Source: Dacryopinax spathularia (taxonomy: Eukaryota > Basidiomycota > Dacrymycetes > Dacrymycetales > Dacrymycetaceae). From it: DNA of 64,000 nt. Positions 1 to 64,000 of the stretch are shown piece after piece. The notes below the pieces were generated by a model that was given only the letters and a program-made list of their open reading frames with translations, searched no databases and was not told where the DNA came from. Each line of letters opens with the position of its first letter. The stretch's first letter is position 1. The stretch lies in assembly GCA_037974965.1 (NCBI GenBank), contig JBBPFI010000016.1:62001-126000 (forward strand), written 5' to 3'. Position numbers and translations under genes: made by a program.

Positions 1-1345
1 ATCAGCGACTCTAGGGGATTTGGACGTCACATCTCGTTGCGGGAACCGTTCTTCGGCGGCGCTCCGATGTCCGGTGGGCGGGCGTCTGGTCGTGTGGCGA
101 GCCGATGAGACAGATGCGGTCTTGATGGGAGGGTGACCTTCGAGTATCCTGTGTTGGTCGGCAAGGCCGATGTTCAGACGAGGTGGCGCTCTCGCCTTGT
201 ATCGTGCAGTATCGCGGACAACACCGAGACGACCCGCGCGACGCATGTATGGATCGCGGCACGATGCGTTTTCCGACCGGATGGTTCGATGACTAGTTTC
301 CATCGGTTCGCGTATATGGCGGCAGAGCCCACTCCGTGGTTATCCGGGTGTTGGCCGTGGCGCAGAGGACGAGGTGCAGGTTGATTCAGGTAGTTCGGGG
401 AACGACGAGTTCGCCGCAGCAAAGGCCGCTGTCACTGGCACCCGAGACAGAAGGAGAGACAGACGGAGAGACAGACGGAGAGACAGTCTGATGTTGAGAG
501 GAATAGAAGCGAAGCAGTTGTAGCAAGATGGCTAAATATGTGTCGGAGGTGAGGACAGGCTGCAGCATGGGCCGCAGCGCAAGGCCTTCTTGTACCAGAA
601 GGCCATCATCGTTAGCCGCACAACGCAAAGGACTACAGTCGCCATTTCATCTCTTCATGCGAAAGCCAGTATCTTGAAGAAAAGCAGGCCGCCGTGACAG
701 GGGAAGCACAAAGCAGATGTGTTTCATGGTATGGAGCGCTGGCACAAATGTTGGCAAGAGATGGGGCGACGAGGTGAGTAGGAGAGGTCGGAAGCGATTT
801 TGTCCGCCAACACCGCCTCAACATTTATGGCGTCCGGCCGCAACACCTTTGTTCTCATTATGCAATTCAACGCCGTGGTGTCATACTTTTCTCCAGCGGT
901 TGAGGAAATTATCCGATGCCATTATTGGGTAGTCATACAGGGTATTGGTACTCCTATGCAAATGTGCGGCATCGTGCGTTAAAAGAGCTAAGTCCCTACT
1001 AGTACACATTATCACCTCCGTCTCCGGGTTATGCATCGACGCTTGGTTCGTTACTAAGGTCGGCCATTCGGTCTACGAGGTCGTGAAAAGCGTCAAGCGC
1101 CTGTTCGACACGGTCGAGCTCCAACGCTTGCTGGGACATTATACCCGCTCGTCTCCTTTCGGGCGCCTAATTTCAGGGTCAGCATAACGCATCTGGGGAA
1201 TACAGTCCACGCACATCGGCCGCACGTACATGAGTCAATTTGGTGAAGAAATCTCGCAGACGCGGTTGATCTTCGAGCTTGAACAATAATCGCTTGCCGA
1301 GCGTTCGTTCCCCTTCAAGATCTTCGTACCATCTCATGAACTTGC
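1..1345. other. Left-end stretch with no recognised gene
   Basis: Short open frames exist on both strands, but none begins with a good ATG context, shows a known domain, or joins convincingly through introns. I see no RNA gene. A short 12-bp minisatellite lies at 453-488 and is listed separately. The stretch could hold untranslated sequence of a gene to the left. Confidence 0.5.
453..488. repeat. 12-bp minisatellite, three copies
   Basis: The unit GGAGAGACAGAC is repeated twice exactly and a third time with one change (…CAGTC). It is preceded by a related GAGACAGAA. It lies in sequence with no gene call. Confidence 0.85.
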
Positions 1346-2341
1346 TTAGTCGTCTGACAAGGCGTCAGCCCCAGACGAAACCACAGGTGTAGCTATGACG
1401 TACTTGAGAAATTTTGGATTAGATAAGGCGGTCTTCATGCGTGCCTCCGATGATCGGGTTTCGATCAACAAGTCAATGAAAGTTTTTAATTCCGGTCTGA
1501 AGGGCTCGCTTTCTGGGTATTGGAGGAGAGTCTTGGCGGCGGCGAGGGCGGCAGAGAGGACATCGGTTCGAGGCTTGGGCGCACTTTGTGCCGGCGGCAT
1601 GGGCATGTCTGGTTGTGGCGGGGTGGAAGGTAGGGGTATAGGAGGTACGGCACGGGTGATGCTGACGCGATTAGAATGGATGCTGGACCGACGGTGAGAC
1701 GAGCGACGACGAGATCGAGGCGCCGACTGTAGTTATATGCTCAGTGACGACAGGGGCTTCCGGGCCGGAGAGGGGCGTACCTGAGGAGCAACAGAAGGGG
1801 CAGCCGGCTGAGCATGCGATGGAAGAAACTGATCATCAGCCAGTGCGAAGACGAGGGTGTTTCGCCCTTGATGTCGGATGCCTTGGTATGTATACGGCTC
1901 GCCATTAACCTCTGCGCGGGAAAGGAGGTATTCGTGGAAGCCCACGCCGTCGAAGGTCACCAGAACCGGGGGAAAGGTCTGCCGCCTCAGAGAGACGTCC
2001 CCGGCACGCCAGCGAACAGACTCCTCCAGCTGCTGGATGTCCAGGGGTATTGAAAAAGGAGGCGTGCACAGCACGCCAAGTTCCGCATAGCTTTGTCGGA
2101 CAGTTTCCCAGTATTGTTCGAGGAAGGCGGCGGTTGCTACCTCTCGATCGTGTTGCACCCTGTGCAAATAAAGAGCGGTGTCGAGCGTCCAGTATGGTGA
2201 AAGATTAGCGTATTCGGCGTCGGTCAGTTGACAGTTGATCTGGTCTAGCAGAGCTGCCATGTGCTTCTTTTTCGTCATTTCATAGATAGGGGTAATGTTA
2301 GGAGGTACGTCCATGGAGCCATGCAAGTGCATAGGCTCCAT
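1346..2341 (-). CDS. Uncharacterised protein, two exons (313 aa)
   Basis: The first exon (2341 to 1781) encodes 187 residues and the second (1726 to 1346) encodes 126 residues plus the stop. They are joined in phase 0 across a 54-nt intron with a GTACGC donor and an ACAG acceptor. The start is the first in-frame ATG; the frame upstream of it opens only with TTG. The first half looks globular, with an aromatic-rich helix near residues 35-75. The middle (about 185-235) is a low-complexity Ser/Arg/Pro linker, and the C-terminus is again helical and acidic. I recognise no family and assign no function. Clean intron joining and codon use support a real gene. Confidence 0.6.
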
Positions 2342-3116
2342 TTGGAGCAACGTAGAAAACGGCCGAACCGGCGGTCGTGAACTAGGGCCCGTGTTTCGGA
2401 AGGAGGCAAAGCCGCGTTTCGGATAATCAATATTGAAGGGGAGGAGGATGGGATGGATGAGGGGGAGCGAGCAGCAGGTATAACGAGAGGAGGGGCCGAC
2501 CAGCAGCCAAATAGGGGAGCGTGTGTTGACCCGTTCTTGGCTGACAGCCCAATATTGGCCGAATTATAAGGCCCTCTCGACAATGCGTCTGGCAGAGTCA
2601 TCACGATATTGAAATATCGACAAGAAGCGAAAAGCAGGCCAGTGAAGCACCAGGACGAGGAGGATACGTGTTAACCCACGCGCGTGTGCAGCCGTCTGAC
2701 GGAGCGTGAACAAGGCCAGAGAACAAGAAGAGGCTAGCTCCAAAGGACAACAGTCGAATAGGGGGCGCAGGCACAGCACGCTAGTCTCGTTTCGGATTCT
2801 CGCCGACTCGGATGCCGCTCGGCTTCCACTTGGTGCATTATGGCCAATGAACAGCCGATGATTGCGATAGCAACAAGGAGGAATGGGAATATGCTAGCGT
2901 CGCAGTATGTGGGAGGCGGTGAGGGAGAGAACCACAGTAGGCCCATGACGCGGCGAACAACAAAAGCCTATAATTCGGCATGCTGCCAAATTCGGGCAGC
3001 TTCCCGAAGAAGGCCTTCTGCCGAGGCCAGGGGCCAACAACCGATACAACGGAAGGTCTTATGAACAAGACCGTACAGCAAGCGAAATCATTACACAATG
3101 TTCCTACACTACACGC
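2342..3116. other. Intergenic region
   Basis: This is the upstream region of the uncharacterised gene and the downstream region of fucosidase copy 1. Only short overlapping frames without ATG or domain signal are present. I see nothing else supportable. Confidence 0.5.
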
Positions 3117-5855
3117 TCAAGCAGTCCCGTGATACTTGATCCTAAACGCCCACGCATGCTCAACCTTGTCCACCATTGTTGCGTTCAAGTGCAGCACGAG
3201 GCTACCTTCTCGGTCGATATGCCATGGTACAGCCTTCTTGTCCGCCCCGAGCAAATGGATGGTATCGTTCGCCAAGATAGGTATTTGTCGGCTTGCTGGT
3301 ACTTTCAGTGTAGGTCCTTGTGGCTTCTCTAATGAGATGATGCAGAAGCTTGTCGGAGTCGTCGTGAATCGGAGATTGTCGACTTGAGCACCGAGTGCGG
3401 AGTAGGTCGTATTATAGATACATTCGCCAGAGTGTTCCAACCACTTTCCAACCTTGAGTAACCGTTCTTTCATAGGGTCGATAATAACACCCTCGGCGTC
3501 CGGGCCGACGTTCAGGAGGCTGGGTTCTGGGGTTAGCGCACCATCGAGCGTCTATGCTGACATACTCACTAATTCCCGTTCTTGCTTACGATATCCACAA
3601 GCGTGCGCACAATCACGTCCGCGCTCCTATACTCTTCCGGCTTAGTCCTTCGATTCAGCCCATAAGTATGCGGGTCGATCCCTTCGCTCGTCTCCCATTT
3701 CCGGGTATGGATCGCGCTGAACCGGTCAAACTCGGGCGTGTCGAACGACGCATGCGAGCCACATCGGTTGTTCATCGTCACCTGGCGTCCCTCGCGCTTC
3801 GCTTGTTCATAAAACTCCGGTGCGAATATGTACGTCAGGTTTGGCCCGCCGATATCGCACCACTGTACGATACGCCGTCACCAAGCGTCTCAAGGATGAG
3901 CTTGTGGAGGCGTACCATGATCTCCGTCTTGTACTCCTGCGCTAGGATCCGCATCTGCGCCAACTGCAGGTCCCAAAGATAATCCTCGATCTCGAGCCTG
4001 CCCGTATACTCCTCAAACGTCGCCGGCTTGAAGGGATGCATCGCCAGCCCGCCCGGAAACCTGTCAATCCCGTACTTCTGATAATCCGGGTTAAACCATT
4101 CGGGCATGGAGAAATACGTGCCCTTGCGCATCTTCATCGCTGTGGCGGCGTCCATGAGCTCGCGGACGAAGTCGCGCTTCGGGCCGAGGTGCACGGAGGA
4201 ACGGTGAGAGGTGTTTTGCGTGTCGAAGAGCGCGAACCCTTCGTGGTGCTTGGTGACGATGACGAAGTATTTGGCCCCGGCGTGCTGGAAGAGGTCGATC
4301 CATTCCGTGCCGTTGAACTTTGCCCCAGTGAAGTTCCCGATCCAGTCGTCGTACACCAGATCCTGTACACCTCATCAGCCCTCCCTAGTCCACTGCAGGA
4401 GAACGGTCTGCGCGCACGGTCCCGTACGTCTCCTTATGATACCTCCACCCCTCAGAACGCATATCCGCCGGAACGTGAAGCCACCAGTTATACCAAGCCG
4501 CATACAGCCCCTCCGGCGCCCAAGCCGGGACGCTATATATGCCCCAATGTATACTACACCCCCATATATCAGCTCATGCCCTCAACCTGGATCTAGAAAG
4601 AAAAAGGCGCACAAGATCCCAAACTTGGAGTCGTCCCACCACACAGGCGTGTCCTGCTCCCTGTCAAACCGCCTCTCGACCTCTGTCACCCACCGCCCGG
4701 TCTCGCGGCCTTGCGAGTCCCGCAGGACCAACTCGACCGGTAAACGGGTCTCATCTTTATCCCTCTCTTCGTCTACCCACTGCACGGGCACCAGAAGGCG
4801 GACTTCATCCCCAGGCGCAAGGCGGTAGATCGTGACGGTCTCGTATTGCTTGAAATGCCTTGATGTGAGGTACAGCGTCTGCGGCTCGGTTATCGGAAAG
4901 CTCGCGTTGGGGACTGGCCGAGCGAGGGAGGCGAACGCCACCTCAACCAGCGGGGCGAACGGCGCCTCGGTCATAGTCTTGGTCGTCATCCTCGCCCGTC
5001 TCACGACCAGATCCCTCACTCCTTCCTCCTGCCCCGGCGGCAGAGCCGGAGTGTAAGACAGCGCGAAAAGGTGCAACCGGTTCCAACTCCACATCGTCGA
5101 CGGCAGCGTTATGCTCACCGCTGGACTGCGGGTCGACAGGGGGGAAGTGAACTGATGGATCTGCGTCAGGTTGTAGGATGTTTCGGAGCGTAGGTGGTGG
5201 TATGGGGATTTGATGACGCCTTCGTTTAGCCAATGAAGGTTCCACCAGTTCTTCACCGAAACTAGCCCCCCAAGACACGTCAGCCAAGCAGGGAATGAGG
5301 GGAGAGGGAGGGGGAAGAGACGCACAAGCGAACTCTTCGGACGTGCCGTCTTCGTACGCTACACTAACGCGCTCGGTGGTCTCGCCGTCGATCCAGTCGC
5401 CTGCGTAGAGGAGATGAAGCTCCTTGACATACCCAACGCCGGTGATATTGATCACCTGCTGTTGACAAATAACGTTATCATACCTATCTCCCCATTTCGC
5501 TGGTAGTTCGTACTATTCCCTCTTGTATCAGAAGGGAGGTTGGAAGGAAAGGGAGAAGAGGACGAACGCGGATGCCGTCCCATTCCCATTCGCCGGTGGG
5601 GAGGAACTCCTCGGGGAATGTACGGCCATTACTGTCGAAGTTGCCTGTCCATTGACAGCACGCGGCGTTGTCGAACAAGTAGGAGATCGGGATCGGGTGA
5701 GATGGCCATGTAGAGTGAGACGGTGGGAGGGTCGGTCCCTCGACGGGAAGAGCTGGGAGGCCGGCTGCGTCGGACGAGGAGAGGGAGGAGAGTGAGGAGA
5801 GGCCGGGGAGGGAGAGCGGCAGTTGTGCGAGGGAGGAGAGGGAGGGGAGCTTCAT
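3117..5855 (-). CDS. Alpha-L-fucosidase, GH29, copy 1
   Basis: Predicted retaining alpha-L-fucosidase that removes terminal L-fucose from glycans. The start at 5855 gives a hydrophobic Leu/Ser-rich leader, so secretion is likely. An N-terminal region of roughly 270 residues, rich in beta-strand-like sequence, precedes the catalytic barrel. The barrel opens with [15 protein letters not shown] and continues through [18 protein letters not shown]. The expected nucleophile Asp lies in WCDIGGPN (around 3856-3880). The C-terminal beta domain follows [14 protein letters not shown]. The in-frame TAG after SKNGN is not a real stop: it is a GTGAGT intron donor, and splicing gives TAC. Its paralogue (11640-15059) lies on the other strand beyond Argonaute. 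Copy 1 lacks at least four introns present in copy 2. The family call is firm; substrate linkage is unknown. Confidence 0.93.
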
Positions 5856-7146
5856 CCTGCTCCTCTGTATGGGAGCTCCAGGATTGCCAAAGTTGGGAAG
5901 AGGTGATGTGGATGCCCGAAATGGGCAAGAGGGATGATTGTCACGAGCTGCGGGGACCACGCGGGCTGATCGTCGACGCCATCAGTGGCGCTGCTGGCTG
6001 ACCGGTTGGACTGAGTAGCCGTCCGACCAACTGCGAGAACCGTTCTCATATTCTTTCAACTACTACTTGCTAGATGAGAGGTACAACCTTACCTTGGCCC
6101 ATCCAATCCCTACGGCTGCCTCAGTTGGGTCATTGTCAACCCCATTGTTGATCTTGGCATTCTCGCCTTCGGCCGAATCTCGGCACCCCGCGCTTCAGAT
6201 CTCCTTCCGCGGAAGCATCGCATTCCAGCCCCAAGCTTCGCGTCGTGACTGTTCCAAGTCCTCCCAACCATCATGTTCACCTTCAGCTCAGCTTCGGCTC
6301 CTTAGCTTGGACGATCACTGGCGGAAAAGCGGATCTGCAACAGACGCAGGCGTCATTTCTGGCTTGTTCAGGGGTAGGGGTTGATGGTAGAGGTGGGCTG
6401 GGCAAGTCATCAGGCGCTGCACAAGGAGTTGAGATGGAATGAGCAGGAAGATGAGGGAAATTTGCCCTGTCCTCAGCGTTGATCGGCTGGACTTTCCTGT
6501 TGATGCTCCTCTCATTCGTGTTTTCACGGATATTGCTTCTGTACAATTCCGGAAACTGAGATTAGAACGACAATCAGAAGTAGTTATTTAATCGGTTCGG
6601 CGGAGAGCCGCTTGAAAAGCGCCTACTTCTGCAGGAGCTGGGACTCAGTGGAATATGCCCCTCTAGCTGTTGTACCTTCTATAGATCAATGTGCTGCGCA
6701 TCCACAGAATCTACCACCAAAAGCTCCTGCCAGACCACCCTGCGAGTCAGACAAGTTCCCGATACCTCCCTGGGCGAGACCACATTTCACGTGCCCCACA
6801 GGCGAAAACGGAGGCTGATTTCGTCCCTGGCCGGTGTAAAGGCAGGGAACGGGGAGAGGTCGCACTAACGCCGCTCAAAGGGGAAGAACCACCACCATTT
6901 CAATCCACTTGCGGCGTCGTTGGAGCGCGTGCTTTGCTCCTGTCGTTCGCCTTCGACCACCGGTTGAGGTGATTTGTGGTGGAAGATTGGAGGGGACGTG
7001 TGGTCTGTGCGCACTCCTTTTATCCCGACCCGACTTTCCTACATAAACAGCCTGCACACCTCTCTCTTGCCTTTCATCTCGACTAGCACCCCGACTCTTA
7101 CACTTCTACACTCTACAACGAACTACATATACATACAACGACAACC
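5856..7146. other. Divergent intergenic region between fucosidase copy 1 and Argonaute
   Basis: A 1.3-kb gap separates the two diverging starts. The last 70 bases before the Argonaute ATG are pyrimidine/ACA-rich and purine-poor, as is common for fungal 5' leaders. No convincing ORF, RNA gene or TATA box was found. Confidence 0.5.
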
Positions 7147-10100
7147 ATGCCTCCTCGTGGATCCGATCGTGGTGCTCCTCCAGGGCGCGGCGGCGGTCCT
7201 CCCGCCCGAGGCGGCCCTCCCAGCGGGGGCGGCAACCCCTACACGCGGGGCGGCGGCCCTCCCCCGCGCGGCACAGGCCCTCGTGGAGGCGCTCCGACCC
7301 GAGGCGGCCCACCTTCCCGCGGTGGTCCTCCCGCCCCCACTGTCCCTATGAGCCAGACGGCCGCTCGGGTCCCTGTGGGAGGGGCAGCGCATGTGAGGAC
7401 GGTTGCTGTTAAGCGGCCGAACTATGGCACGTCGGGGAGACCGATCCAGGTGTTGACGAATACGTTCGAGCTGACGGTGGGTGTATTGCTATCTTATTTT
7501 GTGTATAGGGTTGCTGATACGACCTACAGTGTCCTCCGATGACCATATACCACTATGACGTTGGTGCGCCCTGCTTTTTACTGTCCTACATGCATACATG
7601 CTGACCATGCCTGGCAGTCATAAACGAAGACGAGAAGAAACTACCCATGAAATTCAACCTCGAGCTCATAGACCGAATGCAAACGAAGACATACGCCAAA
7701 GTGTTCGCCGGCTCTCTGACCTCCTACGACGGGCGGAAGAACCTCTATTCTGCCAAACCGATCGAGTTCCCCGAGGGAGGGACACGGGTGACAAGCGGGA
7801 AGTTCCTGGTGCCGAGGGACGACGACCCTCCTGCTCCTGGTGGGCCGCCTCCGAAGCTGTGTACGATCACGTTGAAGGAAGTGGCGAGGATCTCTCCTGA
7901 GTGCGTCCCCTCTTTCTCGCGTTGATGAGGTGATGATTGCTGATGACACGGTGTAGGACACTCCGCCTTTTCCGCGATGGGGAGACGTCGCATGACGAAC
8001 AGGTCACGACTGCTATTAGCGCGATGAACGTCGCTATTCGCATGCTTCCTAACCTCAAGTACCCGTTCAACATCCGCTCTTTCTTCACCGATAAAGAATA
8101 CAGAAACGTGGGCGCTGGTCTGGAGGTCTGGCGTGGCTGTAAGTGTCTCTCCGGCCTCGTCCTGTCCTTCTAGGGAGAGACGCTGACAAGATGATAGACT
8201 TCCAATCCGTCCGCTTTGGCGTAGGCCGTCTTTTCTGCAACATCGACGTCGCCACCGGCCAGATGTTCCAGCGCGGCCCGCTGCTCGACCTACTCATCGT
8301 AATGATGCAAGACGCCGTGCGCGACGCACGCAAGATCACGCCCCAAACCCTGACCATCGGCCGCGGAGGGCAGTTCGACGACCGCATGCGCGTCCTGGCT
8401 CACAGGTCGGTTGCGGGGGTGAAAGTGATCAATAAGTTCTGGAAGGGACCGGGGAAGGCCCAGCCGAAGCTCATTAGGAGGGTGTTGATGGAGACGGCGA
8501 GGTCGTACAAGTTTAAGATGAAGGACGGGCAGACGATGAGCGTTCTTGTGAGCTTGTATTCTTTTGGGGCCTTGCGGCGCGAATCTGACAGGAGGGGCAG
8601 GACTACGTCAAGCAGACATATAACATCAACCTGCAGTATCCGGATATGTGCCTTGTCGAGGTGTAAGTCTCGTCTTCTTCCAGACCGAGCCGAGCTCACA
8701 ACGCATCGCAGGGGAAATGGGGCCCGACTCCCGATCGAGATGTGCGAAGTCCTCCCCGGCCAAACCTGGAAGCGTCAAACCCCCTCCACGCAGATCCGCG
8801 AGGTACGCACTGTGCATCATCTCCTATCCCTGACCGGTGCCGAACCACATAAGCAGATCCTGGCCTTCTCGACCCAGAAGCCCCCGGAGCGCCAGCGTGC
8901 GATCCAGAACGCGATGCAGATCATGGGTTACGGGGAGAGCAAGTACCTCGCCGCGTTCAATATGAAGGTCACGGACAAGCCGATCAGCATCGCCGCTCGG
9001 CAGCTCAAGCCTCCCAACCTGATCTACGGCGACAACGCCGTTATCGTACGTCCTCCTTTCCCTTCCTTCCTATGCATGTCGTTGATGGGCATGGGGGCTA
9101 CAAACAGAGCCCGGCGGACGGCGCGTGGAATATGAAGGGCAAGACGTTCTTCCGCTCGGCGGACGTGAACCAGAACTGGTGGTTCTGGTCACTCGACTCC
9201 CGCGCCAGGCCGGATAGCGTCATCGAGGGGCTGATCGCGGGGGCGCGCGAGGTCGGGGTGACCGGATGGGGCCAGAACCCGATCGTAAGGACGGAGAACG
9301 TATTCAACCGACCGCCGGGGATGTCACTCGTTCAGGTAAGCCCTATTGTTCCCTTTGGTGTGAGGAGGAGTAGACGCTGACCGGGCATGGTGTTGGAATT
9401 GGGATGTGTAGCGGATGGAGCAGCTCTATCAGGAGTGTCTGCAGCGGAACAAGAATATCCCGCCGAAGATCCTGGTCGTCATGCTCCCCTTCCACCAGAA
9501 CAACGAGCTCTACCAGACGACCAAGTAGTGCGTCCATCCCTCTCTCCCCCACCTCTCCGAGGTGCACAGACTGACTGAGGAGAACAGCCTGGGCGACATC
9601 AGGTGGGCTATCCCAACGCAGTGCATGCAGTCGCAGAAAGCGACCAAGGGGAACGCGCAGTACTTCGCGAATATCATGCTCAAGGTGAATGTCAAGCTTG
9701 GCGGGGTCAACGTCATCCCCGACCGCCGGTCCGTGCCCTACCTGATGGATGCGGCGGCTCCTACGCTTGTTATCGGTGCGTTCGCAAAGTTCTAGAATAG
9801 AACGTGAGCAGCAGCTGACGCGCGAATAGGTGCGGATTGTATCCATCCTAGTCCCGGAGCGGAGAATCGTCCTACTTTCTCGGCTTTTGTTTCGTCTGTC
9901 GATACGAACGTCTCCAAGTACGTGGCGCAGATGCGTCCTCAGGCCTCCAGGCAGGAAATGATAACGGACATGGCCTCTTATACCGCCGTACGTCTCCTAC
10001 TTTCTAAACTGAGGAAGACGGAGATTGATGAGCGTGAGGCCGTGTAGCTCGCGCTTACTAACTTCAAGGACTATCGCGCGTTTATGGAGAAGAAGACGAA

Positions 10101-11099
10101 TCCTCCGGCTAGGATCGTTTATTTCAGGGATGGGGTCTCGGAGGGGCAGTTTGAGGAGCTTATCAAGACTGGTTCGTCTGCTTCCTAACCCTTGTCGACC
10201 TGCGGTTCTGATATATCCTTTTCCGCTTCGCAGAGGTCGCCGGAATCAAAGGTTAGTCAAACTCTTCCGGTATTAGTATCTGGGCGGCAGCTGAGGAGGT
10301 TACAGAGGGCTGTCGTCTGAAAGGCGTCAACGCGCTCGTCACGGCCATAGTCGTCGGCAAGCGCCATCACGTGCGCATGTTCCCAGCTCGCGCACAGGAT
10401 GCCGATCGTAGCGGCGTAAGCATCCTTCTGCATTCCATAAGATGAAGCGTGACTGACGCCGCGTAGAACTGTCCTGCCGGCACGGTGATCGATACGGAAA
10501 TCGTTAACCCAGTCGACTTTGATTTCTTCTTGCAGTCTCATGGAGGGTTGTTGGGCACCTCTAAGTGAGTGCTGCTTTGGAAGCTGGATATACAGCTGCT
10601 GATATGACTCAGGCCGGCGCACTATACTGTTCTGCTTGATGAGTCGAATATGAGGGCTGACGAGTATGATCTCTCACACGGCGGTGTGCCCTTCCGCTGA
10701 TCAGTGCCCAGGATTCAACAACTCTGCTTCTCTTTGTGTCACGTGTATCAGCGCTCCACCCGTTCCGTCTCTATCCCTGCGCCTACCTATTGTAAGCGTT
10801 GACGAGCCTGAACGGTCAAAGTGATATTAACCTCATATCGCAGATGCCGATATCGTTTGCAGCCGCTACAAGAACCACTTCAACCCGGACACGCTCGTTT
10901 CGCTCGAGACGGGTGATAGGGGCACGAGCGTCTTCAGCGGCGGCAGTGGCAACAGGGGTGTTTTGACTCCCGAAGCGCTGGGCACTTGGAAACAGCACTT
11001 CAACATGCCGCGTGATTCGCAGGGTCGCGTACGTCTTACTCGTCCCATACCCTTGTATCTTCCTGCTAACTCTCCTCATAGGCGATGTACTTCATGTGA
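7147..11099 (+). CDS. AGO: Argonaute (QDE-2-like), slicer-competent
   Basis: Core RNA-interference effector that binds small RNAs and cleaves complementary transcripts. About 20 exons are spliced by short introns. The N-terminus (residues 1-65) is a Gly/Pro/Arg-rich RGG-like tail. The ArgoN region follows ([15 protein letters not shown]), then linker L1, PAZ (around [20 protein letters not shown]), MID and PIWI. All four PIWI catalytic positions can be placed: Asp in VIGADCIHP, the Glu finger in [10 protein letters not shown], Asp in [11 protein letters not shown], and Asp in PTYYADIV. This is a D-E-D-D tetrad, with Asp where human AGO2 has His. The protein ends in AMYFM, a normal Argonaute terminus. 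It sits alone between two fucosidase genes; no Dicer or RdRP is in the window. Confidence 0.96.
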
Positions 11100-11639
11100 T
11101 CATATACCGCTTCAGCGATGCCCTCACCACATTATCTCGACAGCCTGACCAGCGGCTATACTTTACAAGCGACAAGCGACAACTACCAACCTAATACCAA
11201 CCCAACAAACGATTACCCACTGGTCATCCTGTCGACTTTCCTCTTCTCAATCACTGGCCTACTCGTCTCCGTTTACGAATGTTGTATGCGAATCATGTTT
11301 TCCTTTCTTTCTTCTTCTCTCTCTCTGGGTCCCTCACTGCGGTTGTATCTCGCAAGGCTACCATCAGGACACGGTACAGTAGCTCAGTCAGATACGATGT
11401 AACTTTTCCCACCAAACGTTTGCGAAATACACTGTCATGTTTTCCCTTGTACACCTGGCGTGCGTTTCTATCTTGACCGGTTGCAAGACATGAATTCTGC
11501 ATCATGTTTCGGATCTGCGGGGATGCTGCGTTACGGATTACGTACCAGACCCTACTCCCCGCCCTGACCTGTCAACCAAGTGCGGGGTGATCATTGTCCA
11601 AGCCAAGGTTGGGCGATACCACCTTGCCAATAATACCCA
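11100..11639. other. Intergenic region, Argonaute 3' to fucosidase copy 2 5'
   Basis: A 540-base spacer between two co-oriented genes holds the Argonaute 3' UTR and the fucosidase promoter. Only short frames are present. A Thr/Leu-rich open frame (11118-11402) has no start context or similarity and was not called. Confidence 0.5.
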
Positions 11640-14600
11640 ATGAGGTGGCCCGCCCTGCTCCAAATCCCCCTTTCACTGCCGTTCGACTTCCCCTTCTCTT
11701 CTTTCTTGCCGAACCTCTCGAGTCCGTCATGGCCCCAGAACACTTACCCTTCACATCCTGTGCCGATCTCGCATCTGTTTGACAATGTCGGCGCTGGGCT
11801 GGAGGGCAACTTCGACGGGAAGGGGCGGAGTTTCCCTACTGAGGTTTTACCTGTCGGACAATGGGAATGGGAAGGCGTCAAGGTGCGTCTCGTTTCCTAG
11901 ATAGGACTGCGCGTAAGCTGATGCATACATACAGTACTCTCTACCTGCTACATGGGGCTCGAAGCCGGACAACGTCGTATGCGCCGGGCAGCAGCTTGAT
12001 GTTTCTAGCATCGGCTATGTTAGGGAGCTGCACATCCTCTATGCTGGAGATTGGATAGATGGAGAGACGACGGAGACGTTCATTGTCGAGTATGAAGATG
12101 GGACTCAGGAGGGTGCGGCACGTACGTCCTGATGTGGTCGTCGCCCTGCTCGCTCAGACTCTGACGGACGGGGCTACGTAGTGAGCGTCAAGAACTGGTG
12201 GAATCTACATTGGTTAAACCAAGGAGTCATCAAAGCGTATGTATCGTCTGTTGCTCAGTGTGCAGACGATCTCTCACACCCGAGGTAGCCCATACCACCA
12301 TGTCGGTCCGAACGAGCTCTCCTACAACCTCACGCAAATCCATCAGTTCACCTTCCCTTTACCCACTCATTCGCCAGTGAAGTCCATCACTCTCCCTTCA
12401 ACCGCGGGATCGCACAATCGTATGCACCTCTTTGCCCTTTCATATACTCCTGCGCTCCCGCCTGGATTGGAGGAGGAAGCGCAAGACCTGGTGATCAAGC
12501 ATGCCCGCCTAAGCAGCAAGACGCAGCCCTCCCCGCCTTATTCTATCCTTCTCGAGGTCACCCTTGCCAGCCTGAGCCGATCAGCTCCTAATGTTAGCTT
12601 TCCCATTGTTGGACGGCACGCGCTGCGCCTCAGCTCGCGGCATTTCGAGCCTATCGAGACTGGCGAGATCTATCGGCTAGCGCCGGGTGATGAAGCTCGC
12701 ATTCGGATACCAGTCAAGTGGGTCGACGAGGAGAGAGAACGGTATGAGACGCTACTGCCCGCACGGCTGGAACTGCGGAATAGCAAGGGCAAGAGCGTGG
12801 GACGATGGACAGTAGACGTTGAGAGGAGGTTTGATCGGGAGGTCGAGACGCCTGTTTGGGTGCGCTTTTCTCCTTCCTTTGGTGTATGCTCCATCATGTC
12901 TAACTGTTCAACGTAGTGGGATGATGCCAAATTCGGCATATTGTAAGCACACCGTCCCCTGATGTGGAATGAGGTGGGATGTTCTGACATTCGTGACAGT
13001 ATCCACTGGGGCATCTTCAGTGTACCAGCTTGGGCTCCGACAGGCTACTATGCAGAGTGGTACAAGTAAGTGCCCTTAGCCGTCGAACGCCTCTGCCCTT
13101 GGCTAACAGATTGGTCCTAGCTGGTGGCTTCACAGTCCTGCCGAAGACGGAGGTGCCACGCAAAAACACCATCTGGAAACCTATGGACCTGTCAGTCGGC
13201 CAGTCTTCCCCTTAGAGCGAATGCTGACACCGGCTAGGATCTGGTATACGACGACTTCATCCCTCAATTCACGGCTGCAAAGTTCAATGCTACCGACTGG
13301 ATCGATTTGTTCGAGGATGCGGGAGCCAAGTACTTCGTCATCACCACGGTACGCATATACTTCTCGCCTCCTTGTCAAACACTGACAGTCTCGTAGAAAC
13401 ACCACGACGGCTTCGCGCTCTTCGACACGCAAAACTCAACGCACCGTTCCTCCTACCACCTCGGCCCCAAGCGGGACCTGGTCGGCGAGCTAATGTCCGC
13501 CGCCACCAACAGCAGCCTGCACAAAGGGACGTACTTCTCGATGCCCGAGTGGTTCTCGCCCGACTATGCGAAATACGGGATTGAGCGCTTTCCTGGTGGG
13601 TTGGCCGAGAACCCGTTTGCGAAGGGCGTGAGGGAGGAGTATACGGGGAGAGTGGAGGTGGGGGATTATTTGAGGGATGTGCAGTTGGCCCAGATGTGGA
13701 TGTTGGCGGAGAAGTATGAGACGGAGATCATGGTGCGTACCGTCTGCCTCCTTTTTGAGTCCTTAAACCTTTCCCCCCTCTTCTCGCGCGTTCGCGTGGC
13801 GTTCGTACTGATACGACACCCGCGCTAGTGGTGCGACATCGGCGGCCCCAACCTCACCCACCTCTTCGCCCCCCAGTGGTACGCCCTCTCCCAAGCCAGA
13901 GGCAAACAAGTCACCCTCAACAACCGGTGCGGCACGCACGCCTCATTCGACACGCCCGAGTTCGCCCGGTTTAGCAGCATAGTGCCCTCGAGCTGGGAGA
14001 CGAGCGAGGGGATCGACCCGTATTCGTATGGGTATAATAGGAGGACGAAGGCCGAGGAGTATCGGAGTGCGGAAACGGTGGTCAGGACGCTGGTGGATAT
14101 CGTTAGTAAGAATGGGAATTAGTGGGTCGTTTGCTTCTACTTTCACACTTCCTTCTCTCTCGTCCTTCCTTCCATCTCTCTTCTCCTTCGCTCCTTCCTT
14201 CGCTCCTTCCTTCCTTCCCTCCTTCCTTCCTTCTGTCTCTCTGCTTCTGCTTCTTCTCTGCCTCTCGCTCGCCCCCTCGCGCCCTCGTGCTCTCCTTTCC
14301 TTGTTTTGGAGTACTAACTCGCTGCAGCTTGTTAAACCTAGGACCAGACGAAGAAGGCACCATAATCAAACCGATGCGTGACAGGCTCCAGGAAGTGGGG
14401 GGATGGCTACGTCATTCGGGGTCTTGTATCTACAATTCTGTGCGTACTTCATCTTTTCCCCCTATTCCGCTGTCCTCCCCTCATCCCTCTTCCTCTCTCT
14501 CTCCGCCCGCAACCCCTACTCTGCCTACTCTTCCCTCTCTTCCCCTACCACTTGGCCCTCCTCGCGCTCTTCTTCCTTTTGCTCCGATTTTGGCTTCTGT

Positions 14601-15059
14601 CCGATGCAGAAAGGCTGATCGTCCGCGCTACAGACCTACTCCCCCCTCGGTGCGGAACTGCCAGGTATAAGGTTCACGCAGACGAAGAAGACGTTCTGTA
14701 TTATGTCCCTAGAGGAACCTCAGGGCACAAGTCTGGTCATACCTCCTGGTCGGCAGCTTCCGATCCGGAAAGGTGATAAGATCCGGCTGCTCGGGTCTGC
14801 CCCGCCTCCTCCTCGCCACCTAGAAGAAACAGAATCAGGAAATGGGCAAGTCCCGCTCCACAAAGAGATACAATCGGCCCGCCGCGAAGGCGAAGATATT
14901 GGTGAAGAAGATGGAGGGGAAGGGAAAGGCGCAGGTAGGGAGAGGGCACTGGACTGGGAGTTCACGGAGGACGGGGGAGTGGAGATTAGGTTTAGGAGGG
15001 AGGAGGTCGAGAGGGTCAAGTTGGCATGGGCGTTTAGGGTCGAATATGCCGATGCCTAA
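11640..15059 (+). CDS. Alpha-L-fucosidase, GH29, copy 2
   Basis: Paralogue of the gene at 3117-5855, with the same order: a leader, an N-terminal accessory region of about 250 residues, a GH29 barrel and a C-terminal beta domain. The barrel starts at [18 protein letters not shown]. The nucleophile Asp is in [13 protein letters not shown] (about 13830-13860), and the later block [14 protein letters not shown] is formed across an intron whose donor overlaps an apparent TAG. Shared introns lie before the VKNWW block and after FGI. At least four further introns (near APYHHV, before WWDD, in YNWW, and before KHHDG) are absent in copy 1. The C-terminus carries an extra Gly/Glu-rich insert of about 45 residues (around 14820-14950) not seen in copy 1. 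The leader [14 protein letters not shown] suggests secretion. Confidence 0.93.
14140..14290 (+). repeat. Pyrimidine-rich simple repeat inside a fucosidase intron
   Basis: CTTCCTTCC/CTCCTTCCTT units expand an intron of fucosidase copy 2 (about 14120-14330) to about four times the usual intron length in this window. The strand is almost pure pyrimidine, with CTTC, CCTT and TCTC steps. The intron still has a GTGGGT donor and a CTGCAG acceptor. Confidence 0.8.
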
Positions 15060-15825
15060 CGTTGAGCTCATCTCTATACACTTCGCCTTCTCTGTGCGAT
15101 CTTCTCTGCATTGCTCTGTATAATGTACAACACCGAATCATCCGTGCTGTAACAACTCTTCCGGGGGAAATGAGGCTCCCCGGAAGCGAAGATCCCCCGC
15201 TCCCTCAGGCTTCTCAGGGCGCTCTATCAGGGTTCTCGCCTCCAACCAAAGAGTGGCGGTCCTCAACGCTCATCAGAGAGTTTCGGATTCCCTACCAACC
15301 GCCCTCCTCCCGGATTTTGGTTCTCACTAGTGCGCAGCAAGGGTTCGCCAACTTCTTGCTGCTCGAGGTGGTCGACTCTTGTTGTGTCTGTTGTTGGGAA
15401 GAGGCGCTTCTGGTTGGGCAGAGCTGGGAAGAGAGGAGAGTGTATTGGAGTGTTGAGGAGTGTATTGGTCGGGTTTGGAACGCGACCCTCAACTGCTTCG
15501 GCCTCCACGTCGGCACTCTCCGCTTCCCTTACCAGTCTGAGGGTCGCTTGGCATCGTTCGCCCACGAACGCTCAAGTTTTTGGGACGGGCGACACCTCTT
15601 CCTCCGATACTCTCTACTCCTATTGCTCGTGGCACTACGGGTGAGCAGGAGCGCGAGAGGACGCGGCTGGTCGTCTCTGCGCTGGCGATACCCTTTCCTG
15701 CACCGGTCGACCCTCGTCTCGCGACAGCCGCTGAACAGCGAGCAGCGAACGGCGACCCACAACAAGAGCAAAACAACACGGCTCATACGGACACGGACAC
15801 TGAGACGCAAGAGCGAGGCCGGAAG
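15060..15825. other. Intergenic region and 5' leader of the P-type ATPase
   Basis: There are 766 bases between the fucosidase stop and the first ATG of the ATPase. A long frame (15062-15910) overlaps the ATPase leader but has no similarity and unlike codon use. The ATPase frame itself is open upstream to a TTG at 15580, so an unseen upstream exon or non-ATG extension cannot be excluded. Confidence 0.45.
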
Positions 15826-19603
<3,778 letters not shown>

Positions 19604-20796
19604 GATACTTGGCCTGCATACCTTGCATATCTGGATCCGTGTAGACTAACCCTGTAGACACAAGGTAATGATGCTCCATTATTTGTTGCGTGGGGCGGGA
19701 CGGAACACTTTTTGGGCGCATCGTAGCGCTGACGCTATGAAGTAATCGGTCGCCGGTCGGTCGGCCTCAAATTCGGCAAAGAAGGATTGGTTCGACTCTT
19801 TCGGTCCGCATTCTCGTATGGACCCGCCTCTTTCGCAGTGACTACCAGGGACGGGAGGGCAGTCCAATCGTCAGCTTGTTACGACACAACTCCCACCTGG
19901 AGAATATTATAGTGGCGCCACCACGATCTTTCTTCTGTCTGACCGGTCAGCGCGCACATCCTTGGCGGCCTCTCCCCTGCGGTTCCACGATGCAAAGTGT
20001 GCGAGACAGGTCACGACTATTCTATCCCGAGACAGCATCGCGTGTCCTGCTTCTGTTTACCCGGTTTGCAGGTTGTTTCTTGAAAACGGAACGACTCCTG
20101 GTGCTGGGGAATACTCACTGGTTCCTGGCTCCTCCGGGAAACCCAGTTCTGCTAATGCCGAATGTTCTTTTCCGCTTATTCGCTCAAGAAAAGGGGCACT
20201 TTCTCTGGGATGATACTCTTTCCGGCTTACGTACCGGTAATTGCTCGGTGCGACATATGACTTCTGGGCTTCTTGAAATTCGCCGCACGCGTCGCGCGCT
20301 TCAGCTGACCTGCTTCCAAATGGGTGCCTCTGCTTCTTCTCCTCTTTCCGAGGCGCATTGCAAGGCCGCAAACCTACATGCGTGTGTTGACCAGAACACG
20401 ATGGCAACGTTGTCGGTCCCTTCCAACGGGTACCATGGGGTAAGTTTGCTTCCATGTGCTTCTCCATTCACTGCGAGGGATCTGACGTCGCGTCTGGCTA
20501 ACCACCTGACGACATCATCGCTTCGACCATTCCTCAGATTGGCTAGAACCGTTGCGATCAGGACTGATGCGCGCAACCACAACGGACCGGATGCGTGTTT
20601 CTTGCCCTCCGATTTTCGGAACGTGCTCCGACGATGGGCATGAGGCAGCCTTGGACTCGCGATCTCTGAGAGACAAGACAAATATATCTCAGCATCGCCG
20701 CGCGGTCCTCTACAATGCATAGAATTCCAGCACCGGACCTACGAACGTCGATGCATCCGAGTGCTGCTTTCTCTGAGTGGCCTCGTTGAAGAAAAT
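19604..20796. other. Intergenic region with an unconvincing long open frame
   Basis: A 1.2-kb gap. An open frame on the + strand (19876-20643, 255 codons) begins at TTG. Its first ATG is at about 19990. It lacks any domain I recognise and does not show the C/G-ending codon preference of neighbouring genes. It is not called as a gene. Confidence 0.45.
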
Positions 20797-20806
20797 GCAT
20801 AAAAAC
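20797..20806 (+). promoter_or_regulatory. TATA-like element of the thaumatin-like gene
   Basis: GCATAAAAAC lies 55-64 bases upstream of the ATG, a plausible distance for a TATA box. The call is by motif and position only. Confidence 0.4.
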
Positions 20807-20860
20807 CCCTTATCTCTGGGGTTGTAGCGCTCAGCGGTCCATTCGCTCAAGCATCCCAAG

Positions 20861-22755
20861 ATGTTCCACGCTCGTGTCATCCTCTCTATGCTCTCCCTGC
20901 TGAGTGCCGCCTCTATCGTGGGCGGCCAGACAGCCAGGACAATTACTTTCAAGAATCAGTGCTCCAGTGACGTCTGGATTCAGCCCACCAGCGGCGCCGC
21001 CGGCAGCTGCTCTGCGGGATGTCCCGGCGGCTCCACATGTGCAGGTGAGTCCAATTGTTATCGATGACATCGATTGTAATTAATGGACCCTAGGCGGCGG
21101 GAACCCTAATTGCTACTGGAACAACCCGACGCCGAGCACAGGCAACTATCGCGTCACCAAGGGTGGCTCTAGCACCATCACCTTCCCGCACTACGCTGGT
21201 GTGAACACGGCTTGGAATGGCAACTTCGCATTCTGCCAGTCTGGTAAGCAATACCGTGGTAGCATTGCATGGGTGGTCTAACGAATCTATTATAGGCACC
21301 ACTTGCCAACAGCCTGCCTCCACCTGCGATGCTCATGGCTGTGGGACGACTGGACCTTACGCCCTTGCTGAGTTCAATCTCGCGGTGACTGGGTCAGACT
21401 TCTACGATGTTTCCATCATCTCCGGCGTGGCGGTTCCCATTTCCATCACGCCTGAAGTGGTCGACTCGACCAACACGGTGTCGAACAATCCGTACACATG
21501 CGGCAATCCTGGAAGTCCCAATCCAGATACGCCCGGGCTGGGCGCTTCGTCCTGGAACATGGTGCCGCCGTCCAACACTTACCAATGGGTCACTCCTCCT
21601 TCCTTGAGCAGCCCTCAGGTACGCGTCAGTATGCCCCTAGGATATACCGGCTGACATCCAATCTATCAGACCTGCTCCAGCAACAGCCAGTGCCCATCGG
21701 GTCAAGTGTGCGGTGTGATCTTCAACAGCGGCTCTTTCGAGGAAGTCTGCGGCTACATCTCCGGGTACTGGAGCGAGGGTGCTATCTGCGGGTTTAACAG
21801 CCCCACCAGCCTGTTCCCTTGCCAACAGACCGTTACCAACGGCCCTTACACTACGACCATCAGCGGATTCCAGGGCTGCGCCGGCACCAGCGGTATGTCC
21901 CATATCTCACCGGATGCGGGGGTACTGATTGATTTCCATTCTAGGTTCGTGCTACAGCGGGGGCGCCGATCAATACTGCTGTGGCTGCGCCAACTGGAAC
22001 AACATTCTTGGCACTCAGTACGTGCCTGCAGCAACCGCTCAGTGCGTCAACAACAACCCTACGTGGGACAACGATATTCTTCCCACACTTGAGTGGCTGA
22101 AGCGCGTAAGTACTGCACATTCGCGTACGGACATTGGCTGACTCGGCGGCCAGGGCTGCCCCAACTGCTATACCTTCCCGTACGACGACTTCAGCTCGAC
22201 TTTCACCTGCACCAAGTCCTACAACAACTACAACATTCAGAACTATACCGTCACCCTCTGCCCCAATGGTGTCTCTTGGGGCGGCAACAGCGGCGGCACG
22301 CCGCCTCCCAACCCTACCAGCTCCAGCAGCAGCCCGGCTCCCACCGCGGGCACTTGCGCCGGTGCCAGCTACAACTCCGGTTCTCAGTCAGTCTTTCCCT
22401 CCTTTCTGCACATCGCTCGCTCACGCCGCTTAGGGTATGTGATAACGGGCATGTCTGCCCATCCGGCCAGTACTACTGCGCTGGCACATGCTACAATCCC
22501 GCCACGCAGTGCTGCAGCAATGGTGCCATCAAGTCCACTTCCGGCGGTTGCACCTGCAACGGTCAGGGCTACGACGGCGGCTCGTACGTCTGCGACAACA
22601 ACATGCTGTGCCCCAAGGGCGATTATGCTTGCGGCGGTGCATGTTACTCTCCATCTTGTAAGCATTTTGATGCACCGATTAGTGATTCGAGCTGATGCAA
22701 ACCAGCCTATGGATGCTGCAATGGCGGTCTTACTGCGCCTGGCAAAGGCTGCTGA
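20861..22755 (+). CDS. Secreted thaumatin-like protein with PriA-like Cys-rich tail
   Basis: A secreted protein of about 515 residues. Residues 1-23 form a signal peptide ending at VGGQ. Residues about 24-385 form a thaumatin fold: the opening TITFKNQC, many paired cysteines, the central GPYALAEFNLAV, and the closing CPNCYTFPYDDFSSTFTC, as in mushroom thaumatin-like glucanases. A Ser/Thr/Pro linker (PPPNPTSSSSSPAPT) leads to a tail of about 100 residues. The tail has repeated Cys units such as CPSGQYYCAGTCYNPATQCC and CPKGDYACGGACYSPS, resembling fungal PriA-type proteins. Family members can hydrolyse beta-1,3-glucan in cell walls; activity here is not shown. Seven short introns were joined. 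A relic of a second copy lies 570 bases downstream. Confidence 0.92.
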
Positions 22756-23326
22756 ACGGCTTCCACCGCCGCACAAAGCAAAGAAACAAGCCAGTAATAC
22801 GCAACTGATTAGTCCTTCCTCTGTCCTCGAAAATGTTTGTCATGGCACACGATTAAATAACATGATCGTTCTGCACGTTGAGCTCCTCACGCTCGATTCT
22901 CACTTATTCATATGGCAGCGGATGCTCGCTGTTCATCTCTGGCTCTTTGAAGAGAATCACTTCACGATACGCTCATAGGCTAGCTGCAGCGAGAGGGAGA
23001 GCATGTGGGCCCGTAGCTTGACACGGCCACATGCCGTCCGCTTCCTCTAGCAGGAGCGCACGCCTCATCTTCTGCAGCTGACCGCGGATCGGATAGGAAG
23101 CCGATTCTCGCAGGTAGCATCGGAAATGAGACAAGACTTCCCAAATAGGCTCACATGATTGCAATCAACACTACTCACCCCTTGCACGGTATTCGACGTA
23201 CATCTCGCCGAAGCCTGTACGTCGTCTCCATCTTCCACTATCTATCGGTACTTGGTTTCCTGCTCGTTACCCCAATGTGAGAGGGCATTCCCGAGTATGT
23301 ACTGAGTTCATGATGCGAGTATGCGG
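22756..23326. other. Intergenic region downstream of the thaumatin-like gene
   Basis: 3' UTR and spacer before the thaumatin relic. I found no frame or RNA gene. An intron-like GTATGTACTGAG directly before the relic (from about 23296) may be a remnant of the splice junction of the parent gene. Confidence 0.45.
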
Positions 23327-23455
23327 GGCTGTCCCAATTGCTATACTTTCCGGAATGACGACTTTAGCTCGACGTTCACTCGCAGGAAGGCGTACAACAA
23401 GTATAATATCCAGAACTATACGATCACGCTCTGCCCAAGCGGGGATGCGTGGTGA
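23327..23455 (+). pseudogene. Truncated relic of a thaumatin-like gene (3' thaumatin exon)
   Basis: About 130 bases align with the exon of the upstream gene that begins GGCTGCCCCAACTGC. Translated, it reads RGCPNCYTFRNDDFSS, then FTRRKAYNKYNIQNYTI, TLCPSG and AW, followed by a stop. A conserved cysteine (FTC to FTR) is lost. The thaumatin core, signal peptide and Cys-rich tail are missing. It lies 570 bases after the intact gene in the same orientation, as expected for the decayed remains of a tandem duplicate. Confidence 0.85.
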
Positions 23456-23587
23456 TCCGCCGTAGGGGCGTCAACGTCTTCCAAGTATTCAGCTCCCAGG
23501 GTAGTACGACAACGATTCCCCCTCCCTCTCCCAGCTCCCAGCTCCCAATCCCCCGCCTCCCCAACAGACGGAGCGACGCAGCCCAGC

Positions 23588-25471
23588 CTACCGCTCCCAA
23601 ACAAGCTCCTCCAGCCTAACGCCCACCTCCCTCCCCACCGCCCTAACCCTCTCCCACCCCACGCCGCACCTCATGACCCACCCCTCCACTTTCCCTTCCC
23701 CTCCTCCAACCCTCACCAAAAGCCTCCGTTCCACAAGCTCAGCCAGTGTGTTTCCTACTAATGTACTTCCGAGAAAAGCGTCTAACCGCCCTTTTTGCTG
23801 CAGAGCAAGAGAAGAGAAAGGCGCATGCTCAGAAAGTAAAGAGCCTAAGAGCGCTAACATCCTCTCAAGGGGAAACGTCCCCGGCCCGAGTAAGCGCTGA
23901 GGCACCTTTTCGCGCGCTTCGCCCGTCACTGCCTTCTTAGCCCTCCCTGGAGCTGAAGAACGAGGACCGCCTCCTCCCCGGCGCCGACGTTTGCCCGGGT
24001 CGGCGAGTCGGCCGAATAGGCGAAGGTCTGTACGGGCGGGGTTTGAAGAACAGAGGAAGGAGGCAAGGATGATCCATCGGCCCAATTCCGAAATCCCGCC
24101 TACGTTGTCCGCGTCTCTTGCTTCTCCGGGACGGAGGGAGGGTTTCGTAGGTGAAGGGGCAGCAAACGGGTCAGCGAGTCGGAGCCAGTCACCCGCGTTC
24201 CGGAGCTGGGGGACTTCTGAGTCGGGCGGGGTGGGAGGGAGGGGGTCTCCTCGCTGGACTAAGGCGCGGAAGGCGGGCGTGAATGTGTAGCGGATTAACT
24301 TGATCAGTTCGTTTGAGTGCAAGGGGAAAGGCAAGCCTCGAGCGGTGATCCGCTCCGTTTCCCAGGCTTCCCTATCCTCTTCCTCCTCGTCCATCCGTCT
24401 GTCATCTCCTTGCGCTCGACCGCCTGCGCCTGAAGGAGAGGGCGAAGGCTGGGAGAGGACGTGTTCTTCCCATTCTTGTCGAAGGACAGCACGCCATTCT
24501 TTTAGCACAGGGGCTACGAACCACCCCCACCTACCCACTGCTAGGCGGGCAAGAGAGAGAGGACAGGTGGTAAGGGAGGGGAAGAAGGTGGAGAGGATGC
24601 TGGATGTGTATTCGTGCCAGATGTGCTGGAGGGTGGGGTGGAAGGGGTTTATCGTTTGCTGTAGCTGCAGCTTCGGGTCGGTGGAGGACGAGGGGGAGGG
24701 GAAGAGAGAGCGTAGGAAGTTGGAGGTTTCTACTCCATGGCATCAGCATCCGCGTTCTCAGGAGAAGGAGCGGAGATAGGACAGACCGGAGGAAGAGAGG
24801 GGAGGCAAGAAGAGGTTATACGCCGCCAGAGCGTCGGTAGGACGGAATGTCTCCCAGTTACTTGGGGAGAGGAGGATCACGCTTAGCTTGAAGTGGGGGT
24901 TTGGGTTGAGTTCCTGCAGGCGGGAGAGGATGGGAAGGAGGGAGGGGGGGAGTCGGTCGGGTCGCTCTATGAGGATTACTCTCTTGCCATCGTCTTGTGT
25001 TGCTGCCGCTGCTGCTGCGGAGGACGAGAAGGAAGCGGGGGAAGGGAGGGAGGAGAGGACGGAGAGGAGGCCTGTGAAACCTGGTTGCCAGTGCGCTTCC
25101 TCGGATGACGGGGATGACGGGGAGGAAAGGAGAAGCCAGCGGGAGATGGCCGACCAGAGGGACTTGTCGTCCGTATGTTCGAGCGCGTTGAGCGATATCC
25201 ATTTCCCTCCTGCCCTCGCTCCTCCGCTCCCTTCTCTCGCCCTGCTGTGTGCTCGTCGCCTCTTTGCTCCACTTTGCAAGCCAGCTTCGAGGGAGGAAGT
25301 TTGGGGACCTAGGACGTCGGAGAGGAGGTCGTGTACCCAAGCTGAGAATAGGGGCAGGGAGACGGGTGCGTGGAGCGCTATGAGTGGGGGAGGGGCGAGC
25401 AGCAGCGGGCGAAGCGTGTGCAGTGGGTGCGTCGGGGGCGGGGCGGGGAGGGCGTAAGGAGGGCGGAACAT
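23588..25471 (-). CDS. ORC5: Origin recognition complex subunit 5
   Basis: ORC subunit needed for marking replication origins. The predicted length is 608 residues, against about 435-480 in yeast and human, with extra low-complexity loops. The start is the only sensible ATG (25471); the frame upstream opens only with GTG. The AAA+ region shows the family pattern: KWISLNALEHTDD, GKRVILIERPDRLPPSLLP (Walker B region) and VILLSPSNWETFRPTD. The C-terminal ORC5 block is diagnostic: FLCSSNPARTDLRLFGRLAD, then LLGPGTFPLERMLALLGSLL. The P-loop position reads LIALHAPVSLPLFSAW, so no GKT/S is present. One 57-nt intron (24730-24786, GTCTGT…GAGTAG with CTGAT branch point) restores the frame between two apparent ORFs. 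It diverges from USO1 and has ACGCG motifs upstream. Confidence 0.9.
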
Positions 25472-25603
25472 CTTCCCCTTTGGTCTTGCTCTCTCTCCTC
25501 CTGCAGTAAAGCAGGTATCCCAAGATAAGCAGAAGGAGAAAGGGCAAGCAAGACGAGCCACTCAAGCGATCTGTGTGATGTGCGAGGTGTTGTCGCTGTA
25601 TGC

Positions 25604-25635
25604 ACGCGGACGCGACGCCGACGCGCTTTTACGCG
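25604..25635. promoter_or_regulatory. Four ACGCG motifs in the ORC5/USO1 divergent promoter
   Basis: ACGCG occurs at 25604, 25610, 25621 and 25631, within 32 bases and 133-164 bases upstream of the ORC5 ATG. ACGCGT is the MCB site bound by the fungal MBF (Mbp1/Res) G1/S factor, which controls replication genes. The copies here match the five-base core but not the sixth base. Regulation by MBF is inferred from motif and gene function. Confidence 0.5.
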
Positions 25636-25818
25636 ATCGGTCCCTGAGCTCTTAGTGGCTGTGTTCCGACACGTTCCTATTCGGCTTCCCTCCTTCGCCA
25701 GTGAGCGCATACACGTCCTTCCCCTCGCTCTCCGTCTGTCTGTCTGGCTTGACCCCTCGCTCGCTGCATACCCACGCCCCACCAAGTAGGAAACTGAAAG
25801 GGAAGAGCGGAATCCAAG

Positions 25819-28800
25819 ATGGACTTCCTCACCACCACCTACTCCCAACTCCGCCAAACCGCCCAAACCCAACTCACATCCGCCCTGACCCCTCCGAGCC
25901 AAACACTCCAAACAACAATAGACAAGCTCACCGACCGACTCCTCCAATCCCAGAACATCGCCGATCGGCGCGCTGCCCTCCTGGCCCTGAAGGGACTAGC
26001 GAGGGACGCGAAGCGCGAAGTTGGCCAGACGGCTCTGGAGGCGCTATTGGCCAGCTTGGAGAGGGACGCGGAGGTTGATCCTGAGGCTGGGAAGGCGGTG
26101 TTGGAGACGCTGTTGGTGCTGTGTGAGAGGGACGAGCTGGACGTCCCTCATCTTTCTGGCCAGCAGCAGCAGCAGCAGAGCGCAGCCTCGAGGGGGAAAG
26201 GGAAGGAAGACCTCGGTCTGCGACATACGGATATCCTGCTCCAGTCGCCTGAGCCCGTGCATACGCTTGTGAGGTTGTTGGGCCAGACGGGGTTTTATGT
26301 CCGGTTCGGGACGCTCCAGTTGTTGGGGGTGTTGTTGGCCAATAGGCCGAGTGTGGTCCAGGGGTATGTGCTTGCTGCTCCGCAGGGGGTTGGGAGTCTA
26401 GTGGGGGTGCTACAGGAAAGGAGGGAGATAATCCGGAATGGTGCGCTCTCCCATTTCCCTTCCTATCTCTCGCCTTGCCTCGCTTCATCCCAAGGCTACC
26501 AAGAGCTGACAACCCTCCAGAGGCCCTCTTTTTGTTGCAGAACCTCATAGCATCCAACGCCGACCTCCAGAAAATAGTCGCCTTCGAAGGCGCCTTCGAG
26601 CGCTTACTCGACATCGCCCAGTCCGAGGGAGGGACGGAGGGCGGTGTGGTGGCGCATGATTGTTTGCTTGCTGTGGAGGGGATGTTGAGGTTTAACGTTT
26701 CTAACCAGGTGCGTCTCCTTTCCCTCTCCTCCTGTTCTCTTTCTTTCCTGTGCTGTGCGCCTCTGCCCGCTCGGGGGGTGGCCAGACAGGAGAGAGGACA
26801 TATAGCGCGTAGTGCGCACGGGAGACGAGACAGACACAGGAAAAGAACAAACCACTGACAAGCGAACGCAGAACTACTTCCGCGAAACGTCCAACATCCC
26901 CCGACTCCCCCCCCTCCTCCTCTTCCCCTCCCCCCCTCCCAGCCCCACCGAGCCCGCGCCGCAGGGCTACGCACTCCAATTCTGGGACTCCCAAAAACTG
27001 GCCAACGCGACGTTGGTCGTTAGGCTCGTGCAGGTCTTGCTTGGTGGTGTGGGGGCGGGGAAGGAGATGAATCAGCTGGCGCTTTTGGCGAGTGGGATGA
27101 CTAGGGCGCTTGTGGAGCTTGGGTTGGCTAGTAATGCTCCTACTTCGCTCAAGATTCATGTACGTACGCCCCTTCCCCCATCTTCTTCTTCTCCTCAACT
27201 CTTCTCCTCTTTCCCTCTTCACCCTCCTCATGTCTCCCCTTCACCTTTCCGTCCCCCTTATCTGCTCTTCTCTTTTGAGCCGCCTAGTTGCGCGTCGAAA
27301 ACAAAGAAAGCTGACTCTCCGCGCCATAGGCCCTGCAAGCACTCCAAACCCTCCTCGCCTCCTCTCCCCCAAACCAACAGCTCCTCGCCTCCCTCTCCCT
27401 AACCCCGTACGCCTGGGCAGGAGGGGACGAATGGGACCGACTCCCCCCCCAACCCGCACTCGCCAGTCTAATCCGAACCGCCATATCAGGCGACCTAGGC
27501 GCGGCGGTCCTTTCCGGCGGCGCTGAAACCGCCCGGGAGGGATTGGAGTGCCGTTCTGCCGCAGTGGGGGCTTTTGAGAGCTTCCTCTCCTCTAACCCTG
27601 ATGGTGTCGAATTGATCCTCTCTGAGTTGGCCTTCCCGCCAGAAGGAGCAGACCCGACGCCCTTTGCTGACCCGCCTCTCCCGGCCGGTCAAGCGCTATT
27701 GCATGCTCTGACGGCGTTACCGAGCCCGGAAGTCGCGCCGCCGAGCTTGAACGGTCTCCCGCCTGCGAGGTTTAACACCTACCCTACGGTTTTTGCCTCT
27801 CAGCTGTTCGCGCATCTGCTCAGGACGGGGGAGCACGCCAAGTCCGTCGCCCGGCGAATAACGCTCCCCCTGCCCGGCTCCTCCCACCCCTCCCCAGAAG
27901 GACCAAAACCGCACACAGCCGACCCCGAAGAAGACGAAGAAGACGACCAACCCCCCACGCTCCTCCAAATCCTGATAGGCAACGTCAACCTCGCCCTGCG
28001 CGAGCAGATCCGCGCGCGTGAGGAAGGCAGGACACGGGAGGGGAGGGAATGGGATCGGGCGGCTGTGGCTTGGCTTTGTGTGCTGTGTGTCTGGATGTGG
28101 GAGAGTGTGGGTGGGGTGAGGGAGTTTTTGGAGGAGGGGGGGAATGTGCAGGTCGTGCGTCGTCTCTTCTTATTCCTCTAATCTCTCCCTGTCTCCACTT
28201 GTACTCCATCCCCTCCGTCCATCTGTTCCCCTTGCTTTGTGGATTGTGGGATGAGAAAATACTGACCATGATGCGCAGTTGATCCAACCGATCACTCAAG
28301 CGAGCGGGGTGGATCCGCTCGTCCAAGGGCTGGCGGCGTTCCTGCTCGGTACATGCTACGAATTCAACACCGACCCGGGGGAGATCACCCGGTGCGCTGC
28401 TTCCGCTTCCTATCCCCAAACAGCCACTAACGCAACACATATCCAGAGCCACACTCCACCCCATCCTGATGAAACACGTCGGCGCAGACCAGTTCGTGAA
28501 CCGTATGACACGCCTAAGGGAAGACGACCGATTTAAAGCCGTTACGCCCGAGTCGGCCGTGGTTGACCCAAGCACATTCCACAATGACGGGCCAGGATTC
28601 AGCGTGCCACCCTCGACGGACGGGCAGGTGGATGCGGAGGTATGGTTCGATTGGAGTTTTGTCGAATTTTGGAAGAATACGTATTGTGCGTCCCTTCTTT
28701 TCTTCCTTCTGGATTGCGACGTGAGTGGTGCTGATTGGGGGACAGTCTCGGTACAACGAGCGATCACATCCGACCCGAACGCTATCAAGCCCCCCGCTGG

Positions 28801-29368
28801 CGAATCACCCCAAACCCTCGCCCTCATCTCCTCCCTACAAGAAACGATCAAGTCCCAAGCCAAAGACCTCGAAGCTATGCAGCGAAAACTGGACGCCCTG
28901 CAGCGCGAGCGAGACGAAGAACGGGAGACGCTCGGCCGGGAGCTTGAGAAGCTTAATGCCCAGGTGGCAGAGATGAGCGAGGAGCTCCAGCTGGCTGCTG
29001 GACGGGAAAGGAGTCGGGATGATGCGCTGAGGGAGAAAGAGAGGGAGATCGATGCGCTAAAGCAGCAGCTGGTGGATGCGACGTTTGCGCCTGGCTCTGG
29101 TACCGCATTGGAACTTGCTGCATCCCCCGCACCGGCAGAAGCGGACGAAGAGTTAAAGAAGCAGGTTGCGGAGCTGGAACAGCAGCTCAAGGACGCGCAA
29201 GCGAAGGTCAAGGAGCAGGAAGAGCAGGTAGATGACGCGCTTGTTGCGCTTGACGAGCTCAGCCAGAAACGGAAGCGGGATAAGAAGCGGATGAGGGACG
29301 CTGGGCTGGAAGTGAGTGAGGACGAGGATGATGATGCCGAAGAGGATGGCGATCAGGACGAGGAGTAG
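25819..29368 (+). CDS. USO1: Vesicle-tethering factor Uso1/p115
   Basis: Long tether for ER-to-Golgi vesicles, acting at the cis-Golgi with SNAREs and Rab1/Ypt1. The N-terminal two thirds is an armadillo-like head starting DFLTTTYSQLRQTAQTQL. It has the repeats RRAALLALKGLARDAKREVG, LLGQTGFYVRFGTLQLLGVL and NEALFLLQNLIASN that mark this family. The last 190 residues or so form a coiled coil (from LQETIKSQAKDLEAMQRKLD). The protein ends in an acidic tail (VSEDEDDDAEEDGDQDEE) typical of p115. A short CAG run gives a poly-Gln insert near 26160. About eight introns were joined. The coiled coil is much shorter than in yeast Uso1 and closer to metazoan p115 in proportion. Confidence 0.93.
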
Positions 29369-29818
29369 AGCTCCTCGCGCATTTGGCGACGTATTCGTGA
29401 TGTCTCTTGCGGACTGGGAGGCCAAAGCTTATTTTTAAGCGCGTTAAGGCATAATTATGTATATCCCGCATTTGCCTTGACTCTGATATTACCACGGACG
29501 AGAGTGCCAGACGCTTCCGCCTCGATGTGCGTAGTCTTCTGTCCAATGGTTGGCGACGATCCAGAGCTACAAGCGATTTCGACTTTTCGCCAGCCTACGT
29601 ATTCGTACGAATTCTGCAGCATTCCCTGTTGTTCTTGTATCTTCCCGTTTGGTGCAGTGCACGTGACCGGCTATTTCGCCCTGAATTCGGTAACCGGACC
29701 GGTCCCCTACGGACTTCCCCGCATCATTCCCCACCTCCTTGCTGTCCCATCACCTACCCCGCACCTGCTCTTGTGACGGCAATACGCAGTCGAACGATTG
29801 AGAAGAGCAAAACTTACT

Positions 29819-30816
29819 ATGCCCCCTCCTGTTAAGCTGTCGTTGTTCTATGATATCACTTCGCCTTGGTCGTGGATCGCGTTCGAGGCGCTGAAGCGGT
29901 ATAAGAGGGCATGGAACCTGCAGATGGACTACCAACCGGTGCGTCTAGCTGCTCATCTTCCTTATCTTTCCGGTCGATCGCACCGGGCCACATGTGAGAG
30001 GGTAAGTTGGCCCAGTGAGCTCATGGGAGGTTGTAGATGTTCTTGGGCGCGGTTCTGATCGCGAGTAAGAACTCGGCTCCGGCTAGCGTACGTTCCATCC
30101 AGCTTCTTCACAATCCCTCCTTGACCTACTCTCAGGTACCCAACAAAGCCAAATGGATGGTCGGAGATCTCGCTCTGCTCTCGCAAGTGTACAATCGTAC
30201 GTCCAAACCCTCCCTCGTTCTAGCACCAGCTAACCATGTCGATCGTGCAGTCGACCTTCGCCTTCCGCCAGGATTCCCGTTCAACAAGGAGTACAACACC
30301 TTGAACGTGATGAGGTTCATGCGAGTATTGAAGCAGGAAAAACCGGATGTGATGGAGGAGGCGACGCAGAGGCTCTACGTGCGCCATTTGTGTTACTTGC
30401 TACGCTCCAAAGCTAACGGATGTGCCATTGTAGGAAGAGCTCTTCTCCCGTAACACACCAACAAACTCGCCCTCTTTCCTCCAAACCCTCACTCGCGACC
30501 CCGCCCTTTTGCAGCCCTCGGAGCTCAGTAGCATGCAGGAGAAGTCCCAGTCAGCGGAGAACAAAGCCGGCCTAAAGGCGGACGCCGAGAAGCTCGCAGA
30601 GGAGCAAGGCGCATTTGGGTTCCCATGGATTATTTGCGAGAAGGAGTCTGGCGAGAAGTGGAGTTTCTTTGGGAGCGACAGGATGTTGAGTATTTCACAT
30701 TGGTGATTCCTGCCTGTCACATGGAAGAAGCTGGGTGCTGACGGGTTTTCCTTAGGTTGGGGAAGGAATACCCGTATGTTGGCGTGGATCCGGAGGGGAG
30801 CAAGAGCAAGCTGTAA
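29819..30816 (+). CDS. Kappa-class glutathione S-transferase / DsbA-like oxidoreductase
   Basis: Thioredoxin-fold protein of the GSTK/HCCA-isomerase family, found in mitochondria or peroxisomes in other eukaryotes. It starts KLSLFYDITSPWSWIAFEAL; the Ser in SPWSW matches the GSTK catalytic serine. The helical insert contains NTLNVMRFMRVLKQEKPDVM. The C-terminal thioredoxin half has QGAFGFPWIICE and FFGSDRM, as in GSTK. Introns after DYQP (long, about 95 nt), PAS, VYN and the TQRLY region, and one within SHW, give a complete protein ending GSKSKL. That tail is a variant of a C-terminal SKL peroxisomal signal, with SKL as the final three residues, so peroxisomal targeting is likely. Confidence 0.9.
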
Positions 30817-31139
30817 TGTAGGGACCCGGAAGTTCTGGAATGCCAAGAAAACGGCTCTTCTGAAAAATAACCAATGGTCATTGAAACACTCCTCTCGTCG
30901 TAGGTAAACGAAGTATGCTCGACAAGATGTAGGACTGTCGTGGACTTCCTACTCCTACTTGGATCCACTGTGATCCACCCCGTGTTCCGAGTCATGCTGG
31001 GATCGGGTGCCGATCGGGACCGGGGCAAAGGGTCCAATCGGTCCGCTTTTGGAAGGCACATTCCCCAACTTTTGCAGTCCTCGTCCTTCACGCTCGTTAC
31101 CTCCTGCCTTCCACCTAGGTGGCTGTAGGTGTGAGCATC
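30817..31139. other. Intergenic region, GSTK to ABC protein
   Basis: There are 323 bases of spacer with the ABC-gene promoter. I see no ORF of interest and no clear TATA box. Confidence 0.5.
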
Positions 31140-33017
31140 ATGATGCTGAGGACAGTGAGCGCAACATGGAGAGGTAGACCGCCAATAGCCTGCCTCTCCC
31201 TCTCTCGGAACTTCCACTCCACCTTCCCCTCTACATCCTCCAATGCAGCCACGTGCACTGCGACAACAGCAAACGAAGATGACAAGAACATCATCATGCG
31301 GCTGCCGCACTGCAACGTATACCGGTTTGGAGAGGCACCACCGAGACCGCCATTGTTCAAGGACTTGGACTGGACGATCAAGGATGGAGAGGCTTGGGCC
31401 GTAGTGGGCACGGCCAGCAGCGGGAAGAACGAGTTGCTTGAGGTGCGCACTCTGTCTATGGCTCCAACATACCCATGCTCAACTTGTATCTAGACACTCC
31501 TTGGTCACTATCGCATTGTTCCTCCTCCTCCAGGGGGTATATGGCCCTTCCTGCGCTTCCTTCCACCAGACCAGCAAGACCCGCACAACGTGATCACCTC
31601 CGTATCATTCACCGCCCGGCCCAAATCCCTCGGGACAGGTTTCTACGACTACTCCGCCCGGTACGGAGCAATGCGAGACGAGGACAAGCTGACCGTTCGG
31701 GAGTCATTGATGCAGGAGGCAAAACGGGCGGGCGTGACCATGACCGAGGGGGAGCTGGATGAGATGGCGGAGATGCTGCATGTTACCGGGTACTTGGACT
31801 TGCCCTTGATCGCTATGTCCAATGGGCAGACTAGGAGAGCGAATATTCTGCGGAAGCTGCTCACGCGGCCGAAGGTGCTCCTTTTGGACGAGCCGCTGAG
31901 TGCGTCTATCCTTCTGCTCGTACTTGCAATAATACTCATCGGATGATCAGCTGGCTTGGACGTGCAACACCGCGCTCACCTTTCGCATGTACTGGGGAAT
32001 CTGCACAGCGCCCGCTCCCCACGCATCATCCTCGCCCTCCGTCCACAAGATCCCATACCACCCTGGACGACGCACATCGCCCTTGTCCGTGGTCCTGAAG
32101 TCGTCACAGGACCCGAAGATCAGTTCAGGGAAGAACTGGCGAGACACGCCAAGCACCATGCTGCCAGTGCCGGAAGAAAAGGACCGACCGATGAGGAGGT
32201 CAGGGCGATGAGGAAGGAGGGCGGACAGGTGTTGGTTGATATGAAGGATGTAAATGTGGCGTATAAGGACCGACATGTGAGTGTTTCTCCTTCATCGCGT
32301 GAATGCCACCAGACTGATGAGGGACAGGTCCTGAAAAACATTAACTGGACGATCCGTCAAGGCGAGCACTGGCATCTGCAAGGCCCGAACGGCTCGGGGA
32401 AGACGACCCTCCTCAGTCTCCTCACTGGCGACCACCCACAATCCTTCGTCCAAAAACACCTCCAGCTCTTCGGCCGGCATCGACGACAACACGCAACCCT
32501 GATGCTGCAACAGCAGATCGGTTTTGTCAGCCCAGAGCTGTTCAATGCCTTCCCTCGCCGGCTTGGCTCCGGCGCCCTCAGCGCTAGGGACGCCATAGGC
32601 ACAGGATTCGAGTGCACCTTCTCCTACCGCGTACGGACAGCAGACCAGGAGAAGACTATCGACTCCCTGCTCGAAGCCTTAGCGCCGGAATGGACTGCCA
32701 ACTTCCTAAAACAGCCATTCGCGACCCTCAAACCTGGCGAGCAGAGCCTAGTGCTCCTCATGCGCGCTATAGTCAACAAGCCCCGCCTGCTCATTCTCGA
32801 CGAAGTCTTCGCAGGAATGGACGACGAGATGGTCGGTCGGGCACGGCGGTTCTTGAAGGCTATGGTGCAGGAGGCGAATGACAAGGCTGATCGGGGCGAG
32901 GGGGAGGGGATGGCGGTTGTGTGGGTTAGTCATTGGGAGGAGGAGATGCCTTGGGCTTGGGAGCAGGGGGAGGTGAGGAGGATCAAGTTGCAGGAAGGGG
33001 AAGCGATTGTCAGCTGA
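31140..33017 (+). CDS. Twin ATP-binding-cassette protein, YDR061W/ModF-like, likely mitochondrial
   Basis: A soluble protein with two ABC nucleotide-binding domains and no membrane segments, related to yeast YDR061W and bacterial ModF; the role in fungi is unknown. It starts MMLRTVSATWRGRPP, and the first 40 residues are basic and Ser-rich with no acidic residues, like a mitochondrial presequence. NBD1 has an altered P-loop (GTASSGKNELLE, with Asn for Ser/Thr), a weak signature (MSNGQTRRANILR) and Walker B VLLLDEPLAGLD. NBD2 has a normal P-loop (GPNGSGKTTLLSLL), a signature-like LKPGEQSLVLLMRA and Walker B LLILDEVFAGMD, then the switch His in WVSHWEEE. Three introns (after LLE, at EPL, after DRH) were joined. 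Confidence 0.9.
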
Positions 33018-33028
33018 ATGCTGCACAT

Positions 33029-33092
33029 CATCTCCAAGCACGATCATCTCCAAGCACGATCATCTCCAAGCACGATCATCTCCAAGCACGAT
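33029..33092. repeat. 16-bp tandem repeat, four perfect copies
   Basis: CATCTCCAAGCACGAT is repeated four times without change, starting 12 bases after the stop codon of the ABC gene, so it lies in its 3' UTR. Perfect identity suggests recent expansion. Confidence 0.95.
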
Positions 33093-33226
33093 CTGTCAAA
33101 ACATCTGGCTGAACTTGGGAAGTGCCAGGACAATAATACCGGAGCGACATAGACGTTGTATCATTACACTTCTCCGGGCGCTACAGCTCCTTCTGACAGG
33201 ACTAATCCCCTCAGAGACCGGGTCTT

Positions 33227-33598
33227 TCAGAGCTTGTTGTACTTCACGCTTCCGCTCCCGGTGCTCTTATGCTCCAGGAAGTCCTATGAAAGACCGTTAG
33301 TTTCATTCCACCGGACAACCATGGAGCAAGGTGCGCACCTCCTTCTCCTTCGAGAATGCATGCCAGCCCATCCCAACCCCGAGACAACAAGCGAATGTCA
33401 CGACCCCGATTAGCGGGTATGTCTCGACAGGTACTCTTGACCAGAAGCCGCCCTGTTAGGTCCATCAGTGGTCGGTAGTGTTCGCTTAGATCGGTAGTCA
33501 CGTACTGAAGGTTTCGTGGCGTAAGTCCGGACGGCTAGACGCTGCGATTGTTGGCGGGCAGCCAAGCGTGCAACTGTTGTTGTTGAGCGTGCGAACAT
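33227..33598 (-). CDS. Small mitochondrial single-span protein A (NDUFA4/B12D-like)
   Basis: An 87-residue protein from three exons (33598-33506, 33452-33339, 33283-33227), all joined in phase 0. Residues 1-30 are a strong mitochondrial presequence (MFARSTTTVARLAARQQ, no acids, ending near RTYA). A single membrane span follows (YPLIGVVTFACCLGVGMGW), then a charged tail with DFLEH. The layout resembles the NDUFA4/B12D (MLRQ) family linked to respiratory complexes I/IV; this is an inference from shape, not a firm match. The next gene upstream (34300-34692) is its paralogue with the same exon pattern. Confidence 0.8.
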
Positions 33599-34299
33599 AT
33601 CGCTCTTGGTAATCTAAGAACCAAGTGTTGGCAATGGTGGGGCGTAGAGCCGTTGGTTGGTCTGAGACGGCGCGAGGAAGTGATGATCACTTCTCCAGGC
33701 GCTGTCCCTCAGTAGCACCGTATATATGACTTCCACCCCTTGCCCATCATACAGTATGACGCTGGCATCGTAAGCATACAATCAGCTCGCAACACAGCAA
33801 GGGATAGGCCTCGGGAGCTCAACCCGATCTCCCACGACCAATTCATCGGCATGTGGACCAAGGGCGCGGAGGTTCCGCCGTTGTTTCCCGCGGGGCGAAC
33901 CTTGTCCTCCCGCACAACGTGTGCACGGACGTCATTCCCGGATTCCTCGCCCTTCGCAAGAGTAGCGGCGTTTGGCTCGGCACTCGTCGGCTGGCACTGT
34001 CGGAACATTACAAGATGAAAAGCACGTGCATGAGGTTGGCAGAGGATCGTGTTTCGTCTTGTGCGCGTTCTATACGTACATAGGAGAGAATAGAGTATGC
34101 GGAGAAAGAGAAAAGAACAGTTGCTATCGCGATTTGAAACTGAAATATATCATCCGCCCTCCTTCCACATCATAGATAGTGGTCTAATCCCGTCCTCCAA
34201 CGCGGAGTGCTTCTGCAACATGCGAGAACAGGTGAAAGCGACAATGGTATCGACCCCTCAGAGCTCGGGCCCGGTGATGAGGTTAGGTATGCGAGTGGC
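33599..34299. other. Intergenic region between the two small mitochondrial genes
   Basis: A 700-base spacer with no supported gene. It includes the promoter of protein A and the 3' UTR of protein B. CGTATATATG at about 33718 is a possible TATA element about 120 bases upstream of gene A. Confidence 0.45.
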
Positions 34300-34692
34300 T
34301 TAGAAGCGCATGAGGCCTGGGTGCCGCTTGGGCTCGGCGAAGTCCTAACAGAGGGGGTCAACTTCTCTCTTCGGCTGAAGGTTAACCTCTGCTTTGGGGC
34401 AGAGCCAGCAAAGGTAACGTACCTCAGGAGCCATGAGCCATGTCCTGAAACCGGCAGCGAGGCCAACCGCGGAGACGGCAGTGGTGCCGATGACGAGTGG
34501 CAGGGAGTTGGGTGGGATGATGGACATGACGCCCTGCAGTTCTTGTCAACTATGGTTCCGATAGTTCGCAAAGCAAGGAGTACATACGTAAGGCCTGGGG
34601 TCACTAGCCAAATGGATCCCGCGGCGAGCCGCGGAGGTCCGGCCTTGCGCGAGAGCGCGGCGGGAGGTGTTGGCAAGTTGGCGAGCGAACAT
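34300..34692 (-). CDS. Small mitochondrial single-span protein B (paralogue of A)
   Basis: An 86-residue protein from three exons (34692-34588, 34533-34423, 34344-34300), all phase 0, exactly as in protein A. The presequence MFARQLANTSRRALAQ leads to RRGIHLA. It is followed by one membrane span (LPLVIGTTAVSAVGLAAG) and the tail PEDFAEPKRHPGLMRF. Both proteins share MFAR, a Gly at the second-exon start, a span after a Pro-rich turn, and DF at the third-exon start. Family placement (NDUFA4/B12D-like) is tentative; a respiratory-complex subunit is the most likely role. Confidence 0.8.
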
Positions 34693-34817
34693 TGTTTCAG
34701 AGTTGAGTGGGGTGGAAGTCTGTCTTAAAAGACGAAGCTGAGTAGAATGTCCTTGCAAGTAGTCCTTGAAGTGGTGCTGAGCGCTGAGTCTGCCTCATCG
34801 TAGGAGGAGGAAGGGCA

Positions 34818-34827
34818 GTTTATATAG
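34818..34827 (-). promoter_or_regulatory. TATA box of small mitochondrial protein B
   Basis: On the minus strand this reads CTATATAAAC, about 125-135 bases upstream of the ATG. It is a strong TATA match by sequence. Confidence 0.5.
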
Positions 34828-35303
34828 ACCGTTGCTCCTCCAGCTTGTCCGCAAGAGAGCATACTGAAGCATCAGTGTTCCGCCTACTGAATATTTCCAG
34901 GTTCAGTGGCCCGCACAGGAGAGCGGGGAACGGAGAGCAGTTAGCGCAGTGGAAGGGCCGAGTCGGGCGGTCAGTTCCTTGATGGGCATAGGGATGGCCA
35001 CAATCAGTCGACATCCTAAAATGGCAGCCTATCCACCCGCGTCTTTAGTATACTCTGAGTGGTTGCAAGGGGCTGGATGCGTACGAAAGTGATCAGGATT
35101 GCATTCATGACCAAACGGCGGAAGGCGGAAAAGTCAGGCCAGAGGAAGGATCCAGATATGTTCACCCTTCCCTCTCCGATCTCCATGCGGAACGGTCAGG
35201 GTCCAGATTGTGCCTGGGCCCGCTCCGCTCCGGAGGCGCCCGCCGCCGTTGTGTTCACAGGCTCAGCTTCCGCATCAGGGCCCGTTCATCTTACCCCGCA
35301 ACG

Positions 35304-35322
35304 CCGCCGTAACCACCGGCGG
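35304..35322. promoter_or_regulatory. CCGCCG-N7-CGGCGG inverted repeat
   Basis: A perfect 6-bp inverted repeat, CCGCCG TAACCAC CGGCGG, lies in the intergenic region. Everted CCG…CGG half-sites are the usual targets of fungal Zn2Cys6 regulators. No factor can be named, and chance is possible in GC-rich DNA. Confidence 0.3.
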
Positions 35323-35459
35323 AGGACAGCGCCGGCGGGTTCCCTAGGAGGCGGTGGCATAGGAAGGCGGTCCAGAATATTCGCCGTTATTTGTCACATT
35401 TGTCACATTGATAATGTTTAGGCCATAGTAAGGGGGTCCGCAAAGCCACCCGATGAGAC

Positions 35460-38400
35460 TCAAACAGGAGAAGCGGTCTCCTTACCCAGATATTGTGCCA
35501 CCAACTTCCGTCCGCTCAGACCCGTCGCAATGAGCGTCTGCGGATCACCAGGCATGACGTCAATCGCATTGTCGTTCCATTTCACGCTGTCTGTCTCGCC
35601 CGGTACGTCGAGCCATAGGCCCTTGACAGGGTGCCGCACTTGCACCGTGACTTCGTCGCCCTTGACGGAAACGTTCAGCCCAGGGTCGGGGAAATCGATG
35701 AACTTCAACGGTTGAGGCCAGTCCGCATAGCGGGAGAGTACTTCCTTCGTCTTCACGTCAACCAAGCGCGCCGCGACGATGACAGAGTAGCTCAGGGTCG
35801 GCTTCGGGTCACCGCCGGGGTAGGTATCCGGTTCACCCCGCGGCCGATGCGGGACTTCCTTCTTGAGCAAATCGGTCGACTGATTCGGCAGAAGCGTGTG
35901 CTCATGGTATTCCGAGGCACGCCAGTCCGTTTCCAAATCCCAGTAGGTGACCTCGAGCACCACTTCACGCGGCTCAAGCGTGGAGTTGCAACCCCAGATC
36001 TCGACCGAGGCTGAAAGGGACTGGAATGCGCCGAACTCGTAGAATTGGCGGGGACGGTCGTTCTCCTTGTTTTTCTTGACTGTGCGCTTGATGCCAACGG
36101 TGATAGGCAGCATCTCACGTGCTGTAGCAAAGAATGCTGGCTTAGGTCGCATCTGTCACACAATGTCAGCGCTCTGTCAGCATCAAGCCGGCGAACAACG
36201 TACGAAGTAATCGCAAGTAGCCCAGGAAGTGACAGGCCAGGAATCGTTGATCTGCCATACCAAGGCGCCAGCATTCTGTCACGCAACGTTAGCCTTGCAC
36301 CACAAAGGACGAATACATGCTGACATATTGTCGCCCGGGCCCCTTCCAATCTCGCCGCCACATCCTGTAAGCGGCGCCAATACCTTCACTTTGCATAATA
36401 CGAGTCAAGAAGATATACCTGCAACAACTCAGCATACAATAGAGATTCGTAAGGTGGCTCGACTCACGGCTGGAACTCCCCCGTAATCCTAAAGTTCTCA
36501 TTCATATAAATCGCCAGCCTGCGCTCATGACTGCCAGCCTTATTATGCTGCTGCATCATCTTGCTCTGCGGGTACCGGTGGCCCTTCTCGTCATCGAAGA
36601 ACCACTCAATGGTTTCGGGGTGCGCCATAGCCGGGAGCCCAAACTCGGAGACGAACCGGCCGCCGTTTATGTCCCAGTTCTGGTAGAAGTCGGCGCGGCC
36701 GGCCCACATCTCCCATTGATGCTGTAATGTGCGTCAGCCTTGAGTGCGTCAGCAGGAGGATAGACAGGCATACGATGTCGCCGATGGTGGGGTCGGCGGT
36801 GTCCCAGTAGTCGACTCCGCCCCAGGGTGAACCGCGGTGGTATGGGATCTCAGGCTCCGTCAAGCTCGTGACGACCTGCGGCAAGATCTGCTCATAGATG
36901 ACCACAGCAGGCAACTCGCTGATTCCCCACTGCTTCACTTGCTGGTCTATACGTGACGGAGCAATTAGGCATGTTCAGTTCAGACCAGAATGAAAACTTA
37001 CAGTCTTCGTTGTTCCCACAGAGTAAAGCAAGACTGGCATGGTGACGAATACGCCTGACCGCCAGTTCTGCCTCAGGCCGGACTTGAGCCAGGAACTCCT
37101 CATGGGCTGGATACTGTCCGCACGCGAACATAAAGTCCTGCCAAACGAGAAGGCCGAGTTCTGCAGCACAGTCAGATCAGATCTTGACTTGGGTCTTAGA
37201 GCGACGACGCACCGTCGCAAGCATCATAGAACTCGTCACTCTCATAGATCCCGCCTCCCCAAATCCGGACCATGTTCTGGTTCCCGCGCACCATCAGCTC
37301 AAGCCAGGCCTTATACCGCCCAGGCGTAGCAAGCGTGAGCATATTGTCGATAGGCACCCAGCACGAGCCGCCGATGAACATGCGGACGCCGTTGACTTCG
37401 AATAGGAAGGTCGTGCCTGGCTGGTCGACGAGCGGTTCTTGGATCAGAGCGACGCGGCGGAATCCAACACGCTGGGAGCGTTTGTCGAGCAGCTTGCCGG
37501 CCTGCCTACATGTCAGGAGCGGTCGATAGGAGCGAATCGTCCAGACGCACCTCGTCACTCAGAGTGACCTCCACCGTATACAAGGGTTGTTTGCCGTATC
37601 CAACCGGCCACCAGAGGTCGACCTTGCCAGCCAAATCCCACTTCAGGACATCCCTCAGCGTACCGGCGCCAGTCGCTTTCACACTCTCGCTCTTGATCTC
37701 CTTCCCAGCAGCATCACGCAGACTGACGTCAATCTTGACATGCCCTTCCAGCTTCCCGGCCAACTCCAGATTCAGGCCAAGACTAGGCTCATTCTGCTCG
37801 CTGACATACGCCTGGGTCTGCACAGCAGCCAAACGTGTCGTGTACCGCTCGAGACGCACGGGAAGCCAAGGGCCGACGCTCATTAGCTCCGGGCCCCAGT
37901 CCCAGCGCCAGTGGTATTGGGCTTTGCGGACGTAGACACGAGACTCGTGGCCGACGTTGCAGGATCCGGCGGTGCGCTTGCCGTGTTTTGCCTCGAGCTC
38001 GAGGGCGATCTTGCGCGCGGATTTGAAGTGGAAGAGGAGTTGGTTAGTGGACTTCAGTTGGCTGACATTCACTGGGACCTGAGAGGGAGATCAGATCGCA
38101 TAGTAATTGGTAGAAAAGATGAACACACCCTCCAAGGACGGAACATGTTATCAGCCTTGAGGATCTCCTGTCCATTGAGGTAGACATCGCAGTACGTGTC
38201 TAAACCCTCAAAGGCGAGCTCCGCACTCTCACCCTCCTTTAGATCACCTCCTTCCAGCTCAAACTCACAAGAGTACACCCACTCCCTATCGCCAATCCAC
38301 TGCACTTGATGCTCGTTCCACTTCTTGTACGGGTGCGGAATGGCTTCTGCGAGGGTGAGCTCCGCGTACACGTCGGATGGCATCTGCAGGCATTGGTGCC

Positions 38401-38548
38401 ATGTATCCGAGGAGAGCGAGGCTACTGTCGCGGGCGCGACGGACGTCAGGGAGGAGAGGAGGGAGCCGGCTGAGCTGAAGGCGCCGGAGAGCGACTTGTA
38501 CGCCCATTTGGCTTTGTTGAGGTCAAGGGTCGTGCTTTGGTATGCCAT
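35460..38548 (-). CDS. Beta-mannosidase, GH2, cytosolic type
   Basis: Exo-enzyme that releases beta-linked mannose, for example from manno-oligosaccharides or the N-glycan core. It starts MAYQSTTLDLNKAKWAYKSL with no signal peptide, so it is likely intracellular. The N-terminal GH2 sugar-binding domain contains WVYSCEFELEGGDL and DVYLNGQEIL. The TIM barrel has RIWGGGIYESDEFYDACD. The acid/base Glu lies in CGNNED at an intron border, and the nucleophile Glu is in GGRFVSEFGLPA. The later barrel strand is GALVWQINDSWPVTSWA, followed by a C-terminal beta domain ending KETASPV. At least nine introns were joined. A TATATA site lies 80-90 bases upstream. Catalytic residues are all present. Confidence 0.96.
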
Positions 38549-38961
38549 CCTTGCTGGTTATGGCGCAGTCAGTCTACCGACTGGATACCGACTGTTGTAG
38601 GGGCTATTTGATCGACACCCTGGAGTGGTATATATGCGCGATGGATAGACTGTGCCCAGCCGGCAAGCAGCCCGAGCAGCCAACACGCATGACGAACAGT
38701 GGGTTGTTTGGCCGAGTTTGGAAAGAGTGTGGGGAGGAGAGGTAAGGGACCCGGTCAACTCGGTCCGTGTTCCGACTGGCTGAGGACACGAACACGTCGC
38801 GGTCGTGTTGTCCGGACTAATACTTCGGATAATTACGCTCGCAAGGCTATCACGAAAGGCTTTGGCTTGGCTGGGCCAAGCAAGCTACAAGAGGAGACAG
38901 CCAACGGCCGATCAATAACCCGATGGTCCCAATAATACAGTGAAGAGTTGTGTACAACAGT
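38549..38961. other. Intergenic region, beta-mannosidase promoter to CWC15 3' end
   Basis: A 413-base spacer. It carries the beta-mannosidase TATA element, listed separately. No gene or RNA feature was found. Confidence 0.5.
38628..38637 (-). promoter_or_regulatory. TATA box of beta-mannosidase
   Basis: The minus strand reads GCATATATAC, 80-89 bases upstream of the ATG. The call is by motif and distance. Confidence 0.5.
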
Positions 38962-39917
38962 CTATTTGATAAACTTGTGCATGAACTTCCGATGGAATTC
39001 TGTCCGCAGTAGATCATTCACGAAGCCGTTGTTCTTGTCACCCTGCCCATTCAGGGCTTGATTCTTGAAGATCAGGTCTACAAGACGAAGAGTCAGTCAT
39101 GACTCAAGGCAACTGCAACAAGATGGACGCACCATCATCCCACCGCTTCTTCACAACGAATCCACCCGGTTTTGGTGTACCGCCTACTGGTGACTGTCCC
39201 AGGGCAGCAGCAAGGTTGAGCAGCGGGTTTCCAGTGGCAATCTCCTCCTGTCGTTGCCGTTCTGCATTGACGGAGTTTTCGCGCTCTAACCGTGCTTTCT
39301 CCTCCGCCCTCTCGCGCTTGATCTTCTCGAGTTCACGCAGTAGTTCAGCTGTTTCATCTTCATCGTCGTCGTCATCGTCGTCATCGTCGTCATCACTACA
39401 AAATCAGTCAGAATAGACCACTGGAAAGAGACAAGTTGTACGGACTCGTCATCATCATCGTCGACGGCAACTCCCTTCCCCTTATCCTTCTTCTCCTCCT
39501 CGTCATCATCATCCCTATCCATCTCCAGCGCCTCCTGCAAGATCTTTCTCCTCTTATTCGCCTCCTCTCCCTCCTCATCACCCCCATTGACCTCCTTAAC
39601 GCCTTCAATAGCCCTCGGAGCCGGTGCGTCCTCAACCGGTAACCCCTCAGCCTTCCTCTTTTTCCTCCTTGCCTCCTCCTCCGCCGCCAATAGCTCAGCG
39701 CGCAGGTCTCGCTTCTTCACGTCGGACGTTGCGTCCTGCCCTGGCTGACGGAACTTGAGCTTTGTGTGCGCGGCCATATCCTTCGCGCTGAACTGCCGCG
39801 AGTTGCCGGTTGCGGCTTTGCCCTGTGCGGGCGTCCATGTTGGTCTGTCTACATACTCTCTGTCAGAATCACCAATATCTGGAGCTCAGTAATCGTGAAC
39901 GCACGGGCTGTGGACAT
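38962..39917 (-). CDS. CWC15: Spliceosome component Cwc15 (Cwf15)
   Basis: Small disordered subunit of the Prp19-associated (NTC-related) spliceosome core. The first exon encodes only MSTA plus one base; splicing then gives [20 protein letters not shown], the conserved N-terminus. The middle is charged, with Lys/Glu blocks and a long poly-Asp run. The C-terminus is the family hallmark: [12 protein letters not shown], then LIFKNQA, and an end near [20 protein letters not shown]. Three introns were placed (39849-39904; one in the Asp run near 39397-39446; one before LIFKN). The Asp-run intron uses a GTCCGT donor, since phase 0 splicing at the nearby GTACAA would produce an immediate stop. Confidence 0.96.
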
Positions 39918-40214
39918 GTTGTATGCGAACGGGAGGAATGTAAGTGGTACGGTCGCAGGAGTGCTAGTGACTTGAGCACCAACACGAACTCCGAGGCGGT
40001 GGTTGTGGGCCAAGCAGTTTTGGTTCCGTTCATTCCATTTCCTATTTGGGGTTCTGGGCGGAGTTCACTATTTGGACTCGAACATCGTCTGTAGCCGGCT
40101 GTTTCAGTCGAGACACGATAAATCCCTCCATCAACCCATCGATTGGAATGTACATTAAACTACAACATCTGATCCCAGCCTCGTTCCACAGAAAATTGAA
40201 TTTGCCATGTCCTT

Positions 40215-43114
40215 TCAACCAGCAACCGCACAGTGATCGACGCTCATCTACAGTCACCTCCGTCAGCATATGATCCGAGCATCGAGTAGGGACATTACGT
40301 ACCACATTCGGATCCGGGTTGCCCCACCAGATCGGGAAGTCGACGCCTTGTCCCCCAGCGCCGAAGACGGCAAAATTGAGGATGAAGTAAATGATGGAGG
40401 TGCCTCCGTCCAGCGCGGCGGATGTCAGATCTAACATGCGGCCGTAAGCAAGAGTTCCAAAGACGACTGGAGAAACGAGAACGCACAGTTATACTTCTTA
40501 TACCACTTGGGATACCTCGTCCTCACCCACCACTGCGTGAACAACCCAATAACAAACGCTGTCCACCACATCCCATTGACAGAATACGGCAGCCATCCAA
40601 GATACGTGAAGATAACCGGCAGGTTCAGGTAGCTCCAGATCTTCTGATTGGGGAAGAAACGATGCATAATGTAGAATGGGATTGGAGCGATGAAGCCGTA
40701 GAGTAGGCCCATCGGGATCTGGAAGTAAAGCTTTCCGGGGTTGTAGAGTTCGGCGGAGAGGGCGCCCCAGGTGATGGCGGCTGAGTTGACTTCTTGGGCG
40801 ACCCAGCCAGACCAGAGACGTGTGCCGATTGCTACAATGCCACATGAGCCCGGCGGCGGGCAAACGGGGAATACATCGACTTACGATTCTGGAGGTCGGC
40901 TCTATGCGCATCCACGATGGACTTGTAGAGCACGTAGTTCAATACTGCGCCCAACATCGTGCCGCAGCACTGGGCCACGAACGTGGCCCGAGGCGGAACC
41001 TTTGCGTATTGACCAAGCTTGAGGTCTTGCAGGAGCGCGAGCGTCTGATATCCGGTGTTGTAGCCGTACAGTTTTGCGTACATGTTCTGAATAGGCTGTT
41101 GCGGGTGTATATATGCCTGGAGCCGGCATTCAGGAGCAGCGCCCCTCTGGAGGAGCGAATCACATACCGCTATGACCTGGATAAAGCCTCCTGTCGGCAG
41201 TTGGAAACCTGTGACCGCCGCCACGCAACCTGTAGAGCATAAGCTTTTCGGGATCCTCCAGCCGGCGATATTACTCACCCAGAATTACGGCCAGGATGAA
41301 GGCGATGATAGTGAATATTATGACCGACCACCAAGGCAATGTATTGATACCACCATACGCGGTGCCAATAGCCACGCCCAGGCTGACGAGGAAGATAGCG
41401 GCATACCACCACTGGGGCACTTCTTTGTAGACGCGCATTTTCTCATAATGAATGCTGGAAGTCGTCAGAAACAAGGCTGGGTGACAGTGCAGACAAGTAC
41501 ACTCACTCTTCAATTCCGTCAGCCCCCTTCAAGAATCGCAGACTGCCGAATGCGGTTTTCAGATCTTTCCAATGCCACAGTAGCACATGGGAGAAGGCGG
41601 CGCCCGTTGACGCATAGCTGACTAGAAGAGAAACAGCATATGTCGTGGTCATATACCTAAGGTGCCGTTAGGCAGGCACGGAGTGGTAAGCCGCGAGTTA
41701 CGTACGGTGGTCCGACCTCCGCAAACTTGACCGGATCCAGCTGGTTGTTGTCGTTAAGGATTGCGGTCTGGTCGTAGCTCGATCCATTGCCGAAGAAGAG
41801 GTCAGTAGACATGAACGGCAGACCCCTTGACCTGCCCTCAAAGACGTCGTTGTAGTAGCATGCCACTAAGAAGTCCGCGTCAAGGACCGGATAACGCGGG
41901 GCTGTGGATGGACTTACTCATAAGAATATAGCAGAGAGCCATGCCAATCCACGCCGAGACCTGGGTCTGCAGTGGCCAGTAAAGCGGGTAGGCTTGCGAT
42001 ATCAGAACCCAGTCGAAGCCGAAGGAGAACAGTCCAAGCCCTTCATTTGATGATCCCGCACCAAAGAGGTTGCGCACGAACGTGTGTCTCCCATTGTCGA
42101 CGAGGCAGATCACCGAGAATGCGGTAATGAGAGGGAACATCCATGTAGGGATGATCTCGTAGCAGAAGATTGCTGTGAAAACTGCAGCAGAGGTTAGCTA
42201 GTCCACGACAGTTTGTAACGAAATGCCATACCGATCCAGAAATACCTCATCTTCTTCTTGTTCAGAAGGCCGCCGAAATGCATGGACTGAAGGAGAGCAA
42301 TTTCGGGCAGAGCACCGGGGTAAAGCGCATAGGTGGGCCAAACAAGAAGACGGCGAAGCACTCCAGCAAAGCCATATCCGATGAGCTGTGAGGCCCAGCT
42401 CTGGAAGATGGCGGCGGCGGGATTCAGGGTAACACCATAGAACAGATCCATAGTCCCGACAATGCCGATGGAAGTCGCAGTCGATGATGCTGTGCTGGAC
42501 ATGATCGTGATGGCGGTATGCTCCTTGATGTTGAAGGGACCAGGGTTGAGGTATCGCCAGTAGCCAGTGCTTGGCATGATATAATGCATCTGAAATTGAA
42601 TTAGTCCATTTCCGACGAGCAGTCGCTCTCGCTCTTACCGCATTTCCAAGGACGTATGCAATGATAAGCTGGAACAGGGGAGAGACGCTGGCGTTTTGCG
42701 GTTTCCAGTAGTATATCTCTGATAATACCGCTCCGAACACGGACAGGCCACACCCAAGCACCCAGAAGCGGAAGGTCAAGACGGGTTGCTCGGGGTCGTC
42801 TTCTGCGGAAATGATCTGCACGACTAGTCAGCTCCGTTCCTGCAAATATAGACAGAGCAACGTACGAGAGCAGCGATATCTTCTGCATTCTTGACCACTT
42901 CGGCCGTCTCCTCGGGAGGTACTTCTCCGGTCCCTTCGCTGGTGGACTCGATGTCTTCAACTTCCTTGGTAGTGACCTTCGCCAACGAGAAGGCCCGTTT
43001 CGGGGCATTGCGCCGTTGAGAAAGCTGCGATGGGACCTTCTCGAGAGGACTCGGAAGTTCGTCCTCCACGAGAGATTTCTCCAGAGCAGTATCCGGTAAG
43101 TGCGGAGTACTCAT
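40215..43114 (-). CDS. Oligopeptide transporter, OPT family
   Basis: Proton-coupled plasma-membrane importer of small peptides or related compounds. A cytosolic N-terminal region of about 90 residues, rich in Glu/Ser/Pro, precedes the first span (FRFWVLGCGLSVFGAVLSEI). The OPT signature NPGPFNIKEHT is present, as is the KIPPR-like block YAKVPPRATF. Many hydrophobic spans follow, such as WWSVIIFTIIAFILAVILG and WWTAFVIGLFTQWWV. The end FPIWWGNPDPNV MSVDHCAVAG is typical of the family; the last exon is short and follows a GTACGT intron. About twelve introns were joined. The substrate cannot be told. A TATA-like CTATAATATC lies 60-70 bases upstream. Confidence 0.95.
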
Positions 43115-44352
43115 CTTCCTAGAAGCCGGGGGCAGAGGAGTAGCAAGCGCAATCAGTGACTCGCACCCAGAGCGATATTATAGCACAACAGGAGCGACGG
43201 TAAACCTCAACAGCATGCGCCAAGGGGTTTTCATAATGACGTTGTCGTCAATGAGCCCGAACCGCATGGAGGAAAGGCAGATAACGAGGAGACTCCGTTC
43301 GGTCGTGCCACCCGGATAAGGCTCCATGGAAAAGCTGGCAAGGCTCCGCATAGCTGCATAACCTAGAACGGCAAGCGCCAGCGTGTCAAAGTGGGTCAAG
43401 TAGCACCACAGTTATCACAGCAATCGCAGTCAGCACAAGTCTCTGTACGACTTTGATAGGTAGCTGACCCCGCCACTCCGATTCGATCACCGGGGAACCA
43501 GCATCCAAAGAAGACCGGACACAACGAGTCGGAGATCAAGACAGCTGCGGAGTTTGTGCCATGTGCTTGCATGCTTCCAGTATGTCCATACCATCGCGCA
43601 TCCCGCCTCACGACGGTTATCCCTTATCATCAGATCATGCACGATCACGATCCTTCATGCCTTGTCCCGACCGAACGACAATATCTTGATCATAAGCAAG
43701 CAGCCGAATATAAGGCAGTCGGAATTGGAGCGTACCAGAAGAAGCACAGAAGCAGGGATGCGAGAGATATAAACTGCATCCACATGCGCAGCAGCCCTTA
43801 TCAATGATAACACGGACATTGGCTAAAAGTGAGCCCGAGTGATAGGTGGCCGCCCGATCGTTCACGAGTGCTTCGTCGTATTGACGGTAAGGGGAAGTCG
43901 CCATCGAGGGGTAGAAATCAACCTTCCGGCGGCGCTGCCATGTCTGTAGCTCAGGCGACGGTACGGCCTATTAGCGTTCTATGTACTAAGGGTCGCCAGT
44001 TCTCAGGGAGGAGGAGCGTGCTGTGCTGTAACCGGTCGACTGAATTAGGTGGTAGTGCCTCGTTCCAGGGATTCACAATGTGCGGCAAGGATTCCTACCG
44101 ACATTGAAACAGAAGCAGGAGGAGGTGAAGGAGCCGCTTAAGTGATACGATAGGTCGGCCAGATCAACATCGTCACGGTTCGAGGACAACGGGCGGACAG
44201 CAAGTGACCCCTGCCAAACACACCCCTCCTCGGAGCCGATCATAATCCGAAATCGCCACTTTCACGTTCGCGATGTCATTTTCGCTCGCCAATTTCTGCG
44301 AGTCGCCTCGTCGTCGTTCAACGCTTCGCCATCGACCAAAACTATCCCAAAA
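43115..44352. other. Intergenic region between OPT gene and TOM6-like gene
   Basis: A 1.2-kb divergent promoter region. On the minus strand CTATAATATC (43174-43183) is a probable TATA element of the OPT gene. The rest contains only short frames without start context or similarity. Confidence 0.5.
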
Positions 44353-44568
44353 ATGCCACCTCGTCGAGCAGCCGGTCGTGCACCCGCACAAGTATCACAT
44401 CTTCCCGCTGTACCAGCAGACGAAAACGCCTGGCAACGATTCCTGCGCACCGAGATCTACGCACCGGAGAAGAGGGCCGGCAACTGGAGCTATGTTACCG
44501 GCGTCGGACTGTTTCTGGGCAGCATCGTCGCCGTCAGATTGTGGGGACATGCTCTGATTCCAGCTTGA
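44353..44568 (+). CDS. Small tail-anchored protein, possible TOM6-like subunit
   Basis: A single-exon 71-residue protein. It starts MPPRRAAGRAP, then has a polar stretch (NAWQRFLRTEIYAPEKRAG). It ends in one membrane span (YVTGVGLFLGSIVAVRLWG) and the short tail HALIPA. Size, the MPP start, and a C-terminal span ending in a short Pro-containing tail resemble Tom6, the small subunit that stabilises the mitochondrial import pore. The match is by shape and a weak memory of the family. Another tail-anchored organelle protein is possible. The ATG context (CCAAAAATG) is good. Confidence 0.55.
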   Translation: MPPRRAAGRAPAQVSHLPAVPADENAWQRFLRTEIYAPEKRAGNWSYVTGVGLFLGSIVAVRLWGHALIPA

Positions 44569-45145
44569 GCGTCTACAGCTGGAGTACTGAGCCTAGAGGG
44601 CTACTGTATCGGTGAGTGGTACACTTACTGTTCCCATGCAAGAGCCTTCTGACTCGTCCCCCCAGCGGCCTCGGGATTTGATGGTCCGCGAGAGGCAGGG
44701 GCTGCTGGAGATATTCCAAGCACGAGTTCCCAGCTATGATGTATCTCACATCCCACTATATAGCATGTATTGAGGTTGCCTTCGTCACCGGGGGTTAATG
44801 CACTGTTCACTTGTCCTCTCATATCGTCGTCCGGTCGTGTCGGTAAGAGTCTCAGCTGACCACGGGAGGAACGTCGAAGCAACCGTCTCCACATACCTCA
44901 ATCTTGCTTGAGCGCTCCGATGGCCCAGATCACGAAACACTGGCATCTAGGGAGTATCAGAAGTGCATTCGCTTTCGCTAGCTTGCCGATTAAAAGCTGT
45001 TGTAATGATGCATTTGTCATGTTGACGCGCATATGCAATCGAGGAGAGTGAGCGTAAGGCCCCGGCTTCGCCCGTGTGGGTGGCTGTCGATGGTGACGTG
45101 ACGTTGTCGCCGACGCGCACAACACCTCCTTAGACAACGACGACC
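44569..45145. other. Intergenic region before the ceramidase gene
   Basis: A 577-base spacer between co-oriented genes. I see no further gene, RNA or repeat. The last 60 bases contain GTGACGTGACG (45093 on), a CRE-like TGACGT site of unknown meaning. Confidence 0.45.
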
Positions 45146-46206
45146 ATGTCCGATCGCCTTTTAGACCACTGGCGGAGCGGCACGATGAAATTGCCTGTGC
45201 GAAAGCCGGTTGTACCTGTCCATCGCGCGGGGCAGAAGACGTTCGGATTTTGGGGACCGCATACGAGCTCGATAGACTGGTGTGAGGTGCGCATAGTCGG
45301 TCATCGTCTCAATGTTCTGCCAGCTTACACAACGTCCATAGGACAACTACGTTCATGTACCATACATCGCGGAGACGTGGAATACCCTCTCGAATATCCC
45401 TTTTATCCTACTCGGGCTTCATGGCGCAATCTATACCGCTGGACTGCCTCATAGAACGCGGTTTGCCCTGCTACATATCGGCATCGCTCTCATCGGCGTC
45501 GGCAGCTTCATATTCCACGCGACGCTCAACTGGCATGCCCAGGTTTTCCTGGACGAACTTCCGATGATCTATGTCAGCACCCTGTGCTTATACGTGGTGC
45601 TCATGGCGGGTGAAGATGCGGCGTGGAAGAAATGGTCGGCACCCATTCTCGTGTTGGTGGACTTGGCGATCAGCGGGATCTAGTGCGCCTATCTCTCTAC
45701 TGCAGTTGTCGTATTTCTGATTGCTCTTACAGTTTTTGGTACCCGAACCCAGTGTTCCATCAAGTTGCATACGCATGTATTCAGTTCACGACCACAATCC
45801 GCAACTACCAGCTTTTGCAGCGCCTTCCACCAGATCTGCGCAAGAACAGCACAAACCTTCTTTGGTCCGGCACGTTCATCTTCCTGCTTGGTTTTGCCAT
45901 CTGGAACATCGACAACCAATTTTGTGATGCGTTGACACGCTACAGAGGGCGCTACGGTGACGTCGTTGGCGCCTTGACCCAAGGACACGCGTGGTGGCAT
46001 GTGCTGACTGGCGCGGGAGCCGACCGCATTGTCGTCGGCATCAGTTGTGAGTTCCAAGCTCTTGGGCTCAACTATGTGTTTGAACCTTGCTTGTAGACGT
46101 GGCGTTGTCGATCGAGAGTCCAGGCAAGTATGAGATTGCCACGTCCATGGGCTTCTTGCCTTATGTTCGGGCGAAGTCTACGCTCGCCAAGCCAAAGGTC
46201 CAGTGA
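45146..46206 (+). CDS. Alkaline ceramidase (YPC1/YDC1 family)
   Basis: Membrane hydrolase that splits ceramide or phytoceramide into sphingoid base and fatty acid, in ER or Golgi. The protein has seven predicted spans. The Ca2+ site motif is complete: FGFWGPHTSSIDWCE joined across an intron to DNYVHVPYIAETWNT (Asp, Trp, Glu, Asn and distal Glu present). The Zn ligands are in place: His in GSFIFHATL, Asp in LDELPM, and both His in HAWWHVLTG. Introns follow WCE, occur at ISGIY and at GIS; the protein ends KSTLAKPKVQ. All catalytic positions known from human ACER3 are conserved. Confidence 0.95.
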
Positions 46207-46541
46207 ACCAACAATGGGCGGAACTGGCCTCCCGGTTGAGAGGGTACCATAGTGATATGCCACTGACTTGTGTTTTCTACTGTAGCTACCAGTAGATAGA
46301 CCATGTTCGGCGGAAACTTCGCCGAAATTCTATTTGGAAAAGACGCGTATCACGCCACAACCTTATTCCTGGCCAATTGATGTCGGTACACGCTCGGCAA
46401 CGGTGATTGTTGGAACGAGAACCAGCTTCGATTAGGGTAGGTACGTATGCTATTGTATCTGATTAAGCGGAAGGTGCAACAGTACATACTATCACAGGAG
46501 GTTGAGCCATAGGAGCGCAGGGAGGAATGTACGAAGGCAAG
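46207..46541. other. Convergent intergenic region
   Basis: There are 335 bases between the ceramidase stop and the stop of the first WOPR gene. The genes converge, so it holds two 3' UTRs. Nothing else was seen. Confidence 0.5.
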
Positions 46542-48206
46542 CTACACATGAGTGGCCCAGTTGTGGCTGTCCGACTCCATCCACTGCATGTGATGAAATC
46601 CCAGTGATGGATCAGAATCGTGGCTACCAATAAGGAGGCCTTCGGCGAAAGAGTCGGATCCGTGCTCGAAAGCTTTAGGCGTGAGCTGCGAATGCGTGCA
46701 GTTCCTTCCGTTTTCAAAGTCAAAGCCCCAATTACCAACCTCCAGGAGGGGATCAATCATCGAAGAGGTCATAGCTGCCTGGCCTTCCGCTGTGTTCGGG
46801 AATTCTGGAATTGTCGGCGAACTGTGCTGCGAGCCTTGATCTGGCGTGAGCGTCGAGTTGTAATAGCCCTCCAAGTCGAAGTACGTCGATGGTGAGATGG
46901 GCTGCTGACCCTCGGTGTAGCCCCAAGCCAGGGTATGAACGCCGCCGGCGGAGTGGGGAGGGGGAAAGACATGTCCTTGTGATACAGACGGACTGCCCAG
47001 CGACATCATGTCACTCGCCGTCGAAAATGGGGGTTGACCGGAAGACCGCATCTGATGAGAGGCGTTGTTGAACCCTGTCGCGTTCAAGGACGGAACGTGG
47101 AATGGCATGGGGGAGTACGTGAAATTGGCCGAGGTTGGGGAGCTAGTACCGGAATGTGCAGGTGCTGAGAAGCCGGTTGGAGCGCTGGCGCGCCGATTCG
47201 GTGACATCGAGAGCGTCGTGTCCAAAGGTGTCAGAACCGACCCAGTACGACGTGTGGGTGAAGCAGGATCCGAGTTCAGGCCACCATTGACAGGTATAGC
47301 GCCGTGGAAAGTCTGGTAGCGAGGAAGCGAATCGAGCCTAGGCGGCGCAACGACTCGTGCTTGTAGAGCGTGTGATGGGCAAGACGCATGTCGCGCGTGA
47401 ACTTCTTGCGCTGATATGTCCATAGGCGCGCCGCTGCCATTCGACCACGTACACGAGCGCATCCGGCCTTGTCTCATCGGGGCCAGTATAGGTGCGTTAG
47501 CAGGTGGAGACGATACTCCCTGTCCAACAAGCTGACTCGAATCGGGGACGCGCATGGCCGGTCCTCGGAAACGCGCATCTTCACTGACCGCGGGCAGCTT
47601 GCCGGTGAGCACGTCCTGTACAGTGAAGTACGAGACAACATGCCACTCCTTGCCCGGGAACTTCAGCGTTATGGTCTACAACCCCGTTGAGCAGAGAGTC
47701 GGATTTTGGGCAAGGCACCGTACCTTTTTGATGAGGACTTGGAGGGAGAACCCTGGAAGATGCCGTAAAGGCCCAACAAGAGCCCCGATTAGGTCTGAAG
47801 GATCGTTCCTTTTGGTGCGCTTGGGTGTCATCATGTCCTCGTTGCTCAGGCCTGCTGAGGTATTGTTGCTGCCATTGGCGTATTCTTCGAAGTACACCTT
47901 GTCTCGGCCGTGAGCATCGAGTTATGCTGCCCGAGCGGTACTCACAAAGAACTTGTCTGGCAGCTGTCGGCTGCGACTCCAGCCTCTCCCATCGGTCCAT
48001 CGCTCCATCTCAGCTGCGCTTTTCTCGAAGACAAAAAGAGAGCCACTCGTTGCGAGCTGTTTTCTCTGCTGGATAGAGATTCTTTGGGAGGCCTGTTGTA
48101 CGACGCCATCCTGCGCGGCCTGGCACAGAATGAGCGCGTCGACCTTGTCGCGTACGTAGGCCCCACGAATCGGCAGGTAAGGACTCGCTGAGAGTGAGGA
48201 ATCCAT
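46542..48206 (-). CDS. WOPR-domain transcription factor 1 (Gti1/Pac2 family)
   Basis: Fungal-specific DNA-binding regulator of the family that includes Wor1, Ryp1, Gti1 and Ros1. These control cell type, morphology and sporulation. The first WOPR half is IRGAYVRDKVDALILCQAAQ, RISIQQRKQLATSGSLFVFE, and ERWTDGRGWSRSRQLPDKFF. An insert with a basic stretch (TPKRTKRND) follows, then the second half WHVVSYFTVQDVLTGKLP. The remaining 330 residues are Ser/Pro/Gly-rich and disordered, probably for activation. Two introns are placed. A second WOPR gene lies 1.4 kb upstream on the same strand. A TATA-like CGTATATAAC is 150 bases upstream. Confidence 0.93.
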
Positions 48207-49590
48207 GCGGCGTGAAAGGCGCGACGTCGAGTGAGTGAGGCTAAGTTGACTGAGACGCGATCGAGAAAAGCGAGGACAGAGAGTAGAAAACGAGGGGCTT
48301 GGAGGCTCTGATCAACAGGGCGACGAATGCATGAGAAGACGCGCGAACGTTGGTTATATACGTAGTGTAGGCGCCTAGACAAGAGTACAGTCGTCGTCAC
48401 TAAGGGGGTGCTAACGACGGACGGCGTCACCAGCGTCCTAATAAGCAATGAGTGCTGGCCAAGGAGACCCGCCTGCAGGCAGACATGACACAACTCGAGT
48501 TTTCTCCTGCAGGAAGGACGCACACAAAGGCAATCATATCTTGAGCAGGTAGGCCAGAGGAGGGATGCCGATGGTGCTGCTCTCCGGATCTCCCATTGCG
48601 CCGCCGAACATATCGTCAAGCAAGACTGAGAGGCGCCGTTCGAGGCGCCGGCGTCGCTAGGTAGGACGTCTTCGTTGCGATTGTCACCTCGCAGCGTTTC
48701 AGCAGGCTAAGAAAAGGAGATGGCAGCACTGAAAAATCGCTTTATCCAGCATATGACGACACAGGTTTCATCCCTTGCGTTGCGGAGCACTCCGCCAGCA
48801 AAGAGCATAATGGGCAGCCTCAATGAACCGGAGCCATAGTTGCGAAAGAGACCTAGCAACCCGCCCAGATCCGGAGATACGCGGAGCAGAGGAGCCAGGA
48901 TGCTTCAAGCAAGTAGCACTTCCACTTGTACGCCGTATCCAGAGCTTTTCAACTCTGCGAGAGGGATGTACTGTGGTCATCAGTTGAAGAGGTACGGCGA
49001 AGAAGGTCAGGGTATCACACCCCGGAACCTAAGCAAGGAAGAGAAGCGGCCGACGGTGACTTTGCCTCCGTGCTTCTTTTGATCCGTTCGGACCTGTAGA
49101 CTTCTCGGCCCAATTTAGAATTATATGCTTCCTTTCATATTGCTCCCGTTGCGCGCGATGACCCGCCCTCTTTGCGCCACATACTGAATCCGAGGGAATG
49201 TCAACCAGCTGCCAGACCTTCCCGATTTTTCTTTGGGCAAGGAATGTGGACCACGGAGTTACTGCGGGTGAACGAGCCCGATCGCCTGTCATCACGGGTC
49301 ACCCAGGCACCGACGCGCCGGCATCCTACCCTTTGCCCGCCGACCCACAACACCTGCCCAGACATTGCTGATCTCGCAGCCACCCAGCCGAGAAAAATCG
49401 GACATGTCCGCGAAGAGATTGGGCGAGCCATCAAAGTGCCACAGGGTAAGGTATACATTGGTATAGTCTTGGAGGGCAGGACACAGGAGAGAGACTATAT
49501 CGTGGGGTCACACCTAATGCCTGGCAAGGGTATCAGATAAGACGAGGCCAGGGAGTGTTCTTCGAAACGGAGGTGGACACATGAACAGCT
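48207..49590. other. Long intergenic region between the two WOPR genes
   Basis: A 1.38-kb stretch upstream of WOPR 1 with no supported gene. CGTATATAAC on the minus strand at 48353-48362 is a probable TATA element. Long upstream regions are usual for Wor1-type regulators, which control themselves, but no WOPR-binding site can be named with confidence. Confidence 0.5.
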
Positions 49591-51260
49591 CTACTGCCTG
49601 AACCACGTGGAAGTCGAACCAGACGGATGCATCTGACCTGAGTCGCTTGTCCAATGCACGGTATAAGTTTGGTCCGGCGAGGTTTGGGCGTCCGATCCCC
49701 GGAGCCTGGCATGCGCGTCGTTGATCCCTGGCGCATAGTATTCCTGACTTGCAAGGTTAGCGGACTGTAGAGCCGAAGCCGGCTGCGGGCCTGGTTCGGA
49801 CAGTGATCGGTAGACGTGTTGATGTACGTCTTGATAGAGGTTCAAACCAAGTCCCTCGAGTTGACGCACCGAGCTTGTGCTATGACTTGGCCACGCACCA
49901 GCGGTCACGGTCGAGGCGCTCACTTCGGAAGTCGGCGTGACTGGATAAGGGAGAGAACCCTCAGAGGACGAAGTGTGTCCGGTCGAAGGACGACCTGCAT
50001 AATAATGGCTGAACGAGGTTGCAGTATGTTGACTTTGCTCGACGGGAGACATATTGATCTGGGCCCCTGTATACGTGACAGGGGGGGCTGGGGATGTCGG
50101 GACAGTAGTGAAGGAGGGTTGCGAGGCGGCATGGGCGGCAGTGTAGTGGAAGGCAGTGGGTACACTCTGTGGCTGCATCCATGGCTGACGCACAGTTGCT
50201 TGACTGGATAGACTGGAACGAGACTGCTCTGGTCGAAGGTAGGGTGCAGAGGACGGCCGCAGCGATGTCTGAGAGAAGCTTGGGCCGGCATCATATGATG
50301 ATGCTACAATCTGCCCCTCGAGGGACTGCCCGACCACGGGAGTCTGGACGATGGGAGTCGGCGGGGGTTCCAGGCTCAGTCTACCAAGGCTGGGTCGCGG
50401 ACTACGTCCAGCGGTCGGCTCAGGCCGTACGATGTCCAGAGCGCATATTCTACAGGGACGCCCTGTTTCACCACTGAGGGCAATGTGAGAGAGCCGTAAC
50501 TAGATAAGCACCCAAAGACGTACCCGTAATGAGGGAGATCTTGCTCTGTGTCACCTAACCGCCTCGTCTTGATCGGCACAAAACGCAGCGGCGTATAAAC
50601 AAGCCCCTCTCTGGATGGCTCCACGTTCCTCAGCCGTGGATGGAGGTGGATGGGGACGAGGGAGCCATTCAGAACGTCCCTTGTCGTGTAATAGGACACG
50701 ATGTGATAGCGGTCTGCTGGACCCGTATGTATGGTGATGGTCTAGAGAGAGGTGTTCAATGCCGCTGGAGCTCACCTTGTACATTACTCTTACCTTCTCC
50801 AACATCAGGTCAATGTGGAATATATTCTTGTCTCGCCAGGAGCCAGCTATGCAGTCAAGGAGGGAGTTGACGTCTTCAGGGGATAATCGTCGGCCTGAAC
50901 GTGTGTAGAGCGCGTCCGGGACTTCTGCTTGTGTTCGTGGTTCGTCCTCTCTCTGCGCATACAACTATTTACAGAGTGAGTCGAATTCCTACCAGTGAGT
51001 TGATTCCCAACCAAGTAGTTATGCTTGATTCTTGAATCTGTCCATCGATAGGAGTCCGTCCAGCGTTTGATGCCTGAATCAATCTCGTGAAAGACGAAAA
51101 GTCGTCCGCTTCGCAAGAGGTCCGTCGACTCGTCTCGTGTAAGGCGGCGATCGACGAGGTCGATTATTCCTTCTCTTATGGCCTGAACTGCTACTAGAGC
51201 GTCGCGGGTGTCGTGTGCCCAGACGCCTTCAAGCGGTCGAAAGCGAAGTCGGGATGGCAT
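49591..51260 (-). CDS. WOPR-domain transcription factor 2 (Gti1/Pac2 family)
   Basis: Second WOPR protein. The first WOPR half starts close to the N-terminus: EGVWAHDTRDALVAVQAIRE, LTRDESTDLLRSGRLFVFHE, and GIKRWTDSYRWTDSRIKHNYL. The second half is YHIVSYYTTRDVLNGSLV. The loop between the halves differs in sequence and length from WOPR 1. After DLPHYG an intron (GTACGT…CCTCAG) leads to a proline/serine-rich tail of about 300 residues ending STSTWFRQ. The tail frame is continuous only if this intron is used; the unspliced frame stops early. The ATG at 51260 is the only one before the domain. The two WOPR domains are clearly diverged, so the duplication, if local, is old. Confidence 0.92.
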
Positions 51261-52028
51261 GCAGTTATTGAAACCGCAGAAAGCGTATGAGGGAAAGACG
51301 TAGAGAGGTAGAGGTAGTCGGCTTAGCAGTACCTGAGTTCAGACTTCAGGTTGTGGGCTGCTGGTCCAGGTTTCTCAGCGTTGGTTAGACAAGTCTTTTC
51401 ACGGGTTTACGGTCGAATCTTGTAAGGATCTCCGATCGGGCCCCTCCCAGGTGCGGGGGGCGTCCTGGGGCTGCTTGCCCATCAATGAACTGACAGCGTT
51501 CGGGGTCCTTCACCCATTGATACATCCTTCTCAGCGGCGCACGCTGAGAAGGTCTGGGAAGCGAGTAGTACTGGTCTTGGGAGACCCTGCTCGCGGGGGA
51601 TATCCCTCAGTAGGCCGATTTTGAAAACGGGCGCTCGTGCCTGCCCTATGGCATGGGATGGAAGCCTTAAGATTTAGGCTCAGACGCATGGCTTCAGCGA
51701 CCGAGGCCGGCGGCAGCCCCTCCGGCGGGCTAGCCGAAGCGAATAGGAGGAGAGAGAACAAAGAAAGGGTATCGTGGGAGGCGGCGTCGAAGCTGATGTC
51801 GGTGGATGTGGCGTTCACTGGCGGACGAAAGGGCGGTGGCGGAGTCGCGAGAAAATGCCTCCGGGGCCAGAGCGGTGTTGCGTGGTCACGAAACACCCGG
51901 CAATCCCCGTCCGGGGCTATGCGGTCACAGTCTCACGTTCAACATTGACGAGGCTTCGTACTGCATCCCTAGCCCTATCACTACTGAACACCCACGCACA
52001 TATCCTTCCTTCCTTCTACTTTTGACTT
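51261..52028. other. Divergent intergenic region
   Basis: About 770 bases between WOPR 2 (-) and the F-BAR gene (+). No gene is supported; the frames at 51531-51948 overlap each other without domains. A GT microsatellite follows at 52029. Confidence 0.5.
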
Positions 52029-52047
52029 GTGTGTGTGTGTGTGTGTG
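52029..52047 (+). repeat. (GT)9 microsatellite in the F-BAR 5' leader
   Basis: Nine GT dinucleotides end 23 bases before the ATG of the F-BAR gene, so they are probably transcribed. Length is likely to vary between strains. Confidence 0.9.
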
Positions 52048-52069
52048 CAAGGTTTCGCCTCGGTAGAAG

Positions 52070-55000
52070 ATGATCCCCCAACGACGCCCCTCGTCGGCAA
52101 CTTCTTTATCCCAATTCGCCCATCAGCAAGACCCACCGGCCGATCCATCGGGGCTCGACTTCTGCAATGCCTTCTGGGGACCAGGCGATGCAGGCTACGA
52201 GGTCCTGTTGGCCCGCATGCGTGGCGCAATGCGCACGATGGAGGAGCTTCGTGCCTTTTGGAAGGAGAGAGCGGCAATTGAGAATGAGTACGCGGGAAAG
52301 TTAGCTAAACTGGCAAGGCTACCGTTGGGCAAGGATGAGATCGGGTTCGTCCAACACTTGCTATCCCGCCGGAATTCGGCGCTAACCTAATGATGGTGGC
52401 GTGTAGCGAGCTCCGAAACTCTCTTGACACCCTCAAGCTAGAAACGGAGAAACAGGCGGTTGCGCATCAGGAATTGGCTGGTAAGATGCGGCAAGAGCTG
52501 GAGCTCCCCGTCGCATCCTTCATCACCCGCCAAGTGTCGCATAAGAAGACGGTGCGTGGGAGATCAGACCATCTTGTAGCTTCTCACTGAGGCTTTGAGA
52601 CAGATTCAAGCTACTGTCGAGAAGGCGTTCAAAAATAAACAAGCGCAGGAAGGCCACGTGCAAAAAGCTCGCGAGCGGTACGAGTCCGACTGCCTGAGGA
52701 TCAACTCTGCGATCGCACAGCAGACGCTGGTGCAAGGCAAGGAGCTGGAGAAGGTTCGGCAGAAGCTCGAGAAGGCGCAGGCTACGATTGGCATTAATGA
52801 GAAGGACTACGCCAACTTCACTCGCGCTCTGGCCGAGACGACAAAGAAGTGGGAGCAGCAGTGGAAGGACTTCTGCGATACCTGCCAAGATCTCGAGGAT
52901 GATCGGATCGAATTCATGAAGGACAACGTGTGGAGCTATGCGAATGCAGTCAGCAGCGTATGCGTGAGCGATGACGAGGTGCGCCTTCCCCCCTTTCGGC
53001 GCCTATATGCGTGTCCCTGACGCACACCGTAGTCATGCGAACACATCCGCGTGGCTCTGGAGCAGCTGGAGGTGGACCGCGACCTGGAAAACTTTATCAA
53101 CTCCTACAGTACGGGCTCGATCATCCCCGATCCGCCAAGGTTCATCGATTTCCGCGCTGGCGCCCCTGGAGATACTGGAAGTCGGCGTGGCAGGCAAGCC
53201 CGATTCATGCGGGAGAGCAAGAAGGTTGGGGGCCCACCCTACGGTGTCAAGTCAGCAGATGACTACGAGTATGACGAAAAGGTGCAATACGCCTCCAGCA
53301 GGGCTGCAACGCCGGTCGACTCACACCCGCCTCTACCCAATCAGCAAGCTCCTCCTTTCTCTCAGCCGCCGCCGCCGGCCCAGGCGCCATACCATGGACA
53401 GCCCCCGAACCAAGCACCGTACCCCGGACAGGGCTCTCGTACCGTGCCGCTCGAACCAGTCATGCTCACTGTTGCTGGTACAGCATATGCTGTCGACCCA
53501 AATGCGGATCCGCAGCGCGCACAGCACCCGAGTCGACAACCTTCCGTTTCTGGCTCGGTGGGCACCGCCTCGTCTACGGCCCTGGCTACTCCTGGCGCGA
53601 GCGATGATCCCCTCGCGCAAGCTATGCAGCAGCTGCGCCAGGACAGCGTTCGTAGGAAGGATACGATCAACAGTGTGAAGTCCCCCGCCTCCGCCACTTC
53701 CGTCTACTCTAACGCCACCTCCGGCGGTTCTCAACCGAGCAAGGCACCGCCCCAACCTCCTCAGCCAATCAACTATGATGCTATCTCCGCCTCTGTGGTC
53801 GGTGGTCCGCCGCCCGGTGCGGCACCCGCCGCTTCGCCGCCGAACGGTGTGCCAGTAGCCAAATTTATGCAGGAGCCTGCTCGTCCCGGTGCTGATATGC
53901 CAGTCGAAGACGTCCTGCGGAACTATCAACAGTCCTTCCCCGGCGAGCACAAGCATCCAAGCAGACCAGCGAGCAGCATGAGCCGCCACAGTACGCAGCA
54001 CACGCAACAGCAACAGCAAGCGCCATCCGTAAACCACAGCCAGAATCAAAACCTTCAGCGGCCAGTCAGCCCCGCCCGAGAAGGGTTTGCCGGTATCGGC
54101 TCTCAAGGCCGTTCCCCCAGCCCGTCCTTCCAGCAGAACCCGCAGCGCGCGGCCAGCCCGTACCATAGGGCTGTTTCGCCCGGGCAGCATATGCCGCGCA
54201 CGGAGAGTCCAGCTGCTATGAGCGGACGGGCGATCTCGCCCCACCCTCCCACTGCTGCTGCTGGAAGACCTGTTACCCCTGCAGGAGCGTATGGGATCGA
54301 GCTGGATCCGTCTGGTAAAGTGGCTCGTGATACTGTCGCTGAAGAGTACGAGCGGAAGCGCCGTGAAGAGGAAGAACGACGTCGCCGGGAAGAAGAAGAG
54401 AGGCTGCGTAGGCAGCGCGAGGAAGAGGAACGGATCCGACGTGCGCAGGAGGAAGAAGAGCGCCGCCGGCGCGAGGAGGAGCTGCGGCAGCAACAACTTG
54501 CTGAGCAGGCTAGGCTCCAGCAACAGCGTCAGCAGACGCTGTACAACCAACCGCCTGCCCAACCTCCGTACAGCAACTATCCGCCCGGTCCACCCGGCCA
54601 AGCGCCGTACCAGGCCGGTCCACCGCCTACGCAAGGTTACGCACCCCCTCCCGACCCTCGTTCTGTTCCTCCTGCAGCTTATCAGGCCCCTCCTCCCACT
54701 CAACCCGCATACGGCGCACCACCTCAACAACCCACCTATGCCCAACCTCCTCCTACACATTACGGCCCACCGCCCCGGACGCAGAGCTACGACAACTACT
54801 ACCAGCCCCAGCCGCCTCCCGTTCAACCCGTCCAGGCTCCAGCTCCGGCTCCGGCTCCGACGCAGCAGATGATCCAGCAACAAGGTGGTGGGCAGGTCCC
54901 CCTGCAGGACTTGGGTCTTCCTCCCCCTGGGTCTGGGAACGTCCCGCCTACTGGACAATGGACGAGCACCGGGGAAGGGATCCTCTTCTACGGTATGCAC

Positions 55001-55228
55001 TCTCCACTACTTTTTCTCCATTGAGCAGGTATACTGATATTGGTGACAGTGAAAGCGCTCTACGACTACCAAGCGACGATCGACGAAGAGTTCGACTTCC
55101 AAACGGGGGATATTATAGCAGTTACCGCTACGCCGGAAGACGGCTGGTGGAGCGGAGAGTTGCTGGACGAGAACAGGCGGCAAAAGGGGAAACATATCTT
55201 CCCTAGCAACTTTGTTTGCTTGTTCTGA
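52070..55228 (+). CDS. F-BAR and SH3 cytokinesis protein (Imp2/Cdc15/Hof1 type)
   Basis: Membrane-binding scaffold of the contractile ring and septum. The F-BAR domain spans residues of about 25-310: LDFCNAFWGPGDAGYEVLLA, MEELRAFWKERAAIENEYAG, and helices through KDYANFTRALAETTKKWEQQ. A region of about 450 residues is disordered and rich in Pro, Gln and Ser. Next is a run of about 60 residues almost only of Glu and Arg (EEYERKRREEEERRRREEEE onward), likely a single stable helix. A Pro/Tyr/Gln-rich stretch follows. The C-terminal SH3 reads VKALYDYQATIDEEFDFQTG, then DGWWSGEL, then IFPSNFVCLF at the extreme end. Domain order matches Imp2/Cdc15. Five introns are placed in the F-BAR half and one directly before SH3. 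Confidence 0.93.
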
Positions 55229-55577
55229 GAGCTTGAAAGGCGGAGACCGAGGATCGCGGGCGGTCCTGGATGGGTGTGGGAGGGTGTAATACGCGATGCG
55301 TGGAGGTAAGGAGTGTATATCCGGATACGGTGCCTTCTAGTAGCTCTTTTGGCCTGCATATATCTATGAATGCATTGGGTTCATACTGCTTTCCTCCATC
55401 TGCTGCCACAGCCCGAGCGCACCGAAGGGCAAAGAGAGATAAATTGAGGGAGCGGAATAGCTTCGGCTCCGAGTGCTAGCTTTTTTAAGCGAGGTCCCTA
55501 GCAGCCTTGCGGTCCAGGACTCACTCGTCGCCGTCTCATCTCCCTCCTCGTCCTCATCCCCCGGCGTTGTAGCCAGC
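55229..55577. other. Intergenic region, F-BAR 3' to mitochondrial-protein 5'
   Basis: A 349-base spacer. The next gene's reading frame is open upstream to a non-ATG codon at 55473, but the ATG at 55578 starts a typical presequence. Nothing else is seen. Confidence 0.5.
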
Positions 55578-57047
55578 ATGGCACTCCAGCCTTTCAGAAG
55601 TAGCACGAGCTGCTTAGTCCGGGCAGCCTTAACGGACTGCGCGCATCAGCCTACACTTCCCATCGGCACCGGTCTGCGCCTTCGTCCTCTCCCTCTTCCT
55701 CCCGCCCAACAAGCAACCCAGATCCAGATCCGACACGCCTCCGCTTGGATCAAGCGAGGCAACCAACGAAAGGGTGGTTCGGCCCGGAATCCTGAGCCGA
55801 GCTTGTGGACGGGCCTCAGGCAGAGGGGGGAAGGCCCGAGTAGACATATGAGGGCTGTTATGGAGGAGGAGGAGGAGGAGGAGGATGGGGGGAGGTTTGG
55901 GAGCGAGGAGGAGGACGAGTTTGACGAGGATGAAGAGGAGTACGAGTTTGGCGAGAGTGAGGAGGAAGGTAAGAAGGGCGAAGCTGCTGCTGAGGGTGCA
56001 GAGGGCGAGGGAAAGGAGGGAGGGGGAGAGAACGGAGAGGGATTCCTCAAGAAAGTTAATCCCAAGGGGAAGAAGTCTGACACCCAGTTGCTCACGCTCT
56101 TCACGCCCGACGAGCTCGAACAAGAACGCTATGCCCTGCTCAACTGTTATGGTGATCGTTGGACGCCGTATATCTCCGAGAAGCCGGCACGCCTCAGCCC
56201 GAAGGTCGATAGGAGGTTTACCTACCAGAGACAGCGGTTCCCGAATAATAAGGATGGGCTGGACATGCTCACGGAGGTTATTGGCGAGAAGCGGAAGTGG
56301 GGAATGAGGATGGTGGAGTTTGACTGGCGAGTTCTGATGTGTACGTTTTCCCCTTTCTACCTATGACCGCTCGTCTCTACCGTGCCTGGCTAGCATTCTG
56401 TGGTCATTATGCTGACAATCCCTCCAGTCAACCACAACACCGGCCATCAGAAATGGTCAAAGTTCTTCATTTACTTGCATCGCGAGCGCCGCCGGATCAT
56501 CGGCTGGCCGGACGATTGCCCCATCGTCGGCCTTCCGAAGGGGAAGATGCCCTGGCGGCCTCAGAAGTCTGCCGAGATCCTGCTTGCTATGTGGCATGGG
56601 CAGGTGCGGCTCGTATATTGGCATGAGGGTGCGTCTCGATCTTCCATTATGGGTTATGTGCAGTTTGGCTAGGAGCCGAAGGCTGATGATCATTGAACAG
56701 CGGAAATGCAGTCCAAGTTCCCCCCTCTGCTCATCACCGCCTCCGAGCGCTCCTTCCAGAACTTCGAGGCCAAAATCAAGAAACAACTGCGCGAAGAAGC
56801 GGAAGAGATCGCCAAAGCCGAACGCAAGCGACTCAAAGCGCTTCGTCTGGAAGAAGAGGCCCGACAGCGTCGCGAGGCCCACGAGCAGCAGAGACTGGCC
56901 AGGCTGAAGAGGGACGGACCGAGGCCGAGGATCGATTATGGCGCTATTGCGAGGGGGCTCAGTTTCCCCGCGGCGGGGATCGAGGAGGAGAAGATGGAGG
57001 TGCCGGGACCGGACACGATCGAGATTGAGCGGCCGAAGAATTGGTAA
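55578..57047 (+). CDS. Probable mitochondrial protein of unknown function, acidic N-terminal region
   Basis: The ATG at 55578 gives a basic, Leu/Arg-rich leader (MALQPFRSSTSCLVRAAL…IQIRHASAWIKRG) like a mitochondrial presequence. Residues about 95-155 are a dense run of Glu/Asp. The conserved-looking core follows: LLTLFTPDELEQERYALLNC, RWTPYISEKPARLSPKVDRR, NHNTGHQKWSKFFIYLHRER, RIIGWPDDCP and LLAMWHGQVRLVYWH. A coiled coil (about 60 residues, Lys/Glu/Arg) and a short tail ending EIERPKNW complete it. Two introns are placed. I do not recognise the family. The core with many aromatic and basic residues could bind RNA or ribosome, but this is a guess. Confidence 0.78.
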
Positions 57048-57569
57048 TTCAGGTCCGACTCTTCTGTCTTCCTCTGTCTGTTCCGTCTCAGTGTTCTTAT
57101 TGGCGATCTCTCCTCATTACTAGTACTACTACTATTATGGGTCTACAACGTACTGCATCCTAATCTCTTCCAAAGGGAGCTGTAAGAAGCAGCCGTAGTA
57201 AGACCTGCAGACGTGAAGTTCTGCGCCTCATCGTGCGACGGGCGCTCATCCACCGGCCGGCGATATCCCACGCCGGTCTTCTTCGACCCTGAGCTGATGC
57301 TTCTGAGGGGCTTTCATCAATAACGGGCAAGACAGGCGGCGTCTGCTCTCATCTTTCGCCAGAGTAGGCCTGCGGTGACGGCGTGGACTTGGACTTGGAC
57401 TTGGACTTGGACACGGGGGTTGACGGATGCGGTCTTAGTCAACTATCGTCCCCGTTGGACACGTGAGGGTAGAGGTCGACCGTCTTATACCACCACTCCT
57501 GGTCCACTCCAGACCATCTTGGAGCATATACCTCAGTCATCCTCTATATCCCTCACAAGCAAACTAACA
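57048..57569. other. Intergenic region upstream of the P450 gene
   Basis: A 522-base spacer. It contains a 6-bp repeat, GGACTT, repeated four times from 57385 to 57408. The P450 frame runs open through this repeat to a GTG at 57375, but the first ATG is at 57570. Confidence 0.5.
57385..57413. repeat. Hexanucleotide repeat (GGACTT), 4 copies plus partial
   Basis: Four perfect GGACTT copies plus a partial fifth (GGAC) lie about 160 bases upstream of the P450 ATG. They are probably in its promoter or leader. Confidence 0.85.
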
Positions 57570-59509
57570 ATGACCCCCCTCATCCTCGTCCTCTCTCTCG
57601 CCTTAAGCATCCCACTCGAACCCACGCTCCTCCCGCCCCTCACCCCGCACATCCCTCAAGCAGCCCTCCTCCCCCACCCCATCCGCCTCCTCCTCCTCTC
57701 CCTCGCACTATACCTCCCTCTTTCCTACGCATATGACTTCTACCGCCGTCCCGCCAACCCGAAGGGCTACAAGATTGTCCGGTATAGCGATCTTTCTGGC
57801 CCGAAGGCGACGAGTCTTTTGTGGGGGTTGGAAAAGGCGTTGTATGATGATTCCCCGCCTGGCCGGCTGCTGGAGGAATGGTCAGCGAAGTACGGAGGGG
57901 TGTATCGGTTTCGCGGTGTTCTAGGCGTGCGTTCTCCTCTTCGCCCTCTTCTCTCCTCTTGCTATATGCTGACACCTGACCGCAGGCAAAGAACATCACC
58001 CTCACCCTCCCCACCGCCCTCCACCACGTCCTCACCACCGCCGTCTACACCTACCCAAAGCCCCTCGGAGGCCGTTTATGGCTCGGCACCCTCCTAGGGG
58101 AAGGCGTCCTAGTCTCCGAAGGCCCCCGGCACGCCCGACAGCGAAAACAGCTCGCCCGGGCCTTCACGCCCCAAGCGCTAAGGGGGCAACATGAGGTCTT
58201 CGAGCGCCTCACCGCCCAAGTGGTCGATGCCTGGCGCGCTCTCCTCTCTCGCTCTGAGGCAGTGGGGAGAGGGGAAGAGACGATCGACGTGCAATACTGG
58301 TCGAACCGGCTTTCTTTGGACGCTATAGGCCTAGCGGGGTTCGCGTACTCCTTTGGGTCTGTGGACCAGGCTAGCGATGAAGCCGTGGAGGGAGTGGGCA
58401 GTGGGGGGGAGAAGCAACAACATCCGCTGGCGAGGACGTTCGATAAGCTTACGGACTCGAGTGGGACATATGCGGCTTTTGTGTTGAGGGCGCTATTGTT
58501 CGTTTGGCCCGGGGTAGTGAAGATGCCCAGTCAGAGGATGAAGAGTATCGGTGCGCTACCTTCCACATTCCTTTACCTAACTGCTCCGCTGTGGGATTGC
58601 GCGAGAGGCGTGTCTGACTTTTGTGAGCAGGTGAAGTGCGCAAGTCGTTGGGTGCGGAAGTTAAGCGCGTAAGGCAGGAGTCGGGCACGTTGGAGGGGAA
58701 GACTGTTATTGGTATACTCGAAAAGCAGGCAGCGGACGAAGGGAGCGGGATCGACGACGAGGAGATCGAGGCTCAGGTATGTCCGCCCTTCCATCCCCTG
58801 TCTATACCTCGATCCTTTCTGCGGTACAGTAGGCTGACGTATCGCTTGGTAGATCATGACACTCGTCTTTGCGGGGTACGAAACAACTTCCACTGCCATC
58901 GCCTGGGCGCTGTACGAGCTCGCCCTCCACCCCACGACCCAATCCGCCCTACGCACCCAACTCCGCTCGTCCCCAGCGGGCGAAACGCCTCCATTCCTAG
59001 AAGCGGTCATCCGCGAGACTCTCCGGCTGCACCCACCGGTGCTGGACTTGCATAGACAGGCTGAGAAGGACGATCTGGTCCCTCTAGGGGACGGAAGGGC
59101 TCTGTGGGTCGAGAAGGGCACTGTGGTCTATGTGCCTCTGAACGTCCTAGGCAACCAGGGGAAAGAAGGTCCCTGGAACCCCGCTCAGTGGCTCAAGCCC
59201 TCCCCCTCCTCCACCGCCGACAACCCTCCCCCAACCCCCACGCCGGGCGAAGCAGCAGCCAAACCAAGCTCGACAGCACAGACACGCGACACCCTCTGGG
59301 CATTCTCTGACGGCCCGCGCGTCTGTATCGGCCGCGCGTTTGCGCTGAGCGAGATCCGGACTGTCCTCTCCGCCCTTGTGAGGGAGTTTGAGTTCCGCCC
59401 GGATGCGGGGTTGGAGGTGGAGCCGTTTTATAGTTTTGTGGTGAGGCCGAGGGTGAGGGGGGAGAGAGGGAGTCGGTTGCCTTTGGTTGTTAGGCGGGCT
59501 GGGGCTTAG
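57570..59509 (+). CDS. Cytochrome P450 monooxygenase
   Basis: Haem mono-oxygenase, 574 residues, from four exons (57570-57926, 57986-58550, 58631-58776, 58853-59509). Two hydrophobic stretches at the N-terminus (MTPLILVLSLALSIPL and PIRLLLLSLALYLPLSYAY) anchor it in the ER. Helix C has HARQRKQLARAFTP. The I-helix oxygen-binding motif is FAGYETTSTAIAW. The K-helix ExxR is in RETLRLHPPV. The haem loop is FSDGPRVCIGRAFAL, with the cysteine ligand present. All four key motifs are intact, so the enzyme should be active. It resembles the large fungal CYP families acting on aromatic or long-chain substrates; neither family number nor substrate can be told. No biosynthetic cluster surrounds it. Confidence 0.96.
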
Positions 59510-59884
59510 TTAGGTGGTGGAGCGGTATTGGAAAGAAGCCTTGGGGAGGGAGGGGGAATGGGGAACTGGAACTGGGGGTTATTCCTGGGTTTTATGTTTT
59601 GGAGGTTGTCGCAATTCAGCGCTTCTGATGCGCATTGGTCGTCGTCGGGCGAGATACTGTTGCGTAGGGGGAAGGCAAAGACTCTTGCACGCATTCCAAT
59701 CGGCCGTCGACTGTGTCCCATAGCTACAGTGTGCTGGGGCTCTCAGCAATCCTGGGAGAAAAGTCAATAAACAAGTTGAAGATGTGGGATAAGATACCAG
59801 GACATCTACAGCAGAAGTGAAGCGAAACGGCGACCTTGGTCGAGAATTGGTCGAACGGCAGACGCGAGTCAAGAGATATATGTC
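59510..59884. other. Intergenic region downstream of the P450 gene
   Basis: 3' UTR of the P450 gene and spacer before the tRNA-like cluster. No frame or RNA gene is supported. Confidence 0.5.
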
Positions 59885-60058
59885 TGCAGACAAAGCATCG
59901 ACGCCTGCTTGGCGCAGCGGTATTGGAATGGGGAAATGCAGCCCGTCCCCCGGGTGATTGCTGGTACCGTTACGCGAGGTTGTGTGTTCGACTCTCGTCG
60001 CGGGCAACTTCCGCGAATAAACCAGTTCGGCTGGTTTCACGTTTTGCACTTTTCTCGT
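59885..60058 (+). repeat. tRNA-like/double-hairpin element, copy 1
   Basis: The first 104 bases (59903-60006) resemble a tRNA gene. They have an A-box-like TTGGCGCAGCGG and a B-box GTTCGACTC. The 5' GCCTGC pairs with 3' GCGGGC, with a discriminator A. The middle does not fold into D and anticodon arms, and no anticodon can be assigned. Attached are two hairpins: CGCGG-N7-CCGCG (59999-60015) and AACCAG-N5-CTGGTT (60020-60036). Then come TCACGTTTTG and a T-run usable as a Pol III stop. The same 170-base unit lies inverted at 61724-61884. Confidence 0.8.
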
Positions 60059-60429
60059 TCGACTTTCCTTCATTCGTAATGCTTAAAATTGCTGCTTGTG
60101 TCGGATTTTGCAGCTCCAAGTCATCATGTATGATGTGAGAATGTTTGACGGGCAGATGGCGGCGAACTCGAAGCTGTTAGGCGGAAGAGAGGTGTTGTCG
60201 GAGGTAGATCAATGTGCATGGGTTTGCTGTTGATGAGGCTACATTCCAGTCTCATATCGTCCCGAGACAACATGAGACATTGTTATGATTCAGTCAGAAA
60301 CGGATGGGAATCACTTCTCTACTAGTATGAAGCTCCAGGCGAAGAGAGGCAAAACGTTGTTCGAGCGCCTGCTGGCCTAGATCTTAGCAGACCACTGCAT
60401 AAAAGGGTGTAGAAATGTGCTGCTGAAAG

Positions 60430-60646
60430 ACGACGCGTCAATCGAACTCGCAACCTCTCGCGCGAACAAGCTATAAGCGACGTAAAGGGCTGTATCTCGT
60501 CAGGGGAAGAATTCACCGCAGAAAGCAGTACCAACGCTCCGAATCGTTTGAGCAGAAAGGGCAGGAGCAAAAGTACAAAACGTGAAACCAGCCGGACTGG
60601 TTTTTTCGCGGAAGTCACCCGCGACGAGCTCGAACTGTTGTAGGCC
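60430..60646 (-). repeat. Double-hairpin element, copy 2 (degenerate tRNA-like part)
   Basis: On the minus strand 60646-60572 contains a B-box-like GTTCGAGCTC, then CGCGG-N7-CCGCG, AAAA, AACCAG-TCCGG-CTGGTT and TCACGTTTTG, in the same order and spacing as copy 1. The upstream A-box part is lost. Further along the strand (60480-60430) a second B-box-like piece, GCGAGAGGTTGCGAGTTCGA, resembles the 3' half of the tRNA-like region without hairpins. Confidence 0.75.
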
Positions 60647-61119
60647 GCCTTACGCATTCCTCATCAAAGCAGGGCCCTATACGGGCGCGCTAGATCCGCC
60701 GCGCTATCTACACACAGGAGATACTAGTATTGCTGTCAACCACTCTTGTACTATCCGGCCCCACTGCGCTCCTGCCCGTCCCATCTGGCTCGTCCTCCTT
60801 TCTTCCCCTCCGACAAGCTACACTCACATGGAGTGGACACTCCAGTCCTGAATACCCCAATTTCCGCATCCACATCACATCGCCATTCCTAAGCCTGCCG
60901 CCTATTCGACACCCTCCGCATGCCGGGCCAGCGTGACAGATAAGGGTGGAGCTAGCGGACGAGCGGCTTGACCGATACGACACTGAGCGAACGAATGCAT
61001 AGTAGCATGGAAAGGGGGCTAACGAGGTCTGAACATAGGCGCTCCAGGTACGACGCGTATAAGGACCCTTTAAAATGCGCACTTGTATCAACTGTGCGGT
61101 ACATGCGCGATCGGCTAAC
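60647..61119. other. Spacer inside the element cluster
   Basis: About 470 bases with no repeat or gene recognised. Short open frames exist on both strands and are not supported. Confidence 0.45.
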
Positions 61120-61220
61120 CCTCGAGGTTAATTGCGGTGTAAGACGGCGGACGGCAGTTTGATCAGCGTCGCGGTTCCATCCCGCGGACAAACCAGTTCG
61201 GCTGGTTTCACGTTTTGTAC
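61120..61220 (+). repeat. Double-hairpin element, copy 3
   Basis: CGCGG-TTCCATC-CCGCG (61170-61186), GACA, AACCAG-TTCGG-CTGGTT (61191-61207), then TCACGTTTTG. The module spacing is identical to the other copies although the loop and the upstream sequence differ. The sequence before it (GATCAGCGTCGCGGTTCCATCC) has only a weak B-box resemblance. Confidence 0.8.
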
Positions 61221-61284
61221 TTCTTTCGTTCCCCTCTGTCCCTATCTAATTTTCATAATATTTACTGCTCTTTTGCGTTCTAGA

Positions 61285-61368
61285 AAGGGTAAATGAGCGC
61301 GGAGCCGACTCCGCCCGGGCACCCCCGAGAGGGTGCGAGTTCGAATCCGCGCGTCGCCCACCTTTTTA
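61285..61368 (+). other. Degenerate tRNA-Ser-like sequence with type-II variable arm
   Basis: This stretch has a variable-arm hairpin CACCC-CCGAGA-GGGTG, a B-box GAGTTCGAATCC and a final TTTTT terminator. An upstream hairpin GCGGAG-CCGA-CTCCGC contains CGA, a serine anticodon. No A-box and no acceptor stem matching 3' GTCGCCC are present, and the T-stem pairs badly. I therefore read it as a tRNA fossil or an unrelated Pol III RNA, not a working tRNA gene. Confidence 0.4.
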
Positions 61369-61723
61369 AACCCATTTCACCATATTTAGACTCTCCACGG
61401 GCTTTCACACGTTGTTGTGACCCCCGATGTCTCTCATTTCTGCGATGCACATAACCTCTAATTGTTACAGGCTGGATCATAGTCGTGTCTCAAATTGTCT
61501 CGGATAATATGCACACAGGAATGCAGCCTTGTCAATAGCAGATTCATATACGTGAAATTACTCCCGAGAGGGCCTCTCTCCCGTTTACTACAGGCATCGT
61601 TCTCTGCCTCTATCTGTCATCAAACCGCTCTCGCAGGATATATGTTGATTTGGAGCAGCAAAATCCGCAAGCAAGCTGCAATTTGAAGCACAGACTTTGA
61701 GGGAGGAATGCTCAAGAAAAATG
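61369..61723. other. Spacer between the tRNA-Ser-like sequence and copy 4
   Basis: About 355 bases with no gene, repeat or RNA structure that I can support. Confidence 0.45.
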
Positions 61724-61884
61724 CAAAACGTGAAACCAGCCGAACTGGTTTATTCGCGGAAGTTGCCCGCGACGAGAGTCGAACACACAACCTCTCGCAT
61801 CGGTACCAGCAATCACCCGGGGGACGGGCTGCATTTCCCCATTCCAATACCGCTGCGCCAAGCAGGCGTCGATGGTTTGGCTGC
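61724..61884 (-). repeat. tRNA-like/double-hairpin element, copy 4 (inverted partner of copy 1)
   Basis: Reverse complement of copy 1 over about 160 bases, with only a few differences (ACCGATGCGAGAGG here, ACCGTTACGCGAGG in copy 1). The tRNA-like part is 61764-61867 and the second hairpin is 61734-61750. Upstream flanks are also shared (CTGCAG…CATCGAC), so the unit is longer than the tRNA-like part. Confidence 0.85.
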
Positions 61885-62766
61885 AGTCGCAATTATCCTG
61901 ATGCACGTCGACGCCGGACGCTCTGCTTGCACTGCAAACGGATACTTTGCAGCATTCTCCACCTCTAGTACCGTTAGCAGAGCCTACAGTTATGGCAAGC
62001 AATAATAATGTTAGATGTACGTATGAAGTGCATGTTCCCAATTCCCGCTCGTTTACAAGACCAGACTTTTTGCTCACACGCACCCTGCACGACTTCTTTC
62101 AGGCGCAAGCTACCGGTTCCCGCAAAGCACCAAACGCAGGACAGCGTAGGGATAGGTACGAAGTAGCATTCCACTTTCTCGAATACTGTCTACTTACTAC
62201 GTACGTACGTATGGGGATAGGGGGTACTAGTGGTCCTATAAGCGACAATACAGCCCTTAACAGAGACATGCTCGTCCGCTCCCTTGCTCATCGCTCACCT
62301 CCCGGTCTTTCAGCTCCCAATCTGGGAAAGCGTGTGAAAACGGAAGGGGGGAGGACGAGTGGGAGCGGCCTAGGTAGACAGAGAGACAGCGAGAGAGGAG
62401 AAAGGGAGAGAAGAGAGAGAGAGAAAAGAGGAGAAGGCAGCATGCGGGGTAGGCATGGAGCGTGGTATACTTTTTCCTAGAGTGGAGGGACGCGGACAGT
62501 GAGAGCAAGAAACCGGACTTCGAGAGGCAGGTTGGAGGGATTTGGTGTGTAGGGTTGGTGGGAGTCGGTACTAGTGACATGCGAGTCGGCAAGATAGTGT
62601 ATCACCGGATAAGAGTCGAAAGAAAGGAACTTGGTTGGTCTGTAAGAGCATTGCATACTTCTTTCCCCCTTGCTCGGGCAGTTGGTAGTCAAACGTCTTT
62701 CCCCGGGCTGTGGGCTTGTGCATCGGGACAAGCCGTATGGCGAGAGGAAGGAGAGAGATGGACGGC
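61885..62766. other. Intergenic region before the MRN1-like gene
   Basis: About 880 bases with no supported gene. It has a short ACGTACGTACGT run near 62200 and a purine (GA)-rich stretch at 62384-62435. The MRN1-like 3' UTR lies at the right side. Confidence 0.5.
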
Positions 62767-64000
62767 TCAATGACCCATCTCGACCTGCGCCCCCTCATCC
62801 CCAGGGCCGGGGACGATGATCCCATGCTCCGCCTCCCTCGCATCGGCCTCATCGGCATCAGCATCATAAGCCGCCGCGGCAGTGGTGCCCTCATCATACG
62901 CATACGCATACTCGTCTTCTTCTTCTTCCTTCAGGGTCGGCGCAGGCGGGAAAGCCGGTGGGACACTTCCAAGCTCAGCAGCAGCAGAGGCGTCTTCAGC
63001 TCCGGGGCTCGCTTTGAGCTGCAGGCCCTCGGAGCCTGCGTTCCCTGATGCGCCGGGGTTGGACCCGTTCCCGTTCCCGTTGTTGCGCCTCGACCCACCA
63101 CCTTGTACTCCAGCGCGGGGCGGGTTCGCACACCTATCCTTGCCGTACGACACCCTCAAGTGCGCATACTCCGGCCTGACGCGCATAGCCTCGATCGCCT
63201 TCATCGCGCTCGATATATTCGTAAAGTTCACCCAGGCGCAGTTTTTCTCCCGGAGAGAGTTTATGAGCTCTATATCGCCAAACTCTGAAAAGTCCGCTTT
63301 GAGCCTCTCTTCGCTCCATTTCTCCCAGTCGTCGATATTGCCCACGTAGACGTTCCGGGTCGCCCCGCCCTGGACTGCTACGGCCAGCGCGGGCGGGAGA
63401 GGGTTGGACGACTTGCCCCAGCCGATCTTGAGCCGACGGTTGTTCACGGAGAGACCTTGGATAGAGGCGATGTTGAAGAATGCGAGTGCGGCGGCCGGGT
63501 CGATGAACGTCACGAAGGCGATGTGCTTGTCTTGCATGTACCGGATGCTCTGGAGGACACCGCCCCGGATGGCGTTGCACAGGTCTTCGGTGGTCGTGTC
63601 GGGGTGGATGTTGCCCAGGTAGACAGTGCGCATATTGGGCGCGGCGCCGCTCCCGGGCACGCCGTATGACCCAGCAGCGCCGGCTGCCATGCTGCCCGGA
63701 AGCTGCATGAACTGCTGCTGGGCCTGAGCAGACCCAGCAGGGTTGAAAGGGATGTTCTGGCCCATATTGACCGCTGCGGCGATGGTCGCAGCAGGGATGA
63801 GCGATTGCTGGCCCATCATGCCCATTCCGGCCATGCCCATCGCGGGCTGCATACCGCCCGCAGCAGCACCAGGGAGCATCTTCCCTTGCTGACCTTTGGG
63901 AATGTACGTGCATCGGTCTTTGCCGTAGTTGACGCGCTTGCCCTGCCAGTTCGGCTCCTGCGAGAGCTGCGAAACGGCCTACACGAACAATCGCTCCCTG
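62767..64000 (-). CDS. Multi-RRM RNA-binding protein, MRN1/Nrd1-like (5' part off the window)
   Basis: The 3' part of a post-transcriptional regulator related to yeast Mrn1 and fission yeast Nrd1/Msa2. The visible last exon is 62767-63978 (403 codons plus stop); intron sequence ending GTGTAG reaches the right edge. It begins inside an RRM (NWQGKRVNYGKDRCTYIPKG), followed by a Met/Gly/Ala/Gln-rich linker. Two full RRMs come next, with RNP2/RNP1-like NMRTVYLGNIHP…IAFVTFID and TRNVYVGNIDD…NCAWVNFTN. The repeated tail GKDRC after RRMs is a family mark. The C-terminus is Asn/Gly-rich, then acidic. The start and the first RRMs are missing because of the window border. Confidence 0.9.

Follow-up and report, generated by a model that had tools for sequence, protein, structure and literature searches.

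The double-hairpin repeats of Dacryopinax spathularia, judged from their sequence, probably represent, though by no wide measure, a family of small non-coding RNA genes, about 130-150 nt long and expanded locally, that would be transcribed by RNA polymerase III (Pol III). In appearance the repeats are closer to a hitherto undescribed small-RNA family with working genes than to a mobile short interspersed element (SINE). At least 19 copies of its common 3′ module were found in the genome, and all of them were located in a region of about 120 kb, between 121.9 and 241.0 kb of contig JBBPFI010000016.1 (C16).

Genome and reference sequences

The analysed genome contained 29,246,034 bp in 24 contigs, with 827,634 bp in C16. 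The window, which is the whole stretch of 64,000 nucleotides that was analysed, corresponds to C16:62001-126000 (C16 coordinate = window coordinate + 62,000), and positions are given in window coordinates where C16 is not named. The left end of C16 was found to be capped by a CCCTAA telomere. Repeat counts in the genome are lower bounds. In the genome-wide tRNA search, tRNA genes were found to contain introns, and the closest solved structure to the IMPDH of the genome was 4af0, which we take to be a Cryptococcus neoformans structure. The reference set of own tRNAs contained 27 nuclear tRNA stretches, being 27 of the 54 matches listed, with those on C19 and C23 excluded; the nuclear tRNA number is at least 27, with 63 of 551 tRNA candidates scored. 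Among the matches listed, equal-score runs of tRNA matches were found in opposite order on C19 (21) and C23 (6), as for two copies of the mitochondrial sequence in the assembly.

Shared 3′ module and its distribution

The module was found to contain a 5-bp hairpin, four spacer nucleotides, a 6-bp hairpin and TCACGTTTTG, in that order. The four copies described in the initial annotation were present at 59,999-60,046 (+), 60,576-60,623 (-), 61,170-61,217 (+) and 61,724-61,771 (-), and the order and spacing claimed for them (CGCGG-N7-CCGCG, N4, AACCAG-N5-CTGGTT, TCACGTTTTG) were seen in all four, including copy 3, which retained both hairpins as described. The claim of fixed loop and spacer lengths was borne out in 19/19 copies, which aligned over 51 columns with no gap. 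The TTTT end described for all copies was likewise found throughout, as GTTTT in 19/19 copies followed by G in 18 copies and by A in one.

The tail pattern (up to 3 mismatches) gave 15 matches in the genome, 15/15 on C16 (reversed control, 0), and a looser scan of C16:62-280 kb added four tails, bringing the total to 19. The hairpin-1 pattern (up to 2 mismatches) gave 23 matches in the genome (reversed control, 2), namely the 19 modules and four sites on C1, C2, C9 and C12, none of which was among the genome-wide tail-pattern matches. DNA queries of 616 and 541 bases from two units had 22/22 and 23/23 matches on C16, and genome-wide core patterns for the gene classes A and B (up to 3 mismatches) had 9/9 and 5/5. 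In the window, hairpin 2 together with the tail (up to 3 mismatches) was found four times, compared with 0 in 100 shuffles. A 28-base exact pattern from the family had no match among viral contigs and a 27-base exact pattern had none among bacterial and archaeal genome contigs; in the part of the open-licence literature that was covered, no title was found describing this family.

Arrangement of genes in units and quartets

The copies were found to be grouped in units (U1-U10) of about 0.8 kb each, in both orientations. In nine units, an A gene and a B or C gene converge on each other, their TTTTG ends being separated by 486-529 bp; U9 contained a B gene only, without an A partner. Between the genes, the units contained a box-B-like block on the strand of the B or C gene (M) and a doubled GAGACA motif, GAGACANNNTGAGACA. 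This central element had 11 matches in the genome (reversed control, 2), of which 10 were on C16, one per unit, and one was on C15; the tenth C16 copy, at 238,930, adjoins U9B.

In the window, U1 and U2 were found to make up a complete quartet of 2.0 kb (Q1, 59896..61874) with the arrangement A> <B C> <A. The class A gene of U1 (copy 1, 59896..60046, +) extends from the putative start CATCGAC to the TTTTG terminator and contains hairpin 1 (CGCGG-N7-CCGCG, 59999..60015, +) and hairpin 2 (AACCAG-N5-CTGGTT, 60020..60036, +). It is followed by the central element GAGACANNNTGAGACA (60264..60279, +), by M as the third box-B-like element (GGTTGCGAGTTCGATTG; 60428..60489, -, limits approximate; T-arm with 3/5 pairs; identity 0.86 in the best 25-base bin), and by the convergent class B gene (copy 2, 60576..60724, -), the transcript of which was 149/149 identical to U3B. 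In U2, a class C upstream element (GTATAAGGACCCTTTAAAA; 61057..61075, +), assigned from its pattern match and its spacing to TATC, precedes the class C gene (copy 3, 61086..61217, +), the head of which, on class and box scoring, has diverged and lacks a usable box A. This gene is followed by a tRNA-like M (61287..61367, +, limits approximate) containing box B AGTTCGAATCC (16.4 bits), then T5, and a T-arm with 1/5 pairs, by the central element, found as a pattern match (61486..61501, -), and by the class A gene (copy 4, 61724..61874, -), which is convergent with copy 3 and 148/151 identical to copy 1.

The same arrangement in the reversed order, A> <C B> <A, was found in U4+U5 (Q2, C16:195.4-206.5 kb) and U6+U7 (Q3, C16:222.8-228.1 kb), each of about 2.4 kb after subtraction of insertions. 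In Q2, the class C gene U4C was found to be split by a transposon-like insertion of 8,740 bp (C16:196163-204902) with inverted ends beginning CACCTATGCC and an 8-bp duplication, ATTAGCGA; two long ORFs within it matched nothing in Pfam at E up to 5, and the detached U4C head was located at C16:204,903-204,995. In Q3, a 2,899-bp hAT element between U6C and U7B (C16:224168-227066), with ends TAGGGATGGA and the 8-bp duplication CAGTCACG, encodes a hAT dimerisation domain. That two quartets were hit independently, each time with an 8-bp duplication, may be a hint of target preference. The units U3, U8, U9 and U10 were partial or rearranged, with U8 and U10 forming an inverted duplicate of 97% identity over 1,044 bp.

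Head classes

The heads attached to the 19 tails fell into three classes, with 9 copies in A and 5 each in B and C. The heads of B and C were mutually related, as 0/1,000 shuffles reached either of two scores obtained with members from other units, whereas the A head was unrelated to them (scores reached by 889 and 412 of 1,000 shuffles). The 104-base tRNA-like head reported for copies 1 and 4 was confirmed and contains TGGCGCAGCGG as box A and TGTTCGACTCT as box B; copies 2 and 3 were also found to carry heads, of the classes B and C and thus unrelated to that of copies 1 and 4, with boxes weaker or absent.

The heads were rejected as tRNA genes: ARAGORN reported 0 tRNA in the window, no match to RF00005 was found and the T-arm was poorly paired. 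Rfam gave 0 matches at the gathering score in the window, and at six loci searched at E up to 5 it gave four low matches, none over threshold and none to RF00005. The T-arm contained 1-4/5 pairs in eight examples (two A, one B, one C and four M), compared with 5/5 in the 27 own tRNAs. Against 26 own tRNAs, class A scored highest against tRNA-Asn (47, compared with at most 44 in 60 shuffles); the scores of the U4 copy of A and of the B and C heads fell within the shuffle range, and three M copies scored 36.5-39, just above shuffles (33-36). An acceptor-like helix in class A was 76.8% paired, a value reached by 69/500 shuffles, and is suggestive only. Class A was also rejected as a coding exon; frame 0 of the consensus was open, but the changes were without codon-position pattern, with 9 synonymous and 30 non-synonymous changed codons and one change involving a stop.

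Promoter-like boxes, upstream element and terminator

The box A and box B weight matrices were built from the same 27 own tRNA stretches that serve as the comparison. On this scale, box A of class A scored 9.0-13.5 bits in 8/9 copies (own-tRNA median 13.0) and box B scored 13.1-14.1 bits in 6/9 copies (own-tRNA median 14.3), with the two boxes 75 nt apart, a workable spacing, and a background frequency near 2e-5 for the best sites. Copies 1 and 4 were level with own tRNAs (box A 13.5 bits, box B 14.1), whereas box B was damaged in U5A, U8A and U10A (3/9) and box A was weak in U4A. The boxes of B and C were weak, with background frequencies of 1.6e-4 to 4.1e-4: the B genes contained a box A of 8.5 bits and a box B of 8.6-9.3 bits, and the C genes contained a box A of 9.7 bits in 3/5 copies and no usable box A in 2/5. 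The top box-B-like site in C and in two B copies was hairpin 1 itself, GGTTCTATCCC or GGTTCCATCCC (9.0-9.3 bits). A 19-bp stretch at window 59515-59533, which follows a P450-like ORF and precedes copy 1 by 381 bp, was found to be 17/19 identical to the class A box A region; its 13-base exact match was within chance.

The element GTACWAGGRCCCTTCWAAA was found just upstream of TATC, and upstream of 7/10 B/C genes (up to 2 mismatches), with one match elsewhere and two in the reversed control. The detached U4C head accounts for one of these seven, and U1B, U3B and U5B do not match the pattern. In own tRNAs, a run of at least four T was found within 18-22 nt downstream in 24/27, with 4 T the commonest length and TTTTG in 13. 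The small Pol III RNA family proposed in the initial annotation thus gains support at the level of sequence, from the tRNA-strength boxes of most class A copies, from the tRNA-like terminator run, and from the conserved A and B blocks, which extend from close to a plausible start as far as TTTTG.

Conservation and exchange between units

In class A (36 pairs), transcript identity was 0.87-1.00, followed by 0.45-0.73 in the 128 bp downstream (1.00 for U8-U10) and 0.18-0.55 upstream. In class B (10 pairs), the transcript was 0.95-1.00 identical, the downstream sequence 0.55-0.91 and the upstream sequence 0.35-0.51; for example, U1-U5 had 147/149 in the transcript versus 80/130 downstream. In 25-base bins over 35 unit pairs, identity fell from 0.89-1.00 in the A transcript to 0.38-0.76 in spacer sequence other than M and to 0.19-0.37 upstream. 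Class C (10 pairs) was without excess conservation of the transcript. Among U6, U8 and U10, its transcripts were 0.94-1.00 and the downstream sequences 0.91-0.99 identical (U6-U8 and U6-U10 transcripts 0.94 versus 0.99 and 0.91 downstream), and pairs with U2C or the split U4C had 0.70-0.76 in the transcript and 0.58-0.96 downstream.

Along the class A transcript, 26/151 columns were found to vary, and columns 31-74, between the boxes, formed a 44-nt run that was invariant in 9/9 copies; such a run was reached in 120/100,000 permutations, which ignore the relatedness of the copies. Variation was found in 4/11 columns of box A, 3/11 of box B, 0/44 of the core, 7/34 of the hairpins and none of the last ten columns. 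The invariant core points to a role of the RNA itself and not just to the binding of TFIIIC, and the hairpins are not specially conserved (7/34 columns versus 26/151 in the whole transcript).

Exchange between units was also found: U5A and U6A shared 232 bp at 96.6% beside different spacers, and the hairpin-1 loops of B were A-like in U1, U3 and U5 and matched those of C in U7 and U9. Given the U5A-U6A exchange, concerted evolution could produce part of the conservation pattern, and selection and conversion are not fully separable within the copies of a single species. The initial annotation had also named a local duplication of a dead tRNA gene, to be recognised by occurrence in this place only or by a lack of common ends. 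The family was indeed found in a single 120-kb region only, but sharp common ends exist; since these ends are accompanied by A and B transcripts conserved far better than their surroundings, such a duplication, though possible, fits poorly.

RNA structure and search for targets

The hairpin 1 stem was found to be identical in 19/19 copies and is uninformative on pairing because it never varies. Hairpin 2, compared over 11 distinct sequences, contained one pair changed on both sides (four copies, 2/11 distinct sequences), two wobble-keeping changes and one break. The number of paired cells and the covariation score were each reached by 4/500 shuffles, and the number of compensated pairs by 175/500. 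The sole break was found in U4C, the copy split by the 8.7-kb insertion; as a natural test of the structure it is suggestive, being a single case. Folding z-scores of the whole transcripts were unremarkable, ranging from -0.65 to -1.4 in A, from -0.18 to 0.31 in B and from -1.17 to 0.37 in C. The suggestion that RNA structure matters is therefore slightly supported: hairpin 2 pairing is kept in three of the four kinds of change, but no excess folding stability was found and the compensated-pair count is matched by 175/500 shuffles. Between one representative each of the A, B and C RNAs, no pairing beyond shuffles was found, and short exact matches of the RNAs to C16:62-280 kb, with units masked, were within the range of 40 shuffles; neither a target nor an effect of the RNAs emerged.

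Surroundings of the cluster

Around the cluster, 80 ORFs of at least 220 codons were listed, and about 32 of them were scanned with Pfam, whole or in part. The matches included ordinary genes, namely those for RRM proteins, a xylose isomerase-like barrel, a SUN-domain protein, PAP2, Rit1, a PH-domain protein, a sulfate permease and a ketopantoate hydroxymethyltransferase. A pheromone-receptor mating locus was rejected, as the STE3 matches were all on C9, which contained two STE3 loci about 10 kb apart. No centromere marks were seen in the region as examined. Diverged duplicated blocks (about 65-83% identity) were found at C16:148-155 kb with 178-183 kb, at 172.0-175.0 kb and at 241.2-243.7 kb, and are probably gene duplicates.

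Comparison with known systems

In the available portions of the cited reports, the milRNA loci of Neurospora crassa are described as Pol III-transcribed, with milR-4 located between tRNA-Ala genes and milR-1 without predicted boxes A and B (PMC3547838). They share with the present family the production of fungal small non-coding RNAs via Pol III, here predicted from the sequence, whereas the Dacryopinax heads are not tRNAs, the stems are 5-6 bp long and the genes occur in convergent pairs. The TMERs of murine gammaherpesvirus 68 were described, in the portion available, as containing a tRNA-like structure with hairpins processed into miRNAs (PMC8223928); like the TMERs, the predicted Pol III transcripts of the present family would each start with a tRNA-like part that contains boxes A and B and continue into hairpins, but the Dacryopinax family is without a cloverleaf and without precursor-sized hairpins, and the likeness is an analogy only.

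Among mobile elements, AfuSINE2 of Aspergillus fumigatus is, in the portion of its report available, a tRNA-related SINE with target duplications of 4-14 bp (PMC5063351). It resembles the present family in being fungal, in its low copy number, in its Pol III promoter motifs and in its tRNA-unrelated region, and differs from the Dacryopinax units, in which no target duplication was found and which are duplicated as gene pairs. Helenus TRIMp3 was described, again in the available part, as containing two LTRs, a PBS and a PPT, with 5-bp duplications in fungi (PMC10886601); a tRNA-like sequence within the repeat and a known fungal occurrence are common to both, whereas the repeats within the Dacryopinax units are inverted rather than direct LTRs and no duplication was found. 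Extra-TFIIIC sites are defined, in the parts of the reports available, by TFIIIC binding without Pol III, and clusters of box-B sites occur at TFIIIC boundaries, those of S. pombe within an inverted repeat (PMC4502379, PMC6950938). The Dacryopinax cluster also contains box-B-like sites, known from sequence, but its conserved block spans the predicted transcript and terminator.

Alternative explanations

A mobile origin, whether as the tRNA-derived SINE offered in the initial annotation, as a tRNA-carrying TRIM of the Helenus type or as a DNA transposon ended by these sequences, would account for the Pol III-type boxes, for the many copies in both orientations and for unit ends that border unrelated flanks, and is nevertheless very unlikely. 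No target-site duplications were found on the nine whole units (longest common word 4-8 within versus 4-9 between units), whereas the true insertions at the same place carry perfect 8-bp duplications. No dispersal was found in the genome-wide pattern and DNA searches, every copy found being on the single contig C16, and a SINE is unlikely because neither duplications nor dispersal were found. What repeats here is a convergent pair and not a single retroposed RNA, and the divergence between copies is uneven along the unit. Neither direct LTRs nor a terminal inverted repeat are present, as the paired genes are inverted and the A heads are unrelated to those of B and C. Non-functional local repeats, that is a degenerate tRNA-like cluster duplicated locally and homogenised by gene conversion, would suit the exchange visible between units (U5A-U6A and the B hairpin-1 loops), the damaged boxes of several copies, the class C genes without excess conservation and hairpins as variable as the rest of the transcript. 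We regard this as unlikely: the conservation of A and B falls at the terminator, yet similarity continues downstream at 45-73% in 35/36 A pairs and 55-91% in the 10 B pairs, and the 44-nt invariant run would be improbable if change were evenly spread (120/100,000).

An equally doubtful explanation is a role of the DNA in cis, in which arrays of TFIIIC sites (extra-TFIIIC, boundary or chromosome-organising) would mark or insulate a 120-kb domain of the arm and the RNA would be a by-product. It is suited by the confinement to one region and by the presence of up to three box-B-like elements per unit, M among them, and M is conserved (0.86 in the best bin) though its T-arm contained 1-4/5 pairs in the four copies examined versus 5/5 in own tRNAs; both orientations and inverted pairs also recall the IR boundary of S. 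pombe, as described in the available part of PMC4502379. Against it, the class A boxes vary more (4/11 and 3/11) than the segment between them (0/44), and the conserved block reaches the hairpins and the terminator. TFIIIC needs neither hairpins nor a terminator. A small-RNA system specific to a chromosome domain, with convergent Pol III genes, a common 3′ double hairpin and a central protein-binding element, would be present in the one 120-kb region only because its RNAs or TFIIIC complexes act locally there, for example in silencing, pairing or insulation; this we consider quite improbable.

Proposed mode of action and significance

In the preferred reading, that of small-RNA genes of Pol III expanded locally, boxes A and B inside the gene would form a tRNA-type promoter with TFIIIC bound to the boxes, accompanied by the putative upstream element common to most B and C genes. 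Pol III would start near CATCGAC in A or TATC in B and C and would stop at GTTTTG. Each unit would contain two such facing genes, and four per quartet is probably the ancestral arrangement. The 3′ double hairpin would probably be the common stability or protein-binding end of the RNAs, whereas the specific function may lie in the invariant stretch that separates the boxes (44 nt in A).

To our knowledge, little work has been done on Pol III genes of fungi other than those for tRNA, 5S, U6 and a few single-copy RNAs. If the reading is true, the genome of D. spathularia would contain a multi-copy family of convergent small-RNA genes, with an invariant core and a common tail, in one chromosome region, unreported by ARAGORN and Rfam here. 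Such a family would be a test case for separating RNA function from the chromatin function of TFIIIC, and Q1, which alone of the three quartets is without insertions, would be the natural starting place.
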